From Gongronella butleri (taxonomy: Eukaryota; Mucoromycota; Mucoromycetes; Mucorales; Cunninghamellaceae), in assembly GCA_025201375.1 (NCBI GenBank), contig JAIWZP010000006.1:310001-374000 (forward strand): a stretch of DNA of 64,000 bases, given 5' to 3'. This document shows, one piece after another, positions 1-64,000 of this stretch (position 1 is its first letter; each line of letters begins with the position of its first letter). The notes beneath the pieces were generated by a model. The model ran no database searches and had not been told where the DNA came from. It saw only the letters and a program-made list of their open reading frames with translations. Position numbers and translations under genes: made by a program.

Positions 1-497
1 TTTAGTGCCGAGGAGATGAACGAGACGCTTGCGGGCGTGTCGCTGCGCCAGCTTTTGGACGAAACCAAGGACTTTTTGGACAGCCCCGACTTTGTGTCTG
101 TGCTGTCGTGCTGCTTGGAGGAGGTGTACGGCATCTTTAACCACAATGTCTTTGGCAAGGCGCTGCTGCCGTCGCTCGACCCCGCCGATCGCATCCAGGA
201 GATCACCGACGACGCCGTCGAGAAGAAAATGACCCTCGCCAATCTGTTACCCTCCATCAGCCGCCAAGCGCATCTCATCATCGCTGGCAATGAATACCTC
301 AATGTAAGAAAAAGAAAAAAAAAGAAAGAAATATGCAAAAAGCGTGTCCATGGCCCGCCTCGCCCCTTTGTTTGGACAGCCATTGACTCGCTCTTGCTCT
401 TGCTCGTTTTTAATAATAGGGATTTGCGTACATCAAGGAATTGCAGGCGTTTTCCGCAATGATCTACACGCAATATGGCGAAGAAGTGAATGCGTAG
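1..497 (+). CDS. PEX3: Peroxin-3, C-terminal part (cut by window edge)
   Basis: This is the 3' end of a peroxisomal membrane biogenesis factor. PEX3 docks PEX19 with its membrane-protein cargo on the peroxisome. The reading frame is open from base 1. The first exon runs to 303, a 116-nt intron (304-419, GT...AG) follows, and the last exon is 420-497, ending in TAG. The segment RQLLDETKDFLDSPDFVSVL matches the conserved PEX3 block that reads LLNETRDMLESPDF in animals. The final exon (GFAYIKELQAFSAMIYTQYG) corresponds to the C-terminal helix. The N-terminal membrane anchor lies outside the window. Bases 1-5 (tttag) could themselves be a splice acceptor, so the left-most exon boundary is uncertain. 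The family call rests on remembered similarity. Confidence 0.85.
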
Positions 498-710
498 CCA
501 GATTGAGAAGCAATAAACTAGAATCTTTTTTTTTCTTTTTTCTTCACGAGATGATGGCTCAGGGAAAAAAAAAAAAAAGGAGGATGAGGGGCACGGGGGG
601 CGCGGAGCTGGCGGAGTCAAGAGGCAAAGTCGGGGCCGAAAAGCATTTCGTCTCTCTTTCCTTTTTGCACTTTTTTTTTTCTCTGTCTATTCTTTTTTTC
701 GCTTTTTCCT

Positions 711-1950
711 ATGGCTGAAATCAGACGCAAGTTGGTTATTGTTGGTGATGGTGCTTGTGGCAGTAAGTGAAAAAAAAAGCGCAAAAGGCGAAAATCGACA
801 AATTGGCGCAATTAACTAATTCGTGTGTCTTTTTTTTTTTCGTACAGAGTAAGTGCTGCTGGCGTGTTTGACGAAAGCGCCGTAGAGGGAGCGACTGTGA
901 GGCGCCAGTGCAGCCTGTGCTCGTGAGAGAGAAAGGACACAAAAAAAGGAAAAACAGGGAGGGGAAGCAAACGACCAGGGGAAGGAAGGAAATTGACCCT
1001 GTATTTCTATTATTTTCGTTGTTGGGTTCTTAGGGTAAGCCCAAAAGCTTTAAGCAAGGAAAGGGAGACGAGGACTCTCACACTGCCCAATTCGCGGCTT
1101 TTTTTTTAAAAAAAAAATCATAGACGTGTCTCTTGATTGTGTTTTCCAAGGGCACCTTCCCCGAGTTTTACGTGCCCACCGTGTTTGAAAATTACGTTGC
1201 GGACGTCGAGGTCGATGGCAAGCACGTCGAATTGGCCTTGTGGGATACGGCTGGTAAGGAAAATAGGAAAAAAAAAAAAAGTTAGAGAGAGGACGACTCA
1301 CCCTGCTTCTTATTCTTCACTAGGCCAAGAGGATTATGATCGTCTGCGACCATTGTCATACCCGGATTCGCATGTCATTCTGATTTGCTATGCGGTCGAT
1401 TCACCTGACTCGCTTGAAAATGTGCAAGAAAAGGTAAAAATCGCTTTTAAAACACGGGCCACGGACTCAATTTTTCGTTTCTAGTGGATTTCCGAGGTGC
1501 TGCACTTTTGCCAAGGCTTGCCCATCTTGCTCGTTGGCTGCAAGAAGGATCTGCGCCACGACCCCGCCACCATTGAAGAGCTGAAGCGCAATTCGCAGCG
1601 CCCCGTGGCTATGGAAGAGGTAAAAAGCTCTCGAATTGAAAAGATTAGGCCGCCTTCATTAGGCGACTACGCATTTATGCGCTTTTTTTTTTTTCTAATT
1701 GTAGGCGGCCGCCGTTGCCCAGCGTATTGGCGCGTACAAGTATTTGGTAAGAATCAAAAGGGATGGGCGCCATGGGTGCAATCACATGTCTCTCTGACAG
1801 TGGGAATCCCTTTTTTTTTTTTTTTATCATTGATAGGAATGCTCTGCCAAGACGGGCGAAGGCGTGCGCGAGGTGTTTGAGCACGCGACGCGTGCGGCGC
1901 TGATGGTGAACAAAAAGAAGAAGAAGAGTCATTTTTGCAAGGTGCTGTAA
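711..1950 (+). CDS. RHO1: Rho-family small GTPase (Rho1 type), with two predicted one-nucleotide exons
   Basis: This is a 194-residue Rho GTPase, the membrane switch that controls cell-wall glucan synthase, actin and polarity. Predicted exons: 711-762, 848, 1034, 1124-1253, 1324-1433, 1485-1619, 1705-1746, 1837-1950; all phases close exactly. Visible motifs are the P-loop GDGACGKTCLL, the effector region [36 protein letters not shown], and the G4/G5 boxes GCKKDL and ECSAKTG. A lysine-rich tail ends in CKVL, a CAAX box whose final Leu predicts geranylgeranylation. The P-loop Lys codon must be built as A (762) + A (848) + G (1034), each base in a different exon with consensus splice sites on both sides. 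A single intron 763-1123 would shift the frame. Family assignment is very secure; the microexons are an inference from the frame. Confidence 0.93.
848..848 (+). other. Predicted one-nucleotide microexon (A), second base of P-loop Lys codon
   Basis: Flanked by an acceptor (T-tract, cgtacag, ends at 847) and a perfect donor (gtaagt, from 849). It supplies the second base of the AAG codon in GKT of the Rho GTPase. It is needed because exon 1 ends in phase 1 with GGC A and the next long exon begins exactly at ACG (Thr). Confidence 0.65.
1034..1034 (+). other. Predicted one-nucleotide microexon (G), third base of P-loop Lys codon
   Basis: Flanked by an acceptor (gttcttag, ends at 1033) and a donor (gtaagc, from 1035). 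It supplies the third base of the AAG codon. Neither agAGgt nor agAAgt occurs between 763 and 1123, so no canonical two-base exon could replace the pair of single-base exons. Confidence 0.65.
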
Positions 1951-2230
1951 TCCATCCTTTCATCGCCCTTTTTTTTTTCTTTCCGATTGCTTCCCTTTCT
2001 CTCTCTTCTTCATGCCCACACTTCATCGATTGCCTCAATAAATATAAAAAAAAACCTTGTTCCCAAGGACATGCACAAAAAATTCAAAAAGGCACCAGCA
2101 TTTGGGCTTCCCGGGCGCCAGACTCGTTTCCCGCGGCGTTTGAATCTCACTTTCCGTATTTGGGGCGCGCATGGGCGAGCCGCACAATGAAATTTGCTGC
2201 TCTTTCCTCGCTTTTTCCGTTTTTCAGCCA

Positions 2231-3489
2231 ATGTCTTTGCCACAAAAGCGCGACCACGACGACGATAATGCCTCTATAGCCAAGAGACAGCATGTGGAAG
2301 TGTGCAAGGAGCCTTCCATCTTTAATTTGCGCCCCATGGACGACATCACCAAGCGGATCAGCGATTTTATTGCCAAATACACGGGACGAGACAATGTCGA
2401 GGTCCGATCTCGCTTGTACACGTTCTCTCTTTTTGCTTACGGCCCCTTTTTCACTTTTAGATCGAGGCCAAGTTTGGTATTTTTATCGACAAGCAGTCGT
2501 CGCAGCGTATTTATTTTGAATGCGAGACAGAGACGGGTAAAAAAAATGCCTCTTTTTTTCATTTTTTATTTCGTGCACTCACTCTTTTGGGCAATTGATT
2601 TCGCAGTGATTCCGCACTACATGTCGCGCCAATCGCGCTTTGAGTCCAACATGCCGCTTGCACAGCACGAATATTACAACAAGTTGCTAAATGAGCGCGT
2701 CAATCGGTCGCAATCGTCGTCACACCGTGGCGAGCGCATCAAGTACCGCCATACCCGCGAGATTGATCAGTTTTACAAGGTCGACAACCAAAAGCACCGC
2801 GTCACCATTGACCAAAAGACGCGCGAGGTACATTTTCCATCAAAAAAGAATCGAACCCGGGGCACTCACATGTTTTCATTTGCCTAGGTCGTGCCCAATG
2901 GCATTGTGGAGAAGGTGCGCCTCGAGAATCTGGACATTCACTCGCCATTGACGCCTCTGGACTTTCGGATATCCGCAAATCTCGAAATTCCACGTAAGTT
3001 CTGCTCCTCAGTTGGCTTGCAGTGTCCATCCGTTCCTTTTGTCGCTTGTATTCATCTTCTCTTCCTGTTTTACCCCGTATCGGGCTCCATCAGGTCCCCA
3101 GCCGCAAGGTCGTGTCGACTTTGAGCGCCACAAAGACCGACTTTCGTATCAACACGGCGGTCTCACGTTTGATCTCACGCAAGTCAAGGGCGGACCGGTA
3201 TGAATATGCAAAAGGGGGATGCTGTAGGCGCGTGACGACGCGGCTTGGCGCGCGTTGACACGCTTTACACACGCGTTTTGGCCTGTCTCTCATGTGTTTT
3301 TTTTTTATTATGCAGGTCAATGACACCGAGCTGCGCCACGAGCTGGAGATTGAATTTGTGGACTGTGTCGCGCTGCACGAGGAGCATGTCAAGATGGAGC
3401 GTGGCGAGCCATCGAATTATGTGGCCTTGGTCGAGCGCTTTGTAAACAATATCCGACTGCTTGCCAAGCACGCAAAGAAGATGGCGTGA
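2231..3489 (+). CDS. CET1: mRNA 5'-triphosphatase (Cet1/Pct1 family), capping enzyme
   Basis: This enzyme removes the gamma-phosphate of nascent mRNA 5' ends, the first step of capping, in the nucleus. Six exons: 2231-2401, 2461-2536, 2607-2827, 2888-2993, 3094-3197, 3316-3489, giving 283 residues. The metal-dependent tunnel-enzyme hallmarks are present: VEIEAKFGIFID (first glutamate strand) near residue 57 and ELEIEFVD (second glutamate strand) near residue 235. Between them are Arg/Lys-rich strands such as KYRHTREID and HRVTIDQKTRE. It is shorter than yeast Cet1, which carries a long N-terminal guanylyltransferase-binding region, and is closer in size to fission yeast Pct1. The ATG at 2231 follows ttttcagcca, so a 5'-UTR intron is possible. 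The first intron has a weak donor (gtccga). The gene is convergent with the SNAPC3 gene. Confidence 0.85.
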
Positions 3490-3632
3490 GCGCCCCCCTC
3501 CAAGACATGAATGATAAACGGATGAACATGATGCATTTATTATGCTGATGGGGATGTCTTGGACACATGAGAGATGAGAGAAAAGCAAAAAAGATGGGAA
3601 ATAGGGAGCGAGAGAGTTCTCTTTTTTTGTTT

Positions 3633-5302
3633 TCATGAGCCATAATAGTCGCAGACATCAAACGTCGACACCTGATTGCCGTCGGCATCGTAGTGGAAGG
3701 GCCTGAAGCACTCCTTGCAAAAATAACAAGGTGAAAAGCCGCTCAGGTAGTCGTTTGTCGTGATGTACTCGGCAGGGTATATGGTGCACATGGTGCATTT
3801 GTATCGAGTGTATCGCCAATTGTACACAGCCACCGGGTATTTTGCCTCGTCTTGCTCGTCGTGTGCATTCATCAATCTAACGTGGAAAAAAATACCAAAA
3901 AAATGAGATTTCCGGCTTTTTTCGCATTTTTTTTTTGAATCAGCCTTTTTTTAAGGGCAAAAAATCGTTACCTGATGCTGCGCACGAGGACGACGTGCTG
4001 GCACAGCTTTTGGTGGCTGAAGAGGTATGGCTGGTTGATGGCCAAATCGATGTCTTGAAGCTTGGCGTCGTGCATTGGCAATGGAGGTGCGGCGTTTGCA
4101 CCGGCGTCTGTGTGGTCGCGAGTCCATTGGACAAGGTCGTCCATGTGCTTGTACTGGTCCTGGTTTGGGCATCTTTCATCCTTGTAAAATTGGCCGTCAA
4201 TGCAAAAATAAGACGCGGACGTCTTCTTTTGTGGGGTGTTGAGCACTGTTCCGTCTGCCTGCTGGTTCAATCGATCGCCGTGCGCGTAGAAATCGGAGAT
4301 ACAGAACAGGCTGTCTCGCACGGCTTGCAGAGTGCTCATGCCGAGGAATTGATACTCGACGAGGCGCTTGCTTGGCTTGTTCGGATGATAGATGGCGATG
4401 TTATAAATGACGCGATGCTCCAATGGCCCCGCCGACACGTCTTTCTTGGTATGTTGCGGAATATTGGCATAATTGACTTGGATGCGGTGTCGAGGGAGTG
4501 TGTCGAGGAGCAATTTGGACCGCAGGGAGCGCAACGGGCTGTGTTGCAAGGCGTGCGCCATGTCGGCAAATTTCTTGTAGATGCGTGTTTCGGGGATGTC
4601 GGCGTGTGTCAGGGGCGCCTGGTCCAGCTGATTGACAATGCCGCCCTGCGGCAAATCCGTTGCCATGGTGCTGACGGTCGTGGATGTTGCGACAGTCGCG
4701 TTATCGTCGTCATCGTCCTCATTCTCTCCCGTTGGCGCGTCGTCCTTCCACGTGGCGGGCGTGGCGGGCGTGGCGGGCATGCTGGTAGACGGTGTGCTTG
4801 GAAAAGGCGATGGTGACGCGGCATTGGCGCGTGTTTCTGTAAAATAGCGGCGTTTTTTGGGGACTTTTGGGTTGAGATAGTAACCAGAGGTGTCCGGATC
4901 ATGGCGCGACTGCAATTCGCGCCAGTAATGTTCGTCCTGTTCCTCCAGGACGCGGTTCGGTTGCACGTCCTTGGCCTGTGGCTTGCTGCGAATCAGATGA
5001 TCCCCATTGACAAGCCGCACACGCTTTGTCTGGCGCTTTGCCACGGTCTGCGTATCATTGTACTGCCGCAAAAGCCCAAATAGTGTCGGGTCCACGAAAA
5101 AATCCGACAAGTCTTGCAAATTGCGCCGCGTTGGAAGCCTAAAACCGCAAGTTTAAGCACGATGTTGTTTTTTTCTTTGTTTTCACTTTTACCCTGCGGG
5201 ATGGGCCACTGCCTCGATCTGCGCCATGTCGAGCGTGTCCTCCTTGGCCTTTTGCGCGTCAAACAGCTGCTGCCACGCGTGCTGAAACTCGGTGCCCTTC
5301 AT
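3633..5302 (-). CDS. SNAPC3: snRNA-activating protein complex subunit 3 (SNAP50) homologue
   Basis: In animals SNAPC3 is part of the complex that binds the proximal sequence element of snRNA promoters for RNA polymerases II and III. Exons on the minus strand: 5302-5193, 5138-3972, 3876-3633, giving 506 residues. The C-terminal half carries the family signature: FCIDGQFYKDERCPNQDQY, YLFSHQKLCQHVVLVRSIRL, and a zinc-binding tail with CTMCTIYPAEY and CYFCKECFRPFHYDADGN. The middle is low complexity, with a Pro/Ala/Thr repeat (PATPATPAT) encoded by an imperfect 9-bp repeat and an acidic run of Asp/Glu. The exon 2/3 join restores the conserved IRLMNAHD, matching IRLMHKDD of the human protein. Whether this fungus uses a PSE-like element is unknown. 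Confidence 0.88.
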
Positions 5303-5816
5303 AAAGCGGGTGAAAACGACGAAAAAAAAAATGGACGGACGGCGGAAGAAACAAACAATAATGCAATAAAAAATACGGAGCGCGGCGGGCCCTCGATCGG
5401 TTTCGTCTTTTTTTTTTTGAGCAATTGGTTGGCAGGATGGTGCGCCAATGAAGATCGATGCCGGTTTTTTTCTAATTTATTTTCTTCTCATTCGTTTTTT
5501 TCATGCCTTGTCCTGGGAATTGGATGAAATGGAAGGATGGGATGGACGTCTTTTGGCTGTGCGCCGGATAAACGATGGATTTCTCGGTGGCATGTGTTAC
5601 AGATTAAGGTTCAAAGCCTGTCCGTGGGGCTGATTTGGCTTTTTTTTGCCCTGCGTTTTACCCCGCATTGAGGCCTTTGGGAACCAATGGCGCGTGTGTA
5701 ACGATCAGAGGCAATTTAAGCCCCGCAAAACCAAGTCGCTTAAATAGGCGGCTGCATGACGCTTTTTTGCTCCAGTTTCTTCTTTTTTCCTTGTACTTCT
5801 TTTTGTTTTTGCAATT
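5303..5816. other. Intergenic, shared divergent promoter region of SNAPC3 and carnitine acetyltransferase
   Basis: About 510 bp between two divergently oriented start codons. It holds T-rich tracts and a pyrimidine-rich leader immediately before the carnitine acetyltransferase ATG. I see no further gene or clear operator. Confidence 0.5.
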
Positions 5817-8593
5817 ATGACCCAGCAGTCCATAGCTACCCACGAGGTTGAGCCCATCACCTTTAAATACCAAGACAAGCTGCCCAAGCTACCCATCCCC
5901 GATCTTAGAGAGACGGCGGATCGATATCTGTCGGCGCTTCGCCCTTTGCAGGTAAGAAATCCTAAAAAATTGGGAAGCCATGTGGCGTGCCATTGGCGAC
6001 GATATGAGAGACGAACTTACGCCCCCATTTTCCCGCAGAGCGATCAAGAGCATGAAATGACCAAGCGCTCTGTCGAGGCATTTATGGAGCAAGAGGGCCC
6101 TATGCTTCAAGAGAAGCTGCAGACATATGCCACGGACAAATCGTCTTACATCGAGGAATTCTGGTAAAAAGGAACAAACAAAAAATGAGTCGTGTGGATG
6201 AGATCTCGTGGCCAGGCAATCTGACCTTTTTTTTTTTTGTTTGCCTCCCCCTCCCCTTTTTTTTCAAATCAAGGTACGACTCGTACTTGCAATACACGGA
6301 CCCCGTGGTGCTGAACCTGAATCCATTCTTCCTCTTGGAGGACGACCCCACGCCGCAGCGCAATGACCAGATTGTGCGTGCATCGTCTCTGATCGCGTCG
6401 ACCGTGACTTTTGTGGATGCACTTTTCCGCCAGACGCTTGAGCCCGATTCTTTCCGCGGTGTGCCGCTCTGCATGTCGCAATTCAACCGATTGTTTGGCA
6501 CGGCGCGTGTGCCTACCGAGGAACACGGGTGTTATATGGCAACTGCGCCGCGCGATCTGTCCAAGCACATTGTTGTCATGGCGCATTCGCAATGCTACCA
6601 TTTTGACGTGTTTGACGACGATGGCAATATTGCCATGACGGAAAAGGAGATTGCGAACAACCTTCGTGCCATTGTGCGTGACGCGAGCCAGGTCGACGTC
6701 AACGACATTGCGAAAAATGCGATTGGCGTGCTCACGACGGAAAATCGACGCAATTGGGCGAAATATCGCACGTCGCTGCAACGCGACCCCGTCAACCGCG
6801 CGGCGCTGCAGGTCGTCGAGTCGGCGCTCTTCATTGTGTGCCTCGATCACGTCCAGCCCACCGATATTGAAGACCTCAGTACAAACATGCTCTGTGGCAC
6901 GTACAATTTAGATCGCGGCAGACAGGTCGGCACATGCACTAATCGCTGGTATGACAAGCTTCAGGTAATCTCGATGATCAACTCGATAAATGACCATCAC
7001 ATGAAATCCGTGAAAAAAGAATTATCAATGATTGATTTTTTCTTGTTTTCCTTTTTTTTTTTTTTTCTCCCACTCTTCCTCTGTAGATCATTGTGTGCAA
7101 AAATGGTAGTGCAGGCATCAATTTCGAACACACAGGTACGTGAATTGCACAAGAAAATAAGAAAAAAGAAAAAAAAAACGCATGGCCCCTTTTGTTTACG
7201 TGATCAGGGCCCCTGTGACAAGCTTATGTAAACGCGGACTTTTTTTTCTTCAATTAGGGGTCGATGGTCACACCGTGCTGAGGTTTGTTTCAGACATTTA
7301 CACGGACACGATCTTGCGCTTTGCAAAGACGATCAACAGCCAGACAAAGTCGATTTTCCACTCGCAGCGTAAGCACGCGAGCCCGCCGCGATCCGCTGCG
7401 GGTAGTGGCAAGGCGCGACGCGACAGCGAGCCTCCCGAGTACGATGGCAACCCGCGCCGCATTGAATGGAACATGACGCAAGAAATCACTCTCGGTGTCC
7501 GCTATGCTGAGACGCGTCTTTCTGATCTCATCTTGCAAAATGAAGTCAAAGTCCTCGAATTCACAAAATACGGCAAATACTTTATCACCGACATGAAAAT
7601 GAGCCCAGACGCCTTTGTCCAGGTCAGTTTTTGAATAGAGAAAAACGCATCGTGTCGCGTCGTTTTTGCTTTTTTTTTGCTGATTTTCCATTTTTTCTAT
7701 TCTTTTTCTCTCGCTCAGATGGCTTTCCAAGCGGCATACTATGGCCTGTATGGCAAGGTGGAGTGTACGTACGAGCCCGCCATGACCAAGGCATTCTTCC
7801 ACGGGCGCACTGAATCGGTGCGCAGCGTCACCGAGGAATCTCTGCGTTTTGTCCAACTTTTCCACAGCGACGCGCCTGCCGCCAACAAGCTCAATGCGCT
7901 CCGCGACGCGCTCAAGAAGCATACGCAGCTGACCAAGGATTGTGCGCGCGGCCACGGCCAGGATCGACACTTGTACGCGCTCGAATGCCTGTTTGACCGC
8001 CTCCACAAGGGCGAAAACAAGCCGCTCATCTTCACCGATAATGGCTGGCGCACCATCAACCACACTGTCCTCAGCACGTCCAACTGTGGCAATCCTGCGC
8101 TCAGACTCTTTGGTTTTGGCCCTGTGGTCTCGGATGGCTTTGGCATCGGCTATATTATCAAGGAAGACGGCATTGCCGTAAGTGATCCCAAGAGGAATGG
8201 ACACGTGGGGGGGGGAGAGGGCTTGGCGGGGATCGGTGACACCGTGGGAAAGTAGTTCCTGACGCTTTTTTTTTTTTTTTTTTTTTGCCATTTTTCATTA
8301 AGTTTGTCGCGTCGTCCAAGCATCGACAGACGGAACGCCTGTTGGCCACTCTTGAAGCCTACTTGTTGGACATCCGTCAGCTGCTCATCAACGAGAAATA
8401 CCCAGGCGGTATGTCGCAGCGGCAACGACTGCTTGCCATGGAAGACGCACACAATGCCGTCAATGGCTACTCGTACTTTGACAATGGCGAGGACGATTAT
8501 TCCGCCACCACCTCCGCTTCCGACGACAATAATCCGTCCCCACGATACCATCGCAAGGTCGGAAAGCGTCTCGTCATCCGCGCTACCGATTAA
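5817..8593 (+). CDS. Carnitine O-acetyltransferase, probably cytosolic
   Basis: Transfers acetyl groups between CoA and carnitine, allowing acetyl units to move between cytosol, peroxisomes and mitochondria during growth on acetate or fatty acids. Seven exons: 5817-5951, 6039-6163, 6274-6964, 7087-7135, 7258-7622, 7719-8177, 8303-8593, giving 704 residues. The choline/carnitine acyltransferase hallmarks are visible: LPKLPIPDLRETADRYL at the N-terminus, the catalytic-His block NFEHTGVDGHT built across the intron at 7136-7257, and the C-terminal STSNCGNPALRLFGFGPVV followed by DGFGIGYIIKEDGIAF. No mitochondrial presequence and no peroxisomal C-terminal tripeptide (it ends RATD) are seen, so I favour the cytosolic Yat/FacC type over Cat2. 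An Arg/Ser/Pro-rich insertion lies near residue 325. Confidence 0.93.
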
Positions 8594-8807
8594 AAAAAAA
8601 AAAAAACCTTCCCAAAGCTCGGCCCTTTCTAGATTTTCGGATTTACATTGCTCCTTGCGCATCCAATTACTCCCCTTCACTCATATAAAATAAAAATCAT
8701 CTGTTTGCTCTCGTCCGCTTTGGTCAAAAACTGCCAATGGGCTCAAAAACTGGCCATTTGCAGCTTTTATTTTTTGTTTAAAAAAGAATGCGCCTTTCGG
8801 TACCAAT

Positions 8808-9378
8808 TCACGACAAGGTAAAGGTGGCATTGAGGCACAAGATGGGCGCCGGCGTGCTGTCCTTGCTGACCGCCGACACGTCCAATTGGTAAGTGCCCTG
8901 GATGAGGAAAAAACGAAAAAAAAAAAAAGCGGAATCAGACACGGCAATGTGTTTAGGCGCCCATTTCTCTTTTTTTCTTACGGCGCTGATGAGGAACGAC
9001 GGGATTGTCTGGCTCAAATCGAGCGGGCCGGCGGCCACGGGGCACGCGTGGCCCACAAGTCCGAGTGCCGTGCACAGATCAAGCGTCTGCGCTTGAGCCG
9101 ACCCGCCCTGCGGCGTCAGCGTGGCCGTCAGCGTGCCCCCCGTCACCTGGGTGCTCACGGACCCCTTGGCGGACAATGTCCAGCCACCGGAGCCGTCCGC
9201 CAGCGTCAAATCCGTCACCCTATGACAAAAAAGCGTAAAAAAGACGGGTACACGCTTTTCAGAATGCGCTTTACGACACAATATCATTGTCATTGCACGT
9301 CTTCCACGACGTGATGCCCGTGGCAGCAGCTTGGAGACCGAGTTGCAGGAGAACGAGACCAGTGACAAAGTACTTCAT
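8808..9378 (-). CDS. Secreted ML-domain (NPC2 / PG-PI transfer protein) lipid-binding protein
   Basis: Small lipid-binding protein of the MD-2-related lipid recognition family, which carries sterols or phospholipids in the secretory/vacuolar lumen. Exons on the minus strand: 9378-9275, 9219-8982, 8897-8808, giving 143 residues. It begins with a clear signal peptide (MKYFVTGLVLLQLGLQAAA). Conserved cysteines sit at SWKTC, in LDLCTALGLVGHACPV and near the end (APILCLNATFTLS), the disulfide pattern expected for ML proteins. The beta-rich core includes GWTLSAKGSVS and GTLTATLTPQGG. A TATA-like box on the minus strand lies at 9474-9467, and four tandem copies of a decamer sit in the leader. Confidence 0.8.
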
Positions 9379-9384
9379 GATTGG

Positions 9385-9424
9385 AAATTCTTGCAAATTC
9401 TTGTAAATTCTTGTAAATTCTTGT
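9385..9424 (-). repeat. Four tandem decamers in the 5' leader of the ML-domain gene
   Basis: On the plus strand the unit is aaattcttgt (first copy ends in c), repeated four times without a gap. On the coding strand it reads as ACAAGAATTT-type repeats ending only a few bases before the ATG at 9378. It lies between the TATA-like box (9467-9474) and the start codon, so it is probably transcribed as 5' UTR. Confidence 0.8.
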
Positions 9425-9466
9425 TATTTGTTTTCTTTTTTGTTCTAGACGCGTCGCCAAGGCGCG

Positions 9467-9474
9467 CTTTTATA
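9467..9474 (-). promoter_or_regulatory. TATA-like box of the ML-domain gene
   Basis: Minus-strand TATAAAAG about 90 bp upstream of the ATG at 9378, inside a GC-rich surround with ACGCG on both sides. Plausible spacing for a core promoter; not tested. Confidence 0.45.
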
Positions 9475-9478
9475 GACG

Positions 9479-10660
9479 CGTCTCTCGGCATGCTCGGGCT
9501 AACAAAATTTTTAAGGCGAATTTCAAAAAAGCATCTTTTGCAATCACCTGCAATTCCCATACATCCTGCTCCCATGCAAATTCAACAACAATGGGTCGCA
9601 ATAAACTGGCCGCAAGCGAACGAGTGCATATCACATTGTCGGACAGACCAACGAGCCCAATGAGTACGCGCACCTCGTATGCTAAACACGCGCCCATTGG
9701 CTTGTTTTCTTGCCATTGGCACGAGCAAACATCGATTTTGCCGTCCTCCCTTTGTTTCCAGAGCAAATGAACGAGCGTGTCGCTGCGCACGCGTTGACTT
9801 CGGCCCTTTCGTGGGGAAGGGGGTCTCCAATGACTCGATTTTGTCCGACGTGATCTCATTGATTGTTTATTCATTTGCATTCTGTGGTCCCCCCGGGGCA
9901 TAATGGTTTATTTTCTATTTTGAATCGCGCGGGATCGGGGCCGCCCGCGCCCTGAATTCCATTAAAAAACGCGCGCATCAGGGTTGCGCGTGCTTTTGCG
10001 CCACTCGCTTAATGTGTTTTTGCATGATTCTTGTGCTCGTGCGACGCTTGTCGTGTGCCGTGCGCCGTGCGGGCGGCGTACGAAACCAGTACAATGGCAA
10101 ATGAGACCAAACACATTGCGTCCCTCCGTGTCGCCACTGGCTATTTCTTGTAAATCCATGGACCCAGTGCGATGTACATTTGTAAAAAGAATAAGGGCTA
10201 TCCAAATCAGGCTAGACGCGGCAATCATCATGTCGCTTAAGCAAGGTTTTGAAAGGAAGAGCCACCAGTGGACACGTTCTTTTCGCGTTTCTTTTGCGCG
10301 AATGCCGCGTCGGCTCACTCATTTACATGCAATTGCACAAAAAAAAATCCTTAAAAAAGCAAAGCAGAAGAAAAAAAAGAAGAAAAATCGCGCTTGGAAC
10401 GCGCGTGACCACGCCAATGCGCGCAAAACAACATGTCGGGCCAAAGTTGCCATATCTGTCACTGACCGTTGATGAGCGGTACACAGGGTGCTCCATGCAG
10501 ATCCACAGCGTGCACAAGAAATAATGTTGCACTTGGACCATTCCCTCTTGAGAACACTCCTTTTGCTCCGTGCTAATTTCATCAAGTGACAGAAACACAG
10601 GCGGGCCCATGTCTTTTTTATTTTATGGGCGCGGGGATGCAGAATTTTAAAAAAAAAAAA
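9479..10660. other. Intergenic region without a supported gene
   Basis: About 1.2 kb between the ML-domain promoter and the COG5 stop codon. Short open frames exist on both strands but show no domain, splice pattern or codon bias like the neighbours. Nothing further is called here. Confidence 0.5.
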
Positions 10661-13600
10661 TCACTCCAAGTTCTCCACAATGGCTTGAATGGCGCGGAAT
10701 TCCTGACTTTCGCGCGTGTCGTCTTGGATGTTGCGCGTGAGCGCGTCGAACGCGAGCTGCACCGCCTCCTTGGTGGTCTGCGCGTCCATCCACGCCATGT
10801 ATTCTTGTCGGGACAGGTCGTACACGGTGTGTGGCAGCGAAAGCGGCTGTGACGTCGTTTGCGACCGAACAATCAAATGGTGGATCTGCACAAGCGGTGG
10901 GAGCCCTGCCGCGTGGTGCGCCGCTGCCAATTGCGCGGAATCAAGGAACAGCAGTGGTCTGTCATCGTCACAAAAAAAATGAAAAAATGAAATAATAAAA
11001 AAAATTAGCCATCGCGTACTTTCCCATGCCTCCTTCTCGCGTTTACCTAAAGGACCGCAGGCCCTTGTACACGGCGCCGGCCTCTTCGATGCGCATGCCA
11101 TACTCGGCTAGCAGCTGGCTCACAATAAATTCGATTTCGGCCATGTCGCCTGCCAATTTCAGCTTGCCCGCCTCGCTCAGCGGGCGCACAAGGCTGGCCT
11201 GGAACACAAAGACGCGCAAGATGTGTTGCGCAATCGCCTTGACCCTAAAAAAAATGAAACGACGCGTATAAGAGGCGCGATCACGACGCGACGCGTCTTT
11301 TTTCCAATTCTTTGTCTTTTTGGTTGATCTTACCAAGTCTTTGGCTCTGTGCCGCACGCGAACCTGCTGAGGATCTGGCTGTGGTAGTAGCGCACGTGCT
11401 TGGCAAGCTCTTTTGTGTACTGGCTGGACGAATTCTCGTCCATATCGTCCTGACCGGGCAGCTGGCCCGAAAAGTCCTCCTGATGAATCCGCAGCAGGAT
11501 GCGTGTCGCGTCTGCGCGAATCGACTCGGCCACATTGTCGCCAATCGTGCTCATCAGCTGCTGGCACTCCTGCAAAAAAAAAAAAAAAAAAAGGAAAAAT
11601 TAGTCATTTTGGGCGAAATGAACAAACGTGCTGTTTTTTTTGGCGGACATACCTCGGTGCCCGGGCGGATAATGTCGATGATGTCGTTGGAATAATCCTC
11701 AATGACCTTCCACACGGCCTGGTTCAGGCTGTACAGCACATTGGCAAGCTCAATGTTCATGTTGAGGTAATTGGTGATGGCCATGTTGGGCGATGGCGAG
11801 TAAATCGTCTGTACGGAAGTGACCACCTACCACAGAAAAAAGAAAAAGAGCATGTGAGATATGTTACTCATGCCAGTGAGCCCATTTAGTAAAAAATTCG
11901 CTTTTTTACCAATGCTTCGCATTTGACACAAAACATGTTCACCATCTTGACCACGTTCCGCGACACTTTTTGCAGCAAATGAGGCTCAAACGCCGTCAAT
12001 TCGAGCTCCCTGAAACAAAAAAAAAAGGGCGAGCGTAAGTAAAAATGGCGCGAGATCTCTCTTTTTTTCGCCTCTTACTTTTCGATGGTGCGCATCATGT
12101 TGGCAACATCCGAGCGCCCAGGCGGTGTGCGTGCGAGGCCGCCATACGAGGGGAAAATGCCATTGACCACCTCATACATCCGTGAGAGCGAGCGCGCCAG
12201 GTACCCGCTTTCAAAGGTGTCAAAGCTGCGCAGCATGATCAGGTACTCCGGACTGGGCAAAAGAAAGGAGAAATGAGCTTCCGTGGCGCCATTTGCCGCC
12301 TTTTTTTATATACCTGTTTGAGTAATCAAGGATCGACGCGCCCTTGTGTAACGCGACACGCGAGAAAAAGCCATGCAGCATGCGCAAAAACTTGGGATAG
12401 TCGCCGATCAGGCTGTTTTGCAGGAAGCTCGATCCTGAACGCGCAAAAAAAAAAAAAAAAAAAAAAAGAAATAGGCGCGTCAGTCGCTGGATGCCGCTTT
12501 TCTAAGCCCAATGGCACTTTTACCTTTGCTTGCGTTCTTCAATTCCTTTTCAAATGTCGTGGACATGCTGTGCCAAAAGTAGCTAACGAGGCTCGACGTA
12601 TCTAGAGACTGAATTGGTGGCGTGAGGCACGTGTCGCATCGCGTCGCGTCGTATGACACGCAAAAAAACTAAAAAAAAATTACCTTTGTGACTTCTTCCA
12701 GGAAGGTGATGTGGGTGAATGAATCTTTCTTGAGCTCCAGCGCCTTTTCGACATTGTAAATCTACACGCATCAAGCCTAGGTAAGTGGGGTTGCCAGAGA
12801 AACATACCTTTGACACACCCCTTTTTTTTTTTTTTTTTTTACCTTGACGTAGCTGTCGCTCATGTAATTCATCAGTTCTTCCATATTGACCCAAAACGTG
12901 TTGGCCCACGGAATCTGATTGCCAAAGGTCGGCTCATTGTTGACGCGGCGCACGGCAGGCCCACTGGCCGCAGGATTGCCTGCAATGGTAAAAAAAAAAA
13001 AATACATATGAAATCGCTTTTTCGACGTGTTTGAGGATTCCGTCTTTACTCTTGATCTCCTTTTGCAATTGCTGCATGTCGACGGTCTGTGTGATTTTGT
13101 CGTCGAGGCGCTTGAGGAGGGCATTGACCCACGTTTGAACGGTGGGGACCATCATTTTGAGGTTGTGGAAGATTTGCAGACTGGCGGCCATCTTGGACGG
13201 CGAATGGCTGTCGACGCCCTGGTGAAAGAGACGCGTTGCTTCTTGCTCAATGGCGTCGCGGCATTGCCGGATGCGCGTCAGGTCATTTTGCACGAGGTGG
13301 ATGCCGTCGAGATCGGCCTCGTCCATGATCAGACCCAGCTCGTATAAGGTGGTGGCGGCCGCGGCAAGATCGCGATCTGGCACGGTGTCGGCCTGGACAG
13401 GATACTGCGACGTGAGGCGTTTGCACAGGATGGTGAAGCGATGCAGGCGGCGCAACACGTCGGATGTCGCCTGTAAATTGCGCAGCTGGATGGTATATTG
13501 CTGAATCTGCTCAAACGGCGGTCGCACCTTGGTCGATAGGCGCAACAATGCCTCCTTGAGGGTATGGATGTTCTTTTGGATCATCAAAAGCACGGAATCA

Positions 13601-14016
13601 AGCTCCTTGATCCCAATGATCTGGCTCAAAAGCACGTCGTAGTTCAAGGACACCTAAAAAGTCGTGTCAGCTTTGCTTTTTTGCCCCTCTTTTTTTTTTT
13701 TTTTGTATCTCGATGGGTGTCTTGCCTGCTTTTGAATTTGGCTCGTCAGGCTCTCGATATTGAATTGCAAGGTGGAAAGTGCCGTTGTTATCTCGGTGCC
13801 GTCGCCTTTCTCGGCCTCCTCCACCACCTCGTGCGCATATTGCCCAGCATCAAAGTTGCTCGCCAGGAACGTGTCGTAATCTAGCAAAAGCAACAAAAAT
13901 AAGCGGGGTCATCAGACGCTCGTCCACATTTCCCTTTCAATTTTGGCACGCCAAACTCCAAGACGCTTACTGATATACGCGTCAGCTTCTTGTAAAGCAA
14001 ACTTGTTGCTTGACAT
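10661..14016 (-). CDS. COG5: Conserved oligomeric Golgi complex subunit 5
   Basis: COG is the tether for retrograde vesicles within the Golgi; COG5 belongs to lobe B. About 13 exons on the minus strand, from the ATG at 14016 to the TGA at 10663. The N-terminal block YDTFLASNFDAGQYA and YDVLLSQIIGIKELDSVL, followed by a helical segment with LRNLQATSDVLRRLHRF, matches the COG5 core. Downstream exons encode FDTFESGYLARSLSRMYEVV, NIELANVLYSLNQAVW and a C-terminal LSRQEYMAWMDAQTTKEAVQ. One intron (13725-13654 on the minus strand) uses a GC donor (gcaaga) with a normal AG acceptor, the only choice that joins SQIQKQ to VSLNYD in frame. Intron 1 splits codon Asn (ATC A|AT TAC). Overall size is about 780-800 residues, normal for the family. 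Confidence 0.88.
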
Positions 14017-17000
14017 GGTGGAACGACTGGGAAAGAACAGGGAAGAGAGACGAAAAATCGAATTGGGCAGCGCAGACGCTCTTTTCAATCTCAGCATTTG
14101 CGCGCTGTCAGAGCCTGACAAGCTGCATTCGTGTGATTGATTTGTCACAATGGCCCCAAATTTGGACAAGTTCATTGTCGAGGCAGGGGCTCGATGGTCT
14201 CGCGTTTTCTCGGCAATTGACTAGAATGTTTTTGAAATTTTATATAGTGCACTCTTGAAATTCGACGTTTTCGGTCACAGAGTCTTCATGGGCAGGGTTT
14301 TAGAGCTCCAACTTGGCGTGAGATTTGCATGGTCCGCGAGGGATATCTGGTTGAAATTAAAAGTAGGTCGGGTCACTGAAACGCGAGAAAAATCTCGAAT
14401 TGGCGTATTTTGTCATTTTCGATGCATTACTCCAATATTTTATGAGCCAATGTGCATCAAATTTACTAATGTTTTTTACTATCTTCTTTTATTTTGCTGA
14501 TTTGGCGTCTGCTGCCGCATCGACCAACCACACTACAAGAATTTTGCCGTTAAAAAAAGCAAAAATGGCGCAATTCTTTTAGTTTTTTGATTGCACTTGA
14601 ATGAACTTTCACTCTCGATGCTTTGCAAGCGTTCTAGGAGTAGTTGAACAACACTGAATCCTATAGTGATGTCTGAATTGCATATAAATTACTGCATTTT
14701 GAGCATTTCACGTTCGCAATCAGATTTGCGGTTTGTTTTAATGCAACCAAGTCTATCACTTGATCAAATCAACGCTTTTATGATGCATGACAAAAATTGT
14801 GTCTTTTCCGTGCAGTTTTAATAAGCTCAGTGGGCAGAATCTGACGCGCGCTGTCAAGCCAATGCATGTTTTACACGGTCATTGAACCATTCATCGCTTG
14901 TGAAATGGTGACGCGACAATTCATGGGTGCCTTTTCACACATGGTGACCAGGGCGCAATAAAACAAGGAAATAATCAATGTCAAATTTGGATTGTGCCGA
15001 ACATCATGCTTTGTCAATAAAAAATAAATAAATAAGCTTTTGACCGCTGTGATTTTCCGTCGATCCCAAGGATCGACTTGAATATCGGCTGATGTCCAAA
15101 ATTGGTGCATCCGAGACGTCAAAGACGCGCCAATGCGGATCGGATGCGCATGCGCAGGGTCGCTGTACATGTTTTGGTTGCACATTTCGTTGTTTTTCGT
15201 TCGTTTTCCACTTTTCAATTTGCCACCAATGTTGCACCTTGCGCGCGATTGGCTAGGCACTTCTCGGAGAGCACGTGTGTGTCTTGGCTGTACAGGCAAG
15301 TGCTTGATCTTGTATTGTGTATATTTTTTTCTTACTTTCTTTCTTTTCTTTTGATTTATTCAATTTTTTGCCTCGCCACGCCAATGCGTGTCTTGGCCAG
15401 GCACGGATCTGTGTGCACACGATTCAAGTGTAATTAAGCATGATCTGGTCGTGTGTCATTTTCATTTATCTTTTTTTTTTGTTTAACACGTCATTGCAGC
15501 GCCACTGCACATCAGAGGCCCCGCACGCCGCTTGCTCGCTCTCGCCTCTTGCCTCGAGCTGGGCCGCGACACTTTGCAAGTGAATGGGCAACAACTCGAT
15601 TGATTTTATTAAGATTGTTTCGTGATTGCTGCCCAGCACTGAAAAAAACTGAGAAGGAGAAAAATTCTTACCACACGTATTTCTTACCCATTTTCCACCA
15701 ATGTCGTTGCTAAGCGCACGAGTTAGCTATCATATTTGTTTGATCCTTCTTGATCATGTTTCCAGGCTGGTTGAAAATATATTAATTTGGCTCACAGTCT
15801 CATTCATGCCTTTATTTGGATTGTCAAGATTTCTGTGGCCCCGGCAAAAAAGCGCCCGCGAACGCGCCAGGTCAAGAAGAACATTAATGTAATAATTAAT
15901 GCTGTGAAATTAAGTCTAGAATTGGGCAGCTGTAAAAAGCATCCCGTCGCGGCAATTGAATAATATCTGCAACGTTCATCAATTGTTTTTTGTGTAGGCA
16001 ATGTTTGTTCCTGGCCCGAACGTATGCTCCACCTGTCACATTTTTTTTGCTTCAGCAGCAAAGTACCACTACCACATTGATTTGCTTGCGACACCTGCGG
16101 TGGTGTACCTTTCCCATCGCACTAGCAAGGATGACTACAACTTTGTGATTCTCTATGCCTCGCACCGCACTCACCCAAGGCGCAAGACATATACCTCATG
16201 TTCTCGCCGGTTGCCGACGCCGCCCCCCGCGCCGCACCCACCCTATATAAAAAAGGGGAAACCGAATATTATCAGCACTAAAACTTATTTTTGTAATTGA
16301 ACAAAGAGGCCTAATTTTATTATTGTCTGTTCATAAATCGGAAATTGTTTGGACAATAGCATTTTGGCCTTAATCTCTTGCTGAGCGTCCAGAAAATGCT
16401 CTGAGGATTAAACGCGATGTCCTTGGATGAGGAAGTGGAGCGTGGGTACCTCTAAAATAAAGAGAGAGAGGAAAATGAAGAGGGGATGCCGCGCTGAAGG
16501 ACAGTGGAAAAAATGAATTCAGAGAAAGTCAAACGGCGTTCGAGCAAGACATTAATTATTTATTTGCTATCAATCAAACGTGATTTCCACGACCTTGACT
16601 AATGGTGCCCTCCGCGCATTTCTGAACCTCCTGGGTAAACGAGATTCAATTTGTGTGGGACTTTGATTTGGAAGCAAAGATGGACTCTCGTCAATGCCCG
16701 ACCACTGGCGTCAATACTGGTGCATACCGCCGCACCGTGAAAATGCGAATTGTTGATGTCACTTGCCACCCGTCAATCCCAAATATGCGCAATGTCGGTG
16801 TACGACGCAAAGAATGAGAAGCAAGTCATCACCACGACGATAAAAGGTGATACGTGGCACCCGCTGGTTTTCTTTTATTATATTTTACGCATTTGCGCAG
16901 TGCATTCACTGCAACAATATCATGACGCGACGAAAATCGTTGAGCACCGTTGCCAAGGCAATGCAAGTACAACGTTGATCATCAAAAATGATAGTGTGAG

Positions 17001-17260
17001 CGTGAAAATGCCCACAGCACAGTACGAATCAGGTACAAATTAAGCTCTCTGCAAACGATCCAATCACAGTCACAAATATCAAATATGGTGCCATTGCCTG
17101 ATGAGCGTCCAGCAGAAAATGATCTGAGAGGACATTACGCAACGCCGCCGCCCCTGCATGTAAAATTTAATTTTGAATCGAATGGTGTTATTTTTGAGCC
17201 ACGCTCGCTTAGTAAAAAGCACTTGATAATTGCATTTTTGCCGCCATCAAAGATCAAAAA
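14017..17260. other. AT-rich gene-poor intergenic region, first part
   Basis: No spliced gene could be assembled. The region is AT-richer than the coding blocks and contains short unlinked open frames, for example near 16,750-17,043, without recognisable motifs. A TATATAAAA motif occurs near 16,242 but no clear gene follows. A short stretch at 14,826-14,870 resembles sequence near 29,765 and 44,875 (dispersed relic family). Confidence 0.5.
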
Positions 17261-17261
17261 A

Positions 17262-17567
17262 ATCATGTAAAGTGCGATTTTCTCGAAATTATATTAAGTT
17301 AACGGACAAAGTGTGATAACTTTATCCAATTCTAGATTTAATTTTACATTGGTATCGAGCACCAGAATTACAAATTGAGTGGTTTTTGAGGCACTTGTAT
17401 TAGAACAAACGGCAAAATCGTGTAAAGTGCAATTTTCTCGAAATTTCAATTAAGTTAACGGACACCGTGTGATAACTTTATTAAATTCTAAATTTAATTT
17501 TACATCTGCATCAAGGATCAGAATTACGGTTTGAGCAGTTTTTGAGGCACATGCATTAGAACAAAGT
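17262..17567. repeat. Two diverged tandem copies of a ~155-bp unit
   Basis: The two copies start near 17,262 and 17,417 (anchor tgtaaagtgc at 17,266 and 17,421, spacing 155). They share ttttctcgaaat, taagttaacggaca, gtgtgataactttat, atttaattttacat, the segment cagaattac and gtttttgaggcac...attagaacaaa. Divergence is moderate, so the duplication is not recent. No open frame is conserved. Confidence 0.85.
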
Positions 17568-18824
17568 ACTGCAAATACCGGCGAAAATTGCTACGTGCTC
17601 AAAATCCAGCAATCTGACATGCATTTCAGACTTTATCATGCGATTTACAGTAGAATCATTAATTACCCCTAGAACGTCTGTCAAAGCATCACGAACACAA
17701 AGTAAAAAAAAAAAAAATATACGCCAGCTGGAAAAAGGTTGGTGATCAACGGTCAGCGGCGCGGCGCCGGCTTTGCTTTTTTGGCTTCGCTGATATCTTC
17801 TTTTTCTGCATCTTTCTTGGCCTGTAGATATGAAGCTGCCTTGTCGTCCGCTTTTTGTTGACACAACTAGCAAGAAACGATGCTAAGCACACCCACGCAA
17901 GGACAAGTCGCTTTTTGTTGCCTGTTTTATATCGTCTGGCAGTGCGACCCAATTTCTGATGATGGCCAGCGGCTGTTGCCTGATGGCGAGCTTGTTGTCG
18001 GGTATAAATGCCAAGTGTTGCTGCTGCTCTTCCTCCTGTGCAAATAGTTGCTGTGCGGTGGACGCCGGTTTAAGTGCACTCAAAATGTCAAAAAGCTGCC
18101 GATGGATGGGGACCATGATTTTGTGCTGGCCATCATTGGATTTGTGACATTTCTTAAAAACGGTACATGTCTCGAAACGGCCCAATCAACGTCTGGTTGT
18201 TTTAATTTTTCCTTTAAAGAGAGACGTTGAAATAGCCTAGTGGCAAGGTTTAGTGGCAATCGAATCATGATTTTACCTCGAAGTGATATTTTACAAAACA
18301 CGCTGCAGCTTAATTTTGAGCAATTTCTTGCAGAACCATTTGATCGATGACGATTGATTTTTGATCTATTCTGAGAAGAGAGGAGCTAAATCCACCATGT
18401 GAAATAGTTCGTGGTGGCGCTGCAAAATGTACTTGCTTGGCGGTGAGATTTTTTTTAAATTTAGAAAAAAAACGATGGGACAAGTCAAAATCCTGGAGTG
18501 TTCGCCGCTTTGAGAGGTCCATCAATCTCAGACCAAAGTCCATCCGTTTGGTAGAAACACGTAGGCTTTTGAGAGTGGTGTTGCCGTTGATTGGCGTGAA
18601 TCCGTGTCAGTTGACGCGTCTTGACACCAATCAGGGCACACCCATGTCCAATTGACATGTTTTCTGGCAATTCGACGCGCTTTTGATCTCAGTTGACGTG
18701 TCGAGATCTGCAAATTACGCGCCCAATTGTTGGATGTGACCGAAAATAATGCAAAACCATTGATATCGACAAATCAATGCACGCTTGTCCCTCTTTTTCT
18801 AAATGATTTTATTTCTAAAATGGT
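17568..18824. other. Intergenic region with decayed repeat-like sequence
   Basis: No gene is supported. Sequence at about 18,040-18,280 (ggatttgtgac..., gtggcaaggtttagtggcaatcgaatcatg) resembles 30,130-30,300 and, more weakly, 28,140-28,260, as expected of an old dispersed element. Confidence 0.45.
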
Positions 18825-19616
18825 CTATTGCAATTTCAATTGATCCACGCTTCGCCATTCAGCGGTATTAACGTGTGCAAGCTGTCTTTGTCTCCATGGC
18901 TCGATGCGCAAGAATGCGGCGCCCATGATTTGAAAAATGTCGCCGTGGGCAACGAGAAGGACGGTCTTTCCTTGCATCTTGGACTCGATTTCATCCAGGA
19001 TAAACTTGGTCGCGCGCGCACACACAGCGTTGGGGCTCTCCACATCGTGCGTCGAGTTTTCACCATGATCCGGCTCCTCAGCATCAGCTGCCCAGCACTC
19101 ATCGTAAAGGTCATCCGATTTCATGTCATAGTTGCCAAACCAGCGCTCGCGCAGCGCGTACGCCTCGGTCGCCGGCGCAACCACCTGTTTTCCTGCAAAC
19201 GCGTCATTGTTGAGCGTGTCGCAGAAAATCGCGGCTGTCTCCTTTGTGCGCTTGAAAGGCGAGCAAAACACCTTGATTGGCTCCTCCTCGTCACCATTGT
19301 ATCCATTGGGGTACAGGTATTCCACAAGACGCGTCGCAGACTAGCAAAAACCAAGCAAAAAAAAAAAACGAATCAGCTTTTTTTTCATTATTTTTTTCGC
19401 GTCCAATGGTTGCTCTGCAGTGCTCACCTCCTTGACCTGCAGCTTGCCTTTGGCGTGCAGCCCGTAGCCGTCGCCGAGGGGCCCGCCCGTCGCCGGGATC
19501 GCGATTTCAGGGTTGGAGCAGATAATACCGGCGTCGTTGGCCAAAGAGTAGCCGTGGCGGGCAAGAATATATTTGTTTTTCAGGTTTGCAGGCAAATAGT
19601 TGATCTCGGTGGCCAT
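18825..19616 (-). CDS. Histidine-phosphatase (phosphoglycerate mutase-like) family protein
   Basis: Two exons on the minus strand (19616-19428, 19340-18825) encode 234 residues. The N-terminal RHG motif of the branch (YILARHGYSLANDAGI) supplies the phosphorylated His. CSPFKRTKETAAIF gives the second catalytic Arg block, ALRERWFGNYD the acid region, and VLLVAHGDIFQIMGAAF the second catalytic His. No signal peptide is seen, so a cytosolic enzyme is likely. The substrate cannot be predicted: the family includes sugar-phosphate, nucleotide and protein phosphatases. The ALRERxFG pattern is typical of small fungal and plant members of unknown role. Confidence 0.88.
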
Positions 19617-20466
19617 GGTGTGTGTCTGTCAGGAACGAGAAAGGAAAAAGAGGCGGATAAAGAGCAAATACCCTGATTTGCTCATTTTGTGCCTTGATGT
19701 GTGGAGATTCCAATTGAAAGACAGCACAGCACAGCCCAGATTCTTTAGGCTCAATTTCAGAGACATCATCCCGGTCCGTCGGCGCGCAAATTGCCGTATG
19801 CCTCCAAAAGGGCACCAAAAAAACCCAAAAACGCAAGGTCTCTCTCACAAATGGGAAAAAGAGACAAAATTTTCATGGACAATCTGTGAATTGCACGTAC
19901 ATAAATTGCAGTCTCGAGTTTAACTTAGGATCTGCTAGTTGTCAGGGCATGGCAACGCTTCCCTATTATCCAGATGCGTGTGCTCTGATTTTCAAATTCA
20001 TTGTTATCTGCGGCTACTCACTAATTCTCCATTTTGCATGCACCGCGCACGACTGGTGACAAAAACCAAATACATCTGCAGCACTTTGACACCCTACAGC
20101 TCAACCATTTTTGCACAACACACCAAAAAATAAAAAAAAAAAAGTCCAAAATGTGCCAATTCGAGATTTCTGGTGTTACAGCGATTCAATCTCTGTCAAA
20201 TAAGAAATCATGCCTCTCGTGGACGCTAGTAACGGCACGCAAAGCTTGGGATCTCAATGTCTTCCTTGAGACTGGATATGATAAAAAGTCAATTTTAATG
20301 AGTGAACCGAGTTTAACGAATGAACAACTAGTGAATGACATGTGGCATTGAGGACAAAAGATGGTTATTTTGATTCATTTGTGGGGACGGGTTCTTAGAG
20401 AGCTGTAAATTAATAAATTTATATGGGTCTTTATAATTTATTTGTTATTGTAAGAGAAATGGTGGT
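19617..20466. other. Intergenic region with no supported gene
   Basis: About 850 bp upstream of the phosphatase and downstream of the GH81 gene. Open frames around 20,034-20,351 show no known domain. The stretch near 20,160-20,200 (gatttctggtgtta...) is weakly like the relic family at 45,230. Otherwise nothing is seen. Confidence 0.4.
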
Positions 20467-23390
20467 TCAAGCGGAGCAGACTGAGGCGCTGCCTTCTTGA
20501 GTGGCAATAAAGTAGAGCGTGTTTGTCGCGCTGTTTCCGCTGCCAAAGTCGGAGATGTTGGATGAGCGCGCATAAGCTTCCTTGGGATCAACGACCGAGT
20601 ATGCCGCATAAATCACGCTCGGGAACGCGGTGCCATAGGTTGCAGGGTCCGCAAATTCACTCTGGCAATAAGGGAACACCGCTGTCATCCAGTCCTTGTC
20701 GTAATTGACGTATCCGGCCGTCGTCACGGGAAGAATTTGAATGGCGGCAACCTCTGTAACAAAAAAAAATCGTAATGAGTCATTTTATGCACGATGAATA
20801 ATATAAAAAAAAGAGATGAGAGAAGTGCGACACGTCGTGAAATTGGACCTACGGGTCTTGTAATTTCCCCTAAATTAGTTTAAAAACAAGTTAGATAATT
20901 ATATTTGTTCGTTTTCACTAATCTTGTTATGGTCTTGCCAGAATAAAAAGGCGCCTGACTGCCAGTCGAGCACGTTTCCACTGTTAAATTCGAGAAAGAG
21001 TGAGCGGGATAGCATTTGTACACTCAAAGAGATGCATACACAGTGGTCAAATCGCGGAAAGCTTGCTCAGGATACGGGTTTGCAATATCTGTCGCGCTTG
21101 CCTTGGGGTAGAGATGCCAGTATGTCTGCGCACCATTGATCTCAATGGCAATGAGCATACGCGCAAAGTCAAGCAAGTCTTGATCGCCGAGAACCTCTGC
21201 AAACAACGACAAACCTGCAAAAAAAGTATAATTGAGTAATGTGCTTGATTTCATGTGCTTTCAAATATCTGCGTATTACCATAATAGCCATTGATGGCCT
21301 CTCCAGAGCTCTCTTGGTCGCGCGATCCGGCGCCATTGGCAATGCCCGAAGCCTAATGCAAAATAAAATGGGAAATCAGCGTGTTTTCGGCGATTGGTGC
21401 ACCGATTCATTCTTCATGTACCCAGGAATGGCCGGCAAAGAAGTCCATATGGCGTGCCACCGTGTAGTAAGGGTCATTGGGCGACGGGTTTCCAATGTCA
21501 CGAGCCACACTAGAAGAAAAATTAAAACTCTGCGACGCGTTGTTGCGCGCTTTTTTGTTTTGGTTGCTTACTGAGTGAGCACATCTTGGTTCTTTGTAAA
21601 CCAGTCCTTGTTATACTTGCCAATGACGGCGGCGCCGTGCAAAAAGTAGCCATAGTGGAAGTGGTGGTCATTATAATACCTTTGAAATTGAAATAAAGAA
21701 ATAAATAGGTGAGTCAATACGTCGTGTCGACGTGGTTTTTTTTTTCTTTACGCGTTTCCAAAGTCAACCCAGGTATTGTTCCAGCCAGCGCCATTGACGA
21801 CACCGCCCCAATTGGTCTCATAAGCCATGCCCGGCGTGTGCGATGTGTTAAACCAATAGTCGTAGCTGATGATCATCTGCTGGATGACTTGGTCTCGCAA
21901 ATCGGTCTCGCCAATGTGATCGGCAATGGTCGCGAGCGACGCTGCGCGGCCCATGGCGCCTCCCCAATAGTAGAAATCGCCCGGAACGGGTGCCTAGGTT
22001 GGTTTAAAGATGAAAATGAGCAATTGTTGGCCAAAGAGTTTTTTTTTTTTTACCGTGAAATTGCCAACGTCCCATGCGAGCTTCTGCTTGAGTTTGGTCA
22101 AACACGAGGTGTCGGGATCGCGGGGTGCAAAGAAGGAAATGTTGTGCAATTGATGTTCAAGCGTCCAAGTGTTGCCAACAACACCGACCATGTGGCCATT
22201 GAGCGTGAGGTAACTGATGTTCTCATACGTGGGGTTCTGGAGCGCTTGTCTGTCGTTTCAATAGCATGAGAAACGCGCTTTTTTCATTCTTTTTTTCTTT
22301 CGTTTTGAAATACCTGTGATGAGGCCAGCTCATGAGGAGTAGGTCATCGGTGCCATTGCCGCTGCCACCGGCCGCAGTGACATTGTACTTCCATGTCTGG
22401 GTGCTCGTGTCGCCCGAGACCTTGTAGGAAAAGTCGAGGCCCGTGGGGATCGCGCTGGCATACTTGTCAAAGACGGCCTCTTGACTGGTCTCGTTCAACA
22501 TGGCAAAACGCAGCGTGCCCGTGTAAGGTTGCGATGACACGATGCTTGAGCCATCCACGGCAAGGTCAATGTCTGCGCCAAGCGCGTACAAGAGATACGT
22601 TCCGCCGCTGTTCACCAAACGCGCCTTTGTACCTGAAAACAAAATGAATTGTAAGCGTGTCAGCAATCCATCCACGAAGAAATTAACGCGTCATGTTACC
22701 ATTCTTGGACCACTCAAAGCTGGAGATGCCGCCATTGGTAGAGGTGATGGCAACCTTTGCATTTTTAAAGTCTGCGGTGATGTAGGGCGAGCCAGGGACG
22801 AGGCAGGAGTCCATTGTCGCCTGGGCGTCATCAAAGTATTGCAGACAGACCGTTTGCGTGTCCCAGGACACGGCCTTGCGGTGGTTCAAGTCATCTGGAG
22901 CGCCAGAGAGGCCAACAGTCCAATCCATTTGCGAATTGACATGGATGCTTACCCCGTCAAAGTCACGATGCTGCGAAATACCAAAGTTCAGGCCAGCATT
23001 CAATGTCGCGGACTGAAAGGGGAAAGGACCGGCCACCACACTAAGGGACAAAAAGAAAAAGAAGAAAATTCAGGGATTTGATGTAAATGACATACGCTTT
23101 TGCTCTCTTACGCTGATTGATTTGCCACTGTAAAGCCAGACCACCCTATTTTAAGCATAAAAAAGGCGCGTCAGCAAGTCCACAACCATGACATTGTCGG
23201 ACATGCATGAATCCGTTGGATAGGGCAATTTGAAATCTTTCAAAAAGGGTCCAGGGGCCGCATCCACTGCCACCTTGCCACCAGGGAGATTGGGCTCCGA
23301 CGTGCTAATAGGGGTGTCGCTAGGACCCGACGAAGCGGAGACCAGCAAGGCACCGGCCAAGATTTTGGTAATCAGGTGCGTAAGACGCAT
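20467..23390 (-). CDS. Endo-1,3(4)-beta-glucanase, glycoside hydrolase family 81
   Basis: Secreted enzyme that cuts beta-1,3-glucan internally, typically at cell separation, wall turnover or spore release. About 11-12 exons on the minus strand, from a signal peptide ([20 protein letters not shown]) to the TGA at 20469. GH81 landmarks in order: [92 protein letters not shown], and the catalytic block [15 protein letters not shown] carrying the active Glu residues. The C-terminal exon contains [14 protein letters not shown] and a [11 protein letters not shown] segment. The donor that ends exon 1 (around 23,160-23,210) could not be fixed, so about 20 N-terminal residues are uncertain. A TATA-like box lies 55 bp upstream. 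Confidence 0.9.
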
Positions 23391-23442
23391 TGTTTGTTCT
23401 TGAAAATGGCAGAAAAAACAAAAAAACAAAAAAAGTCCCTCG

Positions 23443-23450
23443 TTTTATAT
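23443..23450 (-). promoter_or_regulatory. TATA-like box of the GH81 gene
   Basis: Minus-strand ATATAAAA about 55 bp upstream of the ATG at 23390, followed by an A-rich leader. The position suits a strong regulated promoter. Confidence 0.45.
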
Positions 23451-24950
23451 GTCTTTTTGTTGATTGTGGCCATATTGCGTGAGAATCTGGCCAACAGATA
23501 CCATTGAAAATTTGCAGAAAATCAATATTTTTATTACAAGTCCCATTTTTCTTTCCACGGTGAGACAATGCAGCCCACGTCGCGTCTGATTTGCATGATT
23601 CACGCGAGCTGCTTCATTTCCCTTCATTTCCAATTATGCATGGGTGAACTTTTAAATTGTTGGGAAGGATGGGAGGCGACGGCGCCGTATGAATAATGTA
23701 AAATTGGAGATACCGCGTCATTCCGCCATCCCGGATCTACGCCCCAATGGCCGTCACAGGTAGCCGCGGATCCTTAAGCATTGCCGCCTTCCTAATTGGA
23801 AGACATGCATGGCCCAGTTTTCCCGTTTTCCTGTGGAATACATCTTTTTGAACTTACAGAGAGATCAACCTTACATATGGCAGTGTTTCCGCGCTCATTG
23901 GTTGAGCATAAAACAAAAAAAAGTGGGGTATGGGGCGAGTTTCGTTGGTTTACGGCGCGCAGAGTTGCTTAAAATCGCGCTGATTGGTCCCCATTCACAG
24001 CTTTTCGCGCCGTAAGCGCGGATCTGAAATTCAAAAAAACAGACCCCAGTTTCCTGGCGCCCCCTTTATAATGCTAAGACATGGCAAGCCATGCCGAATG
24101 TTGTACCGGGGGAACCCAGGGCACTTGCAATGACATCAACATCTTTGCCCCCGGGGGATAAAAAAATGTTATGACAAAGTGGAATGCTGACAAGGTTGCT
24201 CAATTTTTTTTTTTTTTTTACCGTGCAGCACTGCATGACCATCCGGGAGATGGGAAGTCTGAAAAAAAAATGAGAGGACAAGGAAAAAAGAGGTGGCGGA
24301 GGGACAAAAGAAAGATGGGACGGTCCATTGTGAGAAGGGACGCGAGAAATTAATATTTAATTGGGCCCTCTTGCATAATTATTGATCTGTGTGCAACGTG
24401 CCACGACAGTCGAGCGGAATGAGGCTGGACCCTGACTGAATAAATCAACACAGTGACCCTGAGCCAACCTACACGAATCTTTGGGTATTGCAGCAACGCA
24501 TAAAAGACAAAAACGCCTTTTGCACCGAGATGCTGGTCCTTTACCACAGGCACGATGCGCGCATTATTTGCGGATTGAACCACCTTTTGTGCATTTCGGC
24601 ACATATTTGCTTTTTTTTTCTCTTTTTTTTTTCTCTTTTTTTTTTTCTTTTTTGCTTTTTTGTATGATGCGCCTCTTTTTTTTTTTCTCCCCCTTTCTGT
24701 CTCTCCCTTTTTCATGACCTTTGCCAAGGATGGATTCGTGGAACCAATGATGTCGCTGACATACAGTACCCCACGCTCCCCACGCTCCCCACCCGCGCTC
24801 AAAAAAAAAAAAGGATCGCGTGACACGGACTGAAAAAAAAGCTTATTGTTTAGTGATTAAAGTTCCCCCGCACCATTCCATAGTACACCAAAATGAATGC
24901 ATAATGTAATGATGATGTTGTCCCGTTTTTTCACATCCCAATGCATGTCA
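23451..24950. other. Divergent intergenic region between the GH81 and GH55 glucanase genes
   Basis: About 1.5 kb without a supported gene. It holds several homopolymer tracts (for example the T-rich block at 24,610-24,715) and TATA-like boxes at each end pointing outward. It could carry shared control elements for the two beta-1,3-glucanases, but I cannot name a specific site. Confidence 0.45.
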
Positions 24951-24955
24951 ACTCA

Positions 24956-24965
24956 TATAAAAAAG
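24956..24965 (+). promoter_or_regulatory. TATA-like box of the GH55 gene
   Basis: TATAAAAAAG about 70 bp upstream of the ATG at 25030, followed by a pyrimidine-rich leader. Confidence 0.45.
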
Positions 24966-25029
24966 GAGGTCTTTGAGGCTGATTGATTTTTTTTTTCAAC
25001 AAGCTCTTCTTTTTTTCTTACTTTCTCTA

Positions 25030-27841
25030 ATGGTTTGCCTTGGAAAACTTGCAGCTGCACTCTTGCTTGCGGCGCCCACGGTGCTCATGTCGCCAATTCG
25101 ACGCGGTGTTCTTCCTCGTGCTGACTCGTGCTCGCCAGGCAGCGGTTCTGGAGGCAACATGTGGATTAGCAATGTGACTCATGGCCAGGCTGCATTCAAT
25201 CCTGATCCCAGCGGCTACCAGGTGTTCCGCAACGTGATGGACTTTGGGTGCAAGGGTGATGGTGTGGCCGATGACACGGCGTGTCTGAACCAGGCCGTCT
25301 CCGCTGGCACGCGCTGTGGCGAAAATTGCGGCTCGGCAACCACAAGCCCGGCGCTTGTGTACGTGCCGCCCGGCAAGTACTTGATCTCCTCGCCCGTCAT
25401 CTTGTACTATTTTACCCAATTTGTCGGTGATGCTGGCAACCCGCCGCAATTGATCATGTCGCCCAACTTCAAAACCTCTCTTGGCATGCTGGACGTGAAC
25501 CCTTACATTGATGGTGGCAACGGTGCGCAATGGTACATCAACCAAAACAACTTTTTCCGTCAAATCCGCAATTTTGTCATTGACATGACGCAGGGTAAGC
25601 ATTTTATTCTCGTTTTCATGCTGCCCGGGTGACCTGTGCTCATTTCCCTCTCCTATTTTTTTTTTAATTAGCCCCTGATTCGCAAACAACGGCCGGTATC
25701 CATTGGCAAGTTGCCCAAGCCACCTCGCTTCAAAACATCCAATTCAAGATGTCCAAGAACAAGGGCAATTCGCACCAGGGCATCTGGATGGAAAATGGCT
25801 CTGGTAAGACGCGGATTGACATGACATGGCACGCGATTCATTTATTGACCCACTTTTTTTTTAGGCGGCTTTATGTCCGATCTTTCGTTTGATGGTGGCA
25901 AATTTGGCATGTGGGTGGGCAACCAGCAGTTCCTTTCGCGCAACTTGACCTTCACCAACTGTGACACAGCCATCTACTTGGTAAGCAATCGTGCAAGGCT
26001 GCGAGATTCCCTTTTCTCATACAAAAATAATTAGAATTGGGCTTGGACTTGGAATCTTCAAGACATTTCCGTGTCGAATTGCAATGTTGGTATCGATGCG
26101 TCGCAGGCACAATCCGGTTTTACTTCGTCGGTGGGCAGGTATGCTCTCAAAAAAAAAAAAAAAAAAAAAAAAAAAAAGCGAGAGAGGCACTAAACAATTT
26201 CTTTTTTTTTAGCGTGGTCCTCATGGACTCCACCATCACGAACACCCCCATTGGTGTCCGCATCAATGGCACGGCAAACCCTACAAACGACACATCCGAC
26301 TCGATTTTGCTCGACAATATCCAGTCCTCGGGCGTGACTAGGTATGAAAAAGGCGCGAAAAAAAGCCAATTTACAACGGATTTCTTACTCTTTTTTTTTT
26401 ATGCGCAGCCTTGTTGCCAACACTGACGGCTCGACTATCCTGGCGGGTGGCAATGTTGATTCGTGGGGCCGTGGTAGCCTGTACACGGACGACAGCGGCA
26501 AGGGCAAATTCAACCAAGGCAAACTCACGGCGCCCACCAAGAGCAAGGCTCTTTTGGACTCCAATGGCAACTACTTTGCTCGCTCGCGTCCTCAGTACGA
26601 GACGTACGGTCCCTCTGACTTTGTTTCGGTCACTGGTAAATACAAAAAAAAATGTATTGCTTCTTGATTTACTCATTTCATCTCTTTTTATTGCAGATGC
26701 TGGCGCCAAGGGCGATGGCAAGACCGACGACACTGCCGCAATCCAACAGGCGATCACCAATGCCGGATGCAAGATCGTGTACTTCCCTCATGGCACGTAT
26801 TTGGTGTCCAAGACTATCACGGTGCCCTCTGGCACGCGCATCACTGGTGAATTATGGTAATTGTCTTTCAAAAAGCAAGATGACGCGCTTGCTCATGTCT
26901 ATTTTTTTTTCAGGCCCGTGCTTATGGCTAATGGCGATGCGTTCCAGGATGCTAGCAACCCGCAGCCCATGTTGCAAGTTGGTCAATCTGGTGAAACTGG
27001 CACGGTTGAGATTTCTGGCATGATGTACGCCACCAAGGGTGCTCAGCCTGGTGCCATTCTCGTCGAATGGAACCTTGCTGGCTCCAACCCTGGCGATGCT
27101 GGCATGTGGGACTCGCACTTCCGCGTTGGTGGCGCTGCCGGCTCGGGTCTGCAGACGGCGCAATGCCCCAAGGGTCAACAAGCGACGGCTACTTGCAATG
27201 GTGCTTTCATGCTGCTGCATCTGACCAATTCGTCCTCGGCCTACTTGGAAAACGTCTGGGCATGGACTGCTGACCACGATTTGGACAGCGGCGAGACTCA
27301 AGGCCAAATCTCGATTTACACGGGCCGTGGCGTTCTTGTCGAGTCCCAAAAGGCGAGCTGGTTGTATGGTGTGCAATCTGAGCACAACGTGCTGTACCAG
27401 TACCAGCTTAATAATGCTCAAAACGTCCTGATGGCCATGGTTCAATCCGAGACTCCTTATTACCAACCCGGTCCCAAGGCGCCTCTCCCTGTCAAGGCGG
27501 TGTCCGCCTACAACGACCCGACGTTTGATGATTGCGACCCTTCGTCCAACACGTGTGCCCTGGCCTGGAGCGTGCGCTCGCTCAAGTCTTCCAATGTCTA
27601 TGTTTATGGTGCTGGTCTTTACAATTTTTTCAATAATTACGACCAAACGTGCCTGGACACCGAGAATTGCCAAGACAAGCTTGTTGACATCGAGACGTCC
27701 ACGGGTGTGTACCTTTACAACCTCAACACCAAGGCGTCGATCGCCATGGTTAGCGCCGGCAACAAGACATTGGCTCTCCAAGCAGACAACACCAATAACT
27801 TCTGCCAGACGATCAACGCCTTCATTGTGCCTTCCTCTTAG
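25030..27841 (+). CDS. Exo-beta-1,3-glucanase, glycoside hydrolase family 55
   Basis: Secreted enzyme that releases sugar from the ends of beta-1,3-glucan chains. Eight exons: 25030-25594, 25672-25803, 25865-25980, 26035-26138, 26213-26341, 26409-26635, 26697-26856, 26914-27841, giving 786 residues. A signal peptide (MVCLGKLAAALLLAAPTVLM) starts at the ATG at 25030. Two tandem pectate-lyase-like beta-helix halves are visible, each opened by a typical motif: FGCKGDGVADDTACLNQAV at residue ~75 and AGAKGDGKTDDTAAIQQAI at ~420. Other GH55 landmarks are YVPPGKYLISSPVILYYFTQ, NFFRQIRNFVIDMTQ, GIHWQVAQATSLQNI and WAWTADHDLD. Many Asn-X-Ser/Thr sites fit secretion. It is divergent from the GH81 endoglucanase, and the two activities are complementary. 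Confidence 0.93.
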
Positions 27842-28387
27842 ATGTGTATCTTTCTACCCCAATTTATCTATTTATTGCGCTGCTCTTAAATAAATGTACA
27901 GTAGTGTCAAAATCATCATTACCGGAGCCCCAAGCTAATTTACAGTACGCTATTATCATATTGAATCGCGTTGTGCTTGACATTCTCACTAGACAATCCT
28001 CTTGAATGCAGACCAAATGATGGGTACAGTATCAAGACATACAGCAGAGCACGTCTCTCGGCTGGTGTTTAGTATTACATTTGTGTAAATCTGAATTTTT
28101 TAGGATTTCAATACAGCCGTCTTATTCACCTCTAGATTTCAAGGCTATTTTGAAACGAGACGCGCCGAAATACTTTAGTGGCAAACCTTTGGAAGTTACA
28201 GTATCTATGTAGTATTTGCCATGGCCAGTAATAGAATCTGTGAAAATTGGTGAAAACCGTGCACGTCTCGACAGCAGACTGATTGCCCTCAGCCTTCTTA
28301 TTTTTTATGAAAAGAGAAGCCATGAAATATCAAAGTACTAGCGTTTGCTCGTGATCCAAGCATGATTTTGCCGCGAAAAACGATAAA
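27842..28387. other. Intergenic region downstream of GH55 with relic sequence
   Basis: No gene. The stretch at 28,140-28,270 (grading from gacgcgccgaaa to gtgaaaattggtgaaaaccgtgcacgtctcg) resembles 30,080-30,190 and belongs to the dispersed relic family. Confidence 0.45.
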
Positions 28388-29560
28388 CGCATAAAATATT
28401 ATTTGGCGCTGCGCTTTCACTGGCAAACATGAATATCGAGGTTTCTCGGGACTGAGTGATCCGATTCACGAAAAAAATTAACACCGTTATAGGATTGGGC
28501 CTACCATCAACTGGTCCAAATTTAGGACCAGATGAGCGAGTTTTGAGGAAGCGCCAGTTTCATAGACGTAAAGGAGGTAAGATCAGCACCATTTTGTCTC
28601 GTACAGCGGCAACGGCTGAGCACCCCGACGCGTTAGATACATCAAATGAATCAGCGTCCAAACGCTGTAAAAGCGCTTGTGGTTTGGGGATATCGTGTCG
28701 AGTTCTCGGCCAAGTTAGCCTTCAGAAGTCATTTTTATCCTGTTTTGGCCCTGAATTTATGCAAAATGCATTTCCTCAGAACTGAGTGATCCGATCTTTG
28801 AAGAAACTTGACATCATTGAAGCTTTGAGTCGAGTATTCACTGGTCTAATTTTGGACGCAGATGGTCAGCCTCATCGGGAGGAACGCGTAAAATATTATT
28901 TGGCGCTGGGTTTCACTAGCAAACTCGAATCTCGCTATTTATCGCGACTGAGTGATCCGATTCGCGAAAAAAATTAACACCGCTGGAGAATTGGGTCTGC
29001 CATCAACGGGTCCAAATTTGGGACCAGATAAGCAAGTTTCTGATGAAGCTCAAGTTTCATAGGCATAAAGAGGATAAGATCAGTACCATTTGGTCTAGTA
29101 CGGCGGCAACAGCTGAGCGCTCCAACACGTGAGACACATCAAATGAATCAGCGGGCAATCGCTGTAAAAGCGCTTGTGGTTTGGGGACATCGCATCGAGT
29201 TCTCGGAATGTTAGCCTTCAGGAATCGCTTTGACCCCGTTTTGGCCCTGAATTTATGCAAAATGCATTTCCTCAGTACTGAGTGATCCGATCTCTGAAAA
29301 AACTTGATATCGTCGGATTTTTGTGTTCATCATCCTCTAGCTCAAATATAGAACCCGAAGAACAAGATCCGGAAGAAGCGCCCTGCAAAAAGGGGGTAAA
29401 ATTTTTTCCATTTTGTTAGCGTACGCGACAACGGCCCAACGTATCGATGCGCGAGTCACCTCAAATGAATCTGTGATCAAAGGCGGTGAAAGCGCTTGTG
29501 TTTTGAAAACATCAAGTTGAGATTTCGGCGAGTTGGGGTGTAAAGACTCTGAAACCCCAC
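28388..29560. repeat. Composite tandem repeat, ~496-bp period (330 + 166 bp)
   Basis: The 15-mer actgagtgatccgat begins at 28,451, 28,781, 28,947 and 29,277, giving spacings of 330, 166 and 330. Unit 1 (28,451-28,946) and unit 2 (28,947-29,276 plus the start of the next) are clearly alignable, sharing gtccaaattt.ggaccagat, catcaaatgaatcagcg, gctgtaaaagcgcttgtgg and tttatgcaaaatgcatttcc. A third, more decayed copy follows to about 29,560. The 166-bp piece is itself a shortened copy of the 330-bp piece. Frames are broken differently in each copy, so it is not an active gene. Confidence 0.88.
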
Positions 29561-29879
29561 ATTTTCGATATTGATCTGGCAGACATGATATTGGGTCGGC
29601 TCTGCCTGCTTGTCCATATTCACAAATACGAACTTCCGCAAGCGTGAAAAAAAAAGTCAGTCAGTAACTCAGCAAGTGCCTGAAAAATGCACAAAAGCAC
29701 AAATTTCATCCGTTATGGATATTTGCACACAAATAAAACGTTTGATCTGTCCATGTTTCGATCTCAGTGGACAGAAACTGACGCGTGCTACGCTGCTACA
29801 GTACCATTTCGATGCTTGAAGCATCGCGTTACACGGTACAAAAACGTACATACTTATGTTATAAACACCAAAGAGCGCG

Positions 29880-30300
29880 TTTTTCAGACTTTGGCGCGGC
29901 CTGTTGTGCCTTTATAATTTTTTTACAGCCTACATGCCCGCCAATGAAACCTGCGTCACGGCGTAAACTACGTCGTACAGTATACAGTAAGACAGGAGTC
30001 GTGAAAATGTCAAAAATTTGGAGATTGGAGTCATTTGAACAACAACGGACTTCTGGTTTCAACATGATGTTGAAAACAGACGCGCCAAAATCACCCGATT
30101 CAAAGGATGAGAGGCGATTCAATCGTTTTTTGTGGTGGGGCAGCATCGGATTTGTGAAAATACGTGAAATTGGCGCACGTCCCGGCAACGGCCAGCACGA
30201 CTTGCGGTTTTTAATTTTTTTTTTCTTCAAAGACAGGCATTAGAGCTTGGAACAACCAGATGGCAAAACTTGATGGCAATCCAATCGTGGGCTATCACAT
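29880..30300. repeat. Member of a dispersed, decayed repeat family
   Basis: The stretch ttttacagcc....tgcccg.....cgtcacggc.taaactac at 29,925-29,975 has a clear relative at 42,838-42,890. The stretch around 30,130-30,300 resembles 18,120-18,270. Sequence is too decayed to show terminal repeats or a transposase frame. Confidence 0.6.
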
Positions 30301-30643
30301 AATGAATCTTTCAAAACCTTGCTACAGCCAAATTTTGGAGAATGTCAGGGTCTGGGACAAAACACCTTTGGCGGCCTTGATTTTTTTTTCTGAGAAGCGT
30401 GGGGCCAAATCCTCTACGTGGCAAATTTTCGTGGGATTGTAACAAGTCCTTGATGCCTAAATGTTTTTTTTTTTCAAATTTAGAGGTAGGTCAGGTCAAA
30501 ATGCACCTGGATAATCTCCCGCTTTGAGCTCTTTTTTTTATTTTGTGATTCTACGGGCTTGAGACTCCGCATAAAATCCCTCGTTTTGAGCACTGACTTT
30601 GTTTCCACCTTTTCCGCCTTTTCCTTTACTTTTTTTACCAAGC

Positions 30644-31802
30644 ATGGATCGAAAGCGAGTGAATGGACCCGAGTCGAGCGTGCCTCCTCTTTTTAAAACA
30701 AAAGAAGCGACGCGTGTGGATACAAGCAAGCGGTCGGACAGCCGGTCGCCTGACGATCTGCGGTCATTATGTATGATCCAAGCGTTTTTGCCACTCTGAA
30801 TGCGTGTACTCACTCGACACTCTTTTTTTTTTTTGTGGATAGATTTGAAGACGGGACTTGTGAATCAGGCGAACGGATCGGCGTATATCGAAATGGGCAA
30901 GATCAAAGTGGTGTGCGCGGTGTAAGTGGACAGCATGGCGCGCCTTTTTCCTTGTCAAACAGGGAGGTTGACCATGTGTCTCTTCTTTTTATTTTAGCTA
31001 TGGCCCCCGCCAATTGAAAAAGGTGGGCTTTTCTGCGCAGGGCATCCTCACCTGTGACTTTAAATTTGCCCCATTTGCGTGCGTGAAGCGACGAAACAAC
31101 ATCCGAGTAAGCTAAATAGAAAAAAAACGCATTCAAGATAGAGAGATGTTCATTTTAGCATTGTAATGCAGGACCCGCAAGAGAAGGAATTCTCATCAAA
31201 TCTCGTGCAAGCGTTGACGCCCGCGGTGCGTGTGGACTTGATCCCCAAATCGGCCGTTGACATTTACATCAATGTTCTCGAGAGCGACGGTGACAATGCG
31301 TGCTTGGCGGCCGCCATCATTGTGGCCAGCATTGCCTTGACGGACGCGGGTATTGAAATGTACGACCAGGTCACCGCTTGTTCTGCTGTAAGTCTCGATC
31401 GAATCTCTTTTTTTTTCTTTTGCTCACAGCGCGACACGATGCGCGCGGCTTTCTTTTTTTTTTAGCTGTTGAAGGAAAAGGCATTGACGATGGACGGCAC
31501 GCAAGATGAAGAGCGCGACCACCAGGGATCCTTGGTCATCTCCTATATGCCCTCCCTGAATCAAGTGACAAGCGTGCTGCAGACCGGGCAGACAAGCGTG
31601 GACAGCATGAACAAGGTAAAGCCCCCCTCCCTTTTTTTTGCCCTCTCCCTGCCCCTTCTCTCTGTTCCATTTGCGTGACTCGAAAGAATAGCCGCGCTCA
31701 CCCTTTATTTTCGCTTTATAGGCGATGGAGAGCTGCATTGATGGGTGTTCCAAGTTGTATAGCGTCATGTCGGCTGCCCTGATTGAGTCATTGAAGGGAT
31801 GA
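30644..31802 (+). CDS. MTR3: Exosome complex component MTR3 (RNase PH-like ring subunit)
   Basis: Structural subunit of the six-member ring of the RNA exosome, which feeds RNA to the catalytic subunits in nucleus and cytoplasm. Six exons: 30644-30770, 30843-30921, 30998-31106, 31172-31387, 31466-31615, 31722-31802, giving 253 residues. Landmarks: DDLRSLYLKTGLVNQANGSA, YIEMGKIKVVCAVYGPRQ, LTCDFKFAPFACVKRRN, RDPQEKEFSSNLVQALTPAV and ALTDAGIEMYDQVTACSA. These match the MTR3/EXOSC6 branch rather than RRP41 or RRP46, especially the basic RRNN turn and EKE after it. The phosphorolytic residues are not obviously conserved, as is usual for this subunit. Confidence 0.88.
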
Positions 31803-31987
31803 GATGGAGCCGACGGTCCGTGCATCATGTGAGTGTTTGAAGGATACCGATTTTATTTTTTTTACTTGTAGCATTTTGAATTAAAAAAAAGGCATACAAT
31901 TGCCCTTTGCATCGATTAATTTCCTCGAACTTTATTATTATTATACGCCATTGAGCGTGGTGTGCTTGGATTTATCATTAGGTGGGG

Positions 31988-32625
31988 TCAAAAAAGAAGC
32001 GCAGAGATCATAAAAGCCAGGACCATGGAGGCAATCATGGCGACTGGGGTGTGTTTGACAGCCATGGACTTGGAGCTGGAAGTTGTGCCTGTGGCATTGG
32101 CGGCCGAGGCCGAGGTGGATGGCGACGCGGTCGTCATGTTGACGTAGGGCTGGATTTGCACGGGGATGGATGTATTTGTTTTCATTTCCTCGGATTCAAA
32201 GACGACATCCCACTTGCCGGCGTGCACGTTGTTCGGGATGATGTAGTTGTACGTGTGCTGCCAATACGTCTTGCCATTCATGGTCACGACCGCGCCCGCC
32301 GTCGATGTCACATCTGCGTTTTGCACGACCTGGAGCCCGGGATTCGACACACCCACGTCGGGCGTCAGGTAAATGTTCAATTCTGGCACAAAAATATGAA
32401 AAAAATGAGCATTTGCGCGGGTCCCCACAGCCCCAATTTCACGCTGAAAGATGGCTTACTCGCGCCTTGATCGAGCACAATGTACGTAATGGGCAAGGCC
32501 TGACCAGCCACGTAGATCCCGTCGTACAATGGCGAGCTAATGCTGAATTCGCCCGTTTTCGACAAGGTCTGCGCGCGCACGACGGCAATCAGACTCAAGA
32601 CAACAAGCAACAATTTGGTACACAT
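31988..32625 (-). CDS. Kre9/Knh1-like GPI-anchored Ser/Thr-rich wall protein
   Basis: Two exons on the minus strand (32625-32460, 32382-31988) encode 186 residues. A signal peptide (MCTKLLLVVLSLIAVVRAQ) leads into a Kre9/Knh1 N-terminal-type beta-sandwich: ISSPLYDGIYVAGQALPITY, then HTYNYIIPNNVHAGKWDVVF. A short Ser/Thr/Ala linker (TTASPSTSASAANATGTTSS) and a hydrophobic C-terminus (MIASMVLAFMISALLF) follow, with a likely GPI attachment Ser/Ala/Asn before it. In yeast, Kre9/Knh1 act in beta-1,6-glucan assembly. In other fungi many short one-domain relatives like this one are wall or membrane surface proteins of unknown role. Its 3' end is 190 bp from that of MTR3 (convergent). Confidence 0.8.
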
Positions 32626-32999
32626 GGTTTGGAAAATAGAAAATGATGAAATGAAAAAAGGCTAGAGGGGAAAACAAAAAAAAAAAAGAGTTCAAAGAAG
32701 TAAGCATTCACTCCTTTGCACAGCAGGGTGCTCTCCTTTTCATTGCCCTTTTAAGACAACACGCTCCGTCTCCTTTTTGTCTCATTGGGTGCGCGTGTCC
32801 CTTTTTTTTGAACAGGATGGCGCCTCCTTGCGGGTTTCTCCATGCCTATTGCAAAACTTTTGTCAAAGGAACGAAAAGAAAGGATGCTATGATACACAAT
32901 TGAGTTTAATATTTTAAAAAACAAAAAGCTACAAGATGATGCGGGGCAGAAAAGGGGGTAAAAGGTAAAAAAAAAAAAAAAACGCGTGAAACCGCGCGA

Positions 33000-34969
33000 T
33001 TAAAGACGTGTTTCACCGCCAATGCCGCCAAATTCAAAGTAGAGATGCTGGAATTCGGGGAGCACCTGATCAAAATCGAGGACCTCGGTAGCGGGCTCGC
33101 CATTGGCCGTCGAAAAATCCATGCAGGCGCGGCCCTCATAGCTAACATAGAATCGCGGCTGGAGCCACGTTTGGCCCTTGCTGTTCGTGTACTGTTTGAT
33201 CGCGCGCCACGGCCTCTCCGTGACGGCTTTGGCTGCATCTTGCTCGATGAAATGTACCTTGTCAGTGATTTTGAGCAGGTTGGCATGCACAAAAAGTGGG
33301 GCGTCGCGCACTGTCGCATAGGACGGAGGCGCAAATTGCAACATTGTGTGGCCACAAAAATCGCCAGTGACCTCCTCCGTGCCTGCCATGGCCAAAAACA
33401 CAGGGTTCATGTAGTACGATTGCCCAAGTGTCTATGATGATTATCGGAAAAACGCGAAAAAAAAGAGGCGCCACGTTCAATCGCGACTCTCTGTTGCCCG
33501 TTGCCTCCTCCTTGCTCCTTACCTTCCATGCGAATCGGAATGTGTCCTTGTCACCATTCAAAAATTGGTAGTAGATGCCTGATTTCCCAAAAAAAACCAA
33601 TTAAAATGAGCCCATGTTGACGATGCATTGAATAAATGCAAGTATGCATACCGTGATGATGGTTCATGAACCATGCCAATTGCAGAGCGTGCCAAGCCTT
33701 TTTTTTGTGAATCACCATTTGGCCAGACTATGCCAAAAAAGGGGCACCGTCAGCCTCTAATCGGTGGAATTTATGCTCGTTTCACTACCTCTTGTTCCCA
33801 TTCGTCGTCGCAATCAATGTCCAGCACCTTGAAGATGGCATTGTCCGCGTTGGTTTTCCTAAAAGTCGCAAGCGTCAGGGAGCGCTCTTTTTACTTTTTT
33901 TGGTGGGGGTTTTACCAGTAATCAGGCCAAAAAAGAGCGCCGCCCGTCTTGTACTCTGGGGTTTCAAAAAGGAAAGAAGGATCGCCGGTGGGGACATTGT
34001 CCGAGTCCAGGTACAACACCTGTTCGAACTCAGAGTTGATGATGGCTGCAGGTTTGATTTGGAATCTTTTGCAATAAAAAGAAAAAATGAGCATCATCTT
34101 GTTTTGTTTGAGGCGCAATCGCGATGGTGCTTTTACTGCTTGCTGTTGCCTGTGCGCCGTTGTGCGGGTCGGATGAGTTTTGCATCGGTCAAATCGCGTG
34201 CGACGGCGTTTAAGCTCTTGAGTTGTTGTTTCATGGCGAGCGTCGGTGCTTCGTCGTCCATGTGCCATATTTCGACGGGCAGCGTGCATTTGTAGTGTCG
34301 CAAAAGGTAGATGGCTGTCAGGGCGCGCTGGTACGTGTCGCTATTGCCAGCAACGAGGACAATGCCGCGGCCATGAAATGCTTTGGACGGGTATGGCTTG
34401 TTACGTTCGCGCGCCATGAATGCCTTCCATTGCGACTGGTACGTGCGCACGGTCTCGGGATCGATGGTCGTCCAAAAGAGCTGGTGCGCATTGTTGTGAT
34501 TGGGGTCTGTATTCCTGGACACGCTGTCTGTGCGGCATTTGCGCGAACGATCCAAAGGTGCCTCCTGCGCCTCTTGAACAATATCCTCTTGGTAGCTAGC
34601 GTCTTTTTCCTCGGCCAATTCGTCCTCAGCAACGTCCTCAGCGTCATCCGCAGCGTCATCGTCAGCATCGGGGTCCTCGTCGCTTTGAACCGCGTCGTTT
34701 TCTGGTATTTCATGATCTGGAAAGGGTTTCGATGGAGGCGCATCCACGCTTTCTTTGTTGTCTGCGGTGGGCACGAGGTTGGCGAATCGCTGGGTATCTT
34801 TTGAGGAATTTGGAGGCGTTGTGGGGCTGTCATTGCCCTCGAAAACAATGGATGACGGCACAGGAGGCATCGATGATGTCTGAGGCACAGATAAAATGGT
34901 CAGGCGATAGAGGATGAAGCAGGTGAAGATCACCAGGAAGAACGGTAGCCGACTTTTATGAACAAGCAT
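33000..34969 (-). CDS. MNN2-like alpha-1,2-mannosyltransferase, GT71 family
   Basis: Type II Golgi membrane enzyme that adds mannose branches to protein glycans. Six or so exons on the minus strand from the ATG at 34969. Residues ~8-26 (LPFFLVIFTCFILYRLTIL) form the signal anchor. An acidic, low-complexity stem (DPDADDDAADDAED...) follows, then the catalytic domain: GIVLVAGNSDTYQRALTAIY, LPVEIWHMDDE, the DxD motif in QVLYLDSDNVPTGDPSFLF, and EYKTGGALFWPDYW. Later exons carry SGQMVIHKKKAWHALQLAWF, MNPVFLAMAGTEEVTGDFCG and YEGRACMDFS. The start is head-to-head with the GH5_12 gene. The GT71 assignment is secure; the exact linkage is inferred from the family. Confidence 0.88.
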
Positions 34970-35490
34970 GCTGACATTGAGCGAAGAACAGAAAAAAAAA
35001 GTGACAAAGAGGGAAAAAAGAAAGAAAAGAAGAAGAAAAAGAAAAATATTTAGGCTCTTTTCACAGTTTGAAGGACAGAAATCCCCCAAGTTGTGTGCAA
35101 CATGGGTCTGGCCTCGTTTGCATGCCAAGCAAAAAAGAAACCATCTTTGGCACAAAATGACCAGATTTTGCTCAAAATTAATAAAAAAAAATAAAGAGCC
35201 ATTGGTTTCGAATAGACACTCCCTATGACATCCCCTTCAAGACAATGAATGGCACGCAAAAGACAACGAAAACGATGAAAATGAACGCCTCAACCCTCTC
35301 CCTCCCGTCGCGCCCCACTGCCGATCTTTTGTGTCACCAATGCTATTTTTTTTCTGGATGCATGGTCAGCCGACGTTGCTAGACCCTCACCCCTCACCCC
35401 CCATGACGCACTTTGAAAAAGCGAGTCTCCCCACCCCCTCCCCCCGATTTTTTTTTCCGCGCCCTTTCCTTTTTCCTTTCTTTTTTTCTC
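34970..35490. other. Divergent promoter region, MNN2-like / GH5_12
   Basis: About 520 bp between opposed start codons. It has purine-rich sequence close to the mannosyltransferase start and a pyrimidine-rich leader before the GH5_12 ATG. No gene is seen here. Confidence 0.45.
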
Positions 35491-37974
35491 ATGCTTTCCC
35501 TCGACGGGCCGTGGTTTAAAGATAGCGACACTCAGCAAACCGTCCACTTGCGTGGTATCAACGTAGGTGGAGGCGCCAAATTGCCTGTAGGCGTGCCTTC
35601 GCACGAACCTCATGGCTATTGGGTCGACTATGATAGAAAAGTCACCTTTGTGGGCCGTCCCTTTGCCCTTGCTGAGGCCGACACCCATTTTGAGCGCCTC
35701 ACTGCCTATGGGTTCAATTTGCTGCGCTTTGTTATCACTTGGGAAGCCATTGAGCATGAGGGACCGTATGTTGTGCATCCATTCTACGTTGAAAGCACGA
35801 CTCAATTGTTTTTTAATTGTTTCCAGAGGCATCTATGACGACGATTACCTCGACTATGTGATTGCCCTGTTGAAAAAGGCGGGGCAACATGGTTTCAAAG
35901 TGTTCATGGACCCTCACCAAGACACGGTAGGGGCCATTCGCATGCTCAATGGCTTGCAACACCCCTGCTCACCCTTTTTTTTTCTTTTTCTTTTGCCTTT
36001 TTTTTCGGTCAGTGGTCGCGTCAATGTGGCGGCTCTGGCCATCCAGGGTGGACGCTCCCTCTGGTGGGCCTGGATGTGCATCAATTCGCTCCCACGATTG
36101 CTGCTCTCGTGCACAACACTTACCCAGACCCCGCTTCATTCCCGCGCATGATATGGAACACCAATTACGATCGATTGGCGGCCGCGACAATGTTCACGCT
36201 CTTTTTTGCGGGCAAGACGTTTGCGCCAAAGTGCATTGTCAACGACGTCAATATTCAGGACTACCTGCAGCAGCATTTTTTTGGCTCGCTTGGGCAGCTG
36301 ATCAAGCGCATTGTGGCGGCTGACCTTGCCGATTCGGTCGTAGTGGGCTATGACACGATGAACGAGCCTGGCCGCGGGTTCTTGGCGTACCCGGACTTGC
36401 AAAAGCTCGACGACAGTGACATTAGCTTCAAAATGGGCCTGATGCCTACGCCGTTCCAGGCCATGCTATTGGGCAAAGGCCATGCTTGCAAAGTCGCGAA
36501 TTACGATTTTGTGTGGTCTGGGCCGAAAAAGACGGGCGACGTGCTGGTGGAACCTCCTTGCGGCGCGTGGCTGGGCCGCGATGAGTGGAACAAGGTCAAT
36601 GCTCTGTTTGGCTGGCGACGCGGGCAAGATTGGGCGTCGCCAGGGTGTATTTGGCAATTGCACGGCATTTGGAAAGACGAGATTCTGCTGCGACCTGATT
36701 ATTTCGCGCGGCACCCAGAGAGTGGTCAGCCGACGCGCTTTGCCGAAGATTATTGGATGCCCTTCCTTATCAGGTACATCCGACACGTGCGCGCGATCCA
36801 TCCAAACGCCATTATCTTTGTACAGCCGCCCATTCTCAACAAGCCTCCGTCCCTGGAGCAGGATATGATCGACGACGACGACGATGACGATGATGACAAC
36901 AAGGCGACAAGACTGTTTACACGCCTCGTTTACACACCCCATTGGTACGATGGCCTGACACTCGTGAAAAAGAAGTGGTGTAGCTACAATATCGATTTTA
37001 TCAATCTAAATCGAGGCAAGTACGGCACGGGCCCACTGCGATTTTTGCGCGCGCTGTGCGTGGGCGAAAAAGCGATCCGCAATTGCTTCACGCGGCAGCT
37101 CGAAACCATCCGAAACGAGGGATTTGAGCAAATTGGCGATTTCCCCGTCATGCTCGGCGAAATCGGCATTCCGTACGATATGAAAGATACGCCCGAAGAC
37201 AACAAAAAGGGCAGCACCAGCACCAGCACTAGTGCTTCTCTCCTTGGCGCACTGTGGTCATGGCTTTCCTCGATTTTTTTGTTTTTTTCCACAACGTCGA
37301 ACCATTCCATCGGCGATCCCGAGTCGGCACAGAACAAAGCGATGGACGCCAGCATCCAGGCAACGGAATCAGCGCTCATTCACTACTGTTTGTGGCAATA
37401 CGTGCCGGATAATGACGCGCAATGGGGCGACCAATGGAATGGCGAGGATTTGAGCATTTGGCAGCCTGTTACTTCATTGCCAAGCGCGCAAACGTCTTTG
37501 ACGGCTCAGCCCTGTGCCTTGGATCTTGAGAGCACGTGCACGGACACCACGACCATTGATGGCGAAACGGCGTTTTTCAACAAAAACAACCTGGTTCCGA
37601 ATTTCTCGGCGTCCAATGCGCGCCATTTGCCGTGTCTGTTGCGCCCATACCCACGTCTGACCGCAGGCACACCGTTGGCCATGCAATTCGTCTCACCAAC
37701 GCGCAAAGCCAAGGCCATGTATCACTATGAATTCCGCCCAGGGGCGGCGGCTTCAGCACCAGCACCAGCGTCAGCTCGTGTGACCCAATTTTTTATTCCC
37801 AGTCAGCCATTCCCATTAGCTGCCACGCAAGTTGCCGTGTCGCATGGTAAATGGGCCATCGCAAAGGAAGCCGATGATTATTGGCTTCTCGATTTGACAT
37901 GGACCGACAAGGACGACGTGGACGACGACGATACCATCTCCTTGGACTTGCAAGGGGTATCCTTTGACGCGTGA
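35491..37974 (+). CDS. GH5 subfamily 12 glycosidase (steryl-beta-glucosidase / EGCrP2-like)
   Basis: Intracellular beta-glucosidase family that hydrolyses steryl glucosides and glucosylceramides (Sgl1/EGCrP2 in Cryptococcus). Three exons (35491-35765, 35827-35926, 36013-37974) encode 778 residues. Landmarks: HLRGINVGGGAKLP near the N-terminus, YGFNLLRFVITWEAIEHEGP, GFKVFMDPHQDTWSR, the acid/base Glu in VVGYDTMNEPGRGFLAYPDL, and the nucleophile Glu in FPVMLGEIGIPYD. YTPHWYDGLTLVKK is also typical. An Asp-rich loop from a GAC/GAT repeat (36,870-36,899) and a hydrophobic stretch with Ser/Thr repeats (SLLGALWSWLSSIFLFF, ~37,238-37,290) are insertions that could affect membrane contact. No signal peptide is present. 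Confidence 0.88.
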
Positions 37975-38776
37975 TCCATGACGACTCGCTTTTTTTTTTT
38001 TTTTTGCACCTGCTTTTTATAGCTTTTTTTTTTTTTGGTGGCGAAGTCTTCCATTCAACAGGGGGCCAATCGCAGCGACTTTTGACGTGACACAAATGTT
38101 TGTCTCCCCTCTTTCACAGGACAAATAAAGAATTGAATGTGTGCAGCCCTCCTTTTCCCCTTCTCTTTCGCTTTTTTGCTCCTTTTTCCTCTTTTTTTTT
38201 TTTTTTTACCCTTTTTCTTGTCCCTGGACAATCCATTTGCTGTCTTTTTGTTTTATCTTCCTTGGTTCAACTACAACCAAAAGGCGGTTTAATCTTTGTG
38301 CATCTGGTAGGCAATTCTTTCGTGGTTCACGCTGCTAAAAAGAAAAAATCAAAAAGAAAGCTGATAGCTACACGTTCTGACCATTTTTTTTATCGTTTTA
38401 CCTTTTTTCTTTCTGATGGTTGAATTGTGTGTGTGTGTGTCATTCTATCCTCTTAGCAAAACATCTACAAGTATCGGCTTTTTTTGATTATCAAAAACAA
38501 GCCCTTGTACCCCTCAGTCTCATCCAGACAGCTCCAAGGAAAAAAGTCCAGCATCACCGTATCTGCTCTTTTTTTCCCAAGACTTCTTTGCGTGACACGA
38601 CTTTTTTTTTGATTTAAAAAAAAGTCACCCACTCACGCAACTCAGCCTACAAGCAAGCTAGCGTCTCTCTTTCTCAAGAAGCCTCGCCTCGCTTTTTTTT
38701 TTTTCCTTTCCACCCCACCACCGCGTCGTGTCGCCCAACAAGACTAACAACATTCCTCATCAACTTTGCCTTGAAA
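37975..38776. other. Intergenic region and long pyrimidine-rich leader
   Basis: About 800 bp with repeated T-tracts and a C/T-rich stretch just upstream of the ATG at 38777. No gene is seen. The composition resembles leaders of strongly transcribed fungal genes. Confidence 0.45.
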
Positions 38777-38920
38777 ATGTCGTCTGCTTACAGTCTTCGT
38801 GCTATTCACAATCCTCCTATGAAGGATACCACTTGTCACACAACATCGAAGGATCCAAATGTCTCGGGACATCCACAGCCTCGGGAGAGACGCCCTCATT
38901 TACGCCCGACGCTTACATGA
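38777..38920 (+). CDS. Upstream ORF overlapping the next start codon by ATGA
   Basis: A 47-codon frame opens at an ATG in excellent context (gaaaATGtcg) and ends in a TGA (38918-38920) that overlaps the ATG of the next frame (38917-38919). Its peptide is Pro/Arg/His-rich at the end (HPQPRERRPHLRP) and matches no family I know. It may be a regulatory uORF, or the true N-terminus if splicing or a frameshift joins it to the downstream frame. Confidence 0.45.
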   Translation: MSSAYSLRAIHNPPMKDTTCHTTSKDPNVSGHPQPRERRPHLRPTLT

Positions 38921-39426
38921 TTGACCCGAATCGATCTTCTGCCATGCTTGCTCGCCCTCACGATCTTCACGCCTCTCTTTCTCTGGACACCGGCCTCCTC
39001 CATTCCTCTTCTCGTCATCCAACGCGCCAGTCGCGCTTTCACCCTTATGCCCGCTCGCTCTCTCGCCAACACCACCTTGACACCACATCCTCCGCCTCGT
39101 CGTCGACCTCGACCATCTATTCCTGCCCCTCTGCTGCTCCTGACTCGACCATGTCTTCAGCTTCCACATCATCCATTGATGATCTCTCAACACCTCACAG
39201 CGATTCGCCAATGGCTGCTTCGTCTCTCTTTGGCCCGCTGCCTGAATCCTCTTCGTCCATCGAGGACACACAATGCTTCTCCAACATGGATGTCGGCATC
39301 CTTGACGACAATGATATCTTTAACGAAATGAATCGCCTGGACCAGTCTCCTTTGTGCTCCCCTCCACCCTCACCCGCGCTTATCCCGGTGAATTTGAACG
39401 AATTGGACGATTTTATTCTCTATTGA
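38917..39426 (+). CDS. Ser/Thr/Pro-rich protein with acidic C-terminus, unknown function
   Basis: Single-exon frame of 169 residues from the in-frame ATG at 38917 (MIDPNRSSAM...). The same frame stays open further upstream, but without an ATG. It is very rich in Ser (SSASSSTSTIYS, SSASTSSIDDLSTPHSDS) and has Pro-directed Ser sites (SPLCSPPPSPALIP). The C-terminus is acidic and hydrophobic (VNLNELDDFILY), resembling a short activation or docking motif. No DNA-binding domain is present. I do not recognise the family. It could be a cofactor or a phospho-regulated short-lived protein. Start choice is uncertain because of the overlapping uORF. Confidence 0.55.
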   Translation: MIDPNRSSAMLARPHDLHASLSLDTGLLHSSSRHPTRQSRFHPYARSLSRQHHLDTTSSASSSTSTIYSCPSAAPDSTMSSASTSSIDDLSTPHSDSPMAASSLFGPLPESSSSIEDTQCFSNMDVGILDDNDIFNEMNRLDQSPLCSPPPSPALIPVNLNELDDFILY

Positions 39427-39572
39427 TGACCCCTCTTTTGACTTATTTATTTTATCTCGACGATTACCCATTCTTATATTTATATTTGATGTTTTTTTTT
39501 TTTCTGTGTCCCAATACTTGATTTGAAGTAAAAAAAAAATGATTTACACAATTGATTTCAGCTCTTTTATTA

Positions 39573-42228
39573 TCATGCAGTCGGCTCAAACAGCTTGCTG
39601 ATCAGCTTTTCAAGCTTCTCCTTGTCGTATTTGATGTATTTTGCATGATTCTTGGTAAAGTCCGCGTTTTGGTACCTGACAAAGTCACAAAAAAGTGAGT
39701 CATTTTGATGCCATTGTCGCTTAATTTGTCAAAAGGGAGGCAACTTACTTATCCAGGAAACGGCCATACATGGGCACAATGACGTTTTTAACATCGCGAA
39801 TCATTTGGTTGCGCAAATCAAGGTCAGGCACGGCATAGGCCGTCTGCGTGCGCCAAATCTCGTCGAATTCCATGTTAAAGTTCTATGGATGGATCAATTC
39901 GACATGAGTGGGCATGCGAAAAGGCGAGGAGAAACGAGAAAGAGTGGGCAAAACGTGATAAAAGACGCCTTGGGTGCCCCTCTTTTTTTTTTTTTTTCTT
40001 ACCTTGAATTTGTCCTTGATCATTTGACGGTCAGCGTTGCTCAGCGCATTTTTGATTGTACCACCACGGACGTAGGTCACATCCATCAGATTTTCCACGC
40101 AAGGTTTCCACGATTCTTGATAGGCATCGAGCTGTTTCTTGACCAATTTGCCGAATTTGACCTCGGTTGCCTCGTCAAAGATGGCATTCAACGGTGGAGA
40201 GCGGATCTGCCGCAGGATATAGTTGTAATTGTTGAGCAAAAAGATGGTGGCGAGCGCCGGTTTCTTGTAGCCACGCGATTTGCTCTGCAGCGAGTTGCAC
40301 AATTGATCCAGCGAGTCCACCAGGAACTTTTGCAGCAGGGCCTCGCCCATGGATGTCGCCTCGCCAAATTTGATCTTGTCGTAGGCCACGTCCGTGCCGC
40401 TCACAGGCTTGTTCCATCCGCCGTCGCCAATGAAGATCAACAGCGGCTCGACCATATCGCGCCAGATGAAGATGCGCTTGAGGTAGTTCAATGCCTGTGT
40501 TTTAAAATAAAATAAAAATCAGCATATACGACGCATAACGACGTGTCCAATTGCTTATTATTTTGTTCTCGTGACTTGCATTGCTCGTCATTTCGTTGAC
40601 AGTGCCGTCTGTGCTGAGATTGATCATGAGGCCCGCGTCGCGTCGACCCTTGACATCCTCCACAAAGTCGTGGATGCCCTTGATCGCAGTGACAATCACT
40701 TGTTGCATCAGATCGACCATGTCGGGCAGATCCAAGCTGTTTTCCGCCAAGATTTGCTTCCACGTCGCCACACAGTCGCGCTCATACTTTTCGAGAATGT
40801 CAAACACAAAGACGGACTCGTTGTAGGGCAGGCGCTTGGCAATGGCGACAAGTTGCCGTCCCGCGGATGCGAATTCGACAAGAGATGGCTGAATCGTTGC
40901 TTTAAGCGCCGCCGAGCGCTGCGACGCATTGCTGAGGATCTTTTTGGCAAATATACATTCGGACTAGGTGACAAAGGAGTATGAATATGGATCACGCGTA
41001 AAAAAAAATACGTGTTTTACCTTGACCATCTTTAGAAAGCACTCCATGTACTTTAGGAATTCACTTGATCCCTTCTCGTATGACAAGCCTTGGTGCTTCT
41101 CTGAGATTTGCACCGATTGGCAAAGAGGAATCAGCGACTTTTGCATGTATTCGGAGCGGATGTCGGCGTACGGCTTGGTAAAGTCGACTGTGTAGCCAAT
41201 TTCAGTCACGGATGTGTCAATATACGTGGCAAGCTGTGACAATTGCTTCATGGCAGACGAGGAAGGCATGATCTCCTCTGATGGCCGAAAAAAAAAAAAG
41301 GTGTGAGTCCACCGCGACGCCCTTAAAATCGCGTCTGGCAATCTTACCGACTTCCATTAGAGCGTGGCTGTCGATTGGCGAGCTGACTTCAGTCAACCAC
41401 TTGCGGAACAGCGTTTCCAGATGCAACATGCCCGCCTTGAGCAATTGTTTCTATGAAAAAGATGGACAAACGCGTCAGACGTCATTGCCCCCCCCCCATT
41501 TTTTCTTCATTCTTACCGTCTGAGAAATGGCCTTTTCGCATGATTTCAGCTGGCTCTTGTCAATGGTATCTACGGCATCCTTCAGTCGGCCCATGGCTTG
41601 CAAATACGGCAAAATATCGTTCTCATCTGGCCTGTCAAAAGAGCAAAAAGGTGAGATGCCGATCACGACGCGCGACAATATTACCCTTTCAAGATGAACC
41701 CTTCTTCCTTGCTGGGCATGTTCAGGCATTGTACGATGTGGTCCGTGACTTGCAGCGTGTCATCAATGTCTAAAACAGAATGGATGAGGCCATGCCCATG
41801 GAAAACATGTTAATGTGGGCGCTTACTGCTTGCCAATCGTGTCAAATTTTGGGTGGACCGGTGGATGGGCAGAATTGACGCCTCCAGCTTCAATAACCGG
41901 CCGTCAAACGAGTCCAAAATACCAGACTATTCAGCGCACAACAGGACACTCGGTGAGTTTTTGCAGAAAAGATATTAAAACGCACCAACACCTCCCTCAC
42001 TCTCAGTGCGTGTGTGTGTGCGTGTTCACTTACCAGCTTTGAAGAGAGCGCATTCATCTTTTGTAGCTGATTGTCTAGGTCGTTCACATCTGTGTCGTCG
42101 TCTATGGTGCCAGCATTCGCTTTGATGCGACTACAAAAGAAAGTTTAGCAAAAAAAAAAAAAAAAAAACTAAAGACTCGGCAAGAGAGAGACGTACTTTA
42201 ACATCAATGAGCTTGCGGACGAGGCCAT
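39573..42228 (-). CDS. EXO70: Exocyst complex component EXO70
   Basis: EXO70 binds PI(4,5)P2 and Rho GTPases and tethers secretory vesicles at the plasma membrane. About 11 exons on the minus strand, from MASSASSLML at 42228 to the TGA at 39575. The N-terminal part contains FDGRLLKLEASILPIHRSTQ, the family signature. The C-terminal helical domain contains LNYLKRIFIWRD (across an intron), ALATIFLLNNYNYILRQIRS, YQESWKPCVENLMDVTYV, ADRQMIKDKFKNFNMEFDEI and the terminal DFTKNHAKYIKYDKEKLEKL with basic residues expected to touch lipid. One intron (40579-40495) needs a GC donor (gcaagt); the nearby GT would break the frame. RHO1, a known class of EXO70 partner, is also encoded in this window. Confidence 0.9.
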
Positions 42229-44940
42229 GGCAATAAAAATTAAAAAAAAAACGGAGAGACGAAAAAAATGAGAGGTACAGACGCCAAAATAAGAAAAATG
42301 CAGATCGGCGTTTCTATGCGCCGCGTTCTTTGAGCGCGCCAAATTGATAAAAATTAATCAGCCTGCGAAGAGATCAACAGGCCGAAGATGCTCTTTGCTG
42401 TAGCAGTGGAGGGCTATAATGATTAAATAATGCAGTGAGCTCGAAAAAAAAAATGTATTTGAGTTTTTAGCATTTTACAGGCGATGGCTGCTTGATGATC
42501 GTCTCTGCTGCGCACGGCGCCACGTAGAAAGCATGATCCAGATTCAATTCATCAGAGTCACTTCTCACTTGCTGCGAAACAGTATTCTGCAGCTCCATTT
42601 TCCAAATTAAATTGAAAAGGCCAAAATATTTTGACTTTCCGTACATTCTGTGCCTGTTTTGCAGGACAAGTGGACAACTCTCTTCAAATGTGACACTTAT
42701 GAACTCAGAATGCACTTTCTGCGGCATCTTTGCTGCATTACGTACCTGCTAAAATACGCATATACTGTATTTGCTTTGGAAAATGATAATGCGCGTTTTT
42801 TCTAACTTTGACGGCTTGTTGCGCCTCCAGAATTTTTTTTACAGCCTCCCTGCCCGGTAACGAATATCGGGTCACGGCACAAACTACAACCCAGTGCTCG
42901 TGACGTGTCCGCCCGATTTTTTTTGAGCCTGTAAATTCCAAAAATCTTCCATTTGCTCTATTTTGCATTTATCTCTCCATCTGCACGGTCGACCCCGCTC
43001 AAAAATACAGCATCGAATTCAGCGCAGAATTTGCAACAAAAAACTTTGTCGTAAGGGGGTAAAAAGTGATAAAAACAGAACCGGGATTCGTGATAAAAAC
43101 GGGTTGGACTTTATTTCGACTATTGGGATGCAAGGCTTTTATACTATTTGAAGCGATAGCCATTTGATAAGAAATTACGATTATTGACATACGCGACACG
43201 GGAGTGCCTTGCATCTCAAAACTCTTTTTTTTTTTTTTTTTTTTTTTTTGTGCGCACTTGGCTCTCCGTGTGTTTTGACGTGCCAAGTGCTCTTCCGTTA
43301 TCTTGTGTTCATGAGCATCCATTATCGGTGACGTGTACATGCTTTATATGATTCATTCGCATGTCAATTGCTCATGACTTAGACGCGCCTCATTTTCGCG
43401 TATCATATCTTTTTTTTTTTTTTTGAGAGTGAGGCAGTGCGGCACACTCCGCCTCACTTGGGCCATTTCAAATGCCGCGGCCTGATTCATTGATCGCCGG
43501 CCATGCACTCTTTTATGAATTTAAATCCCTTTTTTTTTTTTTTTTCTTTTTTTTTTTCTTTTTTTTTTTTTTTTTTATATCATATCTTGTGCTGCCCACG
43601 TTCAGTGTGCCTGGCACGCGGTCACACCTGTGTCCCTTTTCGTTTCTTTATTCCTCGGGGCTGCTTGACAATAAGGCTACTGGGCTGCTTATCTTTTTTT
43701 TTTTTTTATTTTAATCGCGCCTTTTGTCCCCGCCTGGCCAATGATTCGCGATGCCTTTTTTGTACATGTCAACGGCCACATTGACATGCACGTGCACCAG
43801 GTCGTGTGTGCCTGGGGAGACGGCTCCAGATGGCTGGCACCTGCATTGATTGATTTGATTTTTTTTTTTTAATCGCCTGTTATCCAGGCAATTCGCGCCG
43901 CAGCCGGCACGTCAATGCATGGCTACCAGCGCTTGACACTACAAACTTAAACTCCCAAAGCGCTACGACCACTTTTGAAAAATTCAGGGGTCACTCAGGG
44001 GTCACACATTCAATCTCAGAAAATGCCAAGTTTGAGAAATTTCGAACTCCGAGTGATCAATGCATGCCAAACCGGTAACCCCGACAATTTGTTATTGGCA
44101 GACAAAATGGCACGTCGCCCCAATTTGAGAAAAATGTCCAAAGAGTGACGCATGAACGGCGATCGAGGATCGACTAAGAAAATTGCCTGCTTTCGTGCGA
44201 ATATTTACGGTATGCAAAAATTTAAGGTTTGACACTTCCAAATTAAGGTGCGTAGATTGCATCGATTTTTTTATTATTTTTATTATTTTTTTAATTTTTT
44301 ATTTGCACAATTTTATGCGCTGAATGGGCTGCAGCCTAAAGTGTAAGCCTGATGAAATGACCGATGCAAAAAGTCCAAAACACAAGCTAGCCTGCCGCAA
44401 GTCGTCCCATTAGCTGCCTTGCACCTCTGTTTATTGGTAAAACTGCAGTAAAAATCGCAGGTCGACTAGACCACCGTTGTCGGGCAAATCGCGATGATCA
44501 AATATTTTGTTGTTGAAAAAGCGAATTTTCTCTGTGAGTTTTTTAGCCATCATCCGACGATAAACGTACTAGCCTCATTCGATAGAGCTTCAACAGATGC
44601 TTTTGACGACACGTAAAAAGAGCCATAAAATTATTTTGTCCATCGTCGAAAAAATTGAGCTTGAAACGGATCAAATGTTTTTTGATGAGATTGACTTTTT
44701 TTACAGTTCTACTGTACGTACACAGATGTACAACAGTTACAGTATACTGTATCATACAAGGTTACAAGCACGCAAATGTCATCCATCGGGCAAACAAACG
44801 TTCCAGAAATGAGCACGAAAAAGTTCGTGTCAATTGAACTGTGGAAGTTTTACCGCGGTCAAAAAAAATTGGCGTCAGTGGGCTGAATTTGTCAAAATGT
44901 CGAGATTTGGTGGAATTCATCGGAACAGGCGAACAGTGAC
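42229..44940. other. Gene-poor region with homopolymer tracts and repeat relics
   Basis: No gene is supported. There are long T tracts (about 43,226-43,250 and 43,529-43,577). A clear relative of the 29,885-29,985 relic lies at 42,800-42,900. An 86-codon frame at 42,727-42,467 (minus) has no recognisable domain. AT-rich sequence around 44,260-44,310 is simple repeat-like. Confidence 0.5.
42800..42900. repeat. Dispersed relic repeat, second copy
   Basis: Aligns by eye with 29,885-29,985: both contain ctttg.cg.cttgttg.gcct, an ...attttttttacagcct block, tgcccg and gtcacggc.caaactac. Both lie in gene-poor DNA. Confidence 0.65.
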
Positions 44941-46093
44941 TTGGTCGATCTCTGGTTTTCAACGTCATGTTAAAAAGACACGCTGAAGGCTAAACTACGG
45001 TATGATAGCAGCCTACTGTAGTGCCAAGATTTGGAGACGATCAAATCAAGCTATCAAGGATTGTGGTGTTTAAGGCTGGATTTGGAAAAATTCGTCAAGA
45101 TTTGCACCAGTTTGGCATTTACCGGTAACCGCAATCCTCTAATTGACATTCAGCGATCCAGGTTTTATGGAGTTTCTGAAAGAAAACGCACCAAAGTAGG
45201 CTAATTACAAAGATTTGGAGACGACACAACAGCCAGGATTTCTGGTGTTCAGTTAAATCAATTCTTTACGCTTGCATGTGTGCTGTGGCCATGCCAAGCA
45301 CTTTTGAGCATTTTGAGATAAATGAGTGCCCCCGGGAAGCCGAGATGATCGTGCAGTCGTGCTGCAAGTGGGGTCTCGATCCCGGCACGCACTGGGTCAA
45401 AAGTCAATGCACCTTTACTTTTTTTTTTTTACGCATGCACGTCATGCAACGAGTTTACGGTCATTCAACGCTGATTCACGTCGCACGCGTGAATGATGAA
45501 ATCACGCATGGATGCTGCTTGGCACTGTCCTTTATGTTGCCTGCCCATTGACAACATTTCAGAGAGAGAGAGTAAAAAAAAAAAAAAAAAACGCAGGATG
45601 GTTCCGCGGGCATGGACAGCATTGCCACCAATGGCATCATTATGCTTGTCGATCAATGCGTCAATGCGTCATTCCTCGCCGTCGCGTTGCCATGAGATAA
45701 GTCTAAGCTTGGCTCACCGCGTGGGTACGTGGGGAGTGGCAATCGCACACCATCCGGAAGATTGATCATTCGCGTGCAGATGGATACAATGGGGCAAGCT
45801 TGCAAATGAAATTGAACACGAGGCTCATGCTCGTTTTGGAGGGACGAGAGTGACACGGCGGGCGGGCATTGAAAGCTTGATTCATCAGCAGCATCCCGTC
45901 CAACCCCCCTTTTTTTTTTGCGCAAGGCACCTTTGTCTCCTTTTTTTCTCTCGTTCCCTCGTTCCCAAAAACACAAAATACCCACCCTGACTCTCGCCAC
46001 CCTTTCCATTCGTTTATAAATACCTCCACGTTCGTTCCTTTTTTTTCAATTTTTTCCCCACACACCATTTATGCGTTCCTTCTTGTCGATCCA
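44941..46093. other. Intergenic region upstream of the DHHC gene
   Basis: The first 300 bp carry further relic-family sequence (ccaagatttggagacga occurs twice as a near match, at about 45,030 and 45,207). The rest has no supported gene and ends in a T/C-rich leader before the ATG at 46094. Confidence 0.45.
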
Positions 46094-47331
46094 ATGTCTT
46101 GGAGCAAAGTAAAAGGTCAATTTATCGTAACCGCCGTTACTGCCATGATAGCGTTCGTGGCCTACTCGTCGCAGATAGCCGTTCTTTGGTCGTATTTGGG
46201 AGGTGCCTCGCTGCACACTGCGCTCATATTGATTCCTTTCAATGTGCTTGTCATCATGATCTACGTCAATTACGCGCTGACGTGCCTGACGCATCCTGGC
46301 CGCGTGCCACCCAATTGGGTAATTGAAAATGCCAAGGTGTCAAATAAAGGAAGATGGAAGACTCACGCCATTATTTTTTTCCTTTTTCCCAGATACCCGA
46401 GCAGCAGCGGCATCTTGAAGTCAAGCGGTCGACACACGAGCCGCGATTTTGCAAACGCTGCGACAATTACAAGCCGCCTCGCACACACCATTGCAGCTCG
46501 TGCGGCATTTGTGTGCTGAAAATGGATCACCATTGTCCCTGGGTGAACAATTGCGTCGGCTTCGCCAACTACGGCCACTTTATCCGCCTGCTTGTCTACG
46601 TCGAAGCCAGTTGCATTTACCTGATCACGATGCTCGGCTGCGCGCTCGCATATCGCATTGAAAACAGCTCCGACCCCGCCGATTTCACCTGGATCGCCAT
46701 CAATTTGTTCCTGAGTCTGCTCGTTGCCCTCGGCGTCACCATCCTCGGCGGTTACCACGTCTATTGCATTGGCACCAACACAACCACCATTGAAGGCTGG
46801 GAAAAAGGCAAGCGACTGACGCTCCGATCTCATGGCACCATTCACGAGGTAAAAAAAAAAATTAAAGGGCGTCGCGATGACAATTGACGCGTCATTCTTC
46901 TCATTTTTAAACAGGTGGTGTACCCATATGACCAAGGGATCATGAACAACCTTTGCTTTGTGCTCGGTAAGCAGCCATTATTCTGGTTTTGGCCGCAGCA
47001 GATGGAGGGTACGGGTCTGAGCTTCCCTGTCAACATCTCGAACCTGCACGCGTCTGGCAACACGCTGACGGATACCATTGTCGACAGCCATGACGATAAG
47101 CGGTCATCCAAGTACTCCATGTGGTCCGCCCAGGAGGTGGAGCTGGAGGAACGGCCATTGTCCATGGAACAAGTCCACACCGCGCCCGAGCGCGCATCCT
47201 TGTCATACCAGCCATCGCGCACCACCCTACACACCCCAACGACCCCTGGATCCACCATGACGTTCACGTCGACCGTGTCAACGCTCGTCGATCCAAAGTC
47301 GCGATATCCTCACGCCAAATCCACCTTTTGA
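46094..47331 (+). CDS. PFA4: DHHC palmitoyltransferase, PFA4-like
   Basis: Integral membrane S-acyltransferase that attaches palmitate to cysteines; yeast Pfa4 modifies chitin synthase Chs3 in the ER. Three exons (46094-46318, 46393-46848, 46915-47331) encode 365 residues. Two N-terminal membrane segments ([39 protein letters not shown]) precede the cysteine-rich domain: [40 protein letters not shown], with the catalytic DHHC. Two more membrane segments follow ([38 protein letters not shown]). [14 protein letters not shown] is the expected TTxE motif, and [20 protein letters not shown] fits the Pfa4/Swf1-type tail. The C-terminal 100 residues are Ser/Thr-rich. The assignment to PFA4 rather than another DHHC branch is likely, not proven. 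Confidence 0.88.
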
Positions 47332-47634
47332 TGCCACCCCTTGCCCCCCTCCCCTTTGTACATCCCCCCTTGATCTTAATAAAAACATGTCTTTTTTTAT
47401 CCATTCCCCTTGATCTGAGTAAAAAGAAACATGTCGTTTGTTCATTCCTGATTTTTTTTTAAAAGCGAATGGCCGTGCACGTGGCTCCTTGTAGCCTCCG
47501 CAACAATGGGGATGGCGCGCTCGGAACCAGGAAATTGGGATGGCTAGGGCGGAGCTGAAAAATCGTGGACAATGGCAAAAATGGTCCACTGGTGTCAAAA
47601 TTTGAACGCTTCTTTGCTTTAAAAACCCGTTTGT
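47332..47634. other. Intergenic region with an imperfect direct repeat in the 3' flank
   Basis: ccccttgatct...taaaaa..acatgtc occurs twice in succession (about 47,367-47,393 and 47,406-47,434), each including an A-rich stretch. It may give two poly(A) sites for PFA4. Nothing else is seen. Confidence 0.5.
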
Positions 47635-48324
47635 ATGACTGATCCAAGGCAACCACCCAAGCACTCGCTTGATCTCCTTGATCTTCCCGGAAAGAAGAGC
47701 GCAATTGGTAAGAAAAAGATAGCGTAGGGAAGCTTTTGTAGGCGGTCTATTCATAAATTTCTTTTTTTCTTTCTTTATTTTTAGCCAACTTGCTTGCTGA
47801 TCCGCAAAAGACGACCCCACCGGCGCCAGCAGCCGCTCCGTCGGCACCAGCAGGACCTCCAAAGACCTTCAAGGTAGACGCCAACAATGACTGTAAGATA
47901 TAAAAGGCACAATGGCTGCAAATACGTTCTGGAAGTTGACATTTTTTGCTTAGTGCTCTCTCGTCTGCAGGCGTTTTTGCCGCAAATGGAGGCGGCCAAT
48001 GCGCAATTGGACGCCCAGGACAAGACCAAGCTGGATATTGAGAATCTGGAGGACAGTGATGGGCCCTACATTGAAATGGTACGACTCACGACCTTGAATT
48101 TTTACATTTGTGCAGCGCGAATTGACGCGATTTCTCTCTTTTTTTATAATGTTTAGAATCTTGGTCTTGGTGTGTATGGCTTGAAGCCGCCAGGCGCCGA
48201 TGAGGATGGCAGTGATACCGACAGTGATAATGAGATTGTGATACCCAGCGCGTCCAGCGGCAAACAAGGCAAACCCACGGCAAAGCCGACAATTGAAATG
48301 CTTGACAATCAGGACACTGAATAA
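47635..48324 (+). CDS. NOPCHAP1-like snoRNP assembly chaperone
   Basis: Four exons (47635-47707, 47785-47892, 47954-48078, 48157-48324) encode 157 residues. The core [19 protein letters not shown] followed by [20 protein letters not shown] and LGVYGL matches the small family of NOPCHAP1 (human C12orf45), which links NOP58 to the R2TP/AAA ATPases during box C/D snoRNP assembly. The N-terminus has a Pro/Ala-rich linker. The C-terminus is acidic ([15 protein letters not shown]), typical of nuclear assembly factors. The exon 2/3 boundary was chosen because only donor 47893 with acceptor 47953 gives [13 protein letters not shown]. The 5' end of the next gene is only about 60 bp away on the same strand. 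Confidence 0.78.
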
Positions 48325-48382
48325 AATTTTCCCACGATCCACTCTTTCTCCCCGCTCCATATTTTTTTTTTCTTTTGCTGGC

Positions 48383-48816
48383 ATGGCATGCCGCCTTGTT
48401 TCTCGTCTTTCTTCCCCACTTTTTCACACAAATACCTTTGCACGCACTATGTCGACTCTTTCCGAAGCACAGCGCCAGACCCTGCTCCAGCCCCTTCTTT
48501 CCAACGGCTGGGCTATGGTCGACAACCGTGACGCTATCATCAAGAAATACCAGTTTGCTGACTTTAACGAAGCGTTTGGCTTTATGACGCGCGTCGCACT
48601 CAAGGCTGACAAGATGGATCATCATCCCGAGTGGTTCAATGTGCGTGAAAAGAGCCAATTGAGCCCATGAAGCCCCATGACATTGATCTTTTTCCCGTGT
48701 TTTTTTTTTAGGTCTACAACCGTGTTGAAGTGACCCTGTCGACCCATGATTGTGGCGGTCTCTCGCAACGTGACGTTGATCTCGCCACTTTTTGCGACAA
48801 TGCCATCCGTCAATAA
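48383..48816 (+). CDS. Pterin-4a-carbinolamine dehydratase, with an optional N-terminal extension
   Basis: Dehydrates 4a-hydroxytetrahydropterins in pterin recycling; related proteins are often mitochondrial or nuclear. Two exons (48383-48640, 48712-48816) give 120 residues from the first ATG or 98 from the internal ATG at 48449. The active-site block [20 protein letters not shown] and the join [20 protein letters not shown] are diagnostic, with the catalytic His pair in DHHPEW and His in STHDC. From the first ATG the extra 22 residues ([20 protein letters not shown]) are rich in Arg, Ser and hydrophobics with no acid residues, as in a mitochondrial presequence. The internal start ([10 protein letters not shown]) matches the normal family N-terminus. 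Confidence 0.92.
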
Positions 48817-49591
48817 AAAAACAAGAATCATAATGCATCCTTTTGATCCTTTCCCGTCAACCCATGAGAAATGGAAAACAAAAGCAAGAGAGGGGGAGGC
48901 TAAAATGGCGGCCAGCGTGATAAAAAAAAAAAACAATGAAGTGGAGCAATGGCGCGTTGTGCGCAAACGCAGGGGAAAAGAAAAGATGGCCTGTGGATCC
49001 CGGAGGCTTTTGGAGCCAAAAAAAAAAATCCAAAAAGCAAAAAAGGGGTAGTTTTGACCTACGATGGCAACTCGCTAATAAATCCTCTCCGGTGTGCCAT
49101 CTTACAGCCGCATCAGTGCTTCGAGTTTTCCCTGCTGTATTGCTACCCTCGGGCTTTTCCTCGATATTGAACAACCTCCGTGCCCAGAGCCTACGCTCAG
49201 ACCCGAATGTTGACACCGTGCTCTGCAAGACACTACCTTCGACAAGGCAATCGACGAACCGTGGTTCCACCCATAGACCAATTCATCCCTCCATGACCGC
49301 CACTTGGCTTACAAAAGGCCGCAACTCCTTCCAGTCGATTAGCAAATGTGTTTTTCCACTTTATAAATCCCGAATCCAGCTTTTCTAGAGGAATTGTGGG
49401 ATGGCATTTTTTCACCTCGAGTCACCGCCGCCCTTCCACTCCCCTTTTTTTTTTCTCCCTTTTTTTTTTTTTTTGGCCCTCATGTCAAGATCAAGACCAT
49501 TGATGATAACATTTACTCTTTGATCGTGATCATTTCGATCTTTAGACCATGGATGGTGACATTAGATGGCATTGGTACCCAGTTTATTAAG
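48817..49591. other. Intergenic region between two convergent genes
   Basis: About 775 bp with short open frames but no domain or convincing exon. A T-rich tract lies at 49,441-49,475. Nothing is called. Confidence 0.5.
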
Positions 49592-51819
49592 TTACAAGGA
49601 GAATTGGCGCTCCAGGTGGATGATTTCGTCATGCAGCTCCTGGAGGCTGATGGTGAGCGATTTGACGTCGTCATACTTGCGATTTTGCTTTGCGTCCTGG
49701 ATGAAGCTCTGGATCTGCGCGTACTGTTCACGGAAGGCTTGCAATTGGATGCGAAGATCGTCGTCTTTGGCCCCATTGCTGGCACTGGCGGTGCTAGCAC
49801 GCTTGTTGGACTTGTTTGGCTTGAGGATGCGCGGCAGCATTTGCAAGGGCAGCATGTTGCGCTGCAGGTAGATGCTGGCTGCCGTGCAAATGTTCGCCTG
49901 GAGACGTTTCATGCACGCCGATTGCGCTGGCAGCGACTTGATGCTCTTCACAAGGGTATCATACAGCGCAAAGCTGTCGAGCAGTGACTTGCGCACCATC
50001 GCCGCCTTTTTGTACGCCTCCTGACCGGGCATCACCTTGTCTTGCCTGCGAAAAAACAAAAACAGCAAATGATGCGTCAGAAACGCGCGCAAAACCGCGA
50101 TTTTTTCTTCGTTTTCGTTTCTTGTATTTGCTTACTCCAAGGTCAGCATCATGGTATGGAAATTTGGCAGCAGCTTCTCAATGGTGAGGCGCGTCGATGA
50201 AAGTCGCTGATAAAGCTGAAAGATGGGCAGCACACGGCCCGAGTCTTGCACAAGGTGCTTTCGTCGGAACGCCGCGCGCTTGCACTCTTGGCAAGCTCTT
50301 GTGTCGCCCACAGGCTCCTCGTCGTACTCGCCTAAAGGAAAAAAAAAAACTTTCAGTTCATGTTGTTTTGACGCGTATTCTGATTTTGTGACGCGTACCA
50401 GCCGTCATGTTGAGATACAGGGGGATCATGCTAGAGCAATAGCTTGCGCCGCACACGACGCGGCCACATAGACGGCAATGGTGCTTGCGATTGGTCATGG
50501 AAAACGTCGATCTATCAAAAACATGAGTCTACACAAGCCATTGACGCGCAATTGAATGGGGCTTACGAGCACAAGGGGCACTTTTTGATGCCTTTGTCAT
50601 CCTGCCACTTTGTGATTGTTTGCTCGCCATCTAGGAGAGACGTTTAAAAAAAAAGGTGAACACGGCGTCATAAAAGAATAAACGCGATTTTTTTTTTTTT
50701 TACCTCTATACTTGAGTTTCATGCTAAGAATGCTATTGGTATTGCTGCCAAATGACGAGCGCGGCGACAGGGTGCCGCTGCTGATGCTCATGTTGGACGA
50801 CGACGGCGATCCGCGATCCAATGGGCTAAATGAGTGCTGTCTATCGCCACTCAGGGCACGTGGGCCCATATCTGTGCTAAAATGCAGGCGTGCAAGCTGA
50901 AACATGGAAAGGAGAAGCCAAAGCATGAGTGTCTCTTCCAATTGCCGGGCCAACACCTCATTTTTTTTTGTTTTTACCTTTTCTAATCGTTTTTCCAATC
51001 GGTTGCTTTCGAGGTAGACCTGATCAATGGTCTTTGTGCGTCGTTGTAGAAAATGAGCCGAGTGGCTGCGCATGGTGCCCTCGTGGTCTGTGTAGCCCGG
51101 ACGCGCATGGAAGCAGTCCGTGCACACCTTGGACCAAGTGCCGTGCGCTGGATCGTATTGCGCGTCGTGGCTGAGCTTGACCTCGTATTGCGTGTGCTCG
51201 TCGCAAAAGAGCTTGCCGCACCTTGAAAGCAAATAAAAAAAATCAATTGGGCTGGTCCATGGCAGGTCCCAATAGGTTCCAATTTTTTTTCTTTTTCCTC
51301 TTTTACCTTCTGCAATGCTGTTTGCCATTGCTTGCTCTGCCGAGCATTTTGGCGCAGCCACGATAGCTACATGCATCCTGGCCAGATTCCATTTGCCAAT
51401 GGTGACGCGAGATGGTATCCTGATGGCGCTCTGTCTCGCACACAAAAAAGTTGGGCTCGGCCTGCGCAAGCTGCTGGAAATGGGCCAGGAACGAATTGTC
51501 GGCAAAGGGCTTGAACGACACGGGCGACGTGCTGCTGCCCGGCGCACTGCCCATTGGACTGCCTCCTTTGTTGCTCAATGTCGTCTGCACCTTGCGCTGT
51601 GCCTGCTTAAACCACGATAGCAGCGCTCCCTTGGTGTCTTCCTCGCTGTGTGCCGCATCGAGATGCTAAAGAACAAGAACGATGAGCCTCATTTATCACT
51701 TTTTATGTTCGCGCACACCTACTTACAAGGTTCAATTTCTGTAACGACGCGCACGACACCTGGCAGATAGGACAAACTATCGCGTCCATCGGCACAAAGT
51801 CCTCATAGTTGTAAGACAT
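49592..51819 (-). CDS. VAC1: FYVE-domain endosomal tether VAC1/PEP7 (rabenosyn-5-like)
   Basis: Links PI3P, the Rab5-type GTPase and the SNARE regulator Vps45 in Golgi-to-endosome transport. About eight exons on the minus strand. In order: an N-terminal C2H2 finger (CPICQVSCASLQKLN, then LHLDAAH), a first FYVE-type zinc finger (CSYRGCAKML, KQHCRRCGKLFC, VCTDCF), a Ser-rich linker (SPSSSNMSISSGTLSPRSSF), and a second FYVE finger (KKCPLCSSTFS, KHHCRLCGRVVCGASYCS, ACQECK). C-terminal coiled coils follow (DDLRIQLQAFREQYAQIQSF, SLQELHDEIIHLERQFSL). One C2H2 followed by two FYVE fingers is the distinctive Vac1 arrangement. The last helix resembles the Rab-binding end of rabenosyn. ATG at 51819, TAA at 49592-49594. 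Confidence 0.9.
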
Positions 51820-53714
51820 ATGAGATGTGTGCAAAAAAGAAAAAGAAAGATAAAAAGAGAGCCACGGAGAAATCGAAAAAGAAACGTAAAAAAGGCGGAA
51901 GCGGAGTTTCGGCGCCCCTGTGCCCCTTGAAAAGAAAAAAAAAAGGCACACCTCTTCTCATGATCACCGACGTGATCGACCATTCATGCCTTAAACGTCA
52001 TGATCGCCCGTTCTTTTCACTCAATCCATGCCGCGTGACGTGTCAAATCTGTTTGTCGCGTGTCTCTTTCTTTTGAAAGCCTTTGCAGGCTCATCATGAC
52101 CTGTAAACGCTCGAGAGGGCAAAAAAAATTGCTGCAAATGCGGGTACGCGTGCCAGCTGGCTGTTTGGAACTGGGCGTCTGCGGACTGGGTATGGCGCTA
52201 CCTTTTGTGGCAATTCTTTTGTTTCATCGCGTCCCTTTTTGCAGCTACTGGCGCAAAAATTCGCAAAATGGCGCCGGCGCCATCATTTTCACCAAAACTT
52301 AGACTCACACTTGAAGCCAAGCTCTGTTCAGCGCGAGCAGTGCGACGTGTCTTTACACAGCCTTGCTTTTTACAACAAAAAAAATCGTTAATGAAATGAC
52401 ACGCCAAGAAAAGCACTTCTTTTGGTCGCTGGTTGCTGCGTTTTCCTGGATCACAGAGCGATCGTGCACACAAGGCAATGCTTGTGCGTCTCGACTTTTT
52501 TCAGCGCTACACAATTCAGCGCAAGGCACTACGTCTTTGTGGCGTTTTTTTGTGCGAATTGATCATTCAATGTGATCATGCGCTATAATTGCTGCATTGC
52601 TCATCAAAAGGTTGGCCAGCTTCTTTACCAACAGATACCCAGCGCGTCATTGTCATCCATTTGTCATGCGTGTTTATTGCAATGCATCCTGTACGACTGA
52701 TTTGTCGCCAAAAATGATAGAATGGCATAAATGTCAATTTTTTCTTTTTTGTGCACCCGGCTCAGCAACCCACCATAGCAATTAGCTCTATTTGCTTCTT
52801 TTGATCGCTTCTCGGTGCACTGACAAACATGGGCATCAGTTGGACTGGTCTTTTTTCTTTATTCCTTTTTATTTTCTGGGTAAGGCGCGTGACCTCGGTT
52901 TGCTCCTTTTCGTTTCTCAGGAAATCGATCTGCAAGTTGGCGCCTTTTAAAAGCACGACAGCACTCAGGTCAATTGGATGTCGGGATGGCAATTTAAACC
53001 ATTGCCATTCTGCAATTCTGTCATCGGGGCAACGCACTGAGGCTGATGTGACACGGCAGACCCAACGCAAGTACCCACGGACGATGGTACAAAAGCGGCA
53101 AAAGCACGTTTCTGCTTTCTTTTTGCAAAGAGGTGATCAGCAACAATGGAAAAGCGACAAAAAAACAAAATTAATTCGCGGCTTCATGGTCATTGGCTGT
53201 CCCAGCGTGCCGGCACGCTAATCTTGTTTGCCCTGAGCAATTCACAAGGCATTGAGATCCACGCGTGTCCGTGCTCATCTTTTTTTTTTTTTTTGTCTCG
53301 TTGTCTTGACTGGCAAATGCAAGCTTTTTTTTTAAATTTTTTTTTTTTTGGCTTCCAATGGGGAAGATGCATGGCCCATGCTGGTCTATTTGCTATTTTT
53401 GTTCATACAGGGGCACTGCCCGGTGATTGCTTGGTCGTACGAGACAAAAGACGGCTGTCGTCGTCACCTTGTGACAACAGGCTGCGAGCGCCGAGCGGAG
53501 TTTGGCGACGCGCAAAAGTGCGGTTCATCTTGACCATTCTCGGAATTGAAATTGACATTAAGGTTTACCCCAGAGAATCTTGCGTGTGCATCTATTAAAT
53601 CGATTCAAATTGGGCGACTCTTGGTCCCTTTTTTTTTTTTTTCTTCTTCTTTCTTTTCTTTTCTGTTTTGATTTTTTTTCTTTTTGCACAATTTTTTTTT
53701 TCATTTGAAAGACG
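51820..53714. other. Intergenic region with no supported gene
   Basis: About 1.9 kb. Short frames and several T/A tracts are present (53,281-53,294; 53,628-53,642). No exon chain or domain could be built. Confidence 0.5.
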
Positions 53715-54459
53715 ATGTTTGAATATTCCAACGCCGTCGAGCCAAGGGATCCTCCCTTTTGGCGTCTCTGCGACACTGAAACGGGCGTGTGCCATTGTGA
53801 TTTGTACGAGATGATCTGCCACATGATTTGCGCGGCATCCGCTCATGCTCGATTTGTTTTTTTTTTTCGATCCTAGGCGTATGACGATCTACAATTGCGT
53901 GGAAAGTGAGGGGTTGAAAATTGTCAATATTGTCGACATTGTGTGGTCCGTCCTGGCGACGTTTATTGGTAAGAAGGACGCCAATACCACATAAAACAGT
54001 GCTTTTTTTTTTTTTGGCTGACACTCCCACGTTAGCCTGTGGCATTCTCTTTTTCCGCATTACTCGCCGCAACCAGCACATCTTTGATAGCAGCTCAGGC
54101 TTCCCTCGACCAAAGCCAATTGATGCCCTTGCTCTGTTTGGCATTCTTTTCAATGTTTGTAAGTATCCAAGAAAAAAGGGCAACAAAACAGATTTGGCTA
54201 ACCTGCGCCTCATTTTTTTTCAAATGCAGGTCGCATCATCAATGCATCCGTTTTGCTTGCGGATGTGGCAAACAATGCGATTTTCCGGTCATTCATGTTT
54301 GAATTGCCCTGGCAGTTTGGCATCACGGCTCTTGCATGCTACATGTTTGGTGTGGCCAACACCTTGTCCAACGTAAGTCCTCAGTTGTTCCTCATCCAGT
54401 CTAGCCTGCTTTTGTGCATCGTTCCCCGCTCAGCGGTACAAACTCTAAACTAAATTGTC

Positions 54460-54490
<31 letters not shown>

Positions 54491-55695
54491 CACGCGTCAA
54501 CAGAGCAGCTCAAAGATATTCTTGTCCTGGGTGCACTCGCAGCGCGTCGTGGACATCCTCAGTGTCATCCTTATCTCGCTCCCCTACGTCACCATCAATG
54601 TAAAAAGAAAAAAAGGGGTTGCAAAGCGAAAATTGACGCGTTCCGTGATTTTTTTTTCTGCCAGGTTGCGGCTCTTGGTGCGGGCTATTATGCTCAAATC
54701 AACGATATTCCAAAGGCCACGAGCTGGACCGAGGCCATTTATTACATGTGGCTCGTGTACACCTTTGTTCTTGGCGGCCTGATCCTTTTTGCCGGCTTGC
54801 GTCTGCTCAAGCTACTCACCACGCATTTGCTCACACAAAACGATAACCGTGCCAACATGGCCAAGATCAAAACCGGCGCCGTCAAGGTAAAAACAAAAAA
54901 AAATAGATGCAGAGAAGGCATATTGACGCATCTTTTTTCTTTTTTTTTTTCTCAGGTGAAAATCATCATTGGCATCGGCTGTTTCTGTTTGTGGGCATTC
55001 ACGGTCATGATTGCGCTGTATGCGTCGTCCAGGTACCAAGTCATGCAGAGCCCCGAGTACACGATTATTCTCGCGGCATTTGCTCTGTTCAATGGCCCAT
55101 TGGCCACCTCTGTTGTTGAATTTGCCGTGTTTTTGAAGTAAGTTTTAACAAAATTACAGAAAAAGACTCTGTGGCGACTAACGATCTTGTTTGTTTTAGT
55201 CCTCGCATGTTGCAAGGTCTTGCCAGTCTGTCGTTTGGCACGTCCCAGGGCACGCAATCTCAACCAGGCAGTGCTTATCCGCAATTTGGTATGACGTCTC
55301 AAGACCGGCAGTCCAATGTGCTTCAGAGCGGCAGTCAGCAAGCCACGGACCTGCACGCGGTGTCGTCGCCCAAGGCGCTGAGCCCCGTTCTGGAGCCAAT
55401 GAAGCCTGCGCAATTGGGATATTCGCTGTCGAATTACACACAACAGCAGCCGAGCCACTTGTACCGCCATCACGGCGCCAACGACGACCAGTCCAACATC
55501 ACCGTCGTCGAGAGCGATCCGCGCCTCGAAGAGGAACAACGCTACTACAATGCCATGGCCAACCAATTGCGCATGCCGCCCCATTTCACCACATCCGACG
55601 ATCGTCGCTATGCAAACGACTCGTTAACCTCCGTTGTGTACGACGACTCAAACATCTCAGGCACACACCTGCTAGAGCCTTATCCGCGTCGATAA
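53715..55695 (+). CDS. Seven-transmembrane receptor-like protein with Cys-rich N-terminus
   Basis: Not a family I can name. Exon 1 (53715-53803) joins 53877 in frame, giving the N-terminus MFEYSNAVEPRD...WRLCDTETGVCHCDL then MTIYNCVESEGLK, with four cysteines. Seven hydrophobic segments follow: IVNIVDIVWSVLATFIACGI, DALALFGILFNVCRIINASV, QFGITALACYMFGVANTL, VVDILSVILISLPYVTI, YYMWLVYTFVLGGLILFAGL, IIIGIGCFCLWAFTVMIAL and TIILAAFALFNGPLATSVV. Charged loops lie between them (FRITRRNQHIFD after TM1, LLTQNDNRANMAKIKTGAVK before TM6). A ~165-residue polar C-tail is rich in Ser/Gln/Pro and ends in YPRR. Extracellular Cys-rich head, seven helices and a long cytoplasmic tail is the plan of a G-protein-coupled receptor, but no receptor-class motif (such as DRY or NPxxY) is clear. 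Confidence 0.7.
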
Positions 55696-58041
55696 AGCAA
55701 ATCCACTACCATTGCTCCCATTCTTCGCACCCCTTCTTGTATATTTTCGTTTTTTTTTTCATCGCAATTGCATACTGTATAAGATTGATTTTTCCCTCGC
55801 TCTTTTTTCTCCACATTCTTTCCTCCCTCCCCCACACCTTACTTCTCCATAGTCTATGCCTAATGTAAACCTTCCCATAACATAATATTAAAATATAATT
55901 CAGGAAGCTGAACCTTGCTGTGGATGTCAAATGTAAAAAAAAAAAAGGACAGGCGTGGCATTTTCTCATGATCCTTGTCACACAAACGAACGTTCAGTGT
56001 AACCATTGTGAAATGAAATCCAAATCCATGGGAAATCTGGCCCCTTTTTTTCAGCGTCGTCCAGCTAATGGCCGATTTTCCTCAAAAATGAAGCAGAATT
56101 GACAGCACGGCTCCCTTTCAAAGGAACAGAGATCCCGATCTTTTGCTGCACTTGACAGATATTTAAGCCAAGAATGTAGCGCATAGCATGGAAAATGGTA
56201 AGAATAATAGAAGGACGCATTTTTACCATTGTGCAAGGTGGTATAGTAAAAATAGGGGCTGAGTGTGCTCAAATGTGGTAACAAGGCGCATGCACGTATC
56301 AGAAATCCAGGAACGTGGTTGTTGCTGGCAACGCTGTCGCACGCCACATGAAAGAAAACGGCATCTCGGAGAAAATGATCCTTTTGGACAATCACTCGGC
56401 AAAACCACACAACCAATTCAAGTCTGTAAGATCTCAAATGAAAAATAGCAAAGCAAGATGGTCAATGTGCTTGCGTCCGGAGATGACTCTGCAACCATAT
56501 CGGCAAGTTTTATAATACAAAAATGGCGTTTGGCACTCATTTATGAGCACATCACAAGACTTAATCTTTCAGCCGACGCGAGAACTTGGCATCGTTGATT
56601 CTTTCCCTTGCTCCCTCACCATCCCCAATTTGGGGTAGTTTGGACAAGCGGTTCAAGAGAATTCATCAAAATATTCATTTTAGCGGCAAAAGCAATTCGC
56701 ACTCGCCAAGAAGACATTGTGAAGTCCCGAAACGCGTCCTGACGTGAAATGGCGAGCTTGAAATGACATGTGGGTCACCATTTGTCGCCGTCACAGGTCT
56801 TTGGAGCGCGGCGCGGGCAAATCCAACATTTGCCGTGGCAAGGCTCCAAAACCAACATTGAAAAATTGGGTCTTCAGATTCGCGCCAAACTTACACACCT
56901 GATGCATGGCTCTGGAGAAACCACGAAAATGCCAAAAAAGAAGTCTGTCCAATGGCTGGTTGACGAGCAATCCGTGATTTAGGATTAAATTTTGCAAGCG
57001 AATTGCACAGGACAAATGCGAGATAACGACCCGCTAACGCGTCCATCTGAAAGTCGCGCTCTTGATGCATGGATTTGATACGGGGGAAAGCGGACATCGC
57101 ATCAGTGACGCGAGTTACGACGCGTCAAACCCGTAAGCTAAATATTGCTGTCGCGTCCTCCCGCCGAAACTCGTCTTTACTCAGAGATCACCGGTGCCTG
57201 TAGACGCTTTCAGCTGCACTCTTTCCGACGATCCGACTTTCAAGGCGCTGTGGTCCATTTTCGTCGAGTTGCCCCTGTGGCGAAATAAAGACGAAAAACG
57301 CGTTTTTCGCGAGACCCAGTCAATGGGACTTGACTTTTTATTACATTTTTATCGGTTATGACAGTACCTTTACCGTGGAATGGAATGGCGCGGCGATCTA
57401 AGGACCTGCATTTCACGATTTTCCGCCGGTCGACTGCACCCCTTGGAAAATCCGTGATTTTTGGAAATGTGTTTGCGCGCCAGCCAGTGATCGCAGTGCC
57501 GCAAGCCTGGGCTCATTTGAACGACAAGGGTACCTATTATCTCTTCAAAGCGCACATTCACTTGTATTGTTGTAACTTCATTGACAAACTACCAAAAATC
57601 TATAAAATAGCCCAAATCACGTTTACTCGGCAGTCTTCAAGTTAATCTTCTTTTTTGTTGTTGCCCCGCACGCGACGAACGGAGAGCATAAATTGAAGTA
57701 TTGAATCCAAGTGTTCAACAGGCCAACCAGTATTGAATAAACAGAGGATCAAGATCCCGCAGCGCGACAGTTCAGAATTGCACGCGTGACAGCCATCCGA
57801 ACTCTGACAAATTTGGTCCATTTGTTCGCCATGGACATTGCCAGAACTCGGCAAGGTTTCAGCTGACAAGGTGTACTTTTGTTGAAATGAAATCAAAAAT
57901 TGCAAATCTCAATGTAAAAGCAAGCGAGTTTTGATGACGACCCGTATGAGAGTTTCTAGGAGGGGCCTACCATGACGTCCATGCCTCAATTTACAATGTC
58001 AATAAAAAATCTAGAGGTTTTATTACATGGATGTGGCAATC
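55696..58041. other. Intergenic region, possibly with transposon debris
   Basis: About 2.3 kb. A frame near 56,263-56,515 contains ENGISEKMILLDNHSAKPHN, which is loosely like the DNH/S core of DDE-type transposases but has no matching flanks. No complete gene is called. Confidence 0.4.
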
Positions 58042-58830
<789 letters not shown>

Positions 58831-61396
58831 TTTGTGGGAAAATACAAGCCAACGGCAGCGGGTCGTGCAAAGGAAAAATAAACGAGAAAAGAGGAATTAA
58901 AAAAACAAGCGAGTCTACCAGAGAAAAAAAAAGTCGCGATGCATTTGCCATGGCATCTTACCTTTTTGCTTTTTTTTCGTATCCTAGACGTTTATTTCTT
59001 ATTTCGTGGATTTTTTTTTCTAGTTCAATCTTAGGTAGGGACAAAGTCCGTGCGGCGGGGTCCATTTGGCACAGGTGGTGTGATCCAAAAGGCGCACATG
59101 GCATATAACCTCCGACAAGACGCGTCTTTTTTTTTTTTTTTAATACGCGTGGATCTTGTGCGGAGAGAGAGAAAAACGATCGTCGGGTGGCAAAAAAAGG
59201 CGAAAGAGGAAAAAATGGGACGGGATAAAAAGGGAGGACGGATGCATCGGAGTGAGGAACCTCCTTGATGAACAAGGTGCACGACGAAAATCAAAAAAAA
59301 AAAAAAATCCAGGCATTGGGCCACTTTTTGTTTTTTTTTTTGCAGCTTGCGCACGGGTGCCGCATAAAAGAGTGGGGGCAAAGGAGCCCGCATTTCTGCA
59401 ACCTACATGGGCCGCCACTCCTTAATTTGCCTCGGAGACATTCCAAACGAGTTTTTTTTTTCTCGGTCATGATTTAAATGGTTCATTGAAGGGGCTCGGA
59501 CGGCCCGCGCATTCCGAGAACTCGGGTGCACGCCCTGCTTGTGCCACTCTGGCTCTCAATTCCCTTCAAAATGAATAGACAGGAAAATGTCATTGGTGCG
59601 TGAGCGCTTTTTGAGTTGGTGCCTAATTGCTTATCTTCGCGTTTGTGTCCATCCACTGGCATGTAAACCCTTAATTGTAAGCATCGCGCGGCGAAAAGCG
59701 CCATTTGCAGTAGCAAGATCATGTGTTTACGGCATTGGACATCCCTTTTTTCCCATGTTTGCATGGCATATCGTTTGCGTCTTTCGGTGATGAATAGTCA
59801 ACATGGTATGAAAATAATGATGGCCGCTCCACGCCTCTAATCGTGGTGCACACACGAGGTTTTCCGTGTGTTGAAGCACGCCTTGGCAGCTAAAATAAAA
59901 AAAGCAATGTCACACAAACTCGTCATGTCTCGGCCGGAGGCCCGCGTCAATTTTTTTTATTTTTTTATTTTTTTGCAGATCGCTCCCCATCTTTTGTGCT
60001 GAAACAAAAGAAGTCGGCCGAGTGTATCCGATGCCCGTACAGATGAGGCAAACAAGGGACAAATGAAAGCAATAATGACTTGTTTTTCGCCCTCAGCAGC
60101 ACCACTTTTTGTTCATTAAAAAAGGGCGAAAAAAAAAGATCTCAGACGGGTCATGGGGGCGGGGGGAATGGGTTGCCGGCCAATAAGACACCATTGAACC
60201 GAATTGGAGCGCAATTGTGGCCACAGCTTTTTTTTTGCTTTTTTTTTTCTTTCAGCGAAAAGCGAAAAATGGCGGGCCGACGTAAAGATCGTCGCGGCGC
60301 TATCTTTTTTTTCTTTCCCAGGGACGCGTCGCGGGCAAAATACTTTTTTGCAAAATGACCCTGATTGCCTAGACATTTCTGCATCGCGTGGCCCCCTCTC
60401 TCTTGGAATTCCAGCCCATGCAATGTGTGGATTTGCCCACGCAACCAAAGAGAGCCGACCGGTGGCTGGTGTCACGTCAGAATGGGGCGAGAATGGCTTT
60501 TAATTGGACACCTGTCTAGAATACACCCCAATTTATTTATATTGGTCGCTGGATCGGGCGATTTTTGCGATAAAACAAGGCGTTTTACTAGATGGCGTGT
60601 CGTTTTCACGAAAAGCGCTTTGCGTCACATGACGCCCATCGAAGGGCTCGTTTGCTTTTAACACAAAACAAAAGAAACGAGGCGATAAATGTCATTGCAA
60701 AGCGACAAAAGGCGACAAAAAAGTGGGGGGACGGGAGCACTCTGGATTTGGACAAGAGCAAAATCAGCAAAGGGCCATGTGGGATGCCAAATTGGGTATC
60801 GGCTGACAAAGCCAGGGTCAACTAGATGCTATGAGAGAATTTGGGTTTCACCATGGCTTTTTTTTTTCTTTCGACAGCCATTGAACCCCAAATTTCCAAG
60901 GGGCGATGGAAAAAAAATGGGAAAGCACTCGAGGAGGAGTTTCTTTTGTGAGTGTGCCTTGTGGCCACCGCCAGCAGGACTGTCAAAAAAAAATATCTCC
61001 ACTTGGATTTTGACAGGAACCTATGTCGGTCGGCCACTTTTTTCGTCTTTTTTCACTTCCCTGACGCTTTCAAACTGATAGCCCAGGCAAGCCCTCTTCC
61101 CCCCAGAGAATAAAAAAAAAGTCATTCCTTACAAAAAAAGAACAAATGCCTTTCCAGGGCTCTCATTGGATCTTGCATGGCCCTCTGCACAAAAAAATTT
61201 TTTTCATGGTGGTCTCATTTTGCAAGTCCGACAACGATTCCAAGGCGAAAGAACAAGGCCCGCCCAGGTTGAACAAGACCCCTCTTTTCTTTCTTTCTCA
61301 CTTTTTTTTTTTTCCTCTCGTTGTTGCCCGCAAAGCTCAAGTTTCTTGTGTCTTTGTTCTCTCTTTTATCGTACTTTTTGGACAAACAACAACAAG
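58831..61396. other. Intergenic region with no supported gene
   Basis: About 2.6 kb, low in gene-like structure, with many homopolymer tracts (for example 59,129-59,142; 59,295-59,308). The last 100-200 bp probably belong to the 5' UTR exon of the Zn2Cys6 gene. Confidence 0.45.
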
Positions 61397-61760
61397 GTAA
61401 GGCCGTGGATACAAAAAAAGTCCCTTTGGGGGAAAGAGGGGGGTTGGGCAGGGGGGTCGTTTTTTTTTTTTTTTGCCACTTTGGCCTTGTGACGGCCCCA
61501 CCCCCGCACGTCGGTGCACCTGGTTTTGCAGCCGCCTTGCCTTTTTGATTTTTATCAGGCATTGAGGTGTGCGTGTGTGAGGGGTGTGTGTAGATGGAAG
61601 AGTCGAAAGGTTGTCCATCTTGGCAGTGGAAGACGAGCGAGGGACCAAAAGTGACGGAGAAATTAGCGCACAAAAACTGACCCAATTCCACTTTTTTTTT
61701 TTTTCCTAACAGACCACTCTTTTCTCTCTCTTTTTTTCTTTTTCTCGCTTGTTCATCCAG
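61397..61760 (+). other. Predicted 5'-UTR intron of the Zn2Cys6 regulator gene
   Basis: A consensus donor (aag|gtaagg at 61,397) and a T/C-rich acceptor (catccag, ending at 61,760) flank it. The acceptor AG lies directly against the ATG at 61761. The exact donor is a guess among several. Confidence 0.45.
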
Positions 61761-62987
61761 ATGCAGCAGTCACCACAACCTTTGCAGCCTTTGCAGCCTA
61801 TGCAGCAGCAACAACAGCAAGCGGCTCTCCAACAGCAGCAGCAGCGCCCTGCGTCGTATGGGGTCAAGGCTGACGGCAAGCAATCGCCGGCGCAAAAGCC
61901 ATTGCAAGCGTCGTCGTCGCCGTCGCAAGCGCATCAAGTCGCTCAACAACCATCGCAACAACAGCAGCAACAGCACCAAGTGCCTTATTACGCCGCCTAT
62001 CATCAGTATCCACCGCTCATCAATGGCCATCCCGCCATGCCGTATCCCGTGTATTATCCTGATGGCATGATCCCCCAGGCGCCCAAGCGCAAGCAAGTCA
62101 AGAATGCATGCAGTAAGTCATGGACCAACAAAAAAAAAAAGTGACCATTCGCTTATTTTTGCGTGTTTTTTTTCTTTTTCCGCGACGTTTTAGCCAACTG
62201 TCAAAAGGCATGCAAAAAGTGTGACGATGCGCGTCCTTGTCCCCGCTGTGTCAAGTACAACATTGCGGATTCTTGCGTGAATTCTGTGCGCAAGGAGCGC
62301 AAAAAGGGCATCAAGCGCGGGCCTTATAAGCGACGTGTCAAGAGCGAAGGTGCGGAAGGCAAGGCGTCGCCACCTGGCCAGCGCAAGAATACCAATGGGA
62401 TGGACGATCAATATGCGATGCGTGCAGCGGCGATGCCTTATGGCAATGGCATGATGGGTGGCCAGTACCAATATGGACAAAATGGCGACTATGCGACGAG
62501 CACGGCTTATGGCAATGCGGCGGCCGCCTATTATCCTTACCCGAACCAAGGTGCGGCCACCAATGGCAAGGATCAGGTCATGCAGCAATACAACATGTCG
62601 TACCCCTTGGCCTACCACACCAACATGCTTCTCCCCGGCGCCAATGGCGAGCAGACATCGCAATCGCCATCGCAATCGCAACAACAGCAAGCTTCTTATG
62701 CGTCTTACCCGCAAGGCGCGTCGCTTCCGCCCCATTATGGCAGCATGGTCCAACAAACCAGTGCTTCCACCAGCACCACAAGCTCCCCCACCGCCACCCC
62801 CGTCAAGATTGAAAAGTCACACAGCATGACCCCCGTCCCGAGCACCTCTTCCTCTTCCAACACCACTTCTTCCCCTGCCGCTTCTCACCCCGAGGAAGAA
62901 GGTCCTTCGCGTCTTGCCCAGCTCGCTTCCTTGTCCGCCGACGCACTCATCTCCCAAGACCGCCAGGCCGCTACCCCTCAACAGTGA
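61761..62987 (+). CDS. Zn(II)2Cys6 transcription factor with Gln-rich flanks
   Basis: Fungal-type regulator. Two coding exons (61761-62112, 62194-62987) encode 381 residues. The binuclear zinc cluster lies near residues 117-150: NACTNCQKACKKCDDARPCP then RCVKYNIADSCVNSVRKER, i.e. C-x2-C-x6-C-x5-C-x2-C-x7-C spacing split by the intron after the first cysteine pair begins. It is followed by a strongly basic linker (KERKKGIKRGPYKRRVKS) that fits nuclear localisation and DNA backbone contact. Both sides are low complexity: polyglutamine runs at the N-terminus and Tyr/Gln/Ser/Thr-rich sequence after the cluster. No fungal-specific middle homology domain is visible, so the protein is short for the class. 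Related short proteins with this KKCDDARPCPRC cluster are known in many fungi. Confidence 0.9.
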
Positions 62988-63683
62988 GCCTAAACGTCCC
63001 TCGTATATACGCCTTTTTCCTCGCTTTTTTCTCGTTTTTTTCACTTTCCATCTCCTCCATTTTTTTTTCTCTCTTGTTGTCTCTTGTTTGCACTTGGTCT
63101 GTGTGATGGCCTGATCCGTGGTGTGCTTGCCCCCCCTTCCCCTTCCCCCTTTCTCACGTGCATCACACGCGACTGTATCTTTTTTTCTCTTTTTTTTTTT
63201 TTACCTCACCCCTTCCCCTTTGCTGATTGTACATTGCTGACCATCATTGTCTTTTCACTTGTTGCACAGGTTCCTCCCCCCCCCCCCTCAAATTATAGAT
63301 TTAATAAAGCGTAAAGCACCGCGGCAGCGTCCATTGAATTCTTTTTTTTTCCTGGTTTTTTGTTACTTGCCCCTGAATGATCGCCGCTTCGCCCTCGCCT
63401 TTTCAAATATGGAATTACCCAGCTGCATGAATCTGTCAACCGACTATTAAAGCGCCTTCCCAACCCAGGGACCCTCATTCATGCTTCATGGGCTCAAAAA
63501 TGCAAAAATGATCGCCAGATGAAACAAACTCTTTTTTTTTTGAGGAGCGACGCCTCTTGAATCATGATGAAAACCAAGCAAAAGACAGTGGCAAAGGTGG
63601 GGGGCATCTGAAGTGTATCTTTTTAATCAAGTCTATGGGGGTGGGAGGCCCCTGTGCCAAGCAAGCCTGGCTCTACTTCTATT
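62988..63683. other. Region between convergent genes
   Basis: About 700 bp. The first part is the T/C-rich 3' flank of the Zn2Cys6 gene, with an aataaa at about 63,302. No gene is seen. Confidence 0.5.
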
Positions 63684-63950
63684 TTACAACGATTGGAACA
63701 TGCGCATGGACAATTCATACGCTGTGAACGTGGACCCAGCAGCGGGGATGCTAGAAAGTGCGAAAAAAAAAGGAATCGCAAATGACCGTGTGAAAAAAAA
63801 AATGGACGCCAAGAACCTCGTTTTCTATTACCTTCTCAAAACCGTGGGTGCCATGCCTCGGAACAGACCCTTGACGCCGTCTCGCGCAACAATTTGCTTC
63901 ATGACCTTGGTCACATACAAACCACGCGGGTTCTCCGCTTGATTTTGCAC
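63684..63950 (-). CDS. Mitochondrial carrier (SLC25) protein, C-terminal two exons
   Basis: The last two exons on the minus strand (63950-63832, 63750-63684) of a gene that continues past the right window edge. They encode VQNQAENPRGLYVTKVMKQI, VARDGVKGLFRGMAPTVLRS and IPAAGSTFTAYELSMRMFQS, then Leu and stop. GLFRGMAPTVLR and IPAAGSTFTAYE are the typical second half of a mitochondrial carrier repeat (FRG...P..LR..P...i.f..YE), here the third and last repeat. The substrate cannot be told from this part. The exon at 63950 is preceded by an intron with a normal AG acceptor (ctaatccag) that runs to or past position 64000. Confidence 0.85.
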
Positions 63951-64000
63951 CTGGATTAGCAAGAAAACAAGAAAACAAGAAAAAAAAAAGTGAGCAGTGC

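Follow-up and report, generated by a model that had tools for sequence, protein, structure and literature searches.

How is the lysine codon of the P-loop completed in a Rho1 GTPase gene whose recognisable exons hold only one of its three bases? The question arises from a window of 64,000 nucleotides of DNA of the soil mould Gongronella butleri, G000:C67:310001-374000, the whole stretch that was analysed, in which RHO1 lies at positions 711-1950. Its first exon ends in GGT GCT TGT GGC A at 762, with gtaagtg adjoining, and the next recognisable exon opens with the codon for Thr19. The initial annotation proposed that the two missing bases of the AAG codon come from two consecutive exons of one nucleotide each, A848 and G1034. 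The exon edges and both bases agree base for base, in position and letter, with what had been proposed, and the lengths given for the three introns are correct (Table 1). When both bases are included, the model is in frame and encodes 194 aa. The product has a Ras-fold domain (Pfam PF00071, 177.9 bits), and its residues 1-192 align with the solved Rho1 structure 6jik_A, GDGACGKTCLL included; the domain, the GDGACGKT P-loop and the match to a solved Rho1 identify the gene as RHO1. Further along the window, positions 5817-8593 hold a carnitine acyltransferase gene whose product matches a Gongronella butleri protein with 100% identity along 704 aa.

Table 1. Coordinates of the RHO1 model in the window and of related features elsewhere in the genome. 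Slashes, here and in the text, mark splice boundaries; the one- and two-base exons are predictions.
Feature	Position	Strand	Remarks
RHO1 exon 1	711..762	+	17 residues and base 1 (A) of the Lys18 codon
RHO1 intron 1	763..847	+	85 nt, gtaagt...tacag, Lys18 phase 1
Putative branch-point-like TTAACTAAT in RHO1 intron 1	812..820	+	by eye
RHO1 one-nucleotide exon A	848..848	+	Lys18 codon base 2; conserved in RHO1b
RHO1 intron 2	849..1033	+	185 nt, gtaagt...cttag, Lys18 phase 2
RHO1 one-nucleotide exon G	1034..1034	+	Lys18 codon base 3; conserved in RHO1b
RHO1 intron 3	1035..1123	+	89 nt, gtaagc...tcatag, before Thr19 (phase 0); acceptor score poor
RHO1 exon from Thr19 (TCLLIVF...)	1124..1253	+	opens atcatag/ACGTGTCTCTTG
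RHO1 exon	1324..1433	+	
RHO1 exon	1485..1619	+	
RHO1 exon	1705..1746	+	
RHO1 last coding exon	1837..1950	+	includes stop codon
RHO1b	G000:C56 (locus L009)	-	paralogue on another contig
CDC42 (L011) 2-nt exons GA and AG	G000:C28:6654-6655 and 6786-6787	+	complete the GK codons
RPL24a (L084) one-base exon A	G000:C28:298237	-	AG/A, Arg
RPL24b (L091) one-base exon T	G000:C21:153644	-	CG/T, Arg
Rhomboid-family gene (L086) one-base exon A	G000:C67:386652	+	restores LPGLDNFAHIGG
PF04185 phosphoesterase (L090) one-base exon G	G000:C78:135310	-	GGTNGWYGTHFAWNYGKMNDW

The paths between 762 and 1124 were enumerated with canonical GT-AG sites and introns of at least 30 nt, and the enumeration also covered lone 2-nt exons, donors of the GC type, and single exons of up to 14 nt that keep the frame. 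A848 plus G1034 is the sole GT-AG path that adds two bases, as had been claimed, and it yields AAG, Lys18 of GKT. Each is a single base between a canonical AG and a canonical GT (cgtacag/A/gtaagt and gttcttag/G/gtaagc), and with two one-base exons the three introns would stand at successive phases. The claim that the interval holds no two-base exon is right for GT donors; allowing GC donors adds a single candidate, GC, from which no Lys results. Six single frame-keeping exons (5, 8, 11 or 14 nt) exist in the interval and none restores G-K-T: AGTAA brings a stop directly after the Lys, AGGGAGCGACT gives G-K-G-A-T-T, and the remaining four lose the Lys. The frameshift foreseen for direct joining of 762 to 1124 is borne out by a stop after 38 codons, and that foreseen for a missed microexon by a stop after 21 codons when only A or only G is skipped. 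Both bases are thus needed for frame and motif, skipping of either or both ending translation after 21-38 codons. Seven omissions and retentions were tested in all, and each stops after 18-42 codons, so RHO1 would be sensitive to splicing errors. This sensitivity is no evidence for regulation, such as the splicing switch that had been suggested; a ribosomal-protein gene, RPL24, has the same type of exon.

Enumeration alone is suggestive rather than decisive, because 8% of dinucleotide shuffles of the window interval (1623 of 20000) contain an A-plus-purine path under the bare rule AG-N-GT; for the interval of the paralogue RHO1b the count is 49 of 20000. When the donors are required to read GTAAG, the counts are 2 of 20000 in the window gene and 0 of 20000 in RHO1b. 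The pattern YAGNGTAAGY occurs 374 times on both strands of the 33-Mb genome, from which simple arithmetic gives an expectation of about 0.004 in the two RHO1 intervals together, where four are observed. Read backwards, the pattern occurs 1557 times, against 374 forward; this control differs in composition, and juxtaposed splice sites may be avoided in this genome.

The strongest evidence is that the same two letters take the same codon positions in RHO1b while the flanking introns appear to have been largely replaced. The paralogue reads GGC A/gtaagtg...ttgtttag/A/gtaagtc...atcattag/G/gtaagca...ttgattag/ACT, and A plus G is its only canonical 2-nt path, as in the window gene (hereafter also RHO1a). 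A comparison of the first 185 codons shows 168 identical residues and differences at 42 of 76 fourfold sites, with dN 0.060 and dS 1.40 (dN/dS about 0.04). All seven modelled intron positions are common to the two copies. When introns 1, 2 and 3 are aligned after trimming of their ends, the score of the real pair is reached by 18, 20 and 13 of 200 single-base shuffles, and in intron 5 by 10 of 200; introns 4, 6 and 7 retain more signal (0, 1 and 0 of 200, the intron 4 boundary being one base off). The possibility raised at the outset, that the window locus is a pseudogene beside an intact copy, finds no support here: both copies are full length, dN is small against dS, and both are split. Conservation of the one-base exons in a homologue is that seen in this one paralogue of the same genome; scans of viral and genomic contigs with the RHO1 protein confirmed no relative. 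No third RHO1-like locus stood out among 27 matches in the genome.

The splice sites were scored with a small weight matrix trained on 31 other Gongronella butleri introns that had been placed by homology, part of them in genes of the same family. With this matrix the donors at 1035, 763 and 849 of the window gene rank first to third of 20 GTs, and the acceptors at 847 and 1033 first and second of 32 AGs. In RHO1b the two microexon acceptors are the best pair among 12 AGs, and the donors take places one, two and four among 13 GTs. Not all sites are strong. The acceptor at 1123 scores -7.96, compared with a training minimum of 0.12, because a run of A sits between the T-run and the AG; acceptors one and three of RHO1b (5.98 and 2.92) and, in both copies, donors one and two (6.03 and, raw, 4.22) lie low in the training range. 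Ligation of the preceding exon improves the next donor in both copies. The second changes from AGA/GTAAGT (4.22) to CAA/GTAAGT (6.22) and the third from AGG/GTAAGC (7.91) to AAG/GTAAGC (9.68), so that, by sequence score, a usable donor forms at each junction.

The unique canonical 2-nt path, its conservation in a diverged paralogue and its best-scoring sites support the reading first proposed. Judged from the genomic sequence, A848 and G1034 are very probably two real one-nucleotide exons that complete the Lys18 codon with its second and third bases.

How might such exons be joined? The authors of a paper on the Arabidopsis APC11 gene consider exon definition across one base infeasible, with no simultaneous binding from both sides (PMC4674806). 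Since the two sides of a single base cannot be occupied together, the introns would most likely be removed one by one. We infer both the RNA path and its order, in which introns 1-3 would leave stepwise and mainly 5' to 3': i) removal of intron 1 would produce GGCAA/gtaagt; ii) removal of intron 2 would produce GGCAAG/gtaagc; and iii) removal of intron 3 would join ACG. Intron definition step by step in the 5' to 3' direction is a good fit, as the score of the next donor rises with each ligation, and the process would resemble recursive splicing with one base kept per step. The microexons could also be real and the introns be removed 3' to 5' or without fixed order. Each of the three RHO1 introns has its own sites, and PMC4674806 cites a 9-nt exon whose second intron leaves first. 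Only 5' to 3' ligation, however, improves the next donor, an argument that comes from the matrix, and we lean against the other orders while regarding them as a real possibility.

A P-loop of the same kind was found in CDC42, where two 2-nt exons would complete the codons: GG/gtaagt...aacag/GA/gtacgt...tatag/AG/gtgagc...ctag/ACC. With introns of at least 35 nt there are three canonical 4-nt paths, of which only GA plus AG encodes GKT, and the assembled protein of 191 aa aligns end to end with the solved Cdc42 structure 1grn_A. The donors of this interval rank first to third of 18 GTs with the 31-intron matrix; the donor after the GA exon, at 2.51, scores below all 31 training donors. As a control, the P-loops of 43 small-GTPase loci (L009-L019, L051-L081 and the window gene) were scanned by script. 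Ten were intact, 23 could be rebuilt by one canonical intron and ten were neither. Inspection of these last ten by eye showed that L077 is intact, L012, L017 and L078 need one intron, L079 has a 25-nt exon, and the Rab-like loci L057 (G000:C92) and L067 (G000:C37) carry VGK of the P-loop in an 11-nt exon, leaving RHO1a, RHO1b and CDC42. One of the 23 scripted joins, in L072, looks spurious; a different single intron is seen there by eye.

Further one-base exons were sought in the genome with the T-rich pattern TTTTN{0,16}YAGNGTAAGY. The 78 matches listed represent 51 distinct sites, of which 39 were inspected: four in RHO1a and RHO1b, two in the window and 33 elsewhere in the genome (12 + 20 + 1). 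Protein support was found in eight, namely the four RHO1 sites, two RPL24 genes, a rhomboid-family gene and a phosphoesterase gene. For the remaining 31, neither a crude donor, acceptor and ORF script nor inspection by eye produced a convincing reading, which is not proof of absence. The two RPL24 paralogues carry the predicted exon at the same place with a differing letter, and it completes Arg in both. RPL24b aligns without gaps across the junction with solved eL24, and the one-base path is the sole path adding one base; in RPL24a it is among three such paths, one of the alternatives likewise adding A. The Pfam score of the rhomboid gene is 123.8 bits with the base and 103.8 without, and that of the phosphoesterase 124.9 and 44.0. 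These four genes are a biased sample because they were found through the site pattern. Another possible one-base exon was noted in L031 (G000:C16:388063, minus strand), a gene named deaminase-like by eye. The Gongronella butleri genome seems rich in tiny exons.

These genes also bear on a quite different explanation, in which one long non-canonical intron (763-1121) ends before the AG and the retained AG completes AAG. Retention of AG gives GACGKTCLL in both RHO1a and RHO1b and requires no tiny exons; if a final G is retained, both RPL24 copies read Arg and the phosphoesterase gene reads Trp, just as with the one-base exons. Exons ahead of introns often end in AG, which accounts for this agreement in RHO1, RPL24 and the phosphoesterase. 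In CDC42 retention fails, since CTAG when kept brings a stop and G when kept loses the Lys, and in the rhomboid gene it gives DDF, not DNF. The intron ends would vary between genes. The explanation requires cuts before AG, against established knowledge of the spliceosome, and we know of no spliceosomal step that makes such a cut. It also offers no reason for the top ranking of the microexon sites among the donors and acceptors of the interval, or for the conservation of both in RHO1b. We therefore hold retention to be very unlikely. Least probable of all is an assembly error or a decaying gene, in which an ordinary intron was disrupted by a base change or loss near the acceptor and the match is accidental: long A and T runs around the RHO1 sites and the poor final acceptor would favour it, but it is largely refuted by RHO1b, an independent locus on another contig that repeats the layout, both copies being full length and under the low dN/dS given above.

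Returning to the one-nucleotide exons, RHO1 and CDC42 have two intron positions in common, one in Lys18 at phase 1 and one ahead of Thr19. A broad and rather doubtful proposal is that serial splicing of one- and two-base exons is routine in Gongronella butleri and perhaps in its family. The P-loop codons of both polarity GTPases would then be assembled with one or two bases kept per step. Given the common positions, the tandem microexons might go back to an ancient split P-loop that was subsequently cut further, and correct stepwise splicing would act as a gate on polarity signalling.

Single one-base exons are already known, and the tandem pair predicted in RHO1 is without precedent that we could find: among the open-licence papers listed there was no report of two consecutive 1-nt exons, consistent with the original suggestion that the arrangement is new. 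One such exon is reportedly present in placozoan mitochondrial cox1. In Arabidopsis APC11 a single-nucleotide exon was proven by cDNA and constructs, and its authors favour intron definition with stepwise removal (PMC4674806). As in RHO1, one base lies between canonical AG and GT and is required for the frame, but APC11 has one such exon, shown experimentally, whereas RHO1 would have two consecutive ones in one codon, known from sequence alone. The one-nucleotide exon of Fusarium CYP621A was inferred by comparison and then seen in RNA reads (PMC12940212). Like RHO1, CYP621A is a fungal gene whose single base fills out a codon within a conserved motif; it differs in having one such exon per gene, in an ascomycete, where RHO1 would have a tandem in a mucoralean fungus. 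Plants have 1-nt microexons in APC11 and VPS55, and rice has adjacent microexons of 5 and 12 nt (PMC8831610). These share with RHO1 that ultra-short exons are conserved, are missed by annotation and can be neighbours, the rice pair being 5 + 12 nt and that of RHO1 1 + 1 nt. Recursive splicing at ratchet points is known from long introns; its exons have zero length, and no base stays in the mRNA (PMC5126111). There, as in RHO1, an acceptor stands beside a donor and the ligated junction becomes the next donor; in RHO1, unlike at ratchet points, one coding base would be kept per step and the introns are 85-185 nt. The RHO1 sites are not classed as ratchet points because one base would remain at each step.

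If the reading is true, exons shrink to the smallest possible size twice running, in the codon under the tightest constraint of an essential-type GTPase, and RHO1 is a natural substrate for the question of how the spliceosome joins exons that leave no room for exon definition. CDC42, the two RPL24 genes, the rhomboid gene and the phosphoesterase gene are additional test cases in the same genome. Annotation easily overlooks exons this small, so a frame break within a conserved motif of an intron-rich fungus may reflect a microexon and not a pseudogene.

The Rho1 proteins of relatives were also compared. In 24 Mucorales proteins chosen among at least 120 listed, the P-loop is intact in all 24. 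A second listing of at least 120 entries showed no separate Gongronella Rho1 among the matches listed, and 24 of its records were chosen mainly for odd length. One of these, P0243 of Absidia glauca, which belongs to the same family (Cunninghamellaceae), starts at VFSKG without the P-loop. This start resembles a gene model unable to cross the split point of the P-loop, a hint only, because several other Rho1 records are truncated at similar or other places. Both P0243 and P0280 of Meredithblackwellia eburnea are deposited Rho1 proteins without all or part of the P-loop, and these losses are possibly annotation failures at introns there.
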